From the NCBI RefSeq assembly GCF_016827605.1, contig NZ_JAEPJQ010000003.1, positions 434,001 to 498,000 of the forward strand: a stretch of 64,000 bases of DNA, in the 5' to 3' direction. Numbering within the stretch: position 1 is the stretch's first letter; each line of letters begins with the position of its first letter. Positions 1 to 64,000 of this stretch are shown piece by piece. The notes beneath the pieces were generated by a model that did not search any database, was not told the DNA's origin, and saw only the letters and a program-made list of their open reading frames with translations. This DNA comes from Hyunsoonleella ulvae (lineage in GTDB: Bacteria; Bacteroidota; Bacteroidia; Flavobacteriales; Flavobacteriaceae). The position numbers and the translations under genes are program-made.

Positions 1-1
1 T

Positions 2-646
2 CCAGCACCACCATTAAAAGTTATAGGCGTAATTAAGGATATGATTGTGCGATCTCCATACGAACCTGTAAAACAAGCCATGTATGTTTTTGATGGTTAT
101 GAAAATGCAAGCTATTATAACTTGCGTTTAAATCCTAATAAAAGTGTAAGTGAGAGTTTAAACTTAATTGAAACTACGTTTAAAAATAACTTTCCCAGTG
201 TTCCTTTTCAATATCAGTTTGTAGATGAAGAGTATGGTAAAAAGTTTAGGGCAGAAGAGCGTATATCGAGTTTGGCAAAAGTATTTACACTTCTGGCAAT
301 TTTTATCAGTTGTCTTGGGTTATTTGGTTTGGCTTCGTTTGTAGCAGAGCAACGCACTAAGGAAATTGGTGTTAGAAAGGTTTTAGGTGCATCAATAAGC
401 CAACTTTGGCTACTACTGTCTAAAGACTTTGTAACTCTTGTGATTATTTCAATTTTAGTGGCTTCCCCATTAGCGTATTATATTATGGGACAGTGGTTGC
501 AGAAATTTACCTATAGAACATCTGTAGGATGGGAGGTATTGGCAATTGCTTGTATTGGAGCATTAGTTATAACTCTAATTACTGTTAGTTTTCAAGCGGT
601 AAGAGCCGCTACGACAAATCCAGTAAAATCGCTTAGAACAGAATAG
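2..646 (+). CDS. ABC transporter permease, FtsX-like, C-terminal part (cut by window start)
   Basis: The reading frame is open from base 2 without a start, so the gene begins upstream of the window; 214 residues are visible. They hold the end of a MacB-type periplasmic domain and the C-terminal FtsX membrane domain with three membrane segments. The family motif KEIGVRKVLGAS lies just after the first of these, at the cytoplasmic loop that contacts the ATPase, and the protein ends in the typical NPVKSLRTE tail. It is followed after 25 bases by another permease of the same type, so it is the first visible gene of a multi-permease export operon. The start at the internal Met at base 41 is not credible because conserved permease sequence (KVIGVIKD) precedes it. 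The substrate is unknown. Confidence 0.93.
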   Translation, partial: PAPPLKVIGVIKDMIVRSPYEPVKQAMYVFDGYENASYYNLRLNPNKSVSESLNLIETTFKNNFPSVPFQYQFVDEEYGKKFRAEERISSLAKVFTLLAIFISCLGLFGLASFVAEQRTKEIGVRKVLGASISQLWLLLSKDFVTLVIISILVASPLAYYIMGQWLQKFTYRTSVGWEVLAIACIGALVITLITVSFQAVRAATTNPVKSLRTE

Positions 647-671
647 CTTTCATCAATTAATCACAACAATC

Positions 672-3098
672 ATGTTAAAAAACTATATAAAAATAGCATT
701 TAGGAATCTCTTGCGGCATAAGAGTTTAACATTTATTAATCTATTAGGTTTAGCAACAGGTTTTGCTATAACATTACTTATAGCGCAATATGTGCAATTT
801 GAAAGAAGTTACGAGGAGATGCATCCTAATGCTGATAGAACAGTACGGCTTACCTTAAATTACTTAACAGGAAATACTGTAACAACCCAGGATAGTGAGA
901 TGTACCCAGCTGTTGGACCTCGTATAAGTAAAGAACTGCCAGAGGTAGGGAAGTATACAAGGGTTTATGCTATAGGCGAACCTAACTCACCTATGCAGAT
1001 TGAGGAAAAACAATTTCTTATGAAGGAACTTTATGCAGTAGATGCAGACTTTTTTCAAATATTTAATACGCCTCTAACGTATGGGAGTATAAATAATATT
1101 TTTGAAAAGCCTAATGAAGCAGTTATAACTGAATCTATAGCATTAAAGTATTTCAATAGAACCGATGTGGTTGGAGAGGTAATAAAATCTCCTGGAGTTA
1201 ACGGTAATATTCTGTATAATATAGTTGGTGTAACTCCAGACAGTCCAGCAAATACACACCTTAAATATGATATGCTTATCTCTTATCCTACAATGCTTTC
1301 TGATCCTGAAATGCTAAGAAGACATGGAGAAAAGAAAGATAATTGGGATAACAATAATTCCTATATGTATGCACAGTTAGTTGATGGTACCAATTATGAT
1401 AATTTTGTAGTCTCACTGGATGGTTTTACAAAGAAGTTAATCGCTGAGGAAAAAATTAAAAGTGAAGCTATAGTTGCTCAAAAGATAACAGATATTCATC
1501 TGTATTCTAAAAAAACCTTTGAACCAGAACCCAATGGGGATGCTAGTTCTGTTTATTTTCTTTTCGCAGTAGCGGTTTTAATTATAATAAGTGCTTTTGT
1601 AAATTATATAAACTTAACAACATCTCAAGCACTCGATAGAGCTAAAGAAGTAGGTGTTAAAAAAGTATTAGGATCAACTAAAAGTCAATTACGAATTCAA
1701 TTTTTAGTAGAATCTATTATGTTAAATATTCTAGCTGGAGGTTTAGCTATTGGGTTAGTTGCCTTAGTAAAACCTAAATTTTTGGCTTTGGCTGGATTAC
1801 CAGAGAACTTTATTTTATTTTCAAATTTATCCTTTTGGCTATTGTTATTGGTGTTTATTGTTTTTGGAGGTATTCTTTCAGGTTTATACCCAGCTCTTGT
1901 GCTATCATCATTTAAACCTTCTACAATTTTAAAAGGTAGTTTTTCACATTCAATAAAAGGAAATCTATTGCGAAAAGGTCTTGTGGTTTTTCAATTTGCA
2001 ATAACTACAATTTTATTGATTCAAACATTTACAGTAAACGAGCAAATTGATTTTTTACGAGCTTTAGATCGGGGAGTTAATGTAGAGCAAAGTATAGTAG
2101 TGGAAGCACCAGCAAAAAATGCAGCTCAAAATTATTCAGCATTTAAACAAAATTTATTGGCAAACTCTAATGTTAAGACAGTAGCGTTATCGCATACAGT
2201 GCCTGGTCAGCCTTCGGGAGCTTTATCAACTACCGCAGATATACGAATTACTGGAACAACACCAGATGCATATCATAATTTCTATCTCACATTTATTGAT
2301 AAAGATTATGTGCCGTTGTTAGGTGTAGAGATGTCAGCAGGTACTAATTTTGATGAAGGTACAACACCTCAAAAACGGGATGTTATTGTTAATGAAAAAG
2401 CGCTTGAAAAATGGAATATTACCAATCCAGAAGATGCTATCAGTAAAAAATTGTCTTTTTGGGGAGCAGAGTGGAATATTAAAGGCGTGGTTAAAAATTA
2501 CCACCAGCAATCCCCAAAATCTCCTATGCTTCCTATGATTCACATATTTAATAATTATTTTGGAAGTTTAGCAACAGTACAATTTTCAGGAGGTTCTCCA
2601 ACAGAAAATCTTAAACAAGTTAGGGAAGCATTTAGTACTGTTTATCCAGGAGCCCCATTTTCTTATTTTTTTATGGATCAGGAGTACGATAAACAATTTA
2701 AGGCAGAAGATCGTTTTAAAAGTGTGTTTATGATTCTTACTGCGTTTTCTATGCTAATTGCATGTTTAGGTTTGTTGGGACTAGCATCTTTTTCAGTGGC
2801 TAAAAGAAAGAAAGAAATTGGTATTAGAAAAGTTGTAGGAGCTAGTACTGCAACAATTTTGATTCTCCTCTCTAAAGATGCCTTAAAAACTGTGTTAATT
2901 TCAGTAATTATCAGCGTGCCTATTACTTATTTGTTGTTGCAAAATTGGTTAAAAAACTTTGCTTATAAAATTGATTTAAACATTTGGATGTTTGTACTAC
3001 CAATTTTTTTAGTGTTTTTACTTGTGCTATTGTCAATAAGTTTTAAAACGGTTAAAACTGCTTTAATGAATCCTGTAAATAGTTTGAGATCTGAATAA
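672..3098 (+). CDS. ABC transporter permease, FtsX-like with MacB periplasmic domains
   Basis: This 808-residue protein has the duplicated layout common in Bacteroidota: a membrane segment near residues 20-40, a periplasmic MacB_PCD domain, three membrane segments at about 290-410, a second signal-like membrane segment near 435-455, a second periplasmic domain, and a final three-helix FtsX domain (about 685-800). Two copies of the FtsX loop motif are visible, KEVGVKKVLGST after the first half and KEIGIRKVVGAS in the second. Proteins of this type couple cytoplasmic ATP hydrolysis to work in the periplasm (export of peptides, drugs or lipoproteins). It lies between two paralogues, spaced 25 and 35 bases, in one operon. 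The substrate cannot be told from sequence. Confidence 0.95.
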   Translation: MLKNYIKIAFRNLLRHKSLTFINLLGLATGFAITLLIAQYVQFERSYEEMHPNADRTVRLTLNYLTGNTVTTQDSEMYPAVGPRISKELPEVGKYTRVYAIGEPNSPMQIEEKQFLMKELYAVDADFFQIFNTPLTYGSINNIFEKPNEAVITESIALKYFNRTDVVGEVIKSPGVNGNILYNIVGVTPDSPANTHLKYDMLISYPTMLSDPEMLRRHGEKKDNWDNNNSYMYAQLVDGTNYDNFVVSLDGFTKKLIAEEKIKSEAIVAQKITDIHLYSKKTFEPEPNGDASSVYFLFAVAVLIIISAFVNYINLTTSQALDRAKEVGVKKVLGSTKSQLRIQFLVESIMLNILAGGLAIGLVALVKPKFLALAGLPENFILFSNLSFWLLLLVFIVFGGILSGLYPALVLSSFKPSTILKGSFSHSIKGNLLRKGLVVFQFAITTILLIQTFTVNEQIDFLRALDRGVNVEQSIVVEAPAKNAAQNYSAFKQNLLANSNVKTVALSHTVPGQPSGALSTTADIRITGTTPDAYHNFYLTFIDKDYVPLLGVEMSAGTNFDEGTTPQKRDVIVNEKALEKWNITNPEDAISKKLSFWGAEWNIKGVVKNYHQQSPKSPMLPMIHIFNNYFGSLATVQFSGGSPTENLKQVREAFSTVYPGAPFSYFFMDQEYDKQFKAEDRFKSVFMILTAFSMLIACLGLLGLASFSVAKRKKEIGIRKVVGASTATILILLSKDALKTVLISVIISVPITYLLLQNWLKNFAYKIDLNIWMFVLPIFLVFLLVLLSISFKTVKTALMNPVNSLRSE

Positions 3099-3133
3099 AT
3101 ATTATGAATTAATCAATCAAAGAACAAATTATT

Positions 3134-5545
3134 ATGCTGCGAAATTATTTTAAAATCGCTTGGCGGAATCTCAGAAAGTATCGTTTTTACAGTGCCATTA
3201 ATATATTGGGACTATTTACGGGTATTGCTTTTACATTATTAATCAGTGCCTATGTATGGGGAGAATTACAGGTAAATAATAATCTTAAAAATTCCAATAG
3301 GCAATACATTCTTTTAAGTCATTGGGAAAAGCCTGATATGGGATTGGATTTCACAACATTGGCTCCATTGGCAAAGCGTTTAAAGGAAGAATATCCACAT
3401 TTAGTTGCAAATTACTACAGGTTTGATGGTATAACATCTTTAGTTTCAAAAGATGACAAGCGTTTTAGAAAGTATGTACATTTATCAGACCCATCACTAC
3501 TTACCATGTATGGCTTTAAGTTGTTATATGGTAATAATCTAACGGCATTAACAAATCCTTATTCTGTTGTTATCACTAAAAATGTAGCACTTAGCATTTT
3601 TGGAAAAACTAATGTTGTTGGCGAAACAATTACTTTAGAAAACTACAATAGTGAGAAACATAATTTTAGTATTACAGGTGTTTTTGATGCACTTCCTAAA
3701 AACTCTGTTATAGATTTAAATAGTGAAAATGCTATTAAGACAGATTTGATGCCTGAAATTTTTATCCCACGTAGCAACCGAGATTTTTTTAATAGAGGAG
3801 ATTTAGAGAATTGGAATAATAAGTATATCCCCTCATTTATTGAGTTGAATAAAGGGGTTAACCCAAAAGATATACAAGAGCCTATTAATAATTTAATAGC
3901 GCAGCATGCTCCAGAAAATTTTAAGAAGCATCTAAGCGTGAGTCCTGTGTTGCTTACTGATTTTTATTTAGAAAAAGATAATAGAAGGGTAAAACGTATG
4001 CTATATACGCTCTCTATAATAGGTTTGTTTATACTATTAATGGCTATTATCAATTTTATAAATATCTCTTTAAGTATGTCTGGAAGTAGAATAAAAGAAA
4101 TAGGGATGCGTAAAGTGTTAGGAGGAGAGCGTAAACAGCTAATATTTCAATTTTTAATAGAATCTTTTGTCTTGGTTTTATTTGCTACAGTAATAGCACT
4201 AGGTGCTTATGTTGTTATGAGGCCAATGTTTGTTGAACTTCTAAACGCTGAAATCCCAACTTTAAATACGTTTTCGCATGTTGCAATTTTTATCATTATT
4301 GGTTTTGTTGTAGTAATAAGTTTACTAGCTGGTTTTTATCCTGCGTTTATATTATCATCACTAAAAACCATACAAGTTTTAAAAGGAAAACTACAGATAA
4401 AAAACACAACGCAACAAAAATCATTAGTAGGGTTCCAGTTTGCTATTTCTTTGTTAATTCTAATTTGTGCTTTTATAATAACTAAACAGGTAAATTACTT
4501 TTTTGAAAAAGATTTAGGCTATAGTAAAGATTATATCCTAACCATACAAACACCAAGAGATTGGTCTGAAAAAGGAGTAAATAAAATGGAATCTATTCGG
4601 CATGAATTTGAGAGTATGCCCCAAATAAATAAAGCATCTGTGTCCTATGAAATTCCAAATGGGAATTTTGGGGGCAGCTTTTCTATGCAACGTGTAGGTG
4701 CGCCAGAAAACAATGCTATTCCAATAAAGTCGTTGGTCGTTGATCATCATTTTTTTAGTACTTACGAAATTGCTGTAAAAGAACATTTAAAACTATCTCC
4801 AGAAAACAATTTTGTGGTAAGCATTAATGAGAGTGCTGCCAAAAAATTTGGTTGGGAAAATCCAGCTGATGCTATTGGAAAGCGCATAAAAATTAGAGAA
4901 GATGCTTACGATTATATGATACAAAATGTTGTTAGCGATTTTCACTTTGATACCATGAACAAAAAAATAGGGCCACTAGTGTTTTTTAATCTAAAAACGG
5001 TTCCTCGATACCGCTATTTAAGTCTTAAGGTAAAGCAGGGTAATCTAGAGGTTGCGGTTGCCAATATTCGTGAGAAATGGAATGCTCTGCTGCCGGATGC
5101 TGTTTTTGATTATCAATTTATGGACGATACCCTACAGAATTTATATGCTTCTGAAATTAGGTTTAAAAAAACGGTGTATTACGCTTCATTATTATCGTTA
5201 ATTATTATACTTCTAGGTATAGTTGGTTTGGTATCATTAAGTGCGCATAAGAGAGTAAAAGAAATAGGGGTTAGAAAAGTATTGGGGGCGTCTAAAATTA
5301 GTATAATAGTCTTGTTTCTAAAAGAGTTTAGCGGTACAATTATAATTGCTTCAGCGATAGCCATACCATTGGCGTTTTACTTTACAAAGCAATGGTTGAA
5401 TAATTTTGAGTATAAAGTGGATATATCTCCACAGCCATTTATTGTGTCTACATTTATTCTTTTTTTCATAACAACTTTATTAATAGCCGTTTTGATTTTA
5501 AAAACAGTAATGGCTAAACCAGTTAATGCTTTGCGCTCTGAATAA
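3134..5545 (+). CDS. ABC transporter permease, FtsX-like with MacB periplasmic domains
   Basis: The third permease in a row, 803 residues, has the same duplicated architecture as its upstream neighbour: an N-terminal membrane helix, a periplasmic domain, three helices with the KEIGMRKVLGG loop, a second periplasmic domain, and a terminal FtsX domain with KEIGVRKVLGAS. The N-terminus (NYFKIAWRNLRKYRFYS) matches the amphipathic start of the family. Sequence differs throughout from its neighbour, so this is an old paralogue rather than a recent copy. Permeases of this class act as dimers with one ATPase, so three paralogues could form different heteromers with the single ATPase at 5726. A palindromic sequence follows the stop codon. 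Confidence 0.95.
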   Translation: MLRNYFKIAWRNLRKYRFYSAINILGLFTGIAFTLLISAYVWGELQVNNNLKNSNRQYILLSHWEKPDMGLDFTTLAPLAKRLKEEYPHLVANYYRFDGITSLVSKDDKRFRKYVHLSDPSLLTMYGFKLLYGNNLTALTNPYSVVITKNVALSIFGKTNVVGETITLENYNSEKHNFSITGVFDALPKNSVIDLNSENAIKTDLMPEIFIPRSNRDFFNRGDLENWNNKYIPSFIELNKGVNPKDIQEPINNLIAQHAPENFKKHLSVSPVLLTDFYLEKDNRRVKRMLYTLSIIGLFILLMAIINFINISLSMSGSRIKEIGMRKVLGGERKQLIFQFLIESFVLVLFATVIALGAYVVMRPMFVELLNAEIPTLNTFSHVAIFIIIGFVVVISLLAGFYPAFILSSLKTIQVLKGKLQIKNTTQQKSLVGFQFAISLLILICAFIITKQVNYFFEKDLGYSKDYILTIQTPRDWSEKGVNKMESIRHEFESMPQINKASVSYEIPNGNFGGSFSMQRVGAPENNAIPIKSLVVDHHFFSTYEIAVKEHLKLSPENNFVVSINESAAKKFGWENPADAIGKRIKIREDAYDYMIQNVVSDFHFDTMNKKIGPLVFFNLKTVPRYRYLSLKVKQGNLEVAVANIREKWNALLPDAVFDYQFMDDTLQNLYASEIRFKKTVYYASLLSLIIILLGIVGLVSLSAHKRVKEIGVRKVLGASKISIIVLFLKEFSGTIIIASAIAIPLAFYFTKQWLNNFEYKVDISPQPFIVSTFILFFITTLLIAVLILKTVMAKPVNALRSE

Positions 5546-5556
5546 ACGCAACCTTT

Positions 5557-5600
5557 GTGTTCGTTTATGAACAAGATGTGTATCGTAAACGAACACTTTT
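5557..5600 (+). terminator. Inverted repeat after the permease genes, possible terminator or operator
   Basis: Two perfect 11-base arms (GTGTTCGTTTA at 5557-5567 and TAAACGAACAC at 5586-5596) flank an 18-base loop and are followed by TTTTAT. The left arm also starts a second, shorter palindrome, TGTTCGTTTATGAACA at 5558-5573. The position 12 bases after the permease stop fits a terminator, but the long loop and short T run are poor for one, and the nested palindromes would suit a dimeric repressor site in front of the ATPase gene. Confidence 0.4.
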
Positions 5601-5725
5601 ATATGTGGAATTAATTTTAAACATCTGATTATTAGTTGTTTGGTTTTTTGGCATCATCTTTACCATATAAACATTGTACAAAAAGTTTAAAATTATAGTT
5701 AATCGTAATTTCTAAAATATTTTTA

Positions 5726-6403
5726 ATGGCAAATACAATACTAAAATTAAGTCAAGCTACAAGAGAAGTTAATTCTGGTAGTAATAAAATAGCCTTATTA
5801 GATACCATTAATATGGAAGTTAAAGAAGGCGAATTTATATCTCTAATGGGGCCATCAGGTTCTGGTAAATCTACCTTGTTAAATTGTATAGGGATGTTAG
5901 ATAATTTTACAGGAGGTGGTTATGTCTTTCTTGGAGAACCTGTACATAGTATGAAAGAACGAAATAGATCTAAATTATATAAAGAATATATTGGTTTTGT
6001 ATTTCAAGCCTATCATCTTATTGATGAGCTCAATGTTTGGGAAAATATTGAAACACCACTTCTGTATAAAAATATAAAATCAGCTGAACGTAAAGCTTTA
6101 GTGGCCGATATGCTAGATCGTTTTAATATCGTTGGTAAAAAGGATTTATTTCCTATGCAACTAAGCGGAGGCCAGCAGCAATTGGTTGGCATAGCAAGAG
6201 CATTAATTGGAAAGCCAAAGTTGATTTTAGCTGATGAACCCACAGGCAATCTCAACTCAAAGCAAAGCATGGAAATTATGGAGTTGTTTTCAGAATTGAA
6301 TAAAGAAGGGGTTACTATTATACAAGCTACCCACTCAGAGAAAAACGCCTCTTATGGTTCCAGAATTATAAATCTACTAGATGGGAAAATAGTCTCAGAG
6401 TAA
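5726..6403 (+). CDS. ABC transporter ATP-binding protein, LolD/MacB type
   Basis: This 225-residue ATPase energises the adjacent permeases on the cytoplasmic face of the inner membrane. All motifs are intact: Walker [10 protein letters not shown] (42-50), Q-loop FVFQ (91-94), signature LSGGQQQ (146-152), Walker B LILADEP (166-172) and H-loop ATHSE (H203). Length is normal for the LolD/MacB/FtsE group. It is separated from the permeases by 180 bases containing an inverted repeat, and from the TolC-like gene by only 11 bases, so ATPase and outer membrane channel are probably co-transcribed, possibly with their own promoter in the gap. No periplasmic adaptor gene lies downstream. Confidence 0.95.
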
Positions 6404-6414
6404 TAAAAAAAGTC

Positions 6415-7836
6415 ATGAAGCAAAAGCAGTTAATAATAGTATTTATAGTTTTGATAAATTGGGCAAGTTTCCCTCAAGACTTAACTACAAAAGTATATGC
6501 CTTAGATGAATGTATCAACGTAGCATTAGAGAATAATTTAGATTTAAAGTCTACTAATTTACGAGCTAATTCTGCAAAAATAGATCATCAACAGTCCAAA
6601 GCTAACTTGTTGCCAAATGTTAATGGTAATTTTAATTTAGGGGTAAATGATGGAAGAAGTATAGATCCCTTTACGAATGACTTTATCAATCAAGAATTAA
6701 CGTTCTCTAACATGGGGTTAAGTTTAAATATGACAGTTTTTAATGGATTTAGATTATTAAATACTGCAAAACAAAACCAATTAAATAGGGAGGCTTCTGA
6801 ATTTGAAATTGAAGCAGCTAAACAAGATTTAGTGTTGAATGTTACTTTGGCTTATTTACAAGTTTTAAATAGTAAAGCAATTTTAGAGCTAACACAACAG
6901 CGATATCAAGCCACAAAAAAGCAATTAGAAATTCAAAAAGAATTCTATGAAAACGAGTCTGGAAATCCAGCGGATTATGCCGATATTTTAGGACAAATAG
7001 CCAATGATGAAACTAGCGTTCTACAATCGGAATCTAACCTAAATAATGCAAAACTTAACCTTCTGAGGTTAATGAATATAAAAAATACAACTAATGTTGA
7101 TACAGAGGGTATTCTATTAGATTTAGAAAAATATGAACTTTCAGCAGACCAAGTATACCAACAAGCTTTAGAGAATCTAGTAACATTTAAAGCTAATACC
7201 TTGCGTATTGAGGCAGCTAAGAAAGGCGTTAGTGCAACTAAAGCCCAATTTACGCCTTTGGTATCTGTTTTTGGTGGAGTTAATACTAATTATTCGAGTG
7301 CTGCAGAAATTTTTTCTAATTCAGGAACGCGTATTGTTGAAACAGGAGATTTTGTATCAATAAACGGACAAGATTTTCCCGTAATGACAGAACAAACCCA
7401 GTTTGTGGCAGAGAGCATAAGTTACAACGATCAATTAGATAATAATTTAAATACTGTAATGGGAGTAGCGGTAAGAGTGCCTTTGTTTAATGGGTTTAGG
7501 GCAAAAAACAATGTAGCTTTAGAAAAAATTAGAGTGCAAGAATCTATATTAGAATTGGAGCGTACACATCTTGATATAAAGAATACGATATCACAAGTTC
7601 ATTTTGATATGGAGGCAGTTTATAATCGCTATAAAAGTATCCAAAAACAGGTGGAAGCATATACGGAATCTTATCGTATTAATGAGATACGTTTCAACAA
7701 TGGTGTTTCTAATTTTTTGAATTACATAACCAGTAAAAACAATTTAGATAACTCTAAAGTTAATTTAGCCAATGCAAAGTACGAATATATTTTACGTGTT
7801 ATGGTTTTAGAGTATTACAGGGGGAAGTCAATATAG
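6415..7836 (+). CDS. TolC-family outer membrane efflux protein
   Basis: A 473-residue protein with a hydrophobic N-terminal export signal and the two long OEP repeats of TolC: coiled-coil stretches around residues 30-230 and 250-470 with beta-strand segments such as FSNMGLSLNMTVFNGFR and its second-half counterpart VMGVAVRVPLFNGFR (the paired NGFR motifs mark the internal duplication). TolC trimers form the outer membrane channel for tripartite export. It is the last gene of the ABC operon and starts 11 bases after the ATPase, which suggests that ATPase, permeases and this channel work together; the needed adaptor must be encoded upstream of the window or elsewhere. Confidence 0.95.
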   Translation: MKQKQLIIVFIVLINWASFPQDLTTKVYALDECINVALENNLDLKSTNLRANSAKIDHQQSKANLLPNVNGNFNLGVNDGRSIDPFTNDFINQELTFSNMGLSLNMTVFNGFRLLNTAKQNQLNREASEFEIEAAKQDLVLNVTLAYLQVLNSKAILELTQQRYQATKKQLEIQKEFYENESGNPADYADILGQIANDETSVLQSESNLNNAKLNLLRLMNIKNTTNVDTEGILLDLEKYELSADQVYQQALENLVTFKANTLRIEAAKKGVSATKAQFTPLVSVFGGVNTNYSSAAEIFSNSGTRIVETGDFVSINGQDFPVMTEQTQFVAESISYNDQLDNNLNTVMGVAVRVPLFNGFRAKNNVALEKIRVQESILELERTHLDIKNTISQVHFDMEAVYNRYKSIQKQVEAYTESYRINEIRFNNGVSNFLNYITSKNNLDNSKVNLANAKYEYILRVMVLEYYRGKSI

Positions 7837-7873
7837 TTTCATTTTTTCTAAAAAGAAATAGGGTAAATAATTA

Positions 7874-9166
7874 CTATGTAGACTTTAGCAAAATGCTTGT
7901 TTTTAAACCTCCATTATAGGTTATAATGATTTCAGCAGTATCATTTTTAGTATTGTGAAGGTGTTTTACCTTAATTAGAAAGTCTTGTTTGTTTTTAACT
8001 AGTTTTAGATCATAGCTATTTTGAAGCTCAAATCTATCGCTATGTTTCCCTTTAATAACTATAGAGTTGATGAATATTCCTGAATTACCACCCGTACTTT
8101 TAATTTTAATCAATTCTTCTGTTCCTGCAGTAATACACTTTGCTTTAGGATGTTTCAGTGTACTAGCAATAATTTTTTTGCCTTTAGGATTGTCATCATT
8201 ATAAACTTCCATGTTGTGTTGGCGACCACCTCCTCTTTTTGGAGAACCACCAGCAATATAAATGCCTTCTCCTGAAACAATAGCTTGCGTACCGTGTCTG
8301 GGATAATGCATGTCAGCTTTTTTATACCATACTTTTGTTTTAATATTATAAGCTTCAACTAACTTATAGGCAGGACCTTTTTGTTCGCCTTCTCCACCCA
8401 TTACAAACAATTCATTGTTAAATAAAGCTACACTTGGTGCAGCCCTAGGTGTTGGTAAAGGATGGTTTAAGTTCGTCCATTTGTTGATGCTAAAATCATA
8501 AACATCAACAGGTGCGATTAAGGGAGCAAAAACACCACCTTCGCCACCAGAATGTCTTCCTCCTAGAGTATACAGTTTATTGTCAGCGATAATGCAACTA
8601 AAATGGTCTCTGGCATTTGGGGCGTTTTCAAGAACAGTCCAGCTATTGGTTATAGGATCGTAAACATCAAACCAATTTACATAACCACCATTGTGTCCTT
8701 TAGTATTACCACCAACCAAATAAAATTTATCGTTATATGCAGCTAAGCCAGCACCACCACGCCGTCTTTCTTGTGGGATTTCAGGCCCTTTTATCCATGT
8801 TTTTGTTGGAGGGAAGTATAGCCAAATATGATCAGCAGGTATTTCGTTAGGGAATGTATTGGTTTTAAAACTACCAATAACCCAAATAAAACCCTCGTAA
8901 AACGTAGCTTGGAAATGATTAAATTCTTTAGGAGCAAAACCTCCAATACTCCAAGTGTTAGTTTTAAAATCGTAAACATCAAGTTGTTGTGCTTGTTCCC
9001 GACCTCCAAACATAAAGAACTTGTTCCCAGCTTGTACAAAAGAACATTCGTGCCTAGCAACATAGTCCTCACTTTCATTTTTGTCAATCCATGTATCATT
9101 TTGGTTAAACCCTAATCCAAACCAACCAATAGAAATAACAATTGGTAAAAGTTTATCTCGTATCAT
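7874..9166 (-). CDS. Secreted Kelch-repeat protein
   Basis: A 430-residue protein with an N-terminal signal peptide (hydrophobic to about residue 20) and about six Kelch motifs, seen as recurring blocks such as FFMFGGRE, FYLVGGNTK, LYTLGGRHSGGEGG, LFVMGGEGE and IYIAGGSPKRGGG, each with the diagnostic GG and downstream Tyr/Trp. These build a beta-propeller over about residues 30-315. The last 100 residues form a different all-beta domain resembling the short immunoglobulin-like domains of surface proteins. Kelch propellers in secreted bacterial proteins bind carbohydrate or protein, or carry sialate mutarotase-like activity; no catalytic residues can be assigned. It is divergent from the glycoside hydrolase gene, with 68 bases between the starts, so shared regulation is likely. 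Confidence 0.9.
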   Translation of the reverse strand: MIRDKLLPIVISIGWFGLGFNQNDTWIDKNESEDYVARHECSFVQAGNKFFMFGGREQAQQLDVYDFKTNTWSIGGFAPKEFNHFQATFYEGFIWVIGSFKTNTFPNEIPADHIWLYFPPTKTWIKGPEIPQERRRGGAGLAAYNDKFYLVGGNTKGHNGGYVNWFDVYDPITNSWTVLENAPNARDHFSCIIADNKLYTLGGRHSGGEGGVFAPLIAPVDVYDFSINKWTNLNHPLPTPRAAPSVALFNNELFVMGGEGEQKGPAYKLVEAYNIKTKVWYKKADMHYPRHGTQAIVSGEGIYIAGGSPKRGGGRQHNMEVYNDDNPKGKKIIASTLKHPKAKCITAGTEELIKIKSTGGNSGIFINSIVIKGKHSDRFELQNSYDLKLVKNKQDFLIKVKHLHNTKNDTAEIIITYNGGLKTSILLKST

Positions 9167-9234
9167 TTAATGAGATTTTGAATACAAAATACAATTTATT
9201 CCTTTAATTTGGTTGTCCAATAAAAACTAAACCA

Positions 9235-12117
9235 ATGAAACGCTTTTTTACACTCCACACTAATTGTTTGCTTATCTTTTTACTAATTGTTAACTGGGGT
9301 GTTTTAATGGCTCAAGATTCCGCTGTGACGCTTGAGGGTAATCTAAAAAAATGGCATAAACTTACTTTAAGTTTTGAGGGGGAAACTTTGGGTGAGCACG
9401 ATGAGGACAATCCGTTTTTAAATTACAGGCTAAATGTAATATTTAAAAATAATGGTAGGATGTTTACTGTTCCTGGTTTTTTTGCAGCAGATGGAAATGC
9501 AGCTGAGACTAGTGCCACATCAGGAAATATTTGGAAGGTTAGGTTTGTGCCTGATGCAGTGGGGGAATGGGAATATGAGGTGTTTTTTAGGCAAGGTAAA
9601 AATATTGCGATAAGTGATAATATTTATGAAGGTAATCCTATTGGCTTTAATGGTGTTAAAGGAACATTTACAGTAAGCGATACACCCGAAGAAAGTTCTG
9701 TTTTTAGACGAAAAGGGAGGCTTCTTTATGATGGTACATCCTACCCAAAACATGCTGGTACTAATGATGTGTTTTTAAAAGGAGGCGCAGGAAGTCCAGA
9801 GAATTTTTTAGCTTATTACGAATTCGATCAAACACAACCGTCCCATAAATACACAACACACACAAAAGATTGGAAAACCGGTAACCCTACTTGGAAAAAA
9901 GGGAAAGGAAAATCTATTATAGGTGCTTTAAATTATCTAGCTTCAAAGGGTATGAACTCTGTGTATTTCCTAACAATGAACGTTCAAGGAGATGGTGATG
10001 ATGTTTGGCCATGGACGAACAAACACGAACGATACCGTTTTGATTGTAGTAAACTAGATCAATGGGAAATCGTTTTTGATCATATGGACAATTTAGGTAT
10101 GGTACTGCATATAATTACCCAAGAAACAGAGAACGAATTGTTGTTGGATATTGGAGAGCTTAAAACACAACGGAAATTGTATTACAGAGAGCTAATAGCT
10201 AGATTTTCTCATCATTTAGGAGTAATATGGAATTTGGGCGAGGAAAATGGATGGCAAAGTTGGTCGCCAAAAGCACAAAGTGACACTGATAGAAAAGCTA
10301 TGGCACGCTATTTAAAAACCAACGACCCGTATAAAAACCTTGTGGTAATCCATACCCATGCAGCAGAGCATGCTCAAGATCATATATTAAATCCGTTATT
10401 GGGATATCCGTATATAGATGGCGTATCCATGCAAATAAAAAAACCTGAAGATGTACATTATACCACTAAAAAATGGATAGAAACGTCTAAAAATTTCAAC
10501 AAACCTTGGATAGCATTTTTAGATGAAATAGGGCCAGCGCATACAGGTGCAAAACCAGATGCTGATGATGTAAATCATGATGATATGAGAACCAATGTTT
10601 TATGGGGCAATTTAATGGCAGGGGGAGCAGGTGTTGAATGGTACTTTGGTTACAAATTTTCTGACAACGATTTAAAGTGTGAAGATTGGCGTTCTAGGGA
10701 TAAGCTTTGGGAACAAACCAAACATGCTTTAGATTTTTTTAAAATGTATCTGCCATATAGAGATATGATGGTTGTAGACGATTTAACTCAAAGTAATACA
10801 GATTTTGTTTTAGCAAAAAAAGGAGAGGTGTATGCTATTTACCAACCTAAAGCAGAAGAATTGCAATTAGATTTAACAAAGGATTTTGGTAAATTTTCGG
10901 TGCGATGGTACAATCCAAGAGTTGGTGGTGGTCTAAGAAAAGGTAAAATAAGATCTGTTAAAGGAGGAGCATTGGTTACAGTTGGTTTACCACCAAGTAT
11001 AGAAGGCGATTGGGTTGCTCTAATAAAGAAGGTATCAAATGAAATTACCAAGACTAAGATTGTAGAACAGCCACTGGTTTTAAATGCGTTAACCGATTTT
11101 CAGATTGTTGAAGATAAGGTAACGTATTACAAGGATAAGAAAAATAATGCGTTGGCAATAAAAGCTTCAAAAGAAGATCAAAGGCAAGGGTTTGCAAGTG
11201 CAAAAATTGTATTTACTGGAAGTACAGGGATGTATAATATAATCTTAGATGCCATGGCTGAACAAGATGGAGAATCCAGTTATGCCGTTATGTTGAACAA
11301 TATCAAAGTAAAAACGATACAAAACCCTCAAGTATCAGAATCTTTTAAAAAAGTACAGCTTAATTTAGGTGTGTTATATTTAAGTAAGGGAGATACTTTA
11401 ACAATTTCATCTAATGCAAATTCAAATGGAAAGCTACCAGAAAAAGAAGGTACAGCGTGGTCTAGAGGAAGATGGAATAGTATATCCTTATCGCAAAATA
11501 AAATACTAAACCATCAAGATTTACAAAATGCGGATGCTTTAGAAGAAACAAATGGTAGCATTGAAATTGAGGCAGAAGATTTTCATCTTAATACAAACAA
11601 TCACAGTCCCAGAAAATGGTATGTAAGACATGAAGAAATGCATGCCCCATTCTTAAATATAGACAATCATACAGCAGAAGCCTCAGGTAAGGCCTACATA
11701 GAAGCGTTACCAGATACTCGGATAACACATAAAGAAGAACTGATTAGAGGAGAAAATTTTTATCCTATTCCGGGAACTGGAGGTATAGTGGGCTACAAAG
11801 TAAATATTAAAACGCCTGGAAGATATTATGTTTGGGTAAAAGCTTTTTCTAGTGGGTCAGAGGATAATGGTGTTCATGTAGGGTTGGATGGACATTGGCC
11901 AGAAAGCGGACAAAGAATTCAATTGTGTAAAGATAAACATACATGGGCGTGGTCTTCGGCACAGCGTGTCCCAAACAACCACTGTGGTTTACCTAATACG
12001 ATTTATCTAGACGTAAAAGAAGCAGGAGATCATGTAATAATGTTTTCAATGAGAGAAGACGGTTTTGAGTTAGATAAGTTTATCTTAACTAAAGATGTCC
12101 AATTTAAACCACTTTAA
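9235..12117 (+). CDS. Secreted multidomain glycoside hydrolase (DUF5060, TIM barrel, C-terminal carbohydrate-binding-like domain)
   Basis: This 960-residue exported protein has a signal peptide (about 1-26), a DUF5060 immunoglobulin-like domain (about 35-135), a TIM-barrel catalytic region (about 150-500), a domain like the putative collagen-binding domain that follows such barrels (about 510-600), a beta-sandwich linker region, and a C-terminal domain (about 800-955) that resembles the carbohydrate-binding end of GH115-type enzymes. Candidate catalytic acids are E336 or E337 in WNLGEENGW and E431 in FLDEIGP, spaced as in clan GH-A. These enzymes are usually in polysaccharide utilisation loci of marine Bacteroidota. 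Here no SusC/SusD pair is nearby; only the Kelch gene is adjacent. The substrate is unknown. Confidence 0.88.
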   Translation: MKRFFTLHTNCLLIFLLIVNWGVLMAQDSAVTLEGNLKKWHKLTLSFEGETLGEHDEDNPFLNYRLNVIFKNNGRMFTVPGFFAADGNAAETSATSGNIWKVRFVPDAVGEWEYEVFFRQGKNIAISDNIYEGNPIGFNGVKGTFTVSDTPEESSVFRRKGRLLYDGTSYPKHAGTNDVFLKGGAGSPENFLAYYEFDQTQPSHKYTTHTKDWKTGNPTWKKGKGKSIIGALNYLASKGMNSVYFLTMNVQGDGDDVWPWTNKHERYRFDCSKLDQWEIVFDHMDNLGMVLHIITQETENELLLDIGELKTQRKLYYRELIARFSHHLGVIWNLGEENGWQSWSPKAQSDTDRKAMARYLKTNDPYKNLVVIHTHAAEHAQDHILNPLLGYPYIDGVSMQIKKPEDVHYTTKKWIETSKNFNKPWIAFLDEIGPAHTGAKPDADDVNHDDMRTNVLWGNLMAGGAGVEWYFGYKFSDNDLKCEDWRSRDKLWEQTKHALDFFKMYLPYRDMMVVDDLTQSNTDFVLAKKGEVYAIYQPKAEELQLDLTKDFGKFSVRWYNPRVGGGLRKGKIRSVKGGALVTVGLPPSIEGDWVALIKKVSNEITKTKIVEQPLVLNALTDFQIVEDKVTYYKDKKNNALAIKASKEDQRQGFASAKIVFTGSTGMYNIILDAMAEQDGESSYAVMLNNIKVKTIQNPQVSESFKKVQLNLGVLYLSKGDTLTISSNANSNGKLPEKEGTAWSRGRWNSISLSQNKILNHQDLQNADALEETNGSIEIEAEDFHLNTNNHSPRKWYVRHEEMHAPFLNIDNHTAEASGKAYIEALPDTRITHKEELIRGENFYPIPGTGGIVGYKVNIKTPGRYYVWVKAFSSGSEDNGVHVGLDGHWPESGQRIQLCKDKHTWAWSSAQRVPNNHCGLPNTIYLDVKEAGDHVIMFSMREDGFELDKFILTKDVQFKPL

Positions 12118-12201
12118 ATGAGATTGTAAAAATCTATTTTTTAACTAAAGCGATCTTCCAAATAGAACGTTAATAGTTTTTTTTTCTGTACTTAATTTCG
12201 T

Positions 12202-12209
12202 TACATTTG
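12202..12209 (+). promoter_or_regulatory. Bacteroidota -7 promoter element TACATTTG
   Basis: An exact match to the TAnnTTTG core used by the primary sigma factor of Bacteroidota lies 26 bases before the start codon of the FKBP gene. No clear TTG at the -33 position is seen, so the strength is uncertain. Confidence 0.5.
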
Positions 12210-12235
12210 GCGACAATTAAAAACAAGAACAGACT

Positions 12236-12970
12236 ATGAGATTAATTAAATTATCAATTTTAGCAATTGTTGTAAGTGTTGCTTCCTGTCAAAACAACCC
12301 AGGAGCAATAACAAAAGATGCATTAAAAACAGAAATAGACTCTGTAAGCTATGCCATAGGAATGGATGTTGGAAAAAATGTTTTATCTAGTTTTGAAGGT
12401 ATTAATAATGATTTATTCATGGCGGGATACTTAAATGTTCTCGATTCTGCTGATGTTCTTATAGACAAGACGATGGCGCAAGGCTTAATACAGTCTTATT
12501 TTGAAAAGAATCGCGAAAAAATCATGAAAAGACAGCAAGAGCGTGCTGCTAAAGAAACTGAAAAGAAATATGCAGCCAATAAAGAGGCAGGGGAGAAGTT
12601 CTTAAAAGAGAATGTAGCTAATGAAGGTGTATTAACTACAGATAGTGGTTTACAATATATAGTGCTTAAAGAAGGAAGTGGAGAGAAGCCAGCAGATTCT
12701 GATAGAGTAAGAGTACATTACCATGGGACATTAATCGATGGAACTGTATTTGATAGTTCTGTTGATAGAGGAGAACCTGCAGAATTTGGAGTGACTCAAG
12801 TAATACCAGGTTGGATAGAAGGTTTACAATTGATGAGCGAAGGTGCAAAATATAAGTTTTTTATTCCTCAAGAATTAGCTTATGGAGCTAACCCAAGACC
12901 AGGAGGAGCAATTAAACCATTCTCTGCATTAATTTTTGAAGTAGAGTTAATAGAGATTCTAGAAAAATAA
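12236..12970 (+). CDS. FKBP-type peptidyl-prolyl cis-trans isomerase, lipoprotein (FkpA/Mip type)
   Basis: A 244-residue lipoprotein with a lipobox ending at C18 (SVASCQN). Residues about 25-130 form the helical Mip-type dimerisation domain, beginning with the typical DSVSYAIGMDVGKN, and residues about 140-243 form the FKBP domain with VHYHGTLIDGTVFDSS and the VIPGWIEGLQLM active-site loop. The enzyme catalyses proline isomerisation and assists folding of exported proteins in the periplasm or at the outer membrane. It stands alone, with a promoter core upstream and a strong terminator downstream. Confidence 0.95.
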   Translation: MRLIKLSILAIVVSVASCQNNPGAITKDALKTEIDSVSYAIGMDVGKNVLSSFEGINNDLFMAGYLNVLDSADVLIDKTMAQGLIQSYFEKNREKIMKRQQERAAKETEKKYAANKEAGEKFLKENVANEGVLTTDSGLQYIVLKEGSGEKPADSDRVRVHYHGTLIDGTVFDSSVDRGEPAEFGVTQVIPGWIEGLQLMSEGAKYKFFIPQELAYGANPRPGGAIKPFSALIFEVELIEILEK

Positions 12971-12996
12971 GATACACATACTCATATTATAACATG

Positions 12997-13030
12997 AAAA
13001 ACAGGAAGTAAATTTGCTTCCTGTTTTTTT
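12997..13030 (+). terminator. Intrinsic terminator of the FKBP gene
   Basis: The arms AAAACAGGAAG and CTTCCTGTTTT pair around a short loop and run into a T tract, 27 bases after the stop codon. Confidence 0.85.
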
Positions 13031-13060
13031 ATATAGAATATCTTGTATTACTTTAGATTG

Positions 13061-13068
13061 TAAATTTG
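13061..13068 (+). promoter_or_regulatory. Promoter core TAAATTTG for era
   Basis: This exact TAnnTTTG match is 19 bases before the era start codon, after the previous gene's terminator. A TTG at 13043-13045 could be the -33 element but the spacing is a little short. Confidence 0.5.
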
Positions 13069-13086
13069 TAATAAACAGTTAAAACA

Positions 13087-13971
13087 ATGGCGCATAAAGC
13101 AGGTTTTGTAAATATTATTGGTAATCCCAATGTTGGGAAATCTACATTGATGAATGCCTTTGTGGGAGAGAAATTATCCATCATCACATCAAAAGCACAA
13201 ACAACACGTCATAGGATTCTTGGCATTGTAAATGGCGATGATTTTCAAGTGGTATTAAGTGATACGCCAGGAATTATTAAACCAGCTTACGAATTACAAG
13301 CATCAATGATGGACTTTGTAAAGTCGGCTTTCGAAGATGCAGATATCTTGATTTACATGGTTGAGATAGGAGAGCAAAATTTAAAAGATGAAGCATTTTT
13401 TAAAAAGATTACTAACTCCAAAATTCCCGTATTACTTTTATTAAATAAGATTGATATCTCAAATCAAGAGCAGTTAGAGAGCCAAGTACAGTTGTGGGCT
13501 GAAAAAGTACCAAATGCAGAAATATTTCCAATTTCGGCTTTAGAAGGTTTTAATGTAAAAGAAGTCTTTAATCGTATTCTAGATGTATTACCAGAATCTC
13601 CTCCATTTTATCCTAAAGATCAATTAACAGATAAGCCAGAGCGTTTTTTTATTAATGAGAAAATAAGAGAGAAAATATTGCTTCATTACAAAAAGGAAAT
13701 ACCCTATGCCGTAGAAATAGAAACCGAAGAGTTTTTTGAGGAGGAGAGCATTATTCGGGTTAGGTCTGTAATTATGGTGGAACGCGAAACCCAAAAAGGC
13801 ATTATAATTGGGCATAAGGGAAGTGCCTTAAAACGTGTAGGGGTAGAGGCTAGGAAAGATCTTGAAATTTTCTTCGGTAAACAGATTCATTTAGAATTAT
13901 ACGTAAAAGTAAACAAGAATTGGCGAAGCAATCAAAACCAACTGAAACGTTTTGGTTACAATAGCAAGTAA
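13087..13971 (+). CDS. era: GTPase Era
   Basis: Era binds the 3' end of 16S rRNA and acts in assembly of the small ribosomal subunit. The 294-residue length is normal. Visible motifs are G1 GNPNVGKST (12-20), the switch region with TTRHRILGI, G3 DTPG, G4 NKID, and a C-terminal KH domain (about 205-285) with the IIGHKGSALKRVG signature loop. It is a single-gene unit with its own promoter core. The presence of Der 2.4 kb downstream places two ribosome-assembly GTPases in the same neighbourhood. Confidence 0.98.
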   Translation: MAHKAGFVNIIGNPNVGKSTLMNAFVGEKLSIITSKAQTTRHRILGIVNGDDFQVVLSDTPGIIKPAYELQASMMDFVKSAFEDADILIYMVEIGEQNLKDEAFFKKITNSKIPVLLLLNKIDISNQEQLESQVQLWAEKVPNAEIFPISALEGFNVKEVFNRILDVLPESPPFYPKDQLTDKPERFFINEKIREKILLHYKKEIPYAVEIETEEFFEEESIIRVRSVIMVERETQKGIIIGHKGSALKRVGVEARKDLEIFFGKQIHLELYVKVNKNWRSNQNQLKRFGYNSK

Positions 13972-14022
13972 ATACTAACGGTAACTTTTAAAATCCTTAA
14001 CATTAGTTTTAATAACGAGTTT

Positions 14023-14030
14023 CATATTTG
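14023..14030 (+). promoter_or_regulatory. Possible promoter core CATATTTG
   Basis: One mismatch to TAnnTTTG, 24 bases before the start codon of the choice-of-anchor-I gene. It is the best candidate in this gap. Confidence 0.35.
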
Positions 14031-14054
14031 TTGATTAATTAATCAATTTAAATC

Positions 14055-15623
14055 ATGAAACATAACAACGTAATTAAAGTATTTAGTATAGTGCTTTTAG
14101 GCACCTTTTTATCCTTCACTTCCTGTGCAGAAGATGGAATGGATGGTCAAGATGGTCAAGATGGAGTCAATGGTCAAGATGGTGCTAACGGCCAAGACGG
14201 TACTGATGGCCAAGATGGAATGGATGTAACATACTTTGCAACAAAGGCTAAAATTAATTTTGGAGATGGAGTTCCAGAGATTTCTGCATACGATCCAGGA
14301 ACTAAAACAATTTTTTCAACAAATTCTGAAGCCAAAGAAGTTGAGGTTACTGATATTTCAGATATTGATAGTCCAGAAGTAAAAACGCCTATAGATGTTA
14401 CCCAGTACGGAGGTAATGTAAATTCCGTAGCCAGCAAAAATGGATTTTTAGCAATAGCTATTGAAGCAGAAGAAGCAACTGATAATGGTAAAGTAGTTAT
14501 TTTTGAAACAACTAATTTAACTACACCGTATGCTAACATTACAGCTGGCGCATTACCAGATATGGTAACATTTACCCCAGATGGGAAATATGTGCTATCA
14601 GCCAATGAAGGAGAACCGAATGATGATTATGATGTAGACCCAAAAGGTTCTATTACTATAATTAATGTAGAAACCAAAACAGCTACACAAGTATATTTTG
14701 ATGCTTTTAATGATAAGGAAGCTGCTCTGGAAGCAGAAGGATTTAGGGTGTTTGGCCCCGGAGCAGATTTAAGCACAGATGTAGAGCCAGAATATATTAC
14801 AGTTTCAGCAGATTCTAAAACGGCTTTTGTCGCCTTACAAGAAAACAATGGAATTGCGAAGTTGGATATTGAAACTAAAACCATTACAGATATATATCCG
14901 TTAGGTACAAAAGATTTTTCAGAAGTAGCTTTTGATGTAAGTAATGAAGATGGCATTATTGGAAATCTTGATTTTTGGCCCGTATTAAGTTTTTATCAAC
15001 CAGATGCCATTGACTATTTTGAAATTGGAGGGGCAGGCTACATCATTACCGCAAATGAAGGAGACGCAAGAGATTACGATGGGTATTCTGAAGAAGAACG
15101 GGGAGATGATCTAACCTTAGATCCGACAGCCTATCCAGATGCGGCAACACTTCAACTAGAAGAAAATTTAGGACGCTTAAAAGTAACTACTGCCAATGGA
15201 GATACCGATGGTGATGGAGATATTGATCAAATATATGGTTACGGAGGGCGTTCATTTTCAATTTGGGATACTCAGGGTAAATTACTGTTCGATTCTGGCA
15301 ATGAGTTTACACTAATGAGTCTATATGATTTTGGAAATTACCCTGAAAACAGATCTGATGACAAAGGCACAGAGCCAGAAGCTGTAACAACTTTTACAGA
15401 AGGCGATAATACATTTGCTGTAATAGGTTTGGAAAGAAGTGGCGATGTTCTTATTTATAATATTAACGATATCTATAATCCGTTTTTTGTACAAAGACTT
15501 AGAAATACCTCTCCAGAAGGTTTGTTAATCATAAATGCTGAAGATAGTCCAAATGGAAAAACAGTTTTGGTAGTCTCTAATGAGTTTCCTAATGATGCTA
15601 CATTAAATATCTATTCAAAATAA
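14055..15623 (+). CDS. Choice-of-anchor-I lipoprotein with collagen-like leader
   Basis: A 522-residue lipoprotein: signal peptide with lipobox ending at C24 (SFTSCAED), a low-complexity Gly-x-x linker (about 28-57), then the choice-of-anchor-I domain, a beta-propeller related to the large domain found in some secreted alkaline phosphatases. Conserved blocks seen here include MVTFTPDGKYVLSANEGEP, GYIITANEGDARDYDGYSEE and the C-terminal SPEGLLIINAEDSPNGK. Acidic loops such as DTDGDGDID look like calcium sites. No metal-dependent phosphatase motif of the PhoX type can be confirmed, so activity is open. Expected location is the outer membrane or cell surface. Confidence 0.9.
   Translation: MKHNNVIKVFSIVLLGTFLSFTSCAEDGMDGQDGQDGVNGQDGANGQDGTDGQDGMDVTYFATKAKINFGDGVPEISAYDPGTKTIFSTNSEAKEVEVTDISDIDSPEVKTPIDVTQYGGNVNSVASKNGFLAIAIEAEEATDNGKVVIFETTNLTTPYANITAGALPDMVTFTPDGKYVLSANEGEPNDDYDVDPKGSITIINVETKTATQVYFDAFNDKEAALEAEGFRVFGPGADLSTDVEPEYITVSADSKTAFVALQENNGIAKLDIETKTITDIYPLGTKDFSEVAFDVSNEDGIIGNLDFWPVLSFYQPDAIDYFEIGGAGYIITANEGDARDYDGYSEEERGDDLTLDPTAYPDAATLQLEENLGRLKVTTANGDTDGDGDIDQIYGYGGRSFSIWDTQGKLLFDSGNEFTLMSLYDFGNYPENRSDDKGTEPEAVTTFTEGDNTFAVIGLERSGDVLIYNINDIYNPFFVQRLRNTSPEGLLIINAEDSPNGKTVLVVSNEFPNDATLNIYSK
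14133..14226 (+). repeat. Collagen-like Gly-x-x coding repeat
   Basis: Tandem 9-base units coding for GQD/GAN/GTD/GMD triplets, about nine copies with silent variation (GGTCAAGAT, GGCCAAGAC, GGTACTGAT). The unit is repeated enough to allow length change by slippage. It forms the flexible spacer just after the lipid anchor of the encoded lipoprotein. Confidence 0.8.
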
Positions 15624-15706
15624 AGTATCTCCTGTAATAGAAAACCTAATGATAACTTCTTAATTAGGTAACTTTTAGGTAATCTTAAAAACTAATATTT
15701 GTACGT

Positions 15707-15788
15707 CTCAAAATTTAGTTTGGTTAACTTTGAGTTAGTTAGTTTATTAAAAGCTTTGGTTGTATCCTCTTTCAACTAAGGCTTTTTT
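15707..15788 (+). ncRNA. Candidate small RNA with intrinsic terminator (locus A)
   Basis: A promoter-like AATATTTGTAC (15694-15704) is followed by an A/T-rich stretch with TTTAG repeats and a 13-pair stem (15750-15762 with 15773-15785, two G-U pairs) ending in six T. No reading frame fits between. The stem can also simply terminate the upstream lipoprotein gene. The terminator overlaps the 3' end of the convergent gene at 15772. The segment after TATTTGTAC resembles that at 48872. Confidence 0.35.
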
Positions 15789-16278
15789 CGTTTAGCACGG
15801 TTTCCATGAAAGTGTATAGGTCATACATTTCTTGTTTACTAGAATCTCTTCCAATCCGGCCAGCGAAATAAAGAGCAAACCAAATAATTATCATCATAAC
15901 CATTAAGCTAACCTGTAACGTGAAATCTTTTTCGAGATTCCAATTTGTGTAAGCCCAAATAGCAAAAGCAATAAAAAGAGAAGCTACTACAAAATGTAAA
16001 AACATAAATAAGGTCCAAATGGTAGGGTTAGGTCCAAATAAACCATGTAGTAAGCAAGAGTTGGCATCAACCTCATCTATTTCCAAGTGTAGTTGAGGGG
16101 ACCAAAAATGCTGATCCTTTTTAGGGTATTTAATAAATACATGGTTGTCAATTCGGGTTACCGTAAAAGCGGTTTGAGAAGATTTTAAATATTCGAAGCG
16201 CTCCAAAATAAACTGATTGTTTTCTTGTAGTTCTCTTTTAAATCGAGGTCTTAAAACAATATCGTTTTTAGCTGGCAT
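15772..16278 (-). CDS. Conserved hypothetical membrane protein, two membrane segments
   Basis: I do not recognise the family. The ATG at 16278 gives 168 residues; a longer frame to 16344 exists but would overlap the der promoter and start. The N-terminal 85 residues are soluble and charged (an all-beta look with alternating strands), followed by two hydrophobic helices (about 90-112 and 118-140) and a short charged tail. The lack of a signal peptide and the later hairpin suggest an inner membrane protein with both ends cytoplasmic. It is divergent from der. The 3' end converges on the terminator of the upstream lipoprotein gene. Confidence 0.75.
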   Translation of the reverse strand: MPAKNDIVLRPRFKRELQENNQFILERFEYLKSSQTAFTVTRIDNHVFIKYPKKDQHFWSPQLHLEIDEVDANSCLLHGLFGPNPTIWTLFMFLHFVVASLFIAFAIWAYTNWNLEKDFTLQVSLMVMMIIIWFALYFAGRIGRDSSKQEMYDLYTFMETVLNEKSLS

Positions 16279-16329
16279 ATAAAGTGGTTTGCACTTGTAA
16301 ATTACTATTTTTTCTTCAATTTTATATAC

Positions 16330-16337
16330 TACCTTTG
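16330..16337 (+). promoter_or_regulatory. Promoter core TACCTTTG for der
   Basis: An exact TAnnTTTG match 17 bases before the ATG at 16355. It decides the start: the upstream in-frame GTG at 16337 lies inside the promoter and would not be transcribed. Confidence 0.55.
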
Positions 16338-16354
16338 TGCCCAATAAAATATCT

Positions 16355-17659
16355 ATGGGAAATATAGTTGCGATAGTAGGACGACCTAATGTTGGGAAAT
16401 CAACTTTTTTTAATCGTTTAATTCAAAAACGAGAAGCAATAGTTGATGCCGTAAGTGGTGTAACTAGAGATAGACATTACGGAAAGACAGATTGGAATGG
16501 TAGAGAGTTTTCATTAATAGATACTGGTGGTTATGTAGTTGGTAGCGATGATATTTTTGAAGCCGAAATAGATAAGCAAGTAGAACTGGCAATAGATGAG
16601 GCAGATGCCATCATCTTTATGGTGGATGTAGAAACAGGTGTTACAGGAATGGATGAAGATGTGGCACGCTTATTACGAAAGGTAAAAAAACCAGTGTTTT
16701 TGGTGGTTAACAAAGTAGATAACGGTAAGAGAGCTGAAGATGCCGTAGAATTCTATGCACTTGGCTTAGGCGACTATTACACCGTAGCGAGTATAAATGG
16801 AAGCGGTACAGGAGAGCTTTTAGATGCACTTGTTGAAACTTTACCAGAAAAAGAAGAGCGTGTAGAAGAAGAATTACCACGTTTTGCCGTGGTGGGGAGA
16901 CCAAACGCAGGAAAGTCATCATTTATAAATGCCCTAATAGGGGAAGATAGATATATCGTTACCGATATAGCGGGAACAACCAGAGACTCTATAGACACTA
17001 AATATAATCGTTTTGGTTTTGAATTTAATTTGGTAGATACCGCTGGGATACGTCGCAAATCTAAAGTAAAAGAAGATTTAGAGTTTTACTCCGTAATGCG
17101 AAGTGTGCGAGCCATAGAACATGCCGATGTTTGCTTATTGGTATTAGATGCAAATAGGGGTTTTGATGGGCAGGTGCAAAACATTTTTTGGTTGGCCGAA
17201 CGCAATAGAAAAGGCATTGTAGTTTTAGTTAACAAATGGGACTTAGTAGAGAAAGATCATAAATCTGTAAAAGAATACGAAAAAACCATAAGAAAGCAAA
17301 TGGAACCTTTTACAGATGTGCCCATTGTTTTTATTTCAGCGTTAACAAAGCAGCGTATCTATAAAGCTATAGAAACAGCAGTGGAGGTATATAAAAATCG
17401 TTCTAAAAAAATTAAAACGAGTGAGCTCAACGATGTGTTACTGCCAATAATAGAACACTATCCACCACCAGCATATAAAGGTAAATTTGTAAAGATTAAG
17501 TACATTATGCAATTGCCAACTCCGCAACCGCAATTTGCATTTTTCTGTAACCTTCCACAGTACGTCAAGGATCCCTACAAACGCTTTTTAGAGAATAAAC
17601 TTCGTGAGAATTTTGGGTTTAATGGTGTGCCCATTAGTGTTTACATGCGAAAAAAATAG
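16355..17659 (+). CDS. der: Ribosome-assembly GTPase Der (EngA)
   Basis: Der is the double-GTPase needed for assembly of the large ribosomal subunit. From the ATG at 16355 it has 434 residues, the normal length. Two G domains are visible, each with G1 (GRPNVGKST near the N-terminus, GRPNAGKSS near residue 180), DTGG/DTAG G3 motifs and NKVD/NKWD G4 motifs, followed by the C-terminal KH-like domain ending in PISVYMRKK. The preceding GTG start is rejected because it overlaps the promoter core and because family members begin [14 protein letters not shown]. Confidence 0.98.
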
Positions 17660-17719
17660 TTCAGCAAAATAAAACTACTTTTAGCCGTATTACTTATATT
17701 TAGATAATAAACCTGTAAT

Positions 17720-18724
17720 ATGGGCCAAATCATAACTTTTGGAGAAGTGTTAATGCGCTTGTCTCCGTTTGGAAACAAAAAATTTATTCAAGCCAATACC
17801 TTAGAGTTTTATTTTGGAGGTACTGAGGTAAATGTAGGTTTATCCATTGCCAATTTTGGTGCTAGTGTTAAACATATCACTTGCATCTCTAAAGATTTTA
17901 TAGGTGATACCGCAATAGCTTATCTTAATAAATTTGATTTAGATACTACTGCTGTTATTAGAACCGACAGACCTCTGGGCGTATATTTTCTAGAGGTTGG
18001 AGCCGTTATGAGGCCCAGTTCTATTTCCTATAATCGCTCTCATTCTGCCTTTTCTGAAATTAAACCAGATATGGTAGATTGGCAAAAATCCTTAAAAAAT
18101 GGAAGTTGGTTTCATTGGACGGGTATTACCCCAGCTCTAACCCAAGGGAGTTTTGATACATTAAAAGCAGGATTAAAATTAGCCAGAACTAAAGGTATTC
18201 CGGTTTCGGCAGATCCAACATATCGTAGTGGGTTATGGAATTATGGCTTAGAACCTAAAAAGGCACTTTCGGAATTATTAAACTATTCTACTGTATTTAT
18301 CGGCGGTATAAACGAAATGAATGAAGTGCTAGGTACCAACTTTGGTTATTCAAACCAAGAGTTTATAGAAGCAAGTAAGTTGCTTGTTGCGAAATATACA
18401 TCAATAGAAAAAGTATTCGACAAGATAAGAACATCAATTAATTCTTCGTGGCATAAGATAAGAGCCAGAATGTGGAATAAAGAAGAATTTAGAGAAACAG
18501 AAGATTTTGATATTACACATATTGTAGATAGAATAGGTACAGGAGATGCTTTTGCTGCAGGATTAATTTATGGATTACAATATTTCGATGATTATAAGGC
18601 AATGCAATTTGCAAGTGCAGCATGTGCTTTAAAACATACTTATGTTGGAGATGTGAATTATGCTACTATAGATGAAGTCACGCGCATATTGGATGGAGAT
18701 ATTTCAGGGCGCTTTAACAGGTAA
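17720..18724 (+). CDS. kdgK: PfkB-family sugar kinase, probable 2-keto-3-deoxygluconate kinase
   Basis: A 334-residue ribokinase-fold enzyme. The N-terminal GEVLMRLSPFG and FYFGGTEVNVG motifs are typical of KdgK-like members, and the C-terminal PfkB signature is DRIGTGDAFAAGLIYG, in which the Asp of GTGDAF is the catalytic base. KdgK phosphorylates 2-keto-3-deoxygluconate in the breakdown of uronic acids such as alginate or pectin. No aldolase (kdgA) or isomerase gene is next to it, which is unusual because the two often pair, so the exact sugar is inferred. It starts 60 bases after der. Confidence 0.82.
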   Translation: MGQIITFGEVLMRLSPFGNKKFIQANTLEFYFGGTEVNVGLSIANFGASVKHITCISKDFIGDTAIAYLNKFDLDTTAVIRTDRPLGVYFLEVGAVMRPSSISYNRSHSAFSEIKPDMVDWQKSLKNGSWFHWTGITPALTQGSFDTLKAGLKLARTKGIPVSADPTYRSGLWNYGLEPKKALSELLNYSTVFIGGINEMNEVLGTNFGYSNQEFIEASKLLVAKYTSIEKVFDKIRTSINSSWHKIRARMWNKEEFRETEDFDITHIVDRIGTGDAFAAGLIYGLQYFDDYKAMQFASAACALKHTYVGDVNYATIDEVTRILDGDISGRFNR

Positions 18725-18806
18725 TCAGTTAATTTTATTTCCAATTTGTTTTAATGTATGCAGAGCAGGATCTAGGTACAATGTCAGGCACAGTTTATTT
18801 AAAAAT

Positions 18807-19667
18807 CTACCAACCCCCAGAAGCACCGCCACCGCCAAAACCACCTCCGCCGAAGCCTCCACCAAAGCCGCCGCCCGAAGACCAACCACCGCCACTAGAA
18901 CTGCCACCCCAGCCAGATGAGCCTCTTCTGTAATTGCCGCGTCCCATGTTGCTTAAAATGATGGCTTCTAGAATATCCCGGCCATCAACACCTCCTGTGC
19001 GTCCACCGATGTTACCACCACCACGTTTATTCTTCGAGATAGAAATTAAAATAATGATAAAGATGAAGAAGAGTACAAAAATTAAGCCTATGGGAAATCC
19101 ATTACTGTTATTAGATTTTCGTTTCCCTTTATACTCGCCATTCATGACCTCAAAAATGGCATCGGTTCCTCTATTTAGTCCACCGTAATAATCGTTTTGT
19201 TTAAAATAAGGGATAATGTCCCGTTCAATGATACGTTTAGATAAAGCATCAGTTAATAAATGTTCTACACCGTATCCTGTGTTTATACCAATGCGTCTAT
19301 CGTCTCTGGCGAGTAGAATAAAAATCCCATTATCTTTTTCTTTACTACCACCAATACCCCATTTTTGTCCCCACTGGGCACCCAGATAATTAATGTTTTC
19401 TCCTTTAGTAGAAGCTATAATGGCAATTACAATTTGAGTTGAGGTGGTGTCAGCATATTTTATGAGCTTTTTTTCTAAACTACTTTTTTGCGAGGCACTT
19501 AAAAGGTTGTAATAATCATAAATACTCGTTTGAAATTTTGGTTTTTCTGGAATTTCATATTGTCCAAAAGCTGTGCAAAAAAAGCTAAGGATAAAAACTA
19601 AAAACAAACCAATAGTCTTGAGTTTTAACTGAGATTGAGACTGAGAACTGAATACTGGATACTGCAT
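18807..19667 (-). CDS. Membrane-anchored TPM-domain protein with Gly-rich tail (YgcG type)
   Basis: A 286-residue exported protein. A signal sequence (about 17-35, ending FGQYE), a TPM domain (about 45-165; YYNLLSASQKSSLEKKL, QIVIAIIAS, DNGIFILLARDDRRIGINTGYGVE), a membrane segment (about 192-212) and a C-terminal tail of almost only Gly, Ser and Trp (about 240-286). TPM domains occur with LemA proteins in bacteria and have been linked to membrane stress and phosphatase-like activity in plants. It is the last gene of a three-gene unit with a second TPM protein and LemA. The first 16 residues are atypical for a signal peptide, so the true start may be a few codons later. Confidence 0.9.
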   Translation of the reverse strand: MQYPVFSSQSQSQLKLKTIGLFLVFILSFFCTAFGQYEIPEKPKFQTSIYDYYNLLSASQKSSLEKKLIKYADTTSTQIVIAIIASTKGENINYLGAQWGQKWGIGGSKEKDNGIFILLARDDRRIGINTGYGVEHLLTDALSKRIIERDIIPYFKQNDYYGGLNRGTDAIFEVMNGEYKGKRKSNNSNGFPIGLIFVLFFIFIIILISISKNKRGGGNIGGRTGGVDGRDILEAIILSNMGRGNYRRGSSGWGGSSSGGGWSSGGGFGGGFGGGGFGGGGASGGW

Positions 19668-19674
19668 ATAATCC

Positions 19675-20112
19675 CTATCCTTTAGAAATTTCGTTGGTCA
19701 ATTCGTTGGTGTCATCATCCATATATGGAAAGTAGGTTTTTAGTTGTTCACCAGATTTTAAAATACCCTCTATTAAGCCTTGCTTAAAGTTTCCTTTTTT
19801 AAAATGAGATTGAATAATATCTTTGGTACTATCCCAAAACCCCTGTTTCACAACATCATTGATACCTTTATCTCCGTAAATTACAAAGGTTTTATCCTCA
19901 ACAGCGACGTAGATTAGTACGGCATTTTGAAGCTTGGTATTGTCCATTTTTAATACATGAAACAACTCCAAAGCACGATGCGAGGCATCGCCTTTGGATG
20001 TTTTTTCTATATGTACACGAATTTCTCCAGAAGTATTTAATTCTGCCTGTCTAATGGCTTCAACAATATCTTGTTCTTCATCAGCAGTAAGAAAGGCTTC
20101 AATTTTGGACAT
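19675..20112 (-). CDS. Short TPM-domain protein
   Basis: A 145-residue protein that is essentially one TPM domain (LTADEEQDIVEAIRQAELNTSGEIRVHIE, AVLIYVAVEDKTFVIYGDKGI). It has no signal peptide or membrane segment, so it should sit in the cytoplasm or at the inner face of the membrane, unlike the downstream exported TPM paralogue. It begins 27 bases after lemA and ends 7 bases before the next TPM gene, one operon. Confidence 0.9.
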   Translation of the reverse strand: MSKIEAFLTADEEQDIVEAIRQAELNTSGEIRVHIEKTSKGDASHRALELFHVLKMDNTKLQNAVLIYVAVEDKTFVIYGDKGINDVVKQGFWDSTKDIIQSHFKKGNFKQGLIEGILKSGEQLKTYFPYMDDDTNELTNEISKG

Positions 20113-20139
20113 AAACTAAAAATTTTCTATTTGAATTTT

Positions 20140-20727
20140 TTACTTAAAATCAAAGTTTACATCTGGTGCTTTATCGGCTCCAGCCTCTGATTCAAAATAA
20201 GCCTTTTTATCAAACCCCATAAACCCTGCAAAAAGGTTGTTTGGGAAAGATCTTATAGTCTCATTGTAAGGTTTAACAGCCTCATTAAACCTATCTCTTA
20301 CTACATTAATTCTGTTTTCAGTACCTTCTAATTGAGCTTGTAACTCTAAAAAGTTTTTGTTTGCTTTAAGTTCAGGGTAACGTTCTACGGTAACCAAAAG
20401 GCTCTTCAAAGCACCAGCTAAACCACTTTGCACTTCACTGAATTTAGCAATTTGCTCTGGTGTTAAATTAGAAGGGTCTATATTCATGGATGTTGCTTTA
20501 GCCCTCGCTTCAATTACATCTTTTAAAGTACCTCTTTCAAAGTCTGCAGCACCTTGAACTGTTTTAACAAGATTGCCAATTAAATCAGCCCGTCTTTGGT
20601 ACGAGCTTTCTACTTTTCCCCAAGCTTCATTTACATTTTCATCTAGTCCAATCAAGGAGTTATAAGCTTTAATCCCTAGTAAAGCAAAAATTAAGATAAT
20701 TACAACGGGTAAGATCCATTTTTTCAT
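20140..20727 (-). CDS. lemA: LemA family protein
   Basis: A 195-residue protein with one N-terminal membrane helix (about 3-22) and the LemA helical bundle: NSLIGLDENVNEAWGKVESSYQRRADLIGNLVKTVQG is the family's most conserved block (residues about 25-62), with YNETIRSFPNNLFAGFMGF toward the C-terminus. The topology places a short N-terminus outside and the bundle on the other side. Function is unsettled in the family; the constant association with TPM proteins, seen here, argues for a shared envelope role. It leads the three-gene cassette. Confidence 0.95.
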   Translation of the reverse strand: MKKWILPVVIILIFALLGIKAYNSLIGLDENVNEAWGKVESSYQRRADLIGNLVKTVQGAADFERGTLKDVIEARAKATSMNIDPSNLTPEQIAKFSEVQSGLAGALKSLLVTVERYPELKANKNFLELQAQLEGTENRINVVRDRFNEAVKPYNETIRSFPNNLFAGFMGFDKKAYFESEAGADKAPDVNFDFK

Positions 20728-20846
20728 AATAAAAATATAATTAGTGTTAGTTATTTTTTAGTTAGACTCAAAATTGATTGAAAAGTTACTTTAGTATTTA
20801 ATAAAAACTAAGAAAAGTTTATTTGGATCGTTTCAGAGGCAATATG

Positions 20847-21176
20847 CTAAAGATGATTTTTAATTTTAATCAACTGATCCTTGATATCTTCAAGCTTGCT
20901 TACAATTTCAAAGTTACTTAACGCTTGCTTTTTTTCTTCTTTTAAATGAATTTTTGCACCCTCTAAAGTAAACCCTCGCTCTTTAACCAAATGGTAGATA
21001 AACTTAAGATTTTTTATGTCCTCTGGTGTAAATTTACGATTACCCTTGGCATTTTTTTTAGGTTTAAGGATGTCGAACTCTTTTTCCCAAAATCGAATTA
21101 AAGAGGTGTTTACCCCAAATGCCTTGGCTACTTCGCCAATACCGTAATATCGTTTTTCGGGTAAATTTATATGCAT
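20847..21176 (-). CDS. MerR-type transcriptional regulator
   Basis: A 109-residue protein with a MerR winged helix-turn-helix over residues about 8-75 (YYGIGEVAKAFGVNTSLIRFWEKEF, then RKFTPEDIKNLKFIYHLVKERGFTL) and a short C-terminal coiled coil for dimerisation. No sensor domain or metal-binding cysteines are present, so the signal is unknown. Its ATG overlaps the stop codon of the upstream M23 peptidase gene by one base (TAATG), so it is translationally coupled to it. This pair is common in Flavobacteriaceae. Confidence 0.93.
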   Translation of the reverse strand: MHINLPEKRYYGIGEVAKAFGVNTSLIRFWEKEFDILKPKKNAKGNRKFTPEDIKNLKFIYHLVKERGFTLEGAKIHLKEEKKQALSNFEIVSKLEDIKDQLIKIKNHL

Positions 21177-22147
21177 TAGTCTAAAGATTGATTTTCTAGC
21201 GAGGCATGCTCAAGGAGCTTGTTAAATTCCTCAGCGGTTAAACTACCGTAATAAAAGTTTATAGGATTAATGTTAACACCATCTTTACGAATTTCGTAAT
21301 GCAAATGTGGTGCTTGAGAACGTCCTGTGCTACCAACAAAACCTATAAGATCCCCTCGTTTAACCTTCTGGTTTTTCCGCACGTTATATTTGTATAAATG
21401 CGCATACAGGCTTACATAGCCAAAACCATGATTTATCCTAATATGCTTGCCGTAGCCACTTGAGCCAGAGTCCGCACGAATTACGGTGCCATCGCCACTC
21501 GCATAAACAGGAGTGCCTCTTGGAGCAGTAAAATCCATGCCTTTATGCATCTTACGCACTTTGGTAAATGGGTCAGAGCGCATACCATACCCAGAAGCCA
21601 TTCTAGTTAAATCCTTGTTACTAACAGGTTGTATTGCGGGAATGGCGGCTAACAGTTTTTCTTTTTCCTTGGCTAGCACTGCAATTTCATCTAAGGATTT
21701 AGACTGTACCACAATTTGTTTTTGCAAAATGTCTAGTCTTTTACTGGTTTCAATAATAAGCGAAGAATTATCATAACCTTCTAAATTTCTATAACGGTTT
21801 ATACCGCCAAAACCAGCATGTCGTTGTTCTTCGGGAATAGGATTTGCCTCAAAATAAACACGATAAATATTATTATCCCTATCCTCGATATTAGCTAAAA
21901 CAGCTTCAGCTTCACTCATTTTTTTATTCAGCAAATCAAACTGCAATTGCATATTTGTCAATTCACGTTTAAGAGCTTTTTCTTTAGGGGATTCAAAATA
22001 ATGACCAGCAATAAATACAAATAGAAAAGCAAAAAGAGCAGCAGCCAACAAAAAGAGCATGATAAACTTAAAAGTATTGCGTTTTTTGCGCTCAATTTTC
22101 CTGTAAGAAAGCGATTCTGGATCGTAATAATATTTTACCTTACCCAT
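21176..22147 (-). CDS. M23 family peptidoglycan endopeptidase
   Basis: A 323-residue membrane-anchored zinc peptidase. The N-terminus is cytoplasmic and basic, with one membrane helix (about 27-48), a periplasmic coiled coil (about 53-90 and 130-165) and a LytM/M23 domain (about 180-295). Zinc ligands and catalytic histidines are intact: H201 and D205 in HKGMD, H250 in LYAH, and H283 in HLHYE. It should cleave peptide cross-links in cell-wall growth or division. Translationally coupled to the MerR-like gene. It is divergent from alaS. Confidence 0.95.
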   Translation of the reverse strand: MGKVKYYYDPESLSYRKIERKKRNTFKFIMLFLLAAALFAFLFVFIAGHYFESPKEKALKRELTNMQLQFDLLNKKMSEAEAVLANIEDRDNNIYRVYFEANPIPEEQRHAGFGGINRYRNLEGYDNSSLIIETSKRLDILQKQIVVQSKSLDEIAVLAKEKEKLLAAIPAIQPVSNKDLTRMASGYGMRSDPFTKVRKMHKGMDFTAPRGTPVYASGDGTVIRADSGSSGYGKHIRINHGFGYVSLYAHLYKYNVRKNQKVKRGDLIGFVGSTGRSQAPHLHYEIRKDGVNINPINFYYGSLTAEEFNKLLEHASLENQSLD

Positions 22148-22367
22148 TACTTAAATTATGCTATTTTTGCAGCTAATTAAAGAGAATAACAGCCTGTTAA
22201 ATTTTATAGCTAAACGACTAAACCTACTAAAGTATTGTTATTAATGTAAATTGATAATTACTAAAAATAGGTTCATAAACACAAAAATTAAAATTTGTGT
22301 TGGCGAGTAAAGATAAAAATTGTTTTATAAATACTATAATTTGACTGGAAATAGCGCAATTACATAG

Positions 22368-24980
22368 ATGAAATCTCAAGAAGTTAGGTCTAAATTTTTA
22401 AGTTTTTTTGAAGGTAAAAAACACAGTATCGTCCCATCTGCCCCCATGGTTTTAAAAGACGATCCCTCCCTGATGTTCGTAAACTCTGGAATGGCTCCTT
22501 TTAAGGAATATTTTTTAGGAAATGCCGAGCCAAAAAACAATAGATTGGCCGATACCCAAAAATGTTTACGTGTTTCTGGGAAGCACAACGATTTAGAAGA
22601 AGTAGGTTATGATACCTATCATCATACCCTTTTTGAAATGTTGGGTAATTGGAGCTTTGGCGATTATTTTAAGAAAGAAGCTATTGCCTGGGCTTGGGAA
22701 TTGCTTACTGAAGTTTATGGTATAGATAAAGATATACTTTACGTTACAGTTTTTGAAGGCGATGCAAAAGATGGAACGGAAATGGATGCAGAAGCATATG
22801 ATTTTTGGAAAGCACACATTTCTGAAGACCGCATTTTAAAAGGCGATAAGAAGGATAACTTTTGGGAAATGGGAGACCAAGGTCCATGTGGTCCCTGTAG
22901 TGAGATTCATGTAGATATTCGCTCTGCGGAAGAGAAAGCTAAAATATCTGGAAAGGATTTAGTAAATATGGATCATCCACAAGTGGTAGAGATATGGAAT
23001 CTGGTTTTTATGCAATATAACCGAAAGGCCAATGGCTCGCTTGAAACCTTACCAAATAAACATATTGACACGGGAATGGGCTTTGAACGCTTGTGTATGG
23101 TATTGCAAGGTGTACAATCTAATTATGATACTGATGTGTTTACGCCTATAATTAGGGAAATAGAAACCATTACCAACAAAAAATATGGTAAAGATGATAA
23201 AGTTGACATTGCCATACGCGTTATAGCAGATCATGTTAGGGCCGTAGCATTTTCTATTGCAGATGGTCAATTACCAAGTAACACCGGGGCTGGATATGTA
23301 ATTCGCAGAATTTTACGACGTGCAGTGCGCTACGGTTTTACGTTCTTAGATAAAAAAGAGCCTTTTATTTACAGGTTAACAGATGTTTTGAGTAAACAAA
23401 TGGGTGGAGCATTTCCAGAATTAAAAGCTCAAAAACAATTGATTGAAAATGTAATTAAGGAAGAAGAACAATCTTTTTTAAGGACGTTAGAGCAAGGCTT
23501 AGTATTGCTTGATGGAATTGTAGAAGGAACAAAGGGAGATACCGTCTCTGGAGAAAAAGCTTTTGAGCTTTACGATACGTATGGGTTTCCTATTGATTTA
23601 ACAGCATTAATTCTTTCTGAAAAAGGGTTAAAGCTTGATGAGAAAGGCTTTGAAAAAGAATTACAAAAACAAAAAGACCGTTCTAGGGCCGCAAGCGAAA
23701 TGTCTACAGACGATTGGACGGTTTTGGTTAATGATACACAAGAAGAATTTGTAGGGTATGATACGCTAGAAGCTAACGTAAAGTTAACCCGTTACAGAAA
23801 GGTGTCTTCTAAGAAAGAAGGTGATATGTACCAGTTGGTGTTTAATTTAACACCATTTTACCCAGAAGGGGGAGGACAGGTTGGCGATAAAGGCTATTTG
23901 GAAGATGCTCACGGCGATGTGGTTTATATTTTAGACACAAAGAAGGAGAACAACGTTATCATCCATTTTACAAAAAATTTACCAAAGCATTTAAACGAAA
24001 CGTTTAAAGCCGTAGTTGATAGTAAACAAAGGCACAGAACAGAATGTAACCATACAGCGACACATTTGTTACATCAAGCATTACGTGAAATTTTAGGAAC
24101 ACATGTAGAACAAAAAGGAAGTGCAGTACATTCTAAATATTTACGTTTTGATTTTTCGCATTTTTCAAAATTAACGGTTGAAGAGTTACGTGAAGTAGAA
24201 AATTTTGTTAACCGAAGAATAGAAGGGAAATTGCCTTTAGAAGAGAAACGTAACGTACCAAAAGAGGATGCTATTGCAGATGGTGCTATGAGTTTATTTG
24301 GTGAAAAGTATGGAGACACAGTGCGTTCTATTCGTTTTGGGAAATCTATAGAGCTTTGTGGAGGTACACATGTAAAGAACACTGCAGATATCTGGCATTT
24401 TAAAATAGTATCAGAAGGTGCGGTGGCTTCAGGGATTAGACGTATTGAAGCCATAACAAGTGATGCCGTAAAAGACTTTTATTTTGAAAATAATAGAACA
24501 TATTTTGAGATGAAAGATTTGCTTAATAATGCAAAAGAACCTGTTAAAGCACTTCAAAATCTACAAGAAGAAAACGCGAGTTTAAAAAAGCAAATTGAAC
24601 TATTATTAAAAGATAAGGCTAAAAGTATTAAGGGAGAACTTAAAAATGAACTTGAGGATATAAATGGTGTACAATTTTTAGCTAAAAAGTTAGATTTAGA
24701 TGCAGGTGGTTTAAAAGATGTAGCATTCGAGTTAGGTAGTCAGTTTGATAATTTATTCTTGCTGTTGGCGACTGAGCATAACGAAAAAGCCTTATTGTCT
24801 TGTTACATTTCAAGAGAATTGGTGGCTAACAAAGATTTGAATGCAGGGCAAGTGGTACGAGAACTTGGTAAATACATACAAGGTGGCGGTGGAGGACAAC
24901 CATTCTTTGCCACGGCAGGTGGTAAGAATCCTGCAGGTATTGATGAGGCTCTCAGCAAAGCAAAAGACTATATAAGTTAA
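22368..24980 (+). CDS. alaS: Alanyl-tRNA synthetase
   Basis: Charges tRNA-Ala and edits mischarged Ser and Gly. The 870-residue length is normal. The class II catalytic core is at the N-terminus ([26 protein letters not shown]), and the editing domain carries its zinc and catalytic residues H562-xxx-H566 (HTATH) and C664-xxx-H668 (CGGTH). The C-terminal oligomerisation domain holds the GGGGGQP motif. The 220 bases upstream are A/T-rich; a TATTTTTG at 22162 and a weaker TATAATTTG at 22336 could be promoter cores. Confidence 0.98.
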
Positions 24981-25021
24981 TCTTGCAAAGTCTCGCTAAG
25001 GCGCCTTTTTGATAGAAGATA

Positions 25022-25987
25022 ATGAACCTTCAAACTAAAATACCACTATCCAAGCAGTCTGATAATCTAATAGATTACAACTCCAAACTTGTATTGTTAG
25101 GCTCTTGTTTTTCAGAAAACATTGGAAATAAACTGGAGTATTTTAAATTTCTAAATTCGCAAAACCCTTTTGGTGTTTTATTTCATTCTAAGGCGATTGA
25201 AACCCTTTTGTTTAGAGCTGTAAACGAAAAAATATATTCTGAGAGTGATATTTTTTTTCACAACGAGCGCTGGCATTGTTTTGATGCACATTCAGGGTTG
25301 AGCGATACATCTAAAGACAAATTACTTTCCAAACTAAATTCTCAATTAAAGAGTTTTGGGAAATCTATACAAAACACAACACATGTAATTATCGCATTAG
25401 GTACAGCTTGGGTATATCGTTTTTTAGAATCAAATAGCATTGTAGCAAATTGTCACAAAGTACCTCAAAGAGAGTTTGGAAAAGAATTATTGTTAGTTGA
25501 AGACGTGCATCAATCTTTAGAAAATATTACATCATCACTGCGAAGCATAAATCCAAAGGCTTCAATTATTTTTACCGTGTCTCCTGTAAGACATCTAAAA
25601 GATGGGTTTGTTGAAAACACACTGAGCAAATCGCATTTGATTGCTGGGATTCATCATTTTTTAAATCAAAAATCATCAATCAAAAATCATAAATCGTTCT
25701 ATTTTCCATCTTATGAAATCATGATGGACGAGTTACGAGACTATCGTTTCTATACTGAGGATATGATACATCCAAACCAAACGGCCATCAATTATATTTG
25801 GGAAACATTTAAAAAGGTATGGGTTTCAGAAGATAGTTATAAAGTTATGGAGCAGGTTGATACTATTCAAAAAGGATTACAGCACAAGCCATTCAACCCC
25901 AATTCTGAAGCGCACCAAAAATTTCTTCAAAATTTAGAAATTCAAAAAAAGCAGATTAATAGCGCATTCCCACATATTACATTCTAA
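25022..25987 (+). CDS. GSCFA-domain protein
   Basis: A 321-residue protein with the defining motif GSCFSENIG near residue 31, plus QNPFGVLFHS, ITFTVSPVRH and MIHPN at about 250. The fold is predicted to be SGNH-hydrolase-like: the motif Ser and the Asp/His block resemble a serine esterase triad. No signal peptide is seen. The family is common in Bacteroidota and often follows alaS; here the gap is 41 bases. Substrate is unknown. Confidence 0.9.
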   Translation: MNLQTKIPLSKQSDNLIDYNSKLVLLGSCFSENIGNKLEYFKFLNSQNPFGVLFHSKAIETLLFRAVNEKIYSESDIFFHNERWHCFDAHSGLSDTSKDKLLSKLNSQLKSFGKSIQNTTHVIIALGTAWVYRFLESNSIVANCHKVPQREFGKELLLVEDVHQSLENITSSLRSINPKASIIFTVSPVRHLKDGFVENTLSKSHLIAGIHHFLNQKSSIKNHKSFYFPSYEIMMDELRDYRFYTEDMIHPNQTAINYIWETFKKVWVSEDSYKVMEQVDTIQKGLQHKPFNPNSEAHQKFLQNLEIQKKQINSAFPHITF

Positions 25988-26112
25988 TAATTCCTGTGGT
26001 TTTTAAATCAAAAATCATACGTCGTACATAAAATATACGTAATTCATCGTATTGACTCCCTTTCTGTATTGTTGCAGTTTTGTTGTGTTATTAACCAATA
26101 AAAAAATCAACA

Positions 26113-26658
26113 ATGAGAACTTTAAAACACATTTTATTAGTAATGGTAAGTTCATTACTAATGCTCACATCATGTTCTAATAGTGACGATAGTGATGGAG
26201 GCCCAATTGCTGCTGGTAATGGAACCCTAGTAGCCAAAGTAGATGGAACCAATTTTCAGTCTTTAGATATCTCTTCCTCAGCAACAGTAACGAACGCTGG
26301 AGGAGGTTTAAAAAATTTAATCATTATAGCAACAAATAGCGATGGTAATGGATTTGCCATAACTATTTTTGGTTATGATGGGCCTGGTACTTATGAATTA
26401 ACAGGGGCTAATGCAGCTGTTACCAATACAGCGTCATATACAGAAACAGATGTTAATCTATCTAACCCCACAGCTTCAACAACAGAACTTTGGCAAGCGC
26501 CTTATGATAGTACTAAGGCAGGAGAGGTTATTATTTCTGAGGAAACAGCTTCAAATGTCAAAGGATCATTCAATTTTTCTGGCAAAAATGTTAATGGAGA
26601 TGGATCTGTAAAAAGTATTACAGAAGGATCGTTCAATTTATCTAAGCAAACTACATAA
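26113..26658 (+). CDS. Small lipoprotein, DUF6252-like
   Basis: A 181-residue lipoprotein with a lipobox ending LMLTSCSN (Cys at about 21), followed by an acidic serine spacer (SNSDDSDGG) of the kind that directs Bacteroidota lipoproteins to the cell surface. The rest is a single all-beta domain of about 140 residues with strand blocks such as NGTLVAKVDGTNFQS and GSFNFSGKNVNG. This matches the DUF6252 style of short surface lipoproteins. The promoter must be in the 125 bases upstream; no clear core was found. Confidence 0.8.
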   Translation: MRTLKHILLVMVSSLLMLTSCSNSDDSDGGPIAAGNGTLVAKVDGTNFQSLDISSSATVTNAGGGLKNLIIIATNSDGNGFAITIFGYDGPGTYELTGANAAVTNTASYTETDVNLSNPTASTTELWQAPYDSTKAGEVIISEETASNVKGSFNFSGKNVNGDGSVKSITEGSFNLSKQTT

Positions 26659-26674
26659 CAATAAAGTCATAATT

Positions 26675-26703
26675 AGAAATCACAAATTCTGATGTGATTT
26701 TCT
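26675..26703 (+). terminator. Weak hairpin between the lipoprotein and propeller genes
   Basis: AAATCACA (26677-26684) pairs with TGTGATTT (26693-26700), followed by TCTAAC. With only eight pairs and a short T run it may attenuate rather than end transcription. Confidence 0.35.
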
Positions 26704-26720
26704 AACAAAATATATCAACA

Positions 26721-28562
26721 ATGAGAAATTTAAAATTAATTGTTTTTCTATTGGCAGGTACGCTAATGTTAAACGCACAAAAAGCTGAGACACCAAGTTT
26801 TACATATGATTTAGGTGGTAAAATTGATCAGATGACATTAACCAGCTCTGGAGTTATGCTTATAACGCATGGTAAAGGTTTGGCTGGAATTAAACCGGGA
26901 CAGGAAGGATTGGTATTTAATTTTGATGATTATGGGAAAGTAAAGCAAGAAGAAATTTATATAGTCCCGAACACACCATACGTTATGGTTGGACAAGCAG
27001 GTTTTGGAGGTATATCTGCAAAGCAAAGCGTTATTGATGTAGTTTCTGGGAAGCGCTTGTTTGATACAAAAGCTAATGGCTGGAAAGCTGCAGGTAGACC
27101 AACATTGTTAATGCCAGAAAATAAATTGATAGTTTCTGGACAAAGAACTGCTAAAGAAAAATATACACAAGCTGTGGGTATTTATGATATGGGCACTGGT
27201 AATGAGGTAAAACTTTTTAAACTCAAAGGCTCAAATTCATTAACAGGGCAACCAAGTATTATTAATGGAGGCGTCATACTACCAACTTACAAAGGTGTTT
27301 ACAGAATAGATATGAATACTGGCGCAGAGAGCTGGGTGGTAGACTTAAAAAATGTAGCATATGTTATTCCAGATAAAGATGGTAAATCTATGTTTGCTGT
27401 ACAGGGAAAGGGTAAGAATCACGTGATTCATAAAATTAGTGCTTCTGGTGCTCAAATGTGGGGAGATGGGGCAAAGCTAAAAGGTGTAGTGTCTAACTTT
27501 GAGGTTACCGATAAAGGATTGGCCATTGTAAGTGATGTTGCAGATACCGGAAAAGGTGGCTTGGCAAAATTGGCAGCAGCAAAAGCCCAGAGTAACATTT
27601 CTTTTTTGTCATCTTCAACAGGAGAGGATTTATGGGAAAAAGCACCAAAAACCAAAGGGTATGTGCAACACTTCTACATCATGGATGATGGTATTTTATT
27701 TGGAATAGGCGAAGGTGGTATAAATAAGATATCTTATGATGGCACTCCTTTATTTAAGAAGCCACTAAAAACGGGGGAGAATATCCATACTATGGCGTTA
27801 ACAAAACAGGGCATGATTTATATTACGGATAGCGACGCTAATATTATTAACCTAGATACAGGAGCTTCTATTTGGAACAAGCCCATTAAGTATAAAAAAG
27901 CTAAAGCAGTAACGAGTACTTACGATGAGGAACATTCCAGGTACTTAATAAGTACTGGAGAAGACATTATAGCAATTGATGAAAACTCTGGAGATATAAG
28001 CACTTTAGCAACGTTTAAATTTGAGGAAAAAGAACATCCCTCTTCGATGGATATTAGAGGTGGTGGTATACTATTATCATCAGACCAAAATTTGATGATG
28101 TTAGATTTTGATGGTTCTGAAAAGTTTCATGAATATTTTCGTTCTCCAGGGAAAAGTGCTTTGGCAGTAGCTCTATTGGCTGCAACAGCTGTAGCTTCAA
28201 CCGCAATGGCTATGGATGCAAGTGCCAGAGCAGGCGCTAACCGTAACTATTTAGGCCAATATAATCAGTATGGAGCGCAAATGAAACGTACAGCTGATAT
28301 GTTTACGGCCATTGGTACGGCATCTTTTAACGAAATGGCTAGGCGCTTTAAGGCTACCGCTGCTACTGAAAATGCCCAATTTATATTAACAAAACTAGAT
28401 AACGGAGCTGGCTTAGTGAAAATTAATAAAGATACAGGTGTGGCGGAAAAAGAGATTCTGTTAAAAGATAAGAAACCTACATATGAAGTCGATGAGTTCG
28501 GTGGTTATTTGTATTATCTAGCTAATAGTAATACTATTTATGCTTACGATCTTAAAAATTAA
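26721..28562 (+). CDS. Secreted PQQ-like beta-propeller protein
   Basis: A 613-residue protein with a signal peptide (about 1-19, ending LNAQKAE). Repeated propeller-type strands of the form IYDMGTGNEVKLFKL, YRIDMNTGAESWVVDL, FLSSSTGEDLWEKAP and INLDTGASIWNKPI show about seven to eight PQQ-like blades in two parts. Between them (about 480-545) lies an Ala-rich insert, probably a helix pair. No dehydrogenase residues are evident, so it is more likely a binding or scaffold propeller than an enzyme. It begins 62 bases after the small lipoprotein and is probably co-transcribed to some degree. Confidence 0.88.
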   Translation: MRNLKLIVFLLAGTLMLNAQKAETPSFTYDLGGKIDQMTLTSSGVMLITHGKGLAGIKPGQEGLVFNFDDYGKVKQEEIYIVPNTPYVMVGQAGFGGISAKQSVIDVVSGKRLFDTKANGWKAAGRPTLLMPENKLIVSGQRTAKEKYTQAVGIYDMGTGNEVKLFKLKGSNSLTGQPSIINGGVILPTYKGVYRIDMNTGAESWVVDLKNVAYVIPDKDGKSMFAVQGKGKNHVIHKISASGAQMWGDGAKLKGVVSNFEVTDKGLAIVSDVADTGKGGLAKLAAAKAQSNISFLSSSTGEDLWEKAPKTKGYVQHFYIMDDGILFGIGEGGINKISYDGTPLFKKPLKTGENIHTMALTKQGMIYITDSDANIINLDTGASIWNKPIKYKKAKAVTSTYDEEHSRYLISTGEDIIAIDENSGDISTLATFKFEEKEHPSSMDIRGGGILLSSDQNLMMLDFDGSEKFHEYFRSPGKSALAVALLAATAVASTAMAMDASARAGANRNYLGQYNQYGAQMKRTADMFTAIGTASFNEMARRFKATAATENAQFILTKLDNGAGLVKINKDTGVAEKEILLKDKKPTYEVDEFGGYLYYLANSNTIYAYDLKN

Positions 28563-28589
28563 ATCTTGTTGTTGAGATTTGTTGATTGG

Positions 28590-28627
28590 GCGTGATAATC
28601 AGATTATTGCGCTTAATCTTTTTTTCA
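28590..28627 (+). terminator. Terminator of the propeller gene
   Basis: GCGTGATAAT (28590-28599) pairs with ATTATTGCGC (28603-28612) allowing two G-U pairs, followed by TTAATC and a run of T. It lies 28 bases after the stop codon. The remaining 170 bases to the next gene are A/T-rich and hold no other clear element. Confidence 0.65.
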
Positions 28628-28798
28628 AACACTTAATCGAATATTTACAGAATAACGACTAATAATTGTTAGATTTAAAGTGCTATTAATCAGTTCATAC
28701 AGAAAACATCAATTACTCTCGTTGATAAAAAAACCTGAGTTGTTGGTGTTTTTTCTTTTCGTACACTTTTTCTTTATTTCATTGTATTTTAACCTCTT

Positions 28799-29089
28799 AT
28801 GAACTGGAATCTCACATTTGAGTTTTTTATCATTCTAGTGATACTTGTTTCATTAGTTTTCATCATAAGGCTATGTGTTTTAGAACGCAAAGAAAAATTA
28901 AACACAGAGTTAAGTCTTGAGCAACTAAAGCGTGAATTAACGGGAAAAGAGTTGGTGTTACATGATAATGAAGAGAGGCTAAAATTAAATACGGATATTA
29001 ATCACTCATTAATTTCTAGGTTAAATAGCTTAATTGCGCAATTAGTGGGGCTTTATCATCTTTGTTTTAAAGAAATTAGCGACACCTGA
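28799..29089 (+). CDS. Small membrane protein with coiled coil
   Basis: A 96-residue protein not assigned to a family. One hydrophobic helix (about 8-27) is followed by a highly charged heptad-like stretch (about 30-75; KEKLNTELSLEQLKRELTGKELVLHDNEERLK) that should form a cytoplasmic coiled coil. It lies 103 bases upstream of the TPR histidine kinase in the same direction. The composition and plausible topology support a real gene, but I have no homologue in mind. Coiled-coil pairing with the kinase's own coiled coil is possible. Confidence 0.6.
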   Translation: MNWNLTFEFFIILVILVSLVFIIRLCVLERKEKLNTELSLEQLKRELTGKELVLHDNEERLKLNTDINHSLISRLNSLIAQLVGLYHLCFKEISDT

Positions 29090-29191
29090 TGCTTAAGTTG
29101 TTCTAAAAAAGAAGAAGTTGTGCGTAAATCGTAATAAATTTTAGCTATAGTCTTTTTTGTTTATATTTCAGAGTTATATCTATTCGTTTAC

Positions 29192-31141
29192 ATGAAAAAA
29201 ATAGTACTATTTATTTGTTTAGTAATACTTTCCAAAGGATATTCTCAATCATTAGAAGATTTAATTTCCAACTCAAAAGATAAGCTTAAAACCGCTACCA
29301 CTTTAAAATCAAAATCTAAACTATCAGCAGATTTAGCGTGGTATTATTGTCACGTCAATGTAGATTCGGCTTTAGTGTACGGTAATGAGTCATTAAGATT
29401 GTCCAAAGAGACTAAAAATGACACATTGATTGGACAATCTTTGAATGATTTGAGTACAGTTTATTTTGTAAGAGGCGATTATCCCAAAGCTATTAATCTT
29501 GCTAAGAAAAGTTTAAAATATAGAAAGAAATTATCAGATACAGCAGGTATCGCCAGTTTATACAATAAGCTTGGGAACAATTATAATAAAACCAATGTTT
29601 TAGATAGCACTATCTATTATTATTTAAAAGCTAGAGATTTTTACTTGAAACAGAGTGATTCCCTGAATTCGTATCTCATTGAATCTAATATTGCTTCCAC
29701 ATATTACACTTCAGGAAGTTATGATAAAGCATTAAAGTATCTTGATAAGAGTATCTCGTTTTTTCAAAAAAACAGTTTAAAGAGGCAACTATCCAATTCA
29801 TATGTAACGTTGGGCAATATTAGCTTATCTAAAACAGATACAATTAAAGCCATTGGTTATTTTGAAAAAGCAGAGGAAGTTGCTACAGAAGCAAAAAACT
29901 ATGTGGGTTTAGCTTCTGCATTAAATAATTTGAGTACCATTTATAATGGTTTAAATGATATTGATAAAAGTACCAGCTATATAAAAAGAGCCATTGAAAT
30001 TAGAGAATCTATAGGGGCTTTGGGGGATTTAGAAAGTGCAAAACTAACTTTGGCAATGAATAATTTTACTCTTGGTAAGATTAAGCAATCAAAAGAAATA
30101 CTCTATCAAATTAAACCCTATTTAAAAAAGACAAAAGCAAACGATAAGCTTCAAAATCTTTACGAAACCTTAATGCTAATACATGCTTACGAGAAAAATA
30201 TTGATAGTTTAAACTTCTATTCTAAGGTATACAAGCAAACGTTAAATACTAACATTGGGGAGACTAATTTAAAGTATAGCCAAGAAATAGAAGCAAAGTA
30301 CGAAACCGAAAAAAAAGAAAAAGAAATAATTATACAAAGGGCTGCACTTGCTGAAAATAAATTAAACCTTAATAGAAAAAACATACAACTTGTAGGTTTG
30401 GGCATAGTAGCCGTTTTACTTTCTATTTTAGGCTACCTACTTTATAATCAACAAAAATTAAGAAATAAGCAGCTTCAAAAAGAGGCAGAACTCAAACAGG
30501 CCCTAGCTAAAATTGAAACCCAAAATAAACTACAAGAACAACGTTTAAGAATTTCCAGAGATTTGCATGATAATATTGGTGCGCAGTTAACCTTTATCAT
30601 TTCTTCTATAGAGAATTTGCAATATGGTTTTAACATAAAAAATGAGAAATTAAATAAAAAACTAGTAGGTATAAGTGCATTTACAAAAGATACTATTTAT
30701 GAATTGCGAGATACCATATGGGCAATGAATAAAAGTGAAATTTCATTAGAGGATTTGCAAACGCGCATTAGTAATTTTGTAGAAAAGGCAGATAAACATT
30801 CAGAAGCCATCCAATTTCAGTTTTTGCTAAGTGATAATATTGTTGATGAGATTATATTCACGTCAGTAAAAGGTATGAATATATATAGGACTGTTCAAGA
30901 GGCGATACACAATGCCATTAAATATGCCGATGCCAAAAATATCTCGGTTAAAGTTTCAAAAGAAAGCAACCAATTATGTATTGACATTGTTGATGACGGA
31001 AAAGGTTTTGATGTTAATGGTGTAAGTGATGGTAACGGATTAAACAATATGAGGAAACGAGCAAAAGATATTAATGCAAGTATTGCTATTGAAAGCGAAA
31101 TACATAACGGCACCTCTATTTTATTAGGTGTACCATGTTAA
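29192..31141 (+). CDS. TPR-containing sensor histidine kinase (HisKA_3 type)
   Basis: A 649-residue membrane kinase with a signal peptide (about 1-18), about seven TPR units in the periplasm (about 40-350), one membrane helix (about 398-418), a coiled coil, a HisKA_3 dimerisation domain with the phospho-acceptor H459 in SRDLHDNIG, and a HATPase_c domain at about 550-648 with N-box EAIHNAIKYA and G-boxes DDGKGF and NGLNNM. The absence of further sensor domains means the TPRs are the likely input. It overlaps the response regulator start by seven bases, so the pair is translationally coupled. Confidence 0.96.
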   Translation: MKKIVLFICLVILSKGYSQSLEDLISNSKDKLKTATTLKSKSKLSADLAWYYCHVNVDSALVYGNESLRLSKETKNDTLIGQSLNDLSTVYFVRGDYPKAINLAKKSLKYRKKLSDTAGIASLYNKLGNNYNKTNVLDSTIYYYLKARDFYLKQSDSLNSYLIESNIASTYYTSGSYDKALKYLDKSISFFQKNSLKRQLSNSYVTLGNISLSKTDTIKAIGYFEKAEEVATEAKNYVGLASALNNLSTIYNGLNDIDKSTSYIKRAIEIRESIGALGDLESAKLTLAMNNFTLGKIKQSKEILYQIKPYLKKTKANDKLQNLYETLMLIHAYEKNIDSLNFYSKVYKQTLNTNIGETNLKYSQEIEAKYETEKKEKEIIIQRAALAENKLNLNRKNIQLVGLGIVAVLLSILGYLLYNQQKLRNKQLQKEAELKQALAKIETQNKLQEQRLRISRDLHDNIGAQLTFIISSIENLQYGFNIKNEKLNKKLVGISAFTKDTIYELRDTIWAMNKSEISLEDLQTRISNFVEKADKHSEAIQFQFLLSDNIVDEIIFTSVKGMNIYRTVQEAIHNAIKYADAKNISVKVSKESNQLCIDIVDDGKGFDVNGVSDGNGLNNMRKRAKDINASIAIESEIHNGTSILLGVPC

Positions 31142-31797
31142 ATAAGATGAAAATAAAGACCGCAATTGTAGACGATAATACCTTTTTGATTACAGCTGTA
31201 AAAGAAAAGCTATCATTTTTTGATGATATTGATATTAAGATTACCGCAGTAAATGGTGCGGATGTATTGGTGCATCTTCAAGAGAATCATAACATTGATG
31301 TGATTTTAATGGATATTGAAATGCCAGTTTTAAATGGTATTGAAGCTACAGAATTGATTAAACAAAAATACCCGCACATAAAAATTATTATGCTTACGGT
31401 TTTTGATAATGACGAACATATTTTTAATGCTATTAAGGCTGGAGCAGATGGCTATTTATTAAAAGAGGTAAACCCAAAAAATTTGTACAATGGTATAACA
31501 GAAACGCTTAATGGAGGTGCGGCAATGACCCCATCCATAGCACTAAAGACTTTAAAATTGTTACGTAATCCTATTCAAATTAAAAATGAAAAAGATAAAG
31601 AAGAAATTACATTAACAGTAAGAGAGACAGAAGTTTTGGAGCAACTCAGTAAAGGATTAAGTTATAATGCTATAGCCGATAATTTAATTTTATCTACAGG
31701 TACCATAAGAAAACACATTGAACATATTTATAAAAAATTGCAGGTACACAATAAGCTAGAAGCAGTACAAAAAGCAAAAAAGAATAATTTAATTTAA
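31135..31797 (+). CDS. NarL/LuxR-family response regulator
   Basis: A 220-residue regulator: receiver domain (about 6-125) with acidic pocket DDN, phosphorylated D60 in LMDIEMP, the switch Thr in MLTVFD and Lys in LLKEV, then a LuxR-type helix-turn-helix (about 158-218; LTVRETEVLEQLSKGLSYNAIADNL and GTIRKHIEHIYKKLQV). It is the partner of the upstream TPR kinase, whose HisKA_3 class normally pairs with this regulator class. The first ATG overlaps the kinase stop; a second ATG four codons on is an alternative. Targets are unknown. Confidence 0.95.
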   Translation: MLNKMKIKTAIVDDNTFLITAVKEKLSFFDDIDIKITAVNGADVLVHLQENHNIDVILMDIEMPVLNGIEATELIKQKYPHIKIIMLTVFDNDEHIFNAIKAGADGYLLKEVNPKNLYNGITETLNGGAAMTPSIALKTLKLLRNPIQIKNEKDKEEITLTVRETEVLEQLSKGLSYNAIADNLILSTGTIRKHIEHIYKKLQVHNKLEAVQKAKKNNLI

Positions 31798-31841
31798 AGG
31801 TTGTTTAACAATTAGGTAATACCTAAAAAGAATAGACCCTG

Positions 31842-31849
31842 TATATTTG
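31842..31849 (+). promoter_or_regulatory. Promoter core TATATTTG upstream of a structured non-coding stretch
   Basis: An exact TAnnTTTG match 45 bases after the response regulator stop codon. Transcription should begin at about 31854, at the base of a hairpin. No clear -33 element is seen. Confidence 0.5.
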
Positions 31850-31852
31850 TAG

Positions 31853-31937
31853 TGTTGCAAGAGGCAACATAGATACATTGGTTAGACTTCAAAGTCGGAG
31901 GAAATCATTATTCCCGCAAATGCGGGAATCTTTATTT
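31853..31937 (+). ncRNA. Candidate small RNA or attenuating leader (locus B)
   Basis: Three stem-loops in 80 bases and no reading frame: TGTTGC/GCAACA (31853-31869), GACT-TCAA-AGTC (31885-31896) and the strong ATTCCCGCA/TGCGGGAAT (31910-31929), the last followed by CTTTATTT as an intrinsic terminator. An unpaired CGGAGGAAAT lies at 31896-31905. It sits between an exact promoter core and the DUF4230 gene start at 31998. It could be an independent small RNA, a leader with a regulated terminator, or only the terminator of the kinase-regulator operon. Confidence 0.4.
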
Positions 31938-31997
31938 AATAGCCTTTCTCTTTTACCATAAAGGTTGCTTTCTCTTAAAATATTTCTAACTTAGAGC

Positions 31998-32612
31998 ATG
32001 CGAAACATTTTATTTGGTGTTGTTATAACACTAATCATACTTTTTACATTTAAATATTGTGGAGATAAAAAAGAAGAGAAAATAGTTCTCAAGGAAAGTT
32101 CTTCATTAATTCAAGAGCAAGTTAATAATGTTGGTAAGTTGGTGGTCACTGAAGGGTATTTTAGCGAAGTATTTACTTATAGCAATTCAAAGGGTATATT
32201 TGGAGACTTGCTTTCGGCAGAGAAAAAAGCTCTAGTTGTAGTAAATGCTGAGGTAGTTGTGGCTTACGATTTAAGTAAGATTGCATATAATATAGATGAA
32301 GCTAACAAAACGTTAACAATAATAAGTATTCCCAAAGAGGAGATTAAAATACATCCAGATCTAGAGTACTATGATGTACAGGCAGATTATTTAAATCCTT
32401 TTGAAGCAAAAGATTATAACGAGATTAATAAGACGGTAAGACAAGTATTGTCTAAAAAAATTGAACGTTCTGATATTAAAACCAATGCCAAGAATAGGTT
32501 GATAAGTGAATTGTCTAAATTTTATATTCTAACAAATTCATTGGGATGGACATTAAACTATAATAGTAGGCCAATATTAAACCAAAAAGATTTGGAGACA
32601 ATTACCTTATAA
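31998..32612 (+). CDS. DUF4230 protein, single N-terminal membrane anchor
   Basis: A 204-residue protein with an N-terminal membrane helix (about 3-19) and a DUF4230 domain (about 40-185) that includes LVVTEGYFSEVFTY, VVVNAEVVVAYDLSKI and the family's IISIPKEEIKIHPDLEYYDVQ block. The domain should lie on the periplasmic side. Function is not known for the family. The 3' end overlaps the convergent rhodanese gene by 11 bases, and no terminator lies between them. Confidence 0.88.
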   Translation: MRNILFGVVITLIILFTFKYCGDKKEEKIVLKESSSLIQEQVNNVGKLVVTEGYFSEVFTYSNSKGIFGDLLSAEKKALVVVNAEVVVAYDLSKIAYNIDEANKTLTIISIPKEEIKIHPDLEYYDVQADYLNPFEAKDYNEINKTVRQVLSKKIERSDIKTNAKNRLISELSKFYILTNSLGWTLNYNSRPILNQKDLETITL

Positions 32613-32910
32613 GTAGTTTTAAGTCTGATAATCCGCCACCATTAACAGCTTCAATATTGTAAAATTTTAAAAGTTTGGTAGCACGAGCCGATCTTCCACC
32701 ACTTTTACAATATGCTACAACAGGTTTGTTTAGTTTTTTTATAGCCTCTATATGATCTTTCAAGTCACTTAATGGTACGTGAATAGCATTTGTAATATGC
32801 CCTTCTTCCCATTCATGTTGTATTCTAACGTCTAAAATAATGGCGTCTCGTTTTAAAAAACCTTTTATTTTTTGTGCGTTCCTTTTAAAGATAAAACTTA
32901 ATAAACCCAT
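32602..32910 (-). CDS. Single-domain rhodanese
   Basis: A 102-residue rhodanese with the active-site loop CKSGGRSARA; C68 is the catalytic Cys that would carry the persulfide. The upstream DVRIQHEWEEGHITNAIHVPL block is the family's CH2A motif. There is no signal peptide, so the enzyme should be cytoplasmic. Likely role is sulfur transfer or redox sensing. The gene is alone on its strand and overlaps the DUF4230 gene tail to tail. Confidence 0.93.
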   Translation of the reverse strand: MGLLSFIFKRNAQKIKGFLKRDAIILDVRIQHEWEEGHITNAIHVPLSDLKDHIEAIKKLNKPVVAYCKSGGRSARATKLLKFYNIEAVNGGGLSDLKLLIR

Positions 32911-33019
32911 GCTGTTTACTTTTTGTAAAGTTAGTTAATATTTCATTATTTGTTAATGATGTACTGTGGCTGATTACATAATTTTTGGGTATCTTCAGCC
33001 TCTAAAATAATATGTATCC

Positions 33020-33769
33020 ATGAGTCCTTACGTAACGGTATCTGTAGAAAAAAATGTAGGTTATATTGAGTTTTTTCATCCTAACAGAAATTCAATGCCA
33101 AGTACTGTTTTATCCGAGTTAGAAGAAACTATTTCAAAAGCAGGACATAATGATGAGATTAAAGTAATAGTTTTAAAAAGTGGAGGAGATAGAACGTTTT
33201 GTGCAGGAGCAAGCTTTAATGAGGTGGTTGAGATAGAAAATGAAGAACAAGGGAAAGCTTTTTTCTCTGGATTTGCCAATGTAATCAATGCGATTCGAAA
33301 ATGCCCCAAAATAATTATAGGTAGGGTACAAGGAAAAACAGTTGGTGGTGGCGTAGGTTTGGCAGCAGCTACTGATTATTGTCTGGCTACAAAATATGCT
33401 TCAATTAGGTTGAGTGAATTGAGTATAGGTATTGGACCATTTGTTATAGAACCAGCGGTTTCAAGAAAGATTGGGAAAATAGCAATGGCACAAATGACTA
33501 TTGATGCAGAAACGTTTTATGCAGCAGAGTGGGCCAAAGAAAAAGGACTTTATGCTGATGTTTTTCAGTCTGCCGAGGAATTAGATGATGCAGTTAAAAT
33601 GTTAGCAGAAAAATTGGCAAGTTATAACCCGGAAGCCTTAGCCGAAATGAAAAAAGTGATATGGGAAGGTACTGAAGGTTGGGATACACTACTAAACGAA
33701 AGGGCTGAAATTAGTGGACGACTAGTATTGAGTGATTTTACTAAAAAGACATTAAAACGGTTTAGGTAA
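33020..33769 (+). CDS. Enoyl-CoA hydratase/isomerase family protein
   Basis: A 249-residue crotonase-fold enzyme. The two oxyanion-hole regions are visible: CAGASFNE (about 63-70) and TVGGGVGLAAATDY (about 107-120). The second, where hydratases have a catalytic Glu in a G-A-C-x-x-E-x context, has GIGPFVIEPAV, so hydration, isomerisation or another CoA reaction cannot be told apart. No other beta-oxidation gene is adjacent. Candidate pathways are fatty acid, phenylacetate or branched-chain breakdown. Confidence 0.9.
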   Translation: MSPYVTVSVEKNVGYIEFFHPNRNSMPSTVLSELEETISKAGHNDEIKVIVLKSGGDRTFCAGASFNEVVEIENEEQGKAFFSGFANVINAIRKCPKIIIGRVQGKTVGGGVGLAAATDYCLATKYASIRLSELSIGIGPFVIEPAVSRKIGKIAMAQMTIDAETFYAAEWAKEKGLYADVFQSAEELDDAVKMLAEKLASYNPEALAEMKKVIWEGTEGWDTLLNERAEISGRLVLSDFTKKTLKRFR

Positions 33770-33784
33770 AACATAAAACAGAAT

Positions 33785-33828
33785 AAAAATAGAAAATAGC
33801 GGATTTTTATCCGCTATTTTCTATTTTT
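33785..33828. terminator. Bidirectional terminator, perfect 20-base inverted repeat
   Basis: Arms of 20 bases (33785-33804 and 33809-33828) pair perfectly around TTTT, with A runs at one end and T runs at the other, so it works in both directions: after the crotonase gene (+) and after the coiled-coil protein gene (-), whose stop codon overlaps the last two bases. Confidence 0.93.
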
Positions 33829-34444
33829 ATTCCGAGATTTCTTTTAGCTTTTCCTTCTCTTTTTTGGTTTTGTTCTTAGCTTTTTTAATACGCTCATCCA
33901 ATTCATCTAATGTTCTTTCGGCTTTTTCTATTTTTCCTTCTTTTTCTTTAATTTCTTCATCAGAGATTTCTTTATTTTCTTTAATCTTTTTTAAACGTTC
34001 TTTAGCTTTTTTTACTTTCTCTCTTCCTTCGTTTAAGGTAGTTTCACTGTTTTTTATACGATCTTCTTTTTCTTCAACTTTGTTTTTTGCTTCTTCAGCA
34101 CGTAATTTTCCAAATTCCTTGCCACTCAGTTCTTCTTTATTTCTACCATAAGCATTACCATCTCCACTATACTCTTTTCTTTCTTTTTCTACCTTCTCCT
34201 TTATCTCTCCTTCTTTGTTTTTGATTTTCTTACCTATGTCTTCTTTAGTCTTTTCTGCTTTTTCTTTCCCTTTTTCCTTGGTTTCATCTACTTTTTTTAA
34301 CCCCTTTTCTTTAGCTTTTTCCGCTTTTCGCTCTACTTGCTCTAGTTTTTTTTCTTTACTTTTTCCCTGAGCTATTACCGAATTGCTGCCTAATAATAAA
34401 GCTAATAAGAGAGATGCTGATAATAATGTTCTTATTGATTTCAT
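33827..34444 (-). CDS. Secreted Lys/Glu-rich coiled-coil protein
   Basis: A 205-residue protein with a signal peptide (about 1-25, ending VIAQGKSK) and a mature part of about half Lys and Glu, arranged as a long single helix: KAEKAKEKGLKKVDETKEK and related 11-residue-like units. This is typical of extended coiled coils or single alpha-helices in the periplasm. There is a central break of GDGNAYGRNKEELSGKEFGK (about 96-115) which is the only non-repetitive part and matches a motif found in related small flavobacterial proteins. Function is unknown. It follows a small lipoprotein gene by 12 bases. Confidence 0.75.
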   Translation of the reverse strand: MKSIRTLLSASLLLALLLGSNSVIAQGKSKEKKLEQVERKAEKAKEKGLKKVDETKEKGKEKAEKTKEDIGKKIKNKEGEIKEKVEKERKEYSGDGNAYGRNKEELSGKEFGKLRAEEAKNKVEEKEDRIKNSETTLNEGREKVKKAKERLKKIKENKEISDEEIKEKEGKIEKAERTLDELDERIKKAKNKTKKEKEKLKEISE

Positions 34445-34456
34445 GTTTAATTAATT

Positions 34457-34654
34457 TTAAATATTGTCTAATGCTTTTAAGTCTTCCTCAGCCTCTTTAG
34501 TAAGGTCGTTAAGTTCTTTTATTTCTTCAGTTACTTGTTGTTGTAAAGAATCAATTTTTTGAATTGTTGCTTCATGTTTTTGTTCTTCTTTCTTCTTGTC
34601 AGTGCAAGAGGCAGATAGAAGAAGCGTCAATGTTAGAATTAATAATGTTCTCAT
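34457..34654 (-). CDS. Small lipoprotein with helical tail
   Basis: From the ATG at 34654 this is a 65-residue lipoprotein with lipobox LLSASC and a short charged helix (HEATIQKIDSLQQQ onward). It resembles Lpp-like or Lys-rich small lipoproteins. An earlier ATG at 34684 would put polar residues before the signal and is less likely. It lies 12 bases upstream of the Lys/Glu-rich coiled-coil gene; both products are helical and exported, and may interact. Confidence 0.7.
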   Translation of the reverse strand: MRTLLILTLTLLLSASCTDKKKEEQKHEATIQKIDSLQQQVTEEIKELNDLTKEAEEDLKALDNI

Positions 34655-34713
34655 AAGTTTAATGGTTTTGTTGTTTTGACACAATGTTCTTTTAAAGTCA
34701 CACTTAAAAATTC

Positions 34714-36474
34714 TTAATTAAGAGTTTTTTCAGTAGATATAATACCTAACCCATCATCAATTAAGTGCCCTAATTCAGGTTTTCTCTGTTTTACAGTTTC
34801 AAGATGATGTAGTATTCTTTTAGCGAGTCCCGTCTCATTATCTACTTGAGTTAACTCGTAAAGTTCAACAGGTAATAACCAGTCGTTAGGATGATTTTCT
34901 ATAAGCGTTTCCAAAACTTTTGTCCTTGAAATAGTTGTGTTGATGCCCTCCCTGTAATCCCTAACTTGTTGATACAGCTCCTCAAGTTGTAGTCGCTCTT
35001 TAGATTTTTTTAAGTGAATAGTTTGTGAGGAAGGTACATGGGTAATTAAATTAAAACTATCAAAGTCAGCAGGGCCAGAAAATGCAGAAACCACTTCTTT
35101 GCCAACAGCCATGTCGTAAATACCCCATTCTGGCTGGAATAAGATCGTGTCTTTATGGGAAACTGTGCAGTTTTTAAAGCTTATTAAAATAATCTTACCT
35201 TGTAGATTACGCTTTCCAGTAATAATCTCACCAGAGACTTTTATACCTCCTTCAAATTCAAGGTGTACGGTTTGGCCTTCATAAATATCATAAGCCGCTA
35301 AATCTCGTGGGCTCATATCTTCAATGGCAATATTTATACCTTTTAGTTTACCAATGGGAGACCCAAAGCCATCATTGTGTGTTTTAGTGCCATGGCCTAC
35401 TAATTCTTTTTCCCTGTAAGCTAATGCTGTTTTATCAGTTGTTTGGATATAAATCGGTTTGTTGTCATAGTTAACTACTGTGTTAAAAATTCCAGAGATT
35501 TGTATGCCAGTACTCAATTCTACGGTACCTAAAGCTTTAGAATTTATCAATTTTTGAACTCCTGATAAACCACCACGCCTTAGCGCCATAGTATTGGCAA
35601 ACTCCTCAAGAATTAAACTTAAATGAGCAAAATCTGGGGTAACATAAAGTTGTGGTTGAGGTTTGGTAATATCAAAATCCTTAAATGTGGCATTAATATC
35701 GTAGGGTAGTTTTTCTACTTCATCCGTCATACACCAAGCGCTTTCTCCAATGGAAGATAATAAACCAGCGCCGTATATTTTTGGGTGCTCAACCGTACCT
35801 ATTAATCCATATTCTACAGTCCACCAATGTAAATTTCTTATCAAAGCCATTTCACTAGGTTCTCCCATATTTTTCTGCAATTCCTCCACTTTTTTTTCAG
35901 CTAAAAGTATATCCTTTTCTAAGGAATTATGAGCTTCTTTTATGATGGATAAATGCCTTACAGCTTCGTATAATTCGTAATCTTTAGCTGATGAAATGGC
36001 TTTACAACCAATTTCCCCAAATCGTCTTAGATATTCTGCATATTCAGGATTGGCGATTATCGGAGCGTGTCCCGCACCTTCGTGAATAATGTCTGGAGCA
36101 GGAGTATATTCAATATGATCCAATTGACGAATGTCGCTTGCAATAACTAATACATTATAAGCTTGAAATTCCATAAATGCATTTGGGGGGATAAATCCAT
36201 CTACAGCAACAGCTGCCCAACCAATATCTTTTAAAATACGGTTCATGCCGTACATGTTTGGGATACTATCTATCGAAATTCCTGTTTGTTTTAACCCCTC
36301 TAAATAGGAATTATGAGCTACTTTACTTAAAAAGTCTACGTTTTTGCGCATCACATATCTCCAGACAGCTTGATCTATTGCAGAATAGTCCTCATAGTTT
36401 TGCGGTTTTATAAATTGCTTTAAATGCTTAGGAAGCTTTTTAAGTATCTCATTTGATTCAAATATATCCGGCAT
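34714..36474 (-). CDS. Aromatic amino acid hydroxylase (phenylalanine 4-hydroxylase-like), long form
   Basis: This 586-residue enzyme has the biopterin-dependent hydroxylase domain at about 30-330 with the iron ligands H131 and H136 (HEGAGH) and E221 (WWTVEYG). It should convert Phe to Tyr using tetrahydropterin and oxygen. Most bacterial PheH are under 300 residues; this belongs to the long Bacteroidota form with about 250 extra C-terminal residues, part beta-rich (about 340-480) and part helical (about 490-580). The extra region may be regulatory. It stands alone on the minus strand. No pterin dehydratase gene is adjacent. Confidence 0.93.
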   Translation of the reverse strand: MPDIFESNEILKKLPKHLKQFIKPQNYEDYSAIDQAVWRYVMRKNVDFLSKVAHNSYLEGLKQTGISIDSIPNMYGMNRILKDIGWAAVAVDGFIPPNAFMEFQAYNVLVIASDIRQLDHIEYTPAPDIIHEGAGHAPIIANPEYAEYLRRFGEIGCKAISSAKDYELYEAVRHLSIIKEAHNSLEKDILLAEKKVEELQKNMGEPSEMALIRNLHWWTVEYGLIGTVEHPKIYGAGLLSSIGESAWCMTDEVEKLPYDINATFKDFDITKPQPQLYVTPDFAHLSLILEEFANTMALRRGGLSGVQKLINSKALGTVELSTGIQISGIFNTVVNYDNKPIYIQTTDKTALAYREKELVGHGTKTHNDGFGSPIGKLKGINIAIEDMSPRDLAAYDIYEGQTVHLEFEGGIKVSGEIITGKRNLQGKIILISFKNCTVSHKDTILFQPEWGIYDMAVGKEVVSAFSGPADFDSFNLITHVPSSQTIHLKKSKERLQLEELYQQVRDYREGINTTISRTKVLETLIENHPNDWLLPVELYELTQVDNETGLAKRILHHLETVKQRKPELGHLIDDGLGIISTEKTLN

Positions 36475-36628
36475 TTGTAAAAATTATATAGAAAGTATGG
36501 TTAAAAATACGAATTATTCATCAAAATGATGGTTTTTTAACTTTTACTTCAAAAAATGTGTTTGGGTCTAATAAAAGCAGCTAAAAAGATTTCCATATAT
36601 TTAATATAGAATTATATACAGATTACAA

Positions 36629-37732
36629 ATGTACACAAGACGAATTTTTCCTGTTAGGGGTGTTATTAAATGGACACGGCGGCATATATTTCTTTTTATT
36701 ATTCTGGCATTAATACCAGTTGTCTTATTTGACATTGTAGGTTTAAAATGGTTACATGTACCTTGGTTGCCTTTGGGGGCTTTAGCTACAGCGGTGGCAT
36801 TCATAGTAGGATTTAAGAATAACGCTTCTTACGATCGCCTTTGGGAAGCTAGAAAAATCTGGGGAGGTATAGTAAACGCATCACGTTCTTGGACGATTAT
36901 GGTAAAGGACTTTATTAATAATGACCATGCAGAAGTTGAACGATCTAATGAAGAATTAAGAGTAATAATTAGAGAGATGGTGCATCGTCATGTAGCATGG
37001 TTAACGGCATTGCGTTACCAACTTCGTAAAGAAAAGCCATGGGAAATGCATTTGAAACATAAGAAATCCAACAAAGAATTTAGAGCAAGGAATTACAGGG
37101 TATGTGAGGATGTTGAGCCAATACGGGAGGTTATTAAATCGTATCTTTCCGAGGATGACCTTAAGGAGGTTTTTGCTAAAGGCAACCAAGCATCTCAATT
37201 ATTAGGAATTCAGTCCAGACGTTTAAAGGAATTAAAGCAAGAAGGCCTGATTGAGGATTTTCGTCATATGCAAATGTCAAATTTATTGGTGGAATTTTAT
37301 ACATTACAAGGCAAATGCGAGCGTATTAAGAACTTTCCCTACCCAAGGCAGTTCGCAACGTTAAACTATTTGTTTGTATGGATTTTTATCATATTGCTTC
37401 CTTTTGGGATTATGGAGGGTTTTGAAGCCATAGGGGATCATATTTTAGAAGATTTGTTAGTACACGAGTCCAGAACATCCTGGGGGCATTTAACTCAAGA
37501 GTTTATTGCAAAACACTTTGTGTGGTTTTCAATTCCTTTTAGCGCATTGATTTCTTGGGTGTTCCATACGATGGAAGCTATTGGGGAAAATACCGAAAAT
37601 CCGTTTGAAGGTGGGCCGAATGATGTTCCGATTACTGATTTGAGTAGAGGTATAGAAATAGATATTCGTCAATTAATTGATGATACAGATATCCCAGAAC
37701 CTTACCAATGGAAAAATGATATTGTAATGTAA
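36629..37732 (+). CDS. Bestrophin family ion channel
   Basis: A 367-residue membrane protein of the bestrophin/UPF0187 (YneE) family. Four membrane helices are seen (about 20-40, 45-65, 245-265, 290-310), with the conserved loop NNASYDRLWEARKIWGGIVNASR (about 65-87) and the C-terminal GENTENPFEGGPNDVPI block (about 322-338). Bacterial members form pentameric chloride or cation channels. It is a single-gene unit with a strong terminator right after the stop. Confidence 0.94.
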   Translation: MYTRRIFPVRGVIKWTRRHIFLFIILALIPVVLFDIVGLKWLHVPWLPLGALATAVAFIVGFKNNASYDRLWEARKIWGGIVNASRSWTIMVKDFINNDHAEVERSNEELRVIIREMVHRHVAWLTALRYQLRKEKPWEMHLKHKKSNKEFRARNYRVCEDVEPIREVIKSYLSEDDLKEVFAKGNQASQLLGIQSRRLKELKQEGLIEDFRHMQMSNLLVEFYTLQGKCERIKNFPYPRQFATLNYLFVWIFIILLPFGIMEGFEAIGDHILEDLLVHESRTSWGHLTQEFIAKHFVWFSIPFSALISWVFHTMEAIGENTENPFEGGPNDVPITDLSRGIEIDIRQLIDDTDIPEPYQWKNDIVM

Positions 37733-37763
37733 AAAAAGCGACTCATTCGAGTCGCTTTTTTTA
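37733..37763. terminator. Bidirectional terminator
   Basis: GCGACTC and GAGTCGC pair around ATTC, flanked by A and T runs. It directly follows the bestrophin stop codon and precedes the 3' end of the convergent DUF4136 gene. Confidence 0.92.
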
Positions 37764-37769
37764 TTGTTG

Positions 37770-38348
37770 TTATTTTTCAGTTCCTGAAGGATATTGTTCC
37801 ATAATCTTAGAAACAAACTCTTTTATGCGTTCTTCTTTTTTCTCTGATTTCCGGGTTAAAAACCCTGTGCCCATACCTTGCCAAATTAACTCCTTTTTCT
37901 TTGCATTAATTAAGTCTACAAAAAGTACACCTTCTGTGCGTGTAGAAACCGATGGCTGATTCCAGCCCCAGCCCCAACCTGGACCAAAGCCCCATCCGCC
38001 CCAGCCCCAGGGTCCCCATCCACCCCAGCCCCAGGCACCCATGCCCCAAGCATTGTTGTAAACGTCTACACGTTGGTTGGATTTGGTAAATATGCTTATT
38101 AACACATCTGGATCTTCAGATTTTGTAAAGCCCTTAGCCAATAGTTCTGCTTCAATAGCGCGTAAAATTCGGCGTTTATCAATATCATTAATTTCAGCTT
38201 TGTCAATACCAGTTTTAAAAAACGCAAACGTTTTAAATTGGTTAAAATCGGTTTTTCTGTCATAGTCTGTAGATACACGAACAGAAGAACAAGAGCTTGC
38301 TACTATGAGAAGGGCAATAAGCGGTAAAGTTTTAAATAATTTTTTCAT
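37770..38348 (-). CDS. DUF4136 lipoprotein with Gly/Trp-rich insert
   Basis: A 192-residue lipoprotein with lipobox VASSCSS (Cys at about 20) and a DUF4136 domain: VRVSTDYDRKTDFNQFKTFAF near the N-terminus and FVDLINAKKKELIWQGMGTG near the C-terminus. A Gly/Trp run (about 98-132; units like GWGGWGPWGW) sits as an insert in the middle. This is a known variable loop in the family but is unusually Trp-rich here. Likely in the outer membrane, periplasmic side. Function unknown. Confidence 0.9.
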   Translation of the reverse strand: MKKLFKTLPLIALLIVASSCSSVRVSTDYDRKTDFNQFKTFAFFKTGIDKAEINDIDKRRILRAIEAELLAKGFTKSEDPDVLISIFTKSNQRVDVYNNAWGMGAWGWGGWGPWGWGGWGFGPGWGWGWNQPSVSTRTEGVLFVDLINAKKKELIWQGMGTGFLTRKSEKKEERIKEFVSKIMEQYPSGTEK

Positions 38349-38443
38349 AACAAATATATTTATTTTGAATCTCGGTTACATTAAGAGATGTCACTCATTT
38401 TATTGGAATTAGCATCAAGAATCATACCATAAATGGTGTGATT

Positions 38444-38608
38444 TTAGCGTTTAATCGTGCCGGTATTTTTATTAAATCCGTATGGACAATGTCTGCATCC
38501 GCTTTCACAACAATACCCACGTTTTAAATGGTACTGTTCAGTAAAACACCTGTAACCTTCAGGTGTTAGGTAATAATCACCTTCTTCAATGGGGATAATC
38601 TTCTTCAT
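38444..38608 (-). CDS. DUF5522 small cysteine protein
   Basis: From the ATG at 38608 the protein has 54 residues. The five cysteine/histidine pattern C-F...YCCESGCRHCPYGF is the signature of DUF5522 and looks like a small metal-binding site. The promoter core at 38616 lies within 8 bases of this ATG, so the mRNA would be nearly leaderless, and the longer frame to 38653 would lie upstream of the transcript. Cytoplasmic; function unknown. Confidence 0.85.
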   Translation of the reverse strand: MKKIIPIEEGDYYLTPEGYRCFTEQYHLKRGYCCESGCRHCPYGFNKNTGTIKR

Positions 38609-38615
38609 AGTTTTA

Positions 38616-38623
38616 CAAAGATA
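38616..38623 (-). promoter_or_regulatory. Promoter core TATCTTTG for the DUF5522 gene
   Basis: An exact TAnnTTTG match on the minus strand seven bases upstream of the ATG at 38608. It fixes the start and predicts a leaderless or nearly leaderless mRNA. Confidence 0.5.
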
Positions 38624-38658
38624 ACGTAAATTGGATTGATTTTTGGGGTACAAAGGTT

Positions 38659-38988
38659 ATGATTCTTATTTCAAAATACATAGTGCCAAAAGGTTACACA
38701 GGTATTGCGCTATATCCTTTCATTTTTTTTGGGCATCCAAAATCAAAATTAAATAAGGTTTTAGTTAATCACGAAAAAATTCACTTAAGGCAACAGTTGG
38801 AGCTGTTAATTTTACTGTTTTATATATGGTACCTAGTAGAGTTTTTGATAAGGTTAGTACAGTTTAAAAATTGGTACATGGCGTATAAGAACATTTCTTT
38901 TGAGCGTGAAGCTTATGCAAAAGAAACCGATTTTAACTTTTTAGGGAAACGTCGATTTTGGAATTTTTTAAAGTATCTTCGTGTGTGA
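38659..38988 (+). CDS. Small membrane protein with HExxH motif
   Basis: A 109-residue protein with the zinc-metalloprotease-like motif HEKIH (H38, E39, H42), a following QQLE, a membrane-like hydrophobic stretch (about 47-68) and a downstream FEREAYAKE (E82/E84) that could give the third zinc ligand in gluzincin order. It is far shorter than known membrane peptidases (M48, M56), so it may be a minimal relative or a non-enzymatic remnant. Its stop codon overlaps the start of the ACC-deaminase-like gene (TGATG), so the two are translationally coupled. It is divergent from DUF5522. Confidence 0.8.
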   Translation: MILISKYIVPKGYTGIALYPFIFFGHPKSKLNKVLVNHEKIHLRQQLELLILLFYIWYLVEFLIRLVQFKNWYMAYKNISFEREAYAKETDFNFLGKRRFWNFLKYLRV

Positions 38989-39902
38989 TGAACTTTGATT
39001 TTGAGCATACTCCTAATCAGGAAATTAAACTTTCCACAGCAAATAAAGTACACCTATTTTTAAAGCGAGAAGATGAAATGCATGCTTTTGTTTCGGGGAA
39101 TAAATACCGAAAGTTAAAGTATAATTTAAAAGAGGCTGAAAAACGGGGTTACAAAAACTTACTAACCTTTGGTGGTGCATTTTCAAATCACATAGCTGCA
39201 GTGGCGTTAGCGGGAAGCGTGTTAGGGTTTAAAACTATTGGTGTGATTAGGGGAGAAGAACTACAATCTCAAATTGAAAATAATCCAACATTGCGTTTTT
39301 GCCAAGAGCATGGTATGGAGTTTAAATTTGTTTCGCGGGAGTCTTATCGCAACAAGACTTCTAATGCCTTTATAAAATTGTTAAAAGAAGAGTTTCGTGA
39401 GTTCTATTTAATTCCAGAGGGAGGTACCAATGCATTAGCGGTTACGGGCTGTGAAGAAATTTTAACTACTCAAGACAAGGGTTTTAGTTATGTATGCTGT
39501 CCAGTTGGTACAGGGGGTACTATTTCGGGGATTATCAATTGTTCAAAACCCAGTCAACAAGTTTTAGGTTTTCCAGCTTTAAAAGCTTCTTTTTTACATA
39601 AAGATATTAGTAACTTTGTGCAGAAGACCAATTGGGATTTAATTACAGATTACCATTTTGGAGGATACGCTAAAATAAACACGGATTTAATAGCCTTTAT
39701 TAATCGGTTTAAATTAGAAAATAATGTTCAGCTAGACCCAATTTATACGGGTAAAATGATGTTTGGTATTTATAGTTTAATTGAAAAAGGATTTTTTCCC
39801 AACGGTTCAAAAATTTTAGCAATTCATACAGGAGGTTTACAGGGTATAAGCGGTATGAATATGGTTTTAAAAAAGAAAAAATTACCCTTAATTCAAGTTT
39901 AA
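38988..39902 (+). CDS. 1-aminocyclopropane-1-carboxylate deaminase / D-cysteine desulfhydrase family protein
   Basis: A 304-residue fold-type II PLP enzyme. The PLP lysine lies in the SGNKYRKLKYNL motif (about 38-49), followed by TFGGAFSNHIAA and the phosphate-binding PVGTGGTISG loop (about 172-181). ACC deaminase and D-cysteine desulfhydrase cannot be separated without the residue pattern around the substrate pocket; desulfhydrase is the more common activity in such Bacteroidota genes. The ATG at 38988 overlaps the upstream stop; a TTG ten codons earlier is rejected. It overlaps the glucosaminidase gene by one base (TAATG). Confidence 0.9.
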   Translation: MNFDFEHTPNQEIKLSTANKVHLFLKREDEMHAFVSGNKYRKLKYNLKEAEKRGYKNLLTFGGAFSNHIAAVALAGSVLGFKTIGVIRGEELQSQIENNPTLRFCQEHGMEFKFVSRESYRNKTSNAFIKLLKEEFREFYLIPEGGTNALAVTGCEEILTTQDKGFSYVCCPVGTGGTISGIINCSKPSQQVLGFPALKASFLHKDISNFVQKTNWDLITDYHFGGYAKINTDLIAFINRFKLENNVQLDPIYTGKMMFGIYSLIEKGFFPNGSKILAIHTGGLQGISGMNMVLKKKKLPLIQV

Positions 39903-40699
39903 TGAAACGATTATTAGTTCTAATATCTTTAGTTTTTTTTGTGTTTAGCTGTGGTTCTAAAAAAACTGTAGTTACTAAGAAGCCTAAAAAAGAAACTACT
40001 GAACGCGTGGTGGTTGAGAAAAAGGAGGTTGCCGAAAACGTTGAAACGATTCCCGAAACCTCAAATATGAGTGCAACTGAAGCTTATATTAAAGCATACA
40101 AAGCTATAGCGCAAAAAGAAATGACGTTGTACAATATCCCTGCTAGTATTACCTTGGCTCAGGGTATACTAGAGTCGGCTTCGGGAAAAGGAAGGCTTTC
40201 GGTTGAAGCAAACAATCATTTTGGTATTAAATGCCATACTTGGACAGGAGCAAAAATTTATCATGATGATGATAAAAAAGGAGAATGTTTTAGAAAGTAC
40301 AATAGCCCTAAATATTCGTTTAGGGACCATTCTTTGTTTTTAACATCAAGAAAACGTTATGCTAGTCTATTCGATTTAGAAGTTTCAAATTATAAATCGT
40401 GGGCTAGAGGCCTAAAAGCAGCTGGTTATGCAACCGATAAAAAGTATCCTCAAAAACTGATTAGTTTAATTGAGCGTTATGAGCTATACAAGTATGATGA
40501 TGAGGTGTTAGGAAGAAATTCCTCAGAACGAAAATTTACTGAAGAAAAAAGTATAGAATACACGGTACATACGGTTGTAAAAGGTGATACGTTGTACAAT
40601 ATTTCTAAACGTTATAATATTACCGTTAAGGAGTTGCAAGCTTTAAATAATATAAAAGGAACTAGTATTGCAATAGGTCAAGAATTAAAGGTAAAATAG
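39902..40699 (+). CDS. Lipoprotein glucosaminidase with LysM domain
   Basis: A 265-residue lipoprotein (lipobox FVFSC, Cys 17) with a charged linker, a mannosyl-glycoprotein endo-beta-N-acetylglucosaminidase domain (about 60-200; catalytic E91 in GILESASGKGRLS) and a C-terminal LysM domain (about 220-265; YTVHTVVKGDTLYNISKRY). It should cleave the glycan strand of peptidoglycan in remodelling. It overlaps the upstream gene by one base and is 12 bases ahead of hemL, so the genes from 38659 to 41998 read as one operon with no common pathway. Confidence 0.95.
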   Translation: MKRLLVLISLVFFVFSCGSKKTVVTKKPKKETTERVVVEKKEVAENVETIPETSNMSATEAYIKAYKAIAQKEMTLYNIPASITLAQGILESASGKGRLSVEANNHFGIKCHTWTGAKIYHDDDKKGECFRKYNSPKYSFRDHSLFLTSRKRYASLFDLEVSNYKSWARGLKAAGYATDKKYPQKLISLIERYELYKYDDEVLGRNSSERKFTEEKSIEYTVHTVVKGDTLYNISKRYNITVKELQALNNIKGTSIAIGQELKVK

Positions 40700-40711
40700 A
40701 TAAAATTCCAA

Positions 40712-41998
40712 ATGATATATAAACGCAGTAGTGCATTGTTTGCAGAGGCTGAAAAAGTAATTCCGGGAGGCGTAAATTCTCCTGTAAGGGCATTTAAAGG
40801 CGTAGGAGGTACACCAATTTTTGTAAAAGAAGCGCAAGGTGCTTATTTGTACGATGAAGATGGTAACCGCTTGATAGATTATATTAATTCCTGGGGACCA
40901 ATGATTTTGGGGCATGCTTTTAAACCTGTGGTAGATGCCGTAATCGAAAAAGCCAAGAAAGGAACTTCTTTTGGGATGCCAACTGAGATTGAGACAAAAA
41001 TTGCAGAACTTGCTGTGTCTATGGTGCCAAACATAGATAAGATTCGTTTTGTGAATTCAGGAACAGAGGCCTGTATGAGTGCCATTCGTTTAGCAAGAGG
41101 GTTTACAGGAAAAGATAAAATAATCAAGTTTGCAGGTTGTTATCATGGACATTCTGATGCCTTTTTGATTCAAGCAGGTAGTGGCGCTAGTACATTTGGA
41201 ACACCTAACAGTCCGGGCGTAACACAGGGTACAGCAAAGGATACTTTATTGGCTAATTATAATGATATTGATAATGTAAAAACATTAATACAAGCTAATA
41301 AAGAAGAAATAGCGTGTATTATAATTGAACCTGTGGCGGGTAATATGGGGTGTATTCCTCCTAAACCAAACTTTTTGGAAAACTTAAGGGCATTATGTGA
41401 TGCGCATAACATTTTATTAGTTTTTGATGAAGTAATGACGGGGTTTAGATTAGCTAAAGGTGGTGCACAAGAGCTTTATAATATAAATGCAGATATTGTG
41501 TGTTTTGGTAAAGTAATTGGAGGCGGTTTGCCTGTTGGTGCTTTCGCTGCTAGAGATGAGATTATGAACCATTTGGCACCTTTGGGGCCAGTGTATCAAG
41601 CAGGAACCTTGAGTGGGAATCCGTTGGCAATGGCAGCAGGTTTGGCAATGCTAAATACTTTAAATGCAAACGATGATGTTTTTGTAAGACTGGCTGAGAA
41701 AACGGAATATTTACATAAAGGCATTTCTAACGTTTTAACTAAAAATGAAGTAAAGCATACCATAAACCGTGTAGGGTCTATGATTTCTGTTCATTTTGAC
41801 GAGAACGAAGTTTATGATTTTGATACTGCCGCCAATGGAAATAACGATACATTTAAAGCCTTTTTTCACGGATTGTTAAATGAGGGCGTGTACATAGCGC
41901 CTAGTGCATTTGAAACCTGGTTTATTACTGATGCATTAACGTACGAAGATTTAGATTTTACAATAAACGCAGTTGGCAAAGTAGCGAAACAGATATAA
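40712..41998 (+). CDS. hemL: Glutamate-1-semialdehyde 2,1-aminomutase
   Basis: A 428-residue PLP enzyme that makes 5-aminolevulinate, the tetrapyrrole precursor, in the C5 pathway. The N-terminus has [13 protein letters not shown], and the PLP lysine is K267 in [30 protein letters not shown] and FDEVMTGFR are also intact. Other hem genes are not nearby. A terminator follows the stop. Confidence 0.98.
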
Positions 41999-41999
41999 A

Positions 42000-42026
42000 A
42001 AAACACCTCAAACTTGGAGGTGTTTT
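42000..42026. terminator. Intrinsic terminator after hemL
   Basis: AAACACCTC and GAGGTGTTT pair around a six-base loop right after the stop codon of hemL. The A run on the other side may let it serve the convergent gene as well. Confidence 0.88.
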
Positions 42027-42068
42027 CAACTAAACAAAAATCACTAATAAATAAAATTCAAACTCAAT

Positions 42069-42512
42069 CTATGCTTTTTTGAGAGCTTTCTTTTCTTTTA
42101 ATTTGTTTTTCATTTTCGCATGCTTTTTAGCCATCATGCGTTCCCACTTTGTATATTGTTCATCGTTTAATATGTCTTTCATTTTAGCTTTAACGGCTAT
42201 TTGATGATCTAATCTTTTGTTAGCCATTTCCAGACGTTCCTCTTTGGTAGGTTTTTGTGTGTTTCCACTTGCTCTTTCTGCCTTTCTTTCTGCCATGTGT
42301 TCCTTTCTTAGCTTTGCGTTTTCTAAGTTAACCTGATAGATATTCTCTTGTTGGGCGTCTGTTAAATCTAAAGCTAAAGTCATTTTTTTTGTCTGAATGG
42401 TGGCAATTTCTTCAGCACTTAGATTCATGCCCTTTTTATTTTTTTGATGCCCTTGGGCGAATGTGATTTGAATTGCACATAGCGCCATTACAACTAAAAC
42501 TAATTTTTTCAT
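42069..42512 (-). CDS. Exported Lys-rich periplasmic protein, Spy/CpxP-like or DUF4890-like
   Basis: From the ATG at 42512 this is a 147-residue protein with a signal peptide (LVLVVMALCAIQITFAQG) and a helical mature part rich in Lys and Met. The pattern LTDAQQENIYQVNLENAKLRKEHM and LNDEQYTKWERMMAKKHAK is like the LTxxQ repeats of Spy/CpxP-type periplasmic chaperones, with two LT/LN-D-x-Q repeats. It ends in a basic tail. A role in envelope stress or heavy metal resistance is possible. The longer start at 42554 lacks a proper signal and is rejected. Confidence 0.78.
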   Translation of the reverse strand: MKKLVLVVMALCAIQITFAQGHQKNKKGMNLSAEEIATIQTKKMTLALDLTDAQQENIYQVNLENAKLRKEHMAERKAERASGNTQKPTKEERLEMANKRLDHQIAVKAKMKDILNDEQYTKWERMMAKKHAKMKNKLKEKKALKKA

Positions 42513-42615
42513 GATGATGTCTTTTTTAAATGTTTGCTTCTTAGACCATAACAAATAAAGATGGTTTAAAAAGCATCCAAGTTTTAACGTAAGATTAACA
42601 GGAATACGGGAAGCC

Positions 42616-43839
42616 TTACTGCTTAATAAAAGGCAGGTTTAGTGCAATGCCAGTCTGGAAGTCTGGGGCGTTATTTACATCTAAATCCTGTTTAAAAAAC
42701 AGGGATAATTTGTATTTGGATGTGGCGTAAGTATAAATTAGTGTCCAGTCTGATAAGGTATTGTACAATGTAGCGACACCGTTGTGCCAGCCACCGTTTA
42801 TTTCTTGCCATTTTCCTAAAAGCCTGTAATACCCTGCTTCCTCTTTTTTATTAAAACGGGATTGTATGTGATAATTAACCCCAAGGGCATTATAGTTGCC
42901 TTTTTTCGTGTATTTGGTAAACTCTATGTGCCCTTCAAAAGTAGCTAGGAGTCTATTGTTCCCTAAATCAATATTATCGTTTCTAAAGTTTAAAAAGTTT
43001 TTACGTAAGAGGCTGCCGCCCAATCCAAAATTTAAAATGTTTTGATTTTTAAAAATGACTTGCTTTACAGAATTTATGGAAATACCATAGTCTAAAGCAC
43101 TATTGAATTTAGAGGTGTTTACACCAAGGTGGCTCCCAATGTTTACATATATGTGTTTGCTTTCGTTTCTTAAGAAGTCGGGATAATAAAAATGGTTAAG
43201 TTCAAAGCCTCCTACAAAAAAATCGTTGGCCTTTAGTTCTAAAGTCCTGCCATTTCTATCTAGATAGTTAAAGTTTACTTGGTTTAACCCGTAAAAGCGT
43301 CTACCAAAAGGGTCTTCGCCACCAGCAATGTTACTGTGAAACCATTCAATAGTTTCATCACTGGTAAAAAAAGAAAATGGGTATTTTCCTTTACTGATTA
43401 TGTAGGATCTACATGTAATGCCCAGTTCGCTTTGTTTGCTTAGCGCTATATTATAATCGAAACGGAATTCCTTTATAACGGCATCAATAACAATATTCAT
43501 GTAATCTGCTGGTGTGGTTTCTTGGTCTATAAAGTTAAACCTTCTGTTAAACCAAATAACATTGCTTAATTCCTCCCTAACAGCAGGGTCTTTAGGGAAA
43601 TGAGCTTCTACAAAGGGATGAAAATTATTGCCACTGGTGTAATTAATTAACAGTGTGGGATTTTTGGGAGGTGCAATTTTAAAATTATTGTTAATGCGAG
43701 CACTAAAAATCCCAAAATGGTGTGTCGCTAATATACTAGGTCTGTCTATGCCATTTTTAAAGACTATACTGTCTTGTTGTTGCGCGTAGCATAAGATGTG
43801 GTTTACAAAACAGAAAATGATTAGGGACTTTCTTAGCAT
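42616..43839 (-). CDS. Exported protein, probable outer membrane beta-barrel
   Basis: Using the ATG at 43839 this is a 407-residue protein with a signal peptide (RKSLIIFCFVNHILCYAQQQ). The mature part has alternating strands with aromatic girdles (for example FNYLDRNGRTLELKANDFFVGGFELNHFYY) and ends in an aliphatic/aromatic strand (GIALNLPFIKQ), as in outer membrane barrels. I recognise no specific family. A TATATTTG element at 43844-43851 on this strand is so near the ATG that the true start may be the upstream ATG at 43878, which would overlap the TPR gene. Confidence 0.72.
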   Translation of the reverse strand: MLRKSLIIFCFVNHILCYAQQQDSIVFKNGIDRPSILATHHFGIFSARINNNFKIAPPKNPTLLINYTSGNNFHPFVEAHFPKDPAVREELSNVIWFNRRFNFIDQETTPADYMNIVIDAVIKEFRFDYNIALSKQSELGITCRSYIISKGKYPFSFFTSDETIEWFHSNIAGGEDPFGRRFYGLNQVNFNYLDRNGRTLELKANDFFVGGFELNHFYYPDFLRNESKHIYVNIGSHLGVNTSKFNSALDYGISINSVKQVIFKNQNILNFGLGGSLLRKNFLNFRNDNIDLGNNRLLATFEGHIEFTKYTKKGNYNALGVNYHIQSRFNKKEEAGYYRLLGKWQEINGGWHNGVATLYNTLSDWTLIYTYATSKYKLSLFFKQDLDVNNAPDFQTGIALNLPFIKQ

Positions 43840-43858
43840 CAAACAAATATAAAATATT

Positions 43859-45364
43859 TTAGAGTTCTGTTGATGCATGTTGTATGAGTGTTAAGGTAGT
43901 TGTGTAAAGTGGTTGCCTGGTCATTTTACTTTTTAACCAAGCATAGAAACTCATTACAAAAATATCTTCTTGCTTTGGTGTTAGCCATTCAAAAGATTGC
44001 TCAACTTTGGTTTTAAATATTTCTGAAGTAGCATTTTCGGGTGTTTTATAATAAGCTTCAACAAGTGTTAGGTAGGTTATGGCACGATCTTGTTTGATAG
44101 ATTTTAAATATTCGTAATGTTGACGTTTAAAACTTAAAAGTTTAGAATCTACCAGATTAATGTTTCCCAATTCTATGTGTAAGAGTATCTCCATGAGGTT
44201 TTTTTTAATAACCCATTCTTTACCCGCTTTTTTAGAATACCATGCATCGCTATGGTAAAATTTACTTAAAACTTGATGAGCTTTTTTTAGAGCATCGTTT
44301 TGAAAATAAAACATGGCTAAAGTAAGATGGATGTCTAAAATAGATTCTATATCTACGTGTTTTGTTTTTAAAAAAGGTTCAAGAATTGCAATGGCTTCTG
44401 TTTGCTTATTGGAAAAGTTATAGTTTAAAGCTAAAAGTAAATTGTATTTTAATAGAAACATATTATAGTATTTGTCCTCATATTTTAACATAAGCGTATG
44501 CATTTGGTTTAAATAGTTTTTGGAGGTTTTAAACTTCTTGTTTCTAAACAGTGTGTTTGCAATATGATATAAGATTTGAATATGGTAATACGGTTGCTTT
44601 TCTTGAGCTTTATATGATAATATATTGTTGTAGTTGTGAATTAGGAAGTTTTCTATTTTTAAATTCTCATTGGAGGCAAATGCCGAAAACGTGACAATGC
44701 TAATAAGTTGGTAGAGCGATTTAAAAGAGAGCTTGTTAGTGATGTTTAAATTGTATTCTTCCAAAATACTTTGTAGTATGGTTTGAAAATCTGAACTATC
44801 TTCTCTAGCGAGTTTGTATTTAATTTTGGAGTAAATAATATTCAATTGGTCTTCCAAAAGATGTTGCGCTTTGTTTTTGTTAAATCTTTCAATGAGTTGA
44901 TTTAAGTTTATTAAAGGATTTGTGTGCGCATATTGTATTTGGGTGTGGTATATTTCATTTAGAAGAGAAAATAGATGGTGCTCTACAGATATCTTTTCTG
45001 CCTTATTTAAAATTCTAAACGCAACTTTATATTGTTTTTGCTCAAAGTAATTTCTGGCAGCAAGAATATATCGTATAATTTCCATTTGAAGTGAATTCTC
45101 ATCTTCCAAACTTGAGTTTGCAGAAAAATGAATGATAGATTTAAACAAGCGTTTCCTTAGGGCATGGTAAGCGTTTGTTTTATTGTTATTACTGCCGTAG
45201 AGTTTTAAACAAATATCTTTGGAGTCTAAATCTTCATTTTGAAGTAGTTTGAAGAGTTGGATGTTTTTAATATCCTTTCGTTTATTCTTTTTTTCCAGAT
45301 ATGCAATAAATTTCTGCCCATCTTCTTTTGAAAATGATGCAACCATGTGGTTTAAGTCATTCAT
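43859..45364 (-). CDS. TPR-like helical repeat protein
   Basis: A 501-residue cytoplasmic protein without a signal. Repeated helix pairs with the TPR-like spacing (ILNKAEKISVEHHLFSLLNEIY, ILYHIANTLFRNKKFKTSKNYL, LTLAMFYFQNDALKKAHQVL) run the whole length. The first 60 residues (FSKEDGQKFIAYLEKKNKRKD, LFKLLQ, KLYGSNNNKTNAYHALRKRLFKSI) form a smaller helical domain typical of a group of flavobacterial proteins with no known role. It overlaps or nearly touches the downstream beta-barrel gene and lies divergent from the YiaA gene, with 151 A/T-rich bases between. Confidence 0.82.
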   Translation of the reverse strand: MNDLNHMVASFSKEDGQKFIAYLEKKNKRKDIKNIQLFKLLQNEDLDSKDICLKLYGSNNNKTNAYHALRKRLFKSIIHFSANSSLEDENSLQMEIIRYILAARNYFEQKQYKVAFRILNKAEKISVEHHLFSLLNEIYHTQIQYAHTNPLINLNQLIERFNKNKAQHLLEDQLNIIYSKIKYKLAREDSSDFQTILQSILEEYNLNITNKLSFKSLYQLISIVTFSAFASNENLKIENFLIHNYNNILSYKAQEKQPYYHIQILYHIANTLFRNKKFKTSKNYLNQMHTLMLKYEDKYYNMFLLKYNLLLALNYNFSNKQTEAIAILEPFLKTKHVDIESILDIHLTLAMFYFQNDALKKAHQVLSKFYHSDAWYSKKAGKEWVIKKNLMEILLHIELGNINLVDSKLLSFKRQHYEYLKSIKQDRAITYLTLVEAYYKTPENATSEIFKTKVEQSFEWLTPKQEDIFVMSFYAWLKSKMTRQPLYTTTLTLIQHASTEL

Positions 45365-45515
45365 TTAATCGTCATTAAAAAAATGTTTATATCAATAAAA
45401 TTAGAAAAAAAATGATATTAATATACAAAATATATCGTCAGTAATATTTAAAAACTGTCGATTGTAGGTTTAAAATGTTTCGCAATTTTGAACCGTAATC
45501 ATTAAAACAAAAATT

Positions 45516-45998
45516 ATGAATTATCAAACCACAGTTTCGGTTGAAGAAGATTTAAAAAAATCGAAAATAAAAAAGAAAACTAAAGTTTTTGATCAAAAAC
45601 CAACATCAGCATTTATTGGCGCATCTTGGTCCACACTTCTCATAGGTATGGTATCCTATTGTATAGGATTATGGAATGCCGATATGATGCAAAACGAGAA
45701 AGGCTATTATTTTACCATTTTACTTTTTGGATTGTTTTCAGTGATTTCGGTTCAAAAAGCAGTGCGCGATAAGATGGAAGATATTCCAGTTACTCCTATT
45801 TATTACAGTATAAGCTGGTTTACTACAATAGCTTCCATAGTGCTTCTTGTTATTGGCTTGTGGAATGCAGATTTATTGTTAAGCGAAAAAGGGTTTTATG
45901 GGATGTCTTTTCTGTTAAGTCTTTTTTCAGCTATTGCAGTACAGAAAAACACAAGAGATGTGCAATATATAGATAGGCAGTTAGAAGATGAAAAATAA
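45516..45998 (+). CDS. YiaA/YiaB-family inner membrane protein
   Basis: A 160-residue membrane protein with two copies of the YiaAB two-helix domain: [23 protein letters not shown] (about 38-60) with [17 protein letters not shown], and [25 protein letters not shown] (about 97-121) with [16 protein letters not shown]. The shared GLWNAD and AVQK-x-x-RD signatures identify the family. Function is not known. It is a single-gene unit. Confidence 0.92.
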
Positions 45999-46066
45999 TC
46001 TAAAATGTCATTTAAATCAAAACACAAAACACTAAGGGTTGTTTTGATGGTTGGTTAGTTAACCCT

Positions 46067-46095
46067 AAACCCTGTGGCTTCGTCTATGGGGTTTT
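46067..46095 (+). terminator. Possible weak terminator before the 87-residue membrane protein
   Basis: ACCCTGTGG and CTATGGGGT can pair with several G-U pairs around CTTCGT, followed by TTTT. The G-U content makes the stem weak. Confidence 0.3.
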
Positions 46096-46107
46096 AAAAG
46101 ATATAAA

Positions 46108-46371
46108 ATGAGCAAGCGTTTAAGACCTTTAGTTTTAGTTTTTTGTGGTTGGATTACTTTGATAATGATGCTATTTGTGCCAATTGGAGGAGGGGGTGTC
46201 TCTCTAATTTTAGTACTATCCGTCCCAATTTTAGTTGTCATGGGGGTTTTGTTCGGAGTAAGTTATTGGTATTTAGACAAAAAGAGTAATAATAAAACCT
46301 TAAAGACTGTAATATTCTACATCATGATAATTGTATTGTTGGGTCTAGCTTTTATGTATTATCCATATTAA
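46108..46371 (+). CDS. Small hypothetical membrane protein
   Basis: An 87-residue protein with three hydrophobic stretches (about 7-27, 28-52, 65-85) and a short charged loop (YLDKKSNNKT). No family is recognised. It ends six bases before the CPBP gene and so is likely in its operon. It may be a partner of the altered CPBP protein. Confidence 0.7.
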   Translation: MSKRLRPLVLVFCGWITLIMMLFVPIGGGGVSLILVLSVPILVVMGVLFGVSYWYLDKKSNNKTLKTVIFYIMIIVLLGLAFMYYPY

Positions 46372-46376
46372 TATCA

Positions 46377-47060
46377 ATGAGAATGAAATCAGATCTTACC
46401 AAACATTTAATAGAGTTCTCAAAAACAGTATTAATTTCAGAGCGTAGACGTACTCTGGAAATTATAGCAGTATTGCTAACAGCAATGGGTAAATTCATTT
46501 TCATGGATCATCTCAATTGGAGATTACCGTATGTAGTAGTTGCAATTTTGGCATGGAGTATCTATGTGTATTGTCGTGCTTCAAAAGAAAAAGGTATTTT
46601 AAAATATTGGGGCTTTAGAACCGATAATTTTAAAAAAGCAACAAAGTTTATTGTGCCTTTTGTTTTTGTAGCCGTATCAAGCTTTTTTATAATTGGATGG
46701 TACCAAGATACATTAAATGTTACTTGGCACGTATTGCCGTTACTTCTAACCTATCCAATTTGGGGAAGCATACAGCAGTTTTTGACCATTGGTTTAATTG
46801 CTGGGAATTTAAACCATTTAAGAGTGCATAAATTAATAGTGGTTATATTAACAGCTATTCTGTTTTCTATAGTGCATTACCCATCTATGTGGTTAATGTT
46901 TGGAACTTTTATCCTCGCATTATTCTATGGTTATATGTACTTAAAAGTGAAGAATATTTACGTTATGGGTATTTGCCATGGGTGGTTGGGAGCATTGTTT
47001 TATTACACAGTAGTTAATCAAGATCCATTTCAGGATATTTTTATGAACTATTTTACCTAG
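46377..47060 (+). CDS. CPBP-family membrane protein with altered catalytic motif
   Basis: A 227-residue protein with about six membrane helices and the CPBP/Abi fold. In the family's first motif EExxxR the two Glu are Gln (Q133, Q134 in SIQQFLTIG) and the Arg is Ile; the histidines of the second and third motifs are kept (H167 in FSIVHYP; H201 in ICHGW). Without the Glu pair zinc-independent glutamate-type proteolysis is unlikely, so it may bind but not cut, or carry another activity. It lies six bases after the small membrane protein and 37 before the tandem alpha/beta hydrolases. Confidence 0.88.
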   Translation: MRMKSDLTKHLIEFSKTVLISERRRTLEIIAVLLTAMGKFIFMDHLNWRLPYVVVAILAWSIYVYCRASKEKGILKYWGFRTDNFKKATKFIVPFVFVAVSSFFIIGWYQDTLNVTWHVLPLLLTYPIWGSIQQFLTIGLIAGNLNHLRVHKLIVVILTAILFSIVHYPSMWLMFGTFILALFYGYMYLKVKNIYVMGICHGWLGALFYYTVVNQDPFQDIFMNYFT

Positions 47061-47097
47061 GGGATTTTCCGTATTTTAGTAAGCAAACAGGTTTTTT

Positions 47098-47976
47098 ATG
47101 GCATATTGGATATCTACCATAATTACTATTCTTGTAATTTACATTGTAATTAGTGTTGCATTGTATTATTTACAGGATTACTTTTTATTTAAACCTGAAA
47201 AATTAGCCAAGGACTTCCAGTTTTATTATGAAAATCAGGATATTGAAGAGCATAATCTTGAAACTAGGGATGGTGCTATAATTAATGGCTTGCTATTTAA
47301 ACCTAAAGAGAAGTCGAAAGGGATTGTACTGTATTTAAAGGGGAATTCTAAAAGTATAAAAGGGTGGGGGAAATTTGCAGTAGATTTTACAAGACATGGT
47401 TATAATGTATTGATGATAGACTATAGGGGGTTTGGTAAAAGTACTGGGAAACGTTCCCAAAAAGCCATTAAAAGAGATTTGCAGCGCGTTTACAATGAGA
47501 TAAAAGAACGCACTACAGAGGACAGGATTATTCTTTACGGACGCTCCTTAGGTTCTGGGTTTGCAGCAAAGTTAGCGTCCATGAATAACCCTAAAATGCT
47601 GATTTTGGATGCGCCTTACTATAGCTTAACCAAAGTAACCAAACGCTATGCGCCCTTTATGCCCTTATCGGTTTTAATTAAATATCCGTTGCCAACATAC
47701 AAATGGTTAAAGTACGTGCAATGTCCCATCCATATTATTCATGGTACTAATGATAAGTTAATACCTTATAAAACAAGTGTAAAGTTGTCTAAGGTAAACC
47801 CTAAATTAACCAAGTTACATACCGTGATTGGTGGTGGACATAAAAACCTAAATACTTTTGAGTCTTACCATCTTATGATTCATGATATCTTAACCAGTAA
47901 ACCTCAAAATATAGATTTGTCAACCACAAGTATTAATGTTAAACACGCCACAAAATCCACTAAAACGAAAGCTTAA
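47098..47976 (+). CDS. Membrane-anchored alpha/beta hydrolase, BEM46-like
   Basis: A 292-residue protein with an N-terminal membrane helix (about 5-27) and an alpha/beta hydrolase domain (about 55-275). The nucleophile is S150 in GRSLGSG; the acid is D219 in HGTNDK and the base H248 in GGGH. The oxyanion region reads YLKGNSK where most family members, including its neighbour, have YFHGNAG, so a His is replaced by Lys. Substrate is not known (lipid or peptide esters are typical). It overlaps its paralogue downstream by 41 bases. Confidence 0.92.
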   Translation: MAYWISTIITILVIYIVISVALYYLQDYFLFKPEKLAKDFQFYYENQDIEEHNLETRDGAIINGLLFKPKEKSKGIVLYLKGNSKSIKGWGKFAVDFTRHGYNVLMIDYRGFGKSTGKRSQKAIKRDLQRVYNEIKERTTEDRIILYGRSLGSGFAAKLASMNNPKMLILDAPYYSLTKVTKRYAPFMPLSVLIKYPLPTYKWLKYVQCPIHIIHGTNDKLIPYKTSVKLSKVNPKLTKLHTVIGGGHKNLNTFESYHLMIHDILTSKPQNIDLSTTSINVKHATKSTKTKA

Positions 47977-48760
47977 AAACATTTTTTTCGTTTTAATAAG
48001 TTTTTATGTCATGATTACTGCCGCATTATATTTTATGCAAGAAAGACTTTTGTTTTTACCTTCGGTTTTAGAAGATAATTATCAATATGAATTCAATTAT
48101 AATTTTGAGGAATTGAATTTTAAAACAGATGATGGGGCTTTGCTAAATGCCATTCATTTTAAAGTAGAAAACCCCAAAGGAGTTATTTTATACTTTCATG
48201 GTAATGCGGGCGATTTATCACGTTGGGGTGCAATTACAGAATTTTTTGTTGAAAAAGATTATGATGTATTGGTAATGGACTATCGTACTTATGGAAAGAG
48301 CACAGGAAAGTTAAGAGAAAATGCATTTTACAGTGATGCACAATTATTTTACGATTTTTTAAAGACTAAGTACAATGAAGGAAATATTACTGTTTATGGA
48401 CGCTCTTTGGGAACAGGTATTGCAACCTACATCGCTTCACATAATACACCTAAACAGCTAATTTTAGAAACCCCTTATTATAGTATGGTGGATGTAGGCA
48501 AACATCGGTTTCCTTTTTTGCCTGTAGAAACGTTATTGAAATACAAATTTCCTACTTATCAATTTATACAAAGCGTAACTTGCCCAATAACGATGTTTCA
48601 TGGATTAAACGACCGTGTAGTGCCTTATAAAAGTGCAGAGAAACTATTTAAGGTAATTCCAAAGGGAAAAGGGGTTTTAGTGACGATTGATGAAGCAAAT
48701 CACAGTAATATTATGGAGTTTAAAACGTATCATAACACTATTGAAGAATTATTGCTGTAG
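47936..48760 (+). CDS. Membrane-anchored alpha/beta hydrolase, BEM46-like (paralogue)
   Basis: A 274-residue homologue of its upstream neighbour with the same layout: basic N-terminus and membrane helix (about 15-36), YFHGNAGDLSRWG oxyanion region, nucleophile S157 in GRSLGTG, D226 in HGLNDR and H256 in EANHSN. The pair shares the DYRxxGKSTGK segment, showing a tandem duplication. The start inside the upstream gene is supported by the basic residues ahead of the membrane helix; later ATGs would cut the helix. Translation is likely coupled. Confidence 0.92.
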   Translation: MLNTPQNPLKRKLKNIFFVLISFYVMITAALYFMQERLLFLPSVLEDNYQYEFNYNFEELNFKTDDGALLNAIHFKVENPKGVILYFHGNAGDLSRWGAITEFFVEKDYDVLVMDYRTYGKSTGKLRENAFYSDAQLFYDFLKTKYNEGNITVYGRSLGTGIATYIASHNTPKQLILETPYYSMVDVGKHRFPFLPVETLLKYKFPTYQFIQSVTCPITMFHGLNDRVVPYKSAEKLFKVIPKGKGVLVTIDEANHSNIMEFKTYHNTIEELLL

Positions 48761-48871
48761 CTTTAAGATATTGAAACACAAATGCTAAGAAAATCTTAAA
48801 ATTTGTATGGATAAGTTAAACATTTGTAAACTGTTGTAAGGAATTGAGAAAAATGTCGTCTATTTGTACAA

Positions 48872-48940
48872 GTTTAGTTTAAGTTTAGTTTAGTTAAAGC
48901 AAAAGCCGATGAAATTACTACAAAATCATCGGCTTTTTTT
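48872..48940 (+). ncRNA. Candidate small RNA with intrinsic terminator (locus C)
   Basis: A promoter-like TCTATTTGTAC (48859-48869) is followed by repeated TTTAG units and a perfect hairpin AAAAGCCGATGA / TCATCGGCTTTT (48901-48912 and 48926-48937) ending in a T run. No reading frame fits. It lies 110 bases after the hydrolase stop and converges on the patatin gene. The TATTTGTAC...TTTAGTTT...TTAGTT...AAAGC order is shared with locus A at 15.7 kb. The hairpin could also be only the hydrolase operon's terminator. Confidence 0.4.
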
Positions 48941-48974
48941 AGTGTTTTTTTACTTATATTGGAAGTAATATTGA

Positions 48975-50318
48975 TTAATAAAATAGCATATCTATTAATA
49001 AAAAACTGAAAAGTATAAAATGTTTTATTGCCAGATTAAGAAATGAGAAGAGAAATTGAATAAAGATTCTTCTAAAGATGACAATAAGTATTATTAGTGC
49101 AATTATCACTATAATTTTAACCCTTTTAATCAGTTTGCTTTTTTTGTTTTTTTGTATGAGAGATTTGCGGATTTCTTCATGATTTTTTTTTCTTTCATGA
49201 TAATTGAAATTATTCTTACTAATTTTTCCTTGTTTGTCTAGATAGTTCAGTACTCCCAGACTTCCAGCTTCAATTAGAAATTTTTTTTCTTCTTCGCTTA
49301 AGTTAAATTTTAAAACAGAAATAGGGTCAGTGTCAATTATTATAATTTTATTTTCATGTTTTCGTAATACTTCATAATCGTTTTTTTCAATTGATAATGA
49401 AACTAAATCCTTTATCATCGAGATTATAGCGTTTTGTTTTTGGGGTAACTTATATTTTTCACTGCCTAGATATAACCCTAAGAAATCCGCATAAGGAGAA
49501 TCTTCTAATATTTTATCTATTGGAAAATTATTTTGTAAACCACCATCATATACGTTGAATCCATTTTCTCTTTGAGGTGTAAAAATGAATGGAATAGACA
49601 TACTGCACCTAACGGCGAATGTAGCTGAGTTATTTTTCTCATTATTATTGGAATCAAAAACAACTGCTGATTTAAATCTTCTGGAGGCGAAAACTGTAAT
49701 TCGGTTACCAGTAATTTTATAGATGTCTTTTAATTTAATTTGATAATACTTGTCAAACTTCTCGTTTAATAAATCATTTAGCCATTCGCTAAAGGTATGT
49801 GCAGTGTAAAAACCATGTTTAATTAATAGATTAAACCACTTTTTTACAGAAGAAGCGTCTTTGAAATCATTGAAGTTTTTATTTTTTAGAACTTTTTCTA
49901 ATTCATTATTTGTAAATCCTGAAGCTAGAAGTATTGCGGAAATAGCACCAGCAGAAGTTCCTGCGTACCAGTTAAAACTGTAATATTTCTCTAGTTCTTT
50001 TAAGGCTCCTACATATGATAAACCTTTTATCCCACCACCTTTCATTATAAGTGCTCTTTGTAAACTTTTATACACTCTTTTTAAGGTTTTATTTAGTTCT
50101 TTCGCAGCCCTCAGATTTTTGACATTTAATTCAGTTAAAACATCTAATATCAAATCAATGGCTTTTTCATCTAGATCTCTATTATTATATTTTACTACGA
50201 CTGGAAACCATTCTGAACTTATTTGTAAAAAGTTTTTGTCGGTAATTTTTGGTCTTATATTTTCATGGAAATGTGTGATTAGCTCTATTCCTCTTAATAT
50301 ATCTTCGTTGCTAGACAT
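48975..50318 (-). CDS. Patatin-like phospholipase with C-terminal membrane hairpin
   Basis: A 447-residue protein. Residues 1-88 form a separate helical domain. The patatin domain (about 89-290) has the oxyanion motif GGGIKG (94-99), nucleophile S122 in GTSAG and catalytic D258 in DGG, all intact. From about residue 393 a basic stretch leads into two hydrophobic helices (about 402-447), so the enzyme should be held in or inserted into the inner membrane. Patatins release fatty acids from phospholipids and serve as cell-killing effectors in several defence systems. It begins 11 bases after the 115-residue gene, and is the last gene of a three-gene unit. It is rich in Lys, Asn and Ile and more A/T-rich than its neighbours. 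Confidence 0.93.
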   Translation of the reverse strand: MSSNEDILRGIELITHFHENIRPKITDKNFLQISSEWFPVVVKYNNRDLDEKAIDLILDVLTELNVKNLRAAKELNKTLKRVYKSLQRALIMKGGGIKGLSYVGALKELEKYYSFNWYAGTSAGAISAILLASGFTNNELEKVLKNKNFNDFKDASSVKKWFNLLIKHGFYTAHTFSEWLNDLLNEKFDKYYQIKLKDIYKITGNRITVFASRRFKSAVVFDSNNNEKNNSATFAVRCSMSIPFIFTPQRENGFNVYDGGLQNNFPIDKILEDSPYADFLGLYLGSEKYKLPQKQNAIISMIKDLVSLSIEKNDYEVLRKHENKIIIIDTDPISVLKFNLSEEEKKFLIEAGSLGVLNYLDKQGKISKNNFNYHERKKNHEEIRKSLIQKNKKSKLIKRVKIIVIIALIILIVIFRRIFIQFLFSFLNLAIKHFILFSFLLIDMLFY

Positions 50319-50329
50319 AACTAGAAGAA

Positions 50330-50677
50330 TTAATCTTTAGAATAATAATGGACTATTGTAACGTCATCGATGTCGATAGGAGCGTCAATGTCGTTATATA
50401 AAACATCAGGTATATCCTCAAGGCTTTCATAATCATTACCTATCTTTATTCCATCTCTATCCAAAACCCTATAAAAGTGTTTTAAAACACCTTTCTTTTG
50501 TAAAATATAAAGTGATATGTCTACAAAATAAGGAGGGAATACAGAATAAAACTTATCAGCACGCAAATCTCTATTAGGGTTTTCGGAAAACCACTCAATA
50601 ACTTTTTTTATCATAGGGGAATATTTCCCTAAATTGTTATTTTCATCAAAGATATTTCGCAATATTTCGTCTGACAT
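50330..50677 (-). CDS. Small acidic protein of unknown family in the patatin operon
   Basis: A 115-residue acidic protein with no signal peptide or membrane segment. Residues about 18-70 alternate helices and a strand pair (IKKVIEWFSENPNRDLRADKF, VDISLYILQKKGVLKHFYRV) in a way that recalls a winged helix, with GVLKHFYRVLDRDG as the wing. The last 35 residues are Asp-rich (DIDAPIDIDD). I do not recognise the family. Its ATG overlaps the end of the upstream 344-residue gene by 32 bases, and it is 11 bases from the patatin gene. It may be a sensor, an adaptor or an inhibitor that keeps the patatin silent. Confidence 0.78.
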   Translation of the reverse strand: MSDEILRNIFDENNNLGKYSPMIKKVIEWFSENPNRDLRADKFYSVFPPYFVDISLYILQKKGVLKHFYRVLDRDGIKIGNDYESLEDIPDVLYNDIDAPIDIDDVTIVHYYSKD

Positions 50678-51680
50678 AATTGTATTCTTTCAAACTTATT
50701 CTTGAGGAAATTACGATTTCATTAACAGCGTCTATTCCAATATAAACATTAATATTGGAAGAAAGTTCTCCTTTTGATCCTGATTTTAAAAAAGTCATAA
50801 CAACTCCTGAACCTTGTCCACCGTTATTAATAAAGTTGTCTATGGTATTGCTCCTTAAAGGAGAACTAAATACAGTTTCTTTATCTTTATTATGAGGTCT
50901 AATAGTAGTAATGCCATCTAATTTATCAATGAGATTTGTCCTTTTTACATTAAAGACCTTGGTTTTATTGGCGTCTTTGAGGATTTTAGTTATTGCTTCT
51001 TTTAAATCAATAATAAGAAAATCTTTATTTATATCATAAGCATTGAGCATTTGCGTATTAATACTTACACGTGAATTTATTTTTCCGTTTTTATCAAAAT
51101 TTACACTTCTGGTAATTTTATATTCTAAGGTGTTTTTTTGTCCTTCCCAATGAACAATATAAGCAACTCTCTCACTTCTTTTTTTGTATACTTTTCTTAA
51201 ATAGTCTCCATCTCTTTCATCCTTATGATAATAATATTTTTCTATAACATCATACATTTTGGCAACCCAAGTATTTTCTACTCCTTTATTAGGGTATCTG
51301 AAATCAGACCATTCAATACCGGAAGGATTCCCTATCAATTTAGGAAAAGAGTCATGTTCATTAAATGAAAATAACTTTTCTTTAACGAAATCGCCATTAT
51401 TTAATTTGGTTTTGATTTCTTCGTTATGAGATTTATATAGGTAAATGTATTGGTTTCCATACTCTTCAGCTTCTTGAATTAAATTCAATATTATGTCATA
51501 GGAAATAACATCGTTTCGTAAAGCGTTTAAACAGGATTCAATCATGTCATCTTTACTACCGCTTAGTTTAATAATTTTTTTATTAGATTCCCAATAATCT
51601 TTAAGTAGGTTATGGAGTTGCTCTTTCGTCAAAAGATCATTTAATAATATTTTTAATGAGTTTAGATCTCTTGTGTTCAT
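50646..51680 (-). CDS. 344-residue protein of unknown family, first gene of the patatin operon
   Basis: No family is recognised. The first 75 residues are helical and Leu-rich (LNSLKILLNDLLTKEQLHNLL); the segment LSGSKDDMIESCL at about 39-51 is slightly SAP-like. The middle and C-terminal parts mix strands and charged helices; SGVVMTFLKSGSKG and NINVYIGIDAVNEIVISSRI at about 293-330 suggest a beta-rich terminal domain. No nuclease, ATPase, cyclase or protease motif was found. It leads the unit, with about 195 very A/T-rich bases between its start and lysS that must hold the promoter. If this is a defence system, this protein is the best sensor candidate by elimination. Confidence 0.8.
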   Translation of the reverse strand: MNTRDLNSLKILLNDLLTKEQLHNLLKDYWESNKKIIKLSGSKDDMIESCLNALRNDVISYDIILNLIQEAEEYGNQYIYLYKSHNEEIKTKLNNGDFVKEKLFSFNEHDSFPKLIGNPSGIEWSDFRYPNKGVENTWVAKMYDVIEKYYYHKDERDGDYLRKVYKKRSERVAYIVHWEGQKNTLEYKITRSVNFDKNGKINSRVSINTQMLNAYDINKDFLIIDLKEAITKILKDANKTKVFNVKRTNLIDKLDGITTIRPHNKDKETVFSSPLRSNTIDNFINNGGQGSGVVMTFLKSGSKGELSSNINVYIGIDAVNEIVISSRISLKEYNYVRRNIAKYL

Positions 51681-51876
51681 TATGTTGTGATTAAAGATTG
51701 ATATAAAATTTGATTTATTTTTATTTCTATCTTCGGGAGATTATGAAATAACAATATAAATAAAAAATTTTATTGTACAAGGAAAAGTATCTGTAAATAA
51801 AAAGAAAAAACTTACTTTTCTTAATCTTCTATATCGAGTTCATATACCAAAAGGTTTAGATTTAAAAGTATTTTAG

Positions 51877-53568
51877 CTAAACCACTTCCACAAACAACCC
51901 TTCCTCGGTCTTTTCAACTTTGGCTAAACTGTTTTTCGTTAATTCTTTAATGGATTTATCCCATTTTTTGTTAGATAAACCAGATTGTGATTTTAAATCT
52001 ACCAATTCCAGTTTTTCAACTTTAGTTAAAATCTCCAAAACAGCTTTTGCATCATCACTAATAGCCAATGGTTTTTTCTCTGGTTTCATTTGTGGGAAGA
52101 ACAATACTTCTTGTATAGATTGATTATTTGTTAAAAACATAATTAATCTATCCATACCAATACCCATTCCAGAGGTTGGCGGCATGCCATACTCTAGAGC
52201 ACGTAAAAAATCGTAATCTATAGTTGCTGTAGCTTCATCATCGCCTTTTTTGGCTAATTCTAGTTGGTGTTCAAAACGCTCACGTTGATCAATAGGATCA
52301 TTCAGTTCGCTATAAGCATTAGCAATTTCCTTACCGCAAACCATTAACTCAAAACGCTCCGTTAATTCTGGGTTTTCACGATGTTCTTTACACAATGGAC
52401 TCATTTCTTTTGGGTAGTCGGTAATAAATGTAGGTTGAATATAATTACCTTCGCATTTTTCGCCAAAAATCTCATCAATTAACTTCCCCTTTCCCATAGT
52501 GTCATCCACTTCAATACCCATGTCTTTAGCTGCTTTCCGAATTTCTGCTTCAGATTTTCCAGTAATATCAAATCCAGTAAAGTGTTTTATAGAATCTGCC
52601 ATGGTTACTCTGGCATAAGGTGCTTTAAAGTCTATTTCGTACTCGCCAAAAGTAGCTTTTGTAGTGCCGTTAACAGCAGTGGCACAATGCTCTAAAAGCT
52701 GCTCGCAGAAATCCATCATCCAGTTGTAATCCTTATAAGCTACATAAATTTCCATGGCTGTAAACTCAGGATTATGGGTGCGATCCATACCTTCGTTTCT
52801 AAAGTTTTTAGAAAACTCGTATACACCATCAAAGCCACCAACAATTAATCGTTTTAAATATAACTCGTTAGCAATTCGCATGTATAAAGGAATGTCTAAA
52901 GAATTGTGATGGGTTATAAAAGGGCGTGCCGCGGCTCCTCCTGCAATAGGCTGCAATACAGGTGTTTCTACCTCAAAGTAACCAGCGTCATTAAAAAAGG
53001 ATCGCATCGCGTTGAACAGCTTGGTGCGCTTTACAAAAACATCTTTTACATGTGGATTTACTACCAAGTCTGCATAACGTTGTCTGTAACGTAATTCAGG
53101 ATCGTTAAACTCATCGTAAGTATTACCATCAGCATCCGTTTTTGGTAATGGTAGCGGTTTTAAGGCCTTGCTTAATAAGGTAAAGTCTTTTACCATTACT
53201 GTTTTCTCACCAACTTTTGTAGTAAACAGTTCGCCTTCAATTCCTATAAAATCCCCAATATCTAGAAGCTTTTTGTAAACATCGTTGTATTTGCTTTTAT
53301 CATCTCCAGTGCAAATTTCATCTCTGTTAAAGTACACTTGTATACGTCCTTCACTATCTTGAAGCTCAGCAAAACTTGCGCTTCCTTGGATACGACGAGA
53401 CATTAATCTACCAGCAATAACCACATTTTTCCCTTCCTCAAAGTCCTGTTTTATATCCTTTGAAGTCTCTTTTACAGGAAATAAATCCGCTGGATATGGG
53501 TTAATGCCTAGGTCTCTTAATTTTGCGAGTTTGTCGCGTCTTACCAATTCTTGTTCTGAAAGCTGCAT
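51877..53568 (-). CDS. lysS: Lysyl-tRNA synthetase, class II
   Basis: A 563-residue class II enzyme that charges tRNA-Lys. The OB-fold anticodon domain (about 50-160, VIAGRLMSRRIQGSASFAELQDSEGRIQ) is followed by motif 1 (RSFFNDAGYFEVETPVL), motif 2 (NFRNEGMDRTHNPEFTAMEIY) and motif 3 (GMGIGMDRLIMFLT). The C-terminus has about 60 extra residues beyond motif 3, usual for Bacteroidota. It is a single-gene unit with a promoter core 20 bases upstream. Confidence 0.98.
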   Translation of the reverse strand: MQLSEQELVRRDKLAKLRDLGINPYPADLFPVKETSKDIKQDFEEGKNVVIAGRLMSRRIQGSASFAELQDSEGRIQVYFNRDEICTGDDKSKYNDVYKKLLDIGDFIGIEGELFTTKVGEKTVMVKDFTLLSKALKPLPLPKTDADGNTYDEFNDPELRYRQRYADLVVNPHVKDVFVKRTKLFNAMRSFFNDAGYFEVETPVLQPIAGGAAARPFITHHNSLDIPLYMRIANELYLKRLIVGGFDGVYEFSKNFRNEGMDRTHNPEFTAMEIYVAYKDYNWMMDFCEQLLEHCATAVNGTTKATFGEYEIDFKAPYARVTMADSIKHFTGFDITGKSEAEIRKAAKDMGIEVDDTMGKGKLIDEIFGEKCEGNYIQPTFITDYPKEMSPLCKEHRENPELTERFELMVCGKEIANAYSELNDPIDQRERFEHQLELAKKGDDEATATIDYDFLRALEYGMPPTSGMGIGMDRLIMFLTNNQSIQEVLFFPQMKPEKKPLAISDDAKAVLEILTKVEKLELVDLKSQSGLSNKKWDKSIKELTKNSLAKVEKTEEGLFVEVV

Positions 53569-53588
53569 GCTACTTAATTTTAAAGGTG

Positions 53589-53596
53589 CAAAATTA
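53589..53596 (-). promoter_or_regulatory. Promoter core TAATTTTG for lysS
   Basis: An exact TAnnTTTG match on the minus strand 20 bases before the lysS start codon. Confidence 0.5.
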
Positions 53597-53623
53597 CATT
53601 ATTTACCCTAACAATAAAACAAT

Positions 53624-53657
53624 GACCCCTAAGGATTATTAATAATTCTTAGGGGTC
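53624..53657 (-). terminator. Terminator of the DUF1573 gene
   Basis: GACCCCTAAG and CTTAGGGGTC pair around an A/T-rich stem and loop, 22 bases after the DUF1573 stop, followed on the minus strand by ATTGTTTTATT. Confidence 0.8.
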
Positions 53658-53679
53658 TTTAATACAGCAAAGTTTAGTG

Positions 53680-54084
53680 TTATTTAGCAGCGACTACAGT
53701 GCCTTTGATTTTTAGTGTTTTCTTAATGACTTTAGCATTAGAAATAACCGTAATAGTTTTTGTGAAACTCCCCAATCTTTTGGTGTCGTATTTAATTTCT
53801 AATTCGCCTTGTTTTCCTGGTAGGATAGCAGCTTTTGAATATGATGGGACTGTGCAACCACAACTTGTTTTTACCTCTGAAATAACCAAAGGCGCTTTGC
53901 CTGTATTTGTAAAAGTGAAAACTTTTGTACCATCAGAACCTTGTATAATAGTACCATAATCTACAACCTCGGTTTCAAAATTAATAATAGCTACTTTTTC
54001 TAACATAGCCAAGTCTTGTGCTTGTACAATGCTTGTAACTCCCATGAGTAATACGGCGAAAAAAATGTTTACTGTTCGTTTCAT
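53680..54084 (-). CDS. Exported DUF1573 protein
   Basis: A 134-residue protein with a signal peptide (about 1-22, ending VQAQDLA) and one DUF1573 immunoglobulin-like domain: INFETEVVDYGTIIQGSDG, FTFTNTGKAPLVISEVKTSCGCTVPSYSK and the C-terminal KKTLKIKGTV strand. The SCGCTVP motif with its paired Cys is diagnostic. Such proteins are common and abundant in Bacteroidota but have no fixed function. It is a single-gene unit. Confidence 0.95.
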   Translation of the reverse strand: MKRTVNIFFAVLLMGVTSIVQAQDLAMLEKVAIINFETEVVDYGTIIQGSDGTKVFTFTNTGKAPLVISEVKTSCGCTVPSYSKAAILPGKQGELEIKYDTKRLGSFTKTITVISNAKVIKKTLKIKGTVVAAK

Positions 54085-54192
54085 AATTGAATAATTTTGT
54101 GATTAATGTATAGCAAACCTAAATTATGATGATGAAACTATAGTACAATGCTGGGTTGAAATTGGTACTAGTACCAGGGTTGAATTTTGTAA

Positions 54193-55251
54193 TTACTTGT
54201 TAAACAGAGATTTTAGGCTGTCTCTTGAATTAACACCTAATTTTTTGTAGAGATTGTTTACGTGCGTTTTTACAGTGCTTACACTAACAAATAGTGTTTC
54301 AGCTATTTCTTTGTTTGTATGGCCTTCCAATATTAAATCAAGAATATTTTGTTCTTGTTTTGTGAGTTGATCTTTTGTTTCAGTCTTTAGTTTTTCTGTT
54401 TTTCTTTTAGATCTTGATATGAACCAGAAATTGATTAAAAGTGATATTGCTAATAAAGCTAAAAGGATATACATCCAATTAATGGAAGATGGAGTTGTTT
54501 TGGGTGAAATTAAATATTTGTCTGAAGTGATTTCGGCTTCATATTGCTTGACGTATGTAGAGTTTGGATATTTTTTTTCAAGCCTTTTTAGAACATTATC
54601 GTAATAAGGATTCTGTTTTAAGTCTTCTAGATAATATGAATGAAACGTACTTCTCCTGTCAGATAAAAACGAAAAAATATATAGTTCTGCTAAAGGTTCA
54701 TCTAGCTGTTTTCCAAATTCTTGTAAAGACTTAAACCATTTTTTGTTGTTAAGGTCTCTGTTGGCTTTACTTCTGTATTCGGAGTAGGCAAATTTCATTT
54801 CCTCTTTTAGAGAGTCAATTCTTATAAAAGCTCCAGTTCTTGGGTTGGTAGATGTTATGTCGCAAAACATTTCAGCATCAAAAGACAAAGGAAAACTAAT
54901 AGTGTCTGTGTCTTTGGCTATAAATAAAATGTCTTTACTATCTGCACAGTGGCCATTAAAATGATTGCTGTTGTGGTCTTGGGTTTCACAGTTATCCACA
55001 TGTAATTTATAGATGCGATGTACAGTTTCTAATTGGTTGCCTGTAAATTGAAAATATCCAGAGGTGTCAGCAGTAGTTTTAGATATAATCTGTTCGTTGT
55101 CAATATTTTCAATTGTTCTGTAATCTTCAATAACAGATAGGTATACAGTATTGTGCCAACGTTCGGTATCAACAAAACCATTAAAATTATGCTGGGCAAA
55201 GCCTAGATAGTTAAAACAGATATAACAACAAATAAAACCCAAAAATCTCAT
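54193..55251 (-). CDS. Membrane-bound LuxR-type regulator with periplasmic domain
   Basis: A 352-residue one-component regulator: signal peptide (about 1-19), a periplasmic domain (about 20-255) with three to four Cys, one membrane helix (about 262-281, ILLALLAISLLINFWFI), and a cytoplasmic LuxR helix-turn-helix (about 292-350; LTKQEQNILDLILEGHTNKEIAETL and VSTVKTHVNNLYKKLGV). It has no receiver domain and no kinase nearby, so it should carry the signal across the membrane itself. The periplasmic domain resembles thiol-disulfide DUF4369-like domains at the N-terminus, where YTGNQLETVHRIYKLHVDN-like strands precede the Cys, but this is tentative. Confidence 0.88.
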   Translation of the reverse strand: MRFLGFICCYICFNYLGFAQHNFNGFVDTERWHNTVYLSVIEDYRTIENIDNEQIISKTTADTSGYFQFTGNQLETVHRIYKLHVDNCETQDHNSNHFNGHCADSKDILFIAKDTDTISFPLSFDAEMFCDITSTNPRTGAFIRIDSLKEEMKFAYSEYRSKANRDLNNKKWFKSLQEFGKQLDEPLAELYIFSFLSDRRSTFHSYYLEDLKQNPYYDNVLKRLEKKYPNSTYVKQYEAEITSDKYLISPKTTPSSINWMYILLALLAISLLINFWFISRSKRKTEKLKTETKDQLTKQEQNILDLILEGHTNKEIAETLFVSVSTVKTHVNNLYKKLGVNSRDSLKSLFNK

Positions 55252-55391
55252 AACACGAATCTACTATAAATTCTATTAACTTTAAATGTTAAGAGGGTAG
55301 TTTTGTTAATGTAACAAAATGTGCAAGTTAACGTCAAATAACTAATCATCAAACCGTACTGAATTTATTTCAGTATCGTTAAAAAATTATT

Positions 55392-55550
55392 ATGAGTATT
55401 TTTAGAGTTATTCTTTCTATTATTTGTCCACCCTTAGCAGTTATAGATAAGGGTTGCGGTTCAATTATTATTGTGTTTTTGTTATGGCTTTGCGGTTGGG
55501 TTCCTGGAGTTATAGCTGCCTTAGTTATCTTAAATAATCCTAAGAATTAG
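55392..55550 (+). CDS. YqaE/Pmp3-family membrane peptide
   Basis: A 52-residue protein with two membrane helices (about 5-20 and 24-46) and the Pmp3 signature: the ICPPLAV motif in the first helix, the G-C-G turn, and LLWLCGWVPGVIAAL in the second. Pmp3-like proteins shape membrane potential and salt tolerance in fungi and plants; in bacteria they are stress-linked. It stands between two genes with no close neighbour, 41 bases ahead of the next start. Confidence 0.9.
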   Translation: MSIFRVILSIICPPLAVIDKGCGSIIIVFLLWLCGWVPGVIAALVILNNPKN

Positions 55551-55552
55551 CG

Positions 55553-55560
55553 TATCTTTG
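55553..55560 (+). promoter_or_regulatory. Promoter core TATCTTTG for the lipoprotein-lipB operon
   Basis: An exact TAnnTTTG match three bases after the YqaE stop codon and 32 bases before the next start. It would make 55593-57570 a separate transcript. Confidence 0.55.
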
Positions 55561-55592
55561 TTGGGATTTTTAAACCCAATAAAATATTTTAA

Positions 55593-56351
55593 ATGAACAG
55601 ATTTACCTTATTCTTTTTAGTGTGTGTTGCCTTATGTTTAACTAGTTGTCAGTTTTCTGAAAACATCTATCTTAACGAAGATGGCTCTGGTAGAATGGAG
55701 TTTAGTTTTGATGCTTCTGAGATTATGCAAATGGCAGGACAAAAAATGAGTGAAAATCCTGGAGAAAAAGATATGGATTCTACATTTACGTTTAAAGAGA
55801 TATTTGATGAAAAGCGAGATAGTATTGCCAACTTATCCCAAGAAGAACAGGAAAAACTTAAAGCTATAGAGAAATTTTCTGTCCATATGCTCATGAGTGA
55901 AAAGGATAAGAAGTTTAACATGGAAATTTTTACCGATTTTAAAAGTACCAATGAATTACAAGATATGTTTTCAGCTTTAAATACAGTAAGTAATTTACAA
56001 GGTAAAAAAGCTGCCAAAATTAATGATCCTAATAATCCTTTTTCAGCATTTGCAAAAGGAGGAAATTCCAACCTAAGTTATTCGTTTAATAATGGTGTAT
56101 TTAAGAGACAGGTTGCTGTGGTTGATAAAGAGCTACAAAAACAAATGATGGATAGTTTAGGGCAGGCGGCAATGATGTTTGCTAACTCAAAGTATAAGTT
56201 GAATTATCATTTCCCAAGAAGAGTAAAGTCTGTTTCTAACGATAAAGCTATGTTTAGTGCAGATGGAAAAACTGTTATCATAGAATATGGTTTAATGGAT
56301 TATTTAACAAATCCTGAGGTTATGAATTTAGAAATTGTTTTAGAAGATTAA
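55593..56351 (+). CDS. Lipoprotein of unknown function
   Basis: A 252-residue lipoprotein with lipobox LCLTSCQF (Cys at about 19). The N-terminal part reads [24 protein letters not shown], a beta-strand pattern typical for proteins that begin with an LEDGS-type turn, and the remainder is helical (about 80-200) then beta-rich. It is rich in Met. I recognise no named family. It is three bases ahead of lipB and may be translationally coupled to it. Confidence 0.82.
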
Positions 56352-56353
56352 TT

Positions 56354-57061
56354 TTGAATAAAAAAATTGAGCTGCAAGATTTAGGTTTTAAAGACTATAA
56401 AGATACTTGGGATTATCAAGAACAACTTTTTAAGGCTATTGTTGATACAAAAGTTAAAAATAGGCGAGAAGATGCTAATCTTGAAACCCAAAATTATTTT
56501 TTATTTGTAGAGCATCCTCATGTGTACACTTTAGGTAAGAGTGGAGATTTGTCTAACCTATTATTAAATGAAGCGCAGCTTAAAGAAAAAGGAGCATCCT
56601 TTTATAAGATAAATAGGGGGGGAGATATTACCTACCATGGCCCTGGACAAATTGTAGGGTATCCCATTTTAGATTTAGAAAACTTTTTTACCGATATCCA
56701 TAAATATCTTCGATTCTTAGAAGAAATGATTATTCTTACCTTAGATGAATATGGATTAAAAACTGAGAGAAGCCCAGGAGAAACTGGGGTTTGGTTAGAT
56801 GTAGGTACGCCATTTGCCCGTAAAATTTGTGCTATGGGTGTTAGGGCTAGCCGTTGGGTAACGATGCATGGATTTGCTTTAAATGTAAATGCAGATTTAG
56901 GATATTTTGATAATATTATTCCTTGTGGTATTCGTGGTAAGGCAGTTACCAGTTTAAATGTAGAGTTAGGGGTAGAAACAATAAATGAGGATGAGGTAAA
57001 AGAAAAGTTGTTAAAGCATTTTTCTAAGCTTTTTGAGGCTGAGTTTTTAATTATATCTTAA
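56354..57061 (+). CDS. lipB: Octanoyltransferase LipB with TTG start
   Basis: Moves octanoyl groups from acyl carrier protein to lipoyl domains of 2-oxoacid dehydrogenases, the first step of lipoate synthesis. The 235 residues include the [16 protein letters not shown] motif (about 89-104), catalytic K157 ([10 protein letters not shown]) and the acyl-carrying C191 ([13 protein letters not shown]). The only start that retains the conserved N-terminal [17 protein letters not shown] block is the TTG at 56354; the first ATG comes more than 120 codons later. The TTG and the 2-base gap to the lipoprotein gene suggest low, coupled translation. lipA is not in the window. Confidence 0.96.
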
Positions 57062-57570
57062 TGAAAGTAAAAAGGGGGGTTAAAATCACATTATTGATTT
57101 TAAGTATTGCAATCGTAGCGTTAGTATCTTTTGCAACTTATAGCATTCTTATAATTGAACAAGCTAAGTTTGAGTATGAAATGTTGTTTTTATTAGCAAC
57201 AATTCTTGGTGGTGTTTTGAGTATTGTTTACCAGATTAAAACCATGAAATTTTACAGGTCAAAAACTAAAAACCTCGAAATAACAGGAAGATTATTTTGG
57301 ATTGGGAATATCTTGTTTTCATTAACTTTATTTTGCTTTTCGCTATACTTTTTATATTTCATCTATATAAGTTTCGAGAGTTTTGGTGGAGAAATGCCCA
57401 TAAATATGCTAGTTACACTAGTAATTACAATTCTAATATTGGTCTTAGCTGTTTTTCTAGCTTTAGAAACAAGTGCGCTTTATAAAAGAATTATTAATCA
57501 TGAAGCACGCAATTATGTAGATTCCATTGATGATATAAAAGGACATCAAGGCGAAGATTTTGATTTTTAA
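57061..57570 (+). CDS. Hypothetical membrane protein
   Basis: A 169-residue protein with four membrane helices (about 10-30, 38-58, 78-102, 112-135) and an acidic cytoplasmic tail (DSIDDIKGHQGEDFDF). The ATG overlaps the lipB stop codon by one base, so it is translationally coupled. No family is recognised. The 3' end converges on the nucleoid-associated gene, with 37 bases between. Confidence 0.75.
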   Translation: MKVKRGVKITLLILSIAIVALVSFATYSILIIEQAKFEYEMLFLLATILGGVLSIVYQIKTMKFYRSKTKNLEITGRLFWIGNILFSLTLFCFSLYFLYFIYISFESFGGEMPINMLVTLVITILILVLAVFLALETSALYKRIINHEARNYVDSIDDIKGHQGEDFDF

Positions 57571-57607
57571 AACGTCTTTTTGTCCAGCATAACAAGACTT
57601 AAGCCGT

Positions 57608-58657
57608 TTAGTTTTCTGCGTTAAAAAACACTTTATAGTAATGCATTTTCTTCTCATCATCGTAGCCACGTTCTAGATATTCTGTTGATGCATCTGGGGC
57701 ATCGATGTCTAGTTTTATTTGAATATTTGTGTCAAGTTTAATATCGGTTTTTATCTTACGCTTTTCTTTGTTTACAACAGCCTCTGCAATATCAAATTGA
57801 TTTCTTATTACCAGGTTCTGCTCACCCTCAAACTCTTTTTTATAAGTATCAAATTCTCTTTTGTGCTTGTCTTCTTCAAAAAGCTCATCTTTAAATCGCT
57901 CTACATTTACAATTTCATTTTCTTTAAAGAAATCTATGGTTTTTGCTAAAAAGGTGTTTTGTTCTTGCGCCCCATAAGTTGTTTTTAAAATCTCAGTAGA
58001 AAAATCTTTGCAAAGTTCAATGTACTGCTGTGTATGGCTATTGGCATCATCAGCATATTTTATGTTTAGAAAATGATTGGTCCAATATTGGGCATCATAA
58101 CTATTATTATCAATACTAAAAATGATATTTCCTTCAGAATCACTTTGGTTTAAAATCAAACAACCTTTGTCAACTTTTTTGGAGCTAATCCCTTTTTGGA
58201 CTAGCACATCATAACTATTGTTTTCTAAATAAGTTTGGAAAAAATTTACTTTGCTTTCAATTTTAAAAATACCTATAGCATTGGTGGTAATGTCTCTAAA
58301 TTCTATACCCTCAAACTCTACAACCAAGACATCTCCGGTTTTTATGTTTGCTGAATTAGATTGTTCATACAAATGCATTACTATGTGTTTAGAAACTTCT
58401 ATGAAAGCATCATCTTCAGTAAATAATTGAGCTGAGTAGGTGTTTATTTCGTTTAAGGCAACATTTGCATGATGATTAAAACGATAGCTTTGTACAGCGC
58501 TGCCAAAAGGTTTTAAAAGAAACGGTAGCATTAAATCGTAACTAGCTTCATCAAAATCTACAGTTTTTTCTGAAAAGGCATTTTTGGTATCGCTAAACTT
58601 ATTGCCAACTTTATGGATGATGAATTTTGAAATAGAAGCGTTTTTCCGTGAAATCAT
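57608..58657 (-). CDS. Nucleoid-associated protein (NdpA/YejK family)
   Basis: A 349-residue protein of the 37-kDa nucleoid-associated family. The N-terminal block SISKFIIHKVGNKFSDTKN (about 8-26), HVVMHLYEQSNSANIKTGDVLVVEFEG-type strands and the C-terminal LDIDAPDASTEYLERGYDDE are family hallmarks. It should bind DNA and cover the nucleoid; members also occur near phage-defence genes. No signal or membrane segment is present. A single-gene unit. Confidence 0.9.
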   Translation of the reverse strand: MISRKNASISKFIIHKVGNKFSDTKNAFSEKTVDFDEASYDLMLPFLLKPFGSAVQSYRFNHHANVALNEINTYSAQLFTEDDAFIEVSKHIVMHLYEQSNSANIKTGDVLVVEFEGIEFRDITTNAIGIFKIESKVNFFQTYLENNSYDVLVQKGISSKKVDKGCLILNQSDSEGNIIFSIDNNSYDAQYWTNHFLNIKYADDANSHTQQYIELCKDFSTEILKTTYGAQEQNTFLAKTIDFFKENEIVNVERFKDELFEEDKHKREFDTYKKEFEGEQNLVIRNQFDIAEAVVNKEKRKIKTDIKLDTNIQIKLDIDAPDASTEYLERGYDDEKKMHYYKVFFNAEN

Positions 58658-58706
58658 AAGTAAATTATTCAGACTACAATAGTATTAAATTAAGTTGAAA
58701 GTTGAG

Positions 58707-58742
58707 CAAAAAAGGCGCCAAAGCAAAAGCACTTTGACGCCT
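58707..58742 (-). terminator. Terminator of the exported DUF3108-like gene
   Basis: AGGCGTCAAAG and CTTTGGCGCCT pair on the minus strand around a short loop with one mismatch and end in TTTTTT, 34 bases after the stop codon at 58776. Confidence 0.85.
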
Positions 58743-58775
58743 AGATTCGAGGACTTGTATTTTGGTGGTTAAAAA

Positions 58776-59453
58776 TTATTTACTAAAACTAGTAAGCTCA
58801 GAATATCCCATTAGTTTTCCTTTTTTGTTATACGATTCTGTTTTTACAACTCCAACACCTTCAGCTATCCATTCTTTTATTGTAAACGATGTTTTTATGC
58901 CCATTTTTACTTCAGAATCATAACTTAACGCATAACAATCAAATGAACCTGCTGGGGTAGTTATGTTTTCCTTAGCATCCACTGTTCTATTGATGATGTC
59001 CATGGTCATCTTCATATTCATGCCTCCCATATTTATGGTCATAATCATATTAGCGTTTTTAAGCTTTTTTCCAATGTCTAAATCGTTAGGCAATTCAATA
59101 TTGGTTCCAGATACATCAATATCCATATCCTTATACTGTTGTAGCATTTCTGGACTAATTAAAGATTTAAAATCTATTGAAATACTATTGCCTTCACACA
59201 TTATGTTGTATGATGTAGTAGTAACTTCCTTATCCTTTTCGTCTAAAATTACAGCTTCAATAGTCGCTGTGTTTCCCTCAACGTTTGAAATAGTATACTT
59301 TACAACACCTTCTTTTTTACCTTTTTTATTATAATTTGTAATTTCAAAAGTAGTGCCCTTTTTATGAGGGTAATATACACTACAGGCATCTTGTCCAGTA
59401 GCACAGAAACTAACACATAGCGTTAATAATAATGATATAAAAATCTTTTTCAT
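58776..59453 (-). CDS. Exported beta-rich protein, TapB/DUF3108-like
   Basis: A 225-residue exported protein from the ATG at 59453 (the GTG at 59459 is only two codons ahead). Signal peptide about 1-20 (ending FCATGQ), then an all-beta mature part (about 25-225) with blocks FEITNYNKKGKKEGVVKYTI, NITTPAGSFDCYALSYDSEVKM and WIAEGVGVVKTESYNKKGK. The last two are the typical closing strands of DUF3108/TapB-like proteins that hold a lipid-like cavity. It starts two bases after the OmpA-family stop, so the pair is co-transcribed. Confidence 0.85.
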   Translation of the reverse strand: MKKIFISLLLTLCVSFCATGQDACSVYYPHKKGTTFEITNYNKKGKKEGVVKYTISNVEGNTATIEAVILDEKDKEVTTTSYNIMCEGNSISIDFKSLISPEMLQQYKDMDIDVSGTNIELPNDLDIGKKLKNANMIMTINMGGMNMKMTMDIINRTVDAKENITTPAGSFDCYALSYDSEVKMGIKTSFTIKEWIAEGVGVVKTESYNKKGKLMGYSELTSFSK

Positions 59454-59455
59454 AA

Positions 59456-60997
59456 TCACATAGTAATAAATTCTACACGTCTGTTTTGTGCTTTTCCATC
59501 GGTAGTGTTATTGTCTCCAACAGGTTCTCCTTCTCCTTTTCCGTCAGCCTCAAGTCTGTCGCTCGAAATGTTATATATGCTAATAAGTGCATTTTTTACT
59601 GCTTCTGCTCTAGCTTTGGATAGTTTTAAATTAGCTTCATCAGACCCATCAGCATCTGTGTGGCCTATAATTTTTAAATTTATACTATCATCTTGCATTA
59701 AAACTTGGGATATTTGACGAACAATACCTAAGGATTGCGGTTGGATATTCGCTGAACCAGAGTCGAATAAAATACCATTGGTGGAAATTTTACCTTCAGA
59801 CATAAGTTTACGTCTTAAATCCACACCACCTTCTGCTATTTTTAAGTTTGAAATATACAAATGCTCCTTGCCATCAGCTAGGCTATTTAAATGAAATTTT
59901 AAATATTTTAAAATATTGACCTCTTGAATAAATCTTGGGATATCAATATATTTGGTTTGATTTACCCATAGTCTAAATCGTTTTTTAGTGACAGAAATAG
60001 CAATGTGAGGTTGGTTTAAAACAGCTTTCCTAACATCAGCTTTAATATCTGTATTAATGGTTCCTCCATCGCTTGTGAAATAATTCCTGGCTCTTAAAGA
60101 AAAAGCGCCATATTGTCCCAGGGGAATTGATACGAAAGCATAATTAGTACCATCATTAAATTTGTCATTGTCGCTTAAATACACTGCAAGCTTTGCGGTA
60201 GATGATGTTTGATTGCTAATACCTTTGGTTAGAATATCAAACTCTATTGTGTAATCTTCTGGTAAATCTTTTACATCGGGTATGTAATACACACCATAAC
60301 CTGTTTTAAGCTCAAACCATTTGCCTTTGTTTCCTATTTTTACCACTTCGCCAGAAGCATTAGTATTCCATTTGCTTGGGAAGTCGCCAATAAAGTCTCT
60401 AGAGAAATCATCAAAAAATAAAAGTTTGTCTCCAGGAACAAAATCATATTTACTGTAAACTTCTAAATCGTCAGATATGTTTTTATCTTCTTTAACTTCC
60501 GCTTTAGTATTGTCTTCATTGTTAGAGGGGTTATTCTCAGGATCACTTTCATTGGAAGTTGTCTCAGGCTCTTCTTCTTTATCTCGTTTACGTTGTCCTA
60601 GAAGTAGTTCCTTAGAAGTTTTAATACTATACTTCAACGCCTTTTTTGCCTTATTGATTTGAAGCGTAGCCTTACCCTGTTTTAAAACACTAGCGCCATC
60701 TATGTCTCCCAAAATATCTGGAGCACTTGCGCTAAGCCCTTCTAAATCGTCAAGTGCGTCTTCTAAAACATCAATGTCTTCATCGTCTAACGGTGTTCCC
60801 GCTTCGGCATAGCCATCGTATTTGTATACTTTATCATAAATATCGAAAGACTCCTGTACAAAGCTGTCAACACTAGAAATGCCTACACGACTTTTTGGGC
60901 GTTTAAGCTGTTTGGTTTGGGCGTCTAGTGATGGGATCAGGAATAAGAAAAATGATCCAAGAATTAGAATGCTTTGCGCATCTTTCAAGAATTTCAT
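59456..60997 (-). CDS. OmpA-family protein with a lectin-like middle domain
   Basis: A 513-residue exported protein: signal peptide (about 1-27, ending LDAQTK), a helical region with an acidic linker (about 30-180), a jelly-roll domain resembling LamG/concanavalin folds (about 185-370; FFDDFSRDFIGDFPSKWN) and a C-terminal OmpA peptidoglycan-binding domain (about 390-513; FDSGSANIQPQS, IIGHTDADGSDEANLKLSKARAEAVK, NRRVEFITM). OmpA links the outer membrane or a lipoprotein to the cell wall; the lectin domain may bind sugar. The ATG at 60997 is preferred over the TTG two codons earlier. It is the first gene of the pair with the beta-rich protein. Confidence 0.92.
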   Translation of the reverse strand: MKFLKDAQSILILGSFFLFLIPSLDAQTKQLKRPKSRVGISSVDSFVQESFDIYDKVYKYDGYAEAGTPLDDEDIDVLEDALDDLEGLSASAPDILGDIDGASVLKQGKATLQINKAKKALKYSIKTSKELLLGQRKRDKEEEPETTSNESDPENNPSNNEDNTKAEVKEDKNISDDLEVYSKYDFVPGDKLLFFDDFSRDFIGDFPSKWNTNASGEVVKIGNKGKWFELKTGYGVYYIPDVKDLPEDYTIEFDILTKGISNQTSSTAKLAVYLSDNDKFNDGTNYAFVSIPLGQYGAFSLRARNYFTSDGGTINTDIKADVRKAVLNQPHIAISVTKKRFRLWVNQTKYIDIPRFIQEVNILKYLKFHLNSLADGKEHLYISNLKIAEGGVDLRRKLMSEGKISTNGILFDSGSANIQPQSLGIVRQISQVLMQDDSINLKIIGHTDADGSDEANLKLSKARAEAVKNALISIYNISSDRLEADGKGEGEPVGDNNTTDGKAQNRRVEFITM

Positions 60998-61110
60998 TAA
61001 CAAAAGTTTGATTAATAGCTGTGGTAAATATAGATATTAGTTTTTGAGTATCAAAAAGCTTAAGTAAATTTAATCAACATTTATATGTTAATTATCTCAT
61101 TGTAAATAAG

Positions 61111-63528
61111 CTAGTTAATTTGATATAGTATAATGGTATTTGTATCGCCTTTGGTAACAAACTCTAAACTTTTGTCTCTGTCAACGTTGTCTAATACAAT
61201 TGAGGAATTACCATATACAGGGAAATTTGGTATTAGTTTGCCTTGGCTATCGAATAGGAGTACTTTTTTTGCTTGGAGGTCGGTAATGGAAACATAGATT
61301 TTATCGTTTAAATAAAAAATGGTTGGTCTGGTGTAGTTGCCATAATCCAACTCTAAAACCCTACTCTTTATACCTAATTTATTATCGTGAAATGTTACTC
61401 TTGTTTTACTTGTAGTCTCTAAATTATGATTGTTGGTTAGATTTAAATTTACAAGAGCTACATTGCCTCTGGTATCAATACTAACTAATTTTCCATCTTT
61501 TGTGGTTGTGGTAAATTTATTTTGATAAAGGAAAACAGGTTCGTTCGAATAAGTGTTGCTTGATTTTGGAGCTACTCTAACTCTCCCAATACGATCCAAG
61601 ATGTGAAGTTTGTTTTTAGTTTTAAAAACTAAGTAATCTTTATTGCCAATTCTAAAGTGTTTTGGTTGGCTTATAATATTGCTATTCACACTCTTAAAAG
61701 TAAAACCTGATACTATTTTGCCTCTCGCATCATACATCAATACATCTTTTCCTTGAGTAACTAGTAAACGATATTTTTTGTTTTTATCATAGTCAAAAAC
61801 CGAGAGCGGTTGCGTAATTACATCATTAAATTTTAAAGGAAAAGGCGCTACATCTCTTCCTTTTCTATCAATAACATAAACGTTATGTGCTGTGGCAAAA
61901 GCTAATTGGAGCCTGCCATTTTTATACATATCAATTTGTTCAATTTTCCCAATGATAGCACCATTGAGTTGTTTTTTCCAAAGAACTTTTCCTTTGTTAG
62001 AAATTAGATACAGCTTATTGTTGAGATCCTGAACTACAATTTCTTTTTCTTTAGTAATATGGTTTTTAACAAATTGCGGTGTATTTAAAATTTCTGTGTC
62101 CAATTTTATATTGAAACTTTCAGAAATTGAGTGTTGTGCTTGTTTTTGTTTGCCTTTTATAACACCAGCATGAATATGAGCAAAATCGGTATCATAAATA
62201 TATTGGGTTGCAAAAAGACTATGGTTTTTAAAATTGTAATTTTTTTTAAAGACGATATCTAAAAGCTCAGGTCTGGCGGCAAACATTAAAGAACTCTCAC
62301 TGCTTAGGTTTTCACTTAGAGCCTTAAAATAACCGCGACTACCCATGGTGGTTTTGTTTTGGTAGTTGGCAATAATATTTTGCAAAAGCTCTGTAGACTC
62401 TGCAAAAACAAAGTAATTTTCAATGATGCAGTATTTTGAGGGTGTAATGCGATTATTAATGAGGGGAGTGAATGTTTCCGCAAAAATTTCAGATTTAGTA
62501 AACTCAAAAATTTCAATACCCCGATAGGTTGTTATTTTATTTTGGTTGTCCAGTAGGGCATCTTGGGTGGCAATGGCATCAATGGAGTTTAGTACAACAG
62601 CACGTTTTTCATTTTCATAAATTATCCCAACTTCTGTAATGGCATTAAATAGAGGTGCGCTTTCAGATATAGAGTCTCTAGTACGGTAATGCAAGATGTT
62701 TTCTTTCAAAACTTGAAAGTCATCAAACGTGAAACTTAAATACCCGTCGCTGTTACCAGGTGTAATATGTTGCATTTGGTTTTCCTGAGGTATAGTGTTT
62801 TTAAATACATCGATAATCTTTCTAGAAGTATCTAAAGATTTTGCAATACCGTTTATATAGATGTCATCTTGTGATATCTCTATGTCTAAGGCTAAAAAAT
62901 CACTTAAATTACTTGAGTTTAATGTATCCTCTACAAAAAAAGAGGGAATTAGAGAACTGTTTGTTTTTGATAGAATGGATAGGTTTTCATTTGCTCCTGC
63001 AACATTATATAGGTGTTTTAGACCTGATGACTTTTCTGAGTCCTTAAAAGCATCATTAATTATGGTTTCTGAAGACGATAAAATAAAAGTACTATCAACC
63101 AATGCACTGAAAAAAACGGTATTTTCAATTGTTGATTTTGTTATGGTATGCGATTTGTATTTGAGTTTTTCTTGAATGTAATTTTTTAAAGAATCAGTTT
63201 TAAATAATGACTCAGAATATTTGGCTACTACAGTACATGCTACGCTATCGCTTAAAGTTTTTGATAGGCAAATTAAAACCTCCCCACTAGGGTTTAGTAT
63301 TGCTGTATGTTGTAGTTTAATTTGTAAATCTTTATAAATGCTAGCATCGGGTAGTGTATTTAAAAGCGTGTTGTTCTCAATTGCAGCTTTTAAACTTTCA
63401 AAATTTGATGTTTTTATAATGATTTCTGAATCTTGAGGTGCAAAATCAATTAATTGGAGTCGCTTGTTTTTGGAGTTTGTACAGCTTAAAATGGATAGGG
63501 ATAGGAGGGTGTACAGAAAGAATTTCAT
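61111..63528 (-). CDS. Large lipoprotein with C-terminal beta-propeller
   Basis: An 805-residue lipoprotein with lipobox SILSCTN (Cys at about 16). The N-terminal 490 residues look like DUF3352-type repeats, with strand-helix blocks NFESLKAAIENN and a later EIFEFTKSEIFAETF. The C-terminal 300 residues have regular motifs (VYVIDRKGRDV, LMYDARGKIV, LHILDRIGRV, LVSIDTRGNV, LLFDSQGKLI) forming a PQQ/YVTN-like beta-propeller. This fusion is rare outside flavobacteria. It precedes the rnhB gene on the same strand with 107 bases between. Confidence 0.85.
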   Translation of the reverse strand: MKFFLYTLLSLSILSCTNSKNKRLQLIDFAPQDSEIIIKTSNFESLKAAIENNTLLNTLPDASIYKDLQIKLQHTAILNPSGEVLICLSKTLSDSVACTVVAKYSESLFKTDSLKNYIQEKLKYKSHTITKSTIENTVFFSALVDSTFILSSSETIINDAFKDSEKSSGLKHLYNVAGANENLSILSKTNSSLIPSFFVEDTLNSSNLSDFLALDIEISQDDIYINGIAKSLDTSRKIIDVFKNTIPQENQMQHITPGNSDGYLSFTFDDFQVLKENILHYRTRDSISESAPLFNAITEVGIIYENEKRAVVLNSIDAIATQDALLDNQNKITTYRGIEIFEFTKSEIFAETFTPLINNRITPSKYCIIENYFVFAESTELLQNIIANYQNKTTMGSRGYFKALSENLSSESSLMFAARPELLDIVFKKNYNFKNHSLFATQYIYDTDFAHIHAGVIKGKQKQAQHSISESFNIKLDTEILNTPQFVKNHITKEKEIVVQDLNNKLYLISNKGKVLWKKQLNGAIIGKIEQIDMYKNGRLQLAFATAHNVYVIDRKGRDVAPFPLKFNDVITQPLSVFDYDKNKKYRLLVTQGKDVLMYDARGKIVSGFTFKSVNSNIISQPKHFRIGNKDYLVFKTKNKLHILDRIGRVRVAPKSSNTYSNEPVFLYQNKFTTTTKDGKLVSIDTRGNVALVNLNLTNNHNLETTSKTRVTFHDNKLGIKSRVLELDYGNYTRPTIFYLNDKIYVSITDLQAKKVLLFDSQGKLIPNFPVYGNSSIVLDNVDRDKSLEFVTKGDTNTIILYQIN

Positions 63529-63635
63529 GGAATCATCAAATTTCTGCTAAAATATAAAATGAGATATAAAAAGAAGATACTACTCAATATGTTTATTAAC
63601 TGAGTTATGCTATAAATGACAAAAAGTATTGAAAT

Positions 63636-64000
63636 CTATAAATCCAATTTTAACTGTTCTGGTAATAACTTAAAAGATGTTCTGTGGTATTTAGTGATAC
63701 CGTACTTTTTTATAGCCTCTCTATGTTGCTTTGTGGGATAGCCCTTGTTTTGCTTCCAATTATACATTGGGAATTCTTCATGGATTTTATTCATGTAGGC
63801 ATCGCGATAGGTTTTTGCTAAAACAGATGCTGCAGCAATACTCAAGTATTTTCCGTCTCCCTTGATGATGGTTTCATGAGGAATGGATCGGTAGGGTTTA
63901 AATTTATTTCCGTCAACAATAATAAATTCAGGTAGGGTTTTAAGCTTGTCAATAGCTTTGTGCATAGCTAAAATAGATGCGTTTAAGATATTAATTTGGT
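63636..64000 (-). CDS. rnhB: Ribonuclease HII, C-terminal part (cut by window end)
   Basis: RNase HII removes RNA from RNA-DNA hybrids and single ribonucleotides in DNA. The reading frame is open to the last base of the window with [17 protein letters not shown] before the internal Met at 63965, so that Met is not the start; about 120 residues are visible. Family motifs [17 protein letters not shown] and [11 protein letters not shown] (the second with the metal-binding and DNA-binding residues) are intact. The N-terminal catalytic DEAGRG motif lies outside the window. Confidence 0.95.

Follow-up and report, generated by a model that had tools for sequence, protein, structure and literature searches.

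Loci A and C, two short intergenic stretches of the window (the whole 64,000-nucleotide piece of Hyunsoonleella ulvae DNA that was analysed), are best read as genes for trans-acting small RNAs (sRNAs) that repress mRNAs of glycan utilisation by pairing at their start sites. We give this reading a probability of about 0.6. Each RNA, roughly 75–85 nt long and made from an autonomous gene, would begin just past a sigma-A-like TTTG box and end at an intrinsic terminator. Its single-stranded, C-poor leader would bear tandem seeds (UUUGAGUUAGU in A, UUUAG repeats in C) that would pair with short 5′ leaders of mRNAs, in the ~35 nt before the start codon, and so block translation initiation. The predicted targets are SusC/RagA transporters for A, and SusC, glycoside hydrolases, lyases and sulfatases for C. 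Since the seeds match the starts of polysaccharide-uptake mRNAs, we think that A and C probably switch those proteins off; production of the RNAs, their pairing in the cell and their repressive effect are all deduced from sequence.

Anatomy of the two loci

Locus A (15645-15791) and locus C (48815-48939) both lie on the + strand and are built alike: a box resembling a promoter is followed by an unstructured leader poor in C and then by a terminator hairpin. The preliminary description had reported an order of short blocks at A that recurs at C, and both are present. In A, TATTTGTAC at 15696 is followed by TTTAGTTTGGTTAA, TTTGAGTTAGTTAGTTT, a hairpin and a T tract; the hairpin has 14 pairs, one more than the 13 originally counted. 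In C, CGTCTATTTGTAC (with TATTTGTAC at 48861) is followed by GTTTAGTTTAAGTTTAGTTTAGTTAAAGC, a 12-pair hairpin and a T tract. Short blocks prove little by themselves, and TTTAGTT alone has dozens of copies within the window; it is the conservation of the aligned sequences that indicates that the cassettes exceed chance. A loose genome-wide search for the C block (TTTAGTTTAGTTAAAGC-like) gave 78 matches versus 71 for the reversed control and, because this is no excess, the block is not a dispersed repeat in this genome.

The promoter-like part of A (15667..15701) is formed by the upstream element GGTAAC, a 21-nt spacer and the −7-type box AATATTTG, with TAAC and TTTG conserved in nine congeneric genomes. 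The leader runs from the putative RNA start, placed by reference to the box, to the hairpin (15706..15748) and is unstructured and poor in C. It contains the proposed seed TTTGAGTTAGTTAGTTT (15729..15745), the best conserved leader block of the congeneric alignment. The terminator hairpin with its T tract (15749..15788) was recognised by folding and by a scan for intergenic terminators. In C, the upstream element GTTAAACATTTGTAAAC (48815..48831) is near-invariant in nine congeneric genomes and the box CGTCTATTTGTA (48857..48868) has a core that is invariant in relatives. The leader with the proposed tandem seed GTTTAGTTTAAGTTTAGTTTAGTTAAAGC (48869-48900, with the listed feature at 48872..48900) is nearly invariant except for insertions of whole repeats, and the terminator hairpin and T tract close the cassette (48901..48941). 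Both loci fold better than 200 out of 200 shuffles, with z values of −3.1 for A and −3.4 for C. The leader blocks with the highest conservation, UUUGAGUUAGU in A and GUUUAAGUUUAGUUUAGUUAAA in C, look like candidate pairing seeds.

Both loci are found between convergent genes. A is flanked by a + strand gene for a choice-of-anchor I protein upstream and a − strand gene downstream, and C by a + strand alpha/beta hydrolase gene upstream and a − strand patatin-like gene downstream. Several scans of the organism's own genome covered 1.26 Mb of the 4.06 Mb assembly, examined as stretches, in which the promoter spacing of A is not the general promoter form. The same spacing is seen at 31815-31849 of the window, where GGTAAT-N21-TATATTTG lies upstream of an open reading frame at 31998. 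As a regulon motif, the upstream elements GTTAAAC and GTAAC were discarded, only locus C being close in the 1.26 Mb. No family of Rfam (release 15) matched the window or eight homologous loci at the gathering threshold, no tRNA or tmRNA was detected within the window, and a literature search with the sequence words returned nothing relevant.

Conservation and genomic position

In nine congeneric genomes for each locus, the alignable span of ~130–145 nt begins some 50 nt before the TTTG box and ends with the T tract. The leader and promoter region are thus conserved together with the terminator, and the opposite outcome foreseen in the preliminary description, namely that relatives would have the terminators but nothing conserved before them, did not occur. 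The hairpin of C covaries: 98.9% of its cells are kept paired and four pairs have changed on both sides. The hairpin of A varies mostly through G-U pairs, and its covariation is not above that of shuffles; the conserved G-U pairs imply that the + strand is the functional one. Among congeneric species, TTTAG repeats have been gained or lost in C as complete units. Locus A mostly retains the block TTTGAGTTAGTTAGT, even where the TTTAGTTTGG part has been lost (genomes G007, G004 and G003).

The genes on the upstream side vary among relatives while the cassettes of A and C remain, and we therefore consider both to be autonomous units. Elsewhere, the position of A is between era and der (about ten other genera) and that of C is beside lysS (many genera); in the genome of the window, the choice-of-anchor gene is inserted between era and A, and three open reading frames separate C from lysS. 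Covariance models built on C (R1) and on A (R2) were run over 249 Flavobacteriaceae genomes. The search for relatives of both loci that had been proposed at the outset was rewarded for A, as R2 found homologues in ten other genera with E values of 1e-14 to 1e-7 (best E=2e-14). A second group of R2 matches has E values of ~1e-5 to 1e-3, and many of these have another GC hairpin, AAACCGGTG, and carry two copies in tandem, e.g., ATTATTTGAGTTAGTCTAGTTTGAGTTAGTTTAG. By eye, the spacing (G/T)TTAAC-N21-nAnnTTTG returns in the A relatives of other genera in both groups, and TTTGAGTTAGT is retained or doubled in most of them. The core of C is matched exactly in named genomes of Hyunsoonleella, Jejuia and Gaetbulibacter, and its element GTTAAACATTTCTAAA is retained in other genera about 40 nt upstream of the box. 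In the order-level search with R1 and R2, no match outside Flavobacteriaceae reached E 0.01, and one genus, possibly Flavobacterium (g147), had no R2 match at E<=0.01. A second strong copy of R1 or R2 was not found in the 1.26 Mb of the window's genome.

A third sRNA-like locus occurs in six congeneric genomes (L091-L096: G006, G004, G001, G009, G007, G002). It comprises a conserved promoter region, a variable spacer, the block GTTTAAGTTTAGTTTAGTTAAA and a AAGACGAC hairpin. This GTTTAAGTTTAGTTTAGTTAAA is the 3′ block of the C leader, identical in the third locus of the six relatives; a pattern search of the window's own genome gave an exact match at locus C only. The initial suggestion of a family of small RNAs is the one that best accounts for promoter region, leader and hairpin being kept jointly within the genus and, for A, in some ten further genera. 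It is more accurate to regard A and C as two related designs, and not as copies of a single gene, because the upstream element, the seed and the syntenic position differ for each.

Complementary leaders before start codons

The complement of the A seed, ACTAACTCA, was searched for in 99 relatives within 30 nt of ATGAA and compared with the reversed pattern. It is enriched in the rest of the family (113 versus 39) and in other families (49 versus 22), and weakly in the genus itself (24 versus 15, p 0.10). In many genera, the complement is located just before the ATG of SusC/RagA transporter genes. Nine of the ten genes scanned are SusC/RagA (eight above the curated cut-off and one just below it), and the tenth gives a weaker match to a TonB receptor. 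A 26-mer leader, ACTAACTCAAATAATTGTTTTATGAA, is identical across seven genera and every copy precedes a SusC-type gene; further SusC genes have only the complement in common with it. Such identical leaders may reflect common ancestry of one SusC subfamily. The predicted duplex of an A-type RNA and the 26-mer leader has 17 continuous pairs. In the organism's own genome, the seed of A is complementary without interruption, over 15 of 15 nt, to the SusC leader at G000:C17:301020 (gene at 298075-301020). Several genomes with the 26-mer leader have no A match by the covariance model; in these, the pairing RNA is possibly derived from an mRNA 3′ end.

For C, the complement CTAAACTAAA occurs within 25 nt of ATGAA 55 times versus 20 for the reversed pattern in Hyunsoonleella (binomial p 3e-5), and there is no enrichment in the rest of the family (93 versus 94) or in other families (30 versus 50). 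Only the genus whose C has the TTTAG-repeat form thus shows the enrichment. We think that this contrast between the genus and the rest is the best control, since a start codon is part of the forward pattern and is absent from the reversed one. Among 18 readable genes from 20 loci, chosen by eye as leader-like, ten are of glycan-utilisation types, namely SusC-type (2), GH16 (2), GH9, GH43, GH2, PL28, a sulfatase and a 3-keto-disaccharide hydrolase. A random draw of 20 ATGAA genes from the window's genome contained no such type, and the resulting Fisher p of 9e-5 is indicative only, because the loci were hand-picked and the controls come from different genomes. Two genomes (G003 and G005) are rich in C-complement leaders, yet have no clear C orthologue by BLAST. 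Within the organism's own genome, predicted duplexes of A and C with 1057 start regions of the 1.26 Mb were no better in energy than those of shuffled leaders, and the complement words are not enriched across 5′ leaders generally in the same 1.26 Mb. In a different family of the order, three tandem lipoprotein genes have in common the leader ACTAACTCAAATAATGTTGAATTATGAA (G047:C1:1731000-1740000, L328).

Seed words at mRNA 3′ ends and related RNAs

The seed words are also found at the ends of genes. The words most enriched just upstream of 226 intergenic terminators are AGTTAGT, GAGTTAG, GTTAGTC and TTGAGTT. TTGAGTTAGT has 24 copies in the genome versus 8 for the reversed control, and stands 1–40 nt before the terminator in ordinary transcripts, among them those of SusD, leuB and M16 protease. 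Of 54 loci collected from 11 genomes, 18 have the A seed word before a terminator in sense orientation, after susD, leuB, M16 protease and other genes, and 5 have it reversed; the reversed copies follow rho, the gene for cytochrome oxidase subunit I (ctaD) and a YceI-like gene. Gene names in this survey are a reading of translated ends, except for the genes scanned with the family library. Pairing at start sites gives no explanation for seeds or complements before terminators; 3′-end-derived sRNAs and sponges are possible.

Individual cases of these words are diverse. Two leuB-type isopropylmalate dehydrogenase genes from two genera (L288 in G192, L290 in G242) have TTTGAGTTAGTC 7–8 nt past the stop codon. 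Three A seed words about 250 bp apart lie in an array of similar units at G036:C1:1022536-1023062 (L272, L282, L292). At 42027 of the window, on the − strand and past the end of a gene, a further terminator is immediately preceded by TTTTTGTTTAGTT, which is a lesser example of this 3′-end word. Three susD-type genes (L243 and L253 in the window's genome, G000; L266 in G205) carry the A seed in the 3′ UTR just before the terminator, so that one operon type may hold both the seed, at its 3′ end, and the complement, in the susC leader.

The 3′-end words could have another meaning, in which the UUUAG/GAGUUAGU block is a protein-binding 3′-end element for stability or 3′-end processing, and A and C are decoy RNAs that titrate the protein. 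The position of TTGAGTTAGT before ordinary terminators and the variation of the C repeats by whole units would fit such an element, as would the likeness of the motif to (G/A)U1-3AGU, the word bound by Musashi-type RRM proteins. We nevertheless find this explanation unlikely, as it leaves the complementary leaders unaccounted for and the motif also appears reversed before the terminators of rho, the yceI-like gene and ctaD, where an RNA-binding protein could not read it. Moreover, no PF00076 (RRM) match was obtained in the genome, with a Bacteroides control genome matched, and no PF17209 (Hfq) match, with five control genomes matched. The absence of both proteins weakens hypotheses of a bound protein; Musashi-like RRM binding and an Hfq partner were rejected on these grounds.

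Copies in both orientations beside terminators and inside SusC leaders could instead point to an element of the DNA itself, given that TGAGTTAGTCA is nearly palindromic (TGA-N5-TCA) and might bind a dimeric protein near gene ends or promoters in either orientation. This is very improbable in our opinion: the TTTAG repeats of C do not fit the palindrome, the tandem copies of the A family are always in sense before the hairpin, and sense orientation prevails near terminators (18 versus 5).

It is equally doubtful that A and C are sRNAs whose main targets are RNAs with the complement in their 3′ ends (rho, ctaD, yceI-like), the SusC match being incidental. In the window's genome, the complement ACTAACTCAA does stand 8–10 nt before the rho terminator, with a matching arrangement in another genus; the cases are few, however, and complements close to start codons are more numerous and concentrated in glycan-uptake genes. 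The rho 3′ UTRs themselves contain GACTAACTCAAATTAAC, an A-seed complement, just before the terminator in the window's genome (G000:C20 ~41789, L261) and a longer complement match, ACTAACTAACTCAAAC, in the other genus (L110, G017).

Functionless bidirectional terminators with a chance promoter-like box are already disfavoured and have hardly any probability left: although each site has a + strand gene on one side and a − strand gene on the other and TAnnTTTG boxes are common (217 upstream of genes in 1.26 Mb), ~130–145 nt, including the region upstream of the box, are conserved across genera with different neighbours.

Repression by start-site pairing also has a precedent. For the FopS RNAs of Bacteroides, which bind the RRM protein RbpB, a block of translation initiation on SusC mRNAs has been demonstrated (PMC11697453). 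FopS/GibS RNAs of Bacteroides thetaiotaomicron (PMC11697453; PMC7366714) are ~65–70 nt long and mostly intergenic, with sigma-A-type promoters, terminators and several paralogues per genome; their seed, located close to the 5′ end, forms duplexes with SusC-type mRNAs where translation begins, and one member derives from an mRNA 3′ end. A and C resemble them, by sequence and conservation, in having their own sigma-A-type promoter and intrinsic terminator. Pairing at SusC starts may be a further likeness: complementary leaders are enriched and occur before SusC genes, which suggests by analogy the same mode of action, but the duplexes within the organism's own genome are not above shuffles. On the other hand, the A and C leaders have tandem repeats and lack the R1/R1′ consensus seed GTGTTTTTCATAGTATTAGATTTAAGGTTAACAAA (PMC11697453), with only a short AT-rich resemblance by eye, and the genome, with no PF00076 match, has no counterpart of RbpB. 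Because of the different seed and the missing RbpB counterpart, we do not claim that A and C belong to FopS.

Closer in taxonomy, Rfp18 and other independent sRNAs of Flavobacterium psychrophilum are intergenic, with mapped transcription start sites and the sigma-A −7 box TAnnTTTG, and Rfp18 itself uses the third of its stem-loops for pairing and influences metalloprotease mRNAs (PMC9723704). A and C share with Rfp18 the intergenic location and the bacterial family but differ, when compared with its description, in that each has one stable hairpin, which is the terminator. They also differ from Hfq-dependent sRNAs, as their genome has no Hfq. In the literature searched, Rfp18 (proteases) was the sole function-tested flavobacterial sRNA found, and no sRNA controlling flavobacterial polysaccharide loci was encountered.

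Flavobacteriaceae are major degraders of algal polysaccharides. We propose, more tentatively and at less than even odds, that marine flavobacteria possess a glycan-foraging regulon of tandem-seed sRNAs that work without an Hfq or RRM chaperone. The seed would be carried by A, C, the third locus and the 3′ ends of susD and other mRNAs, its complement would be the SusC-type 5′ leader, and its origin would be independent of the FopS network of Bacteroides. The system would be small enough for a direct test by compensatory mutations, as the seed has 17 nt and the leader site 15 nt. If this proposal is true, SusC transporters in two groups of Bacteroidota would be regulated by unrelated sRNAs at the same mRNA position.
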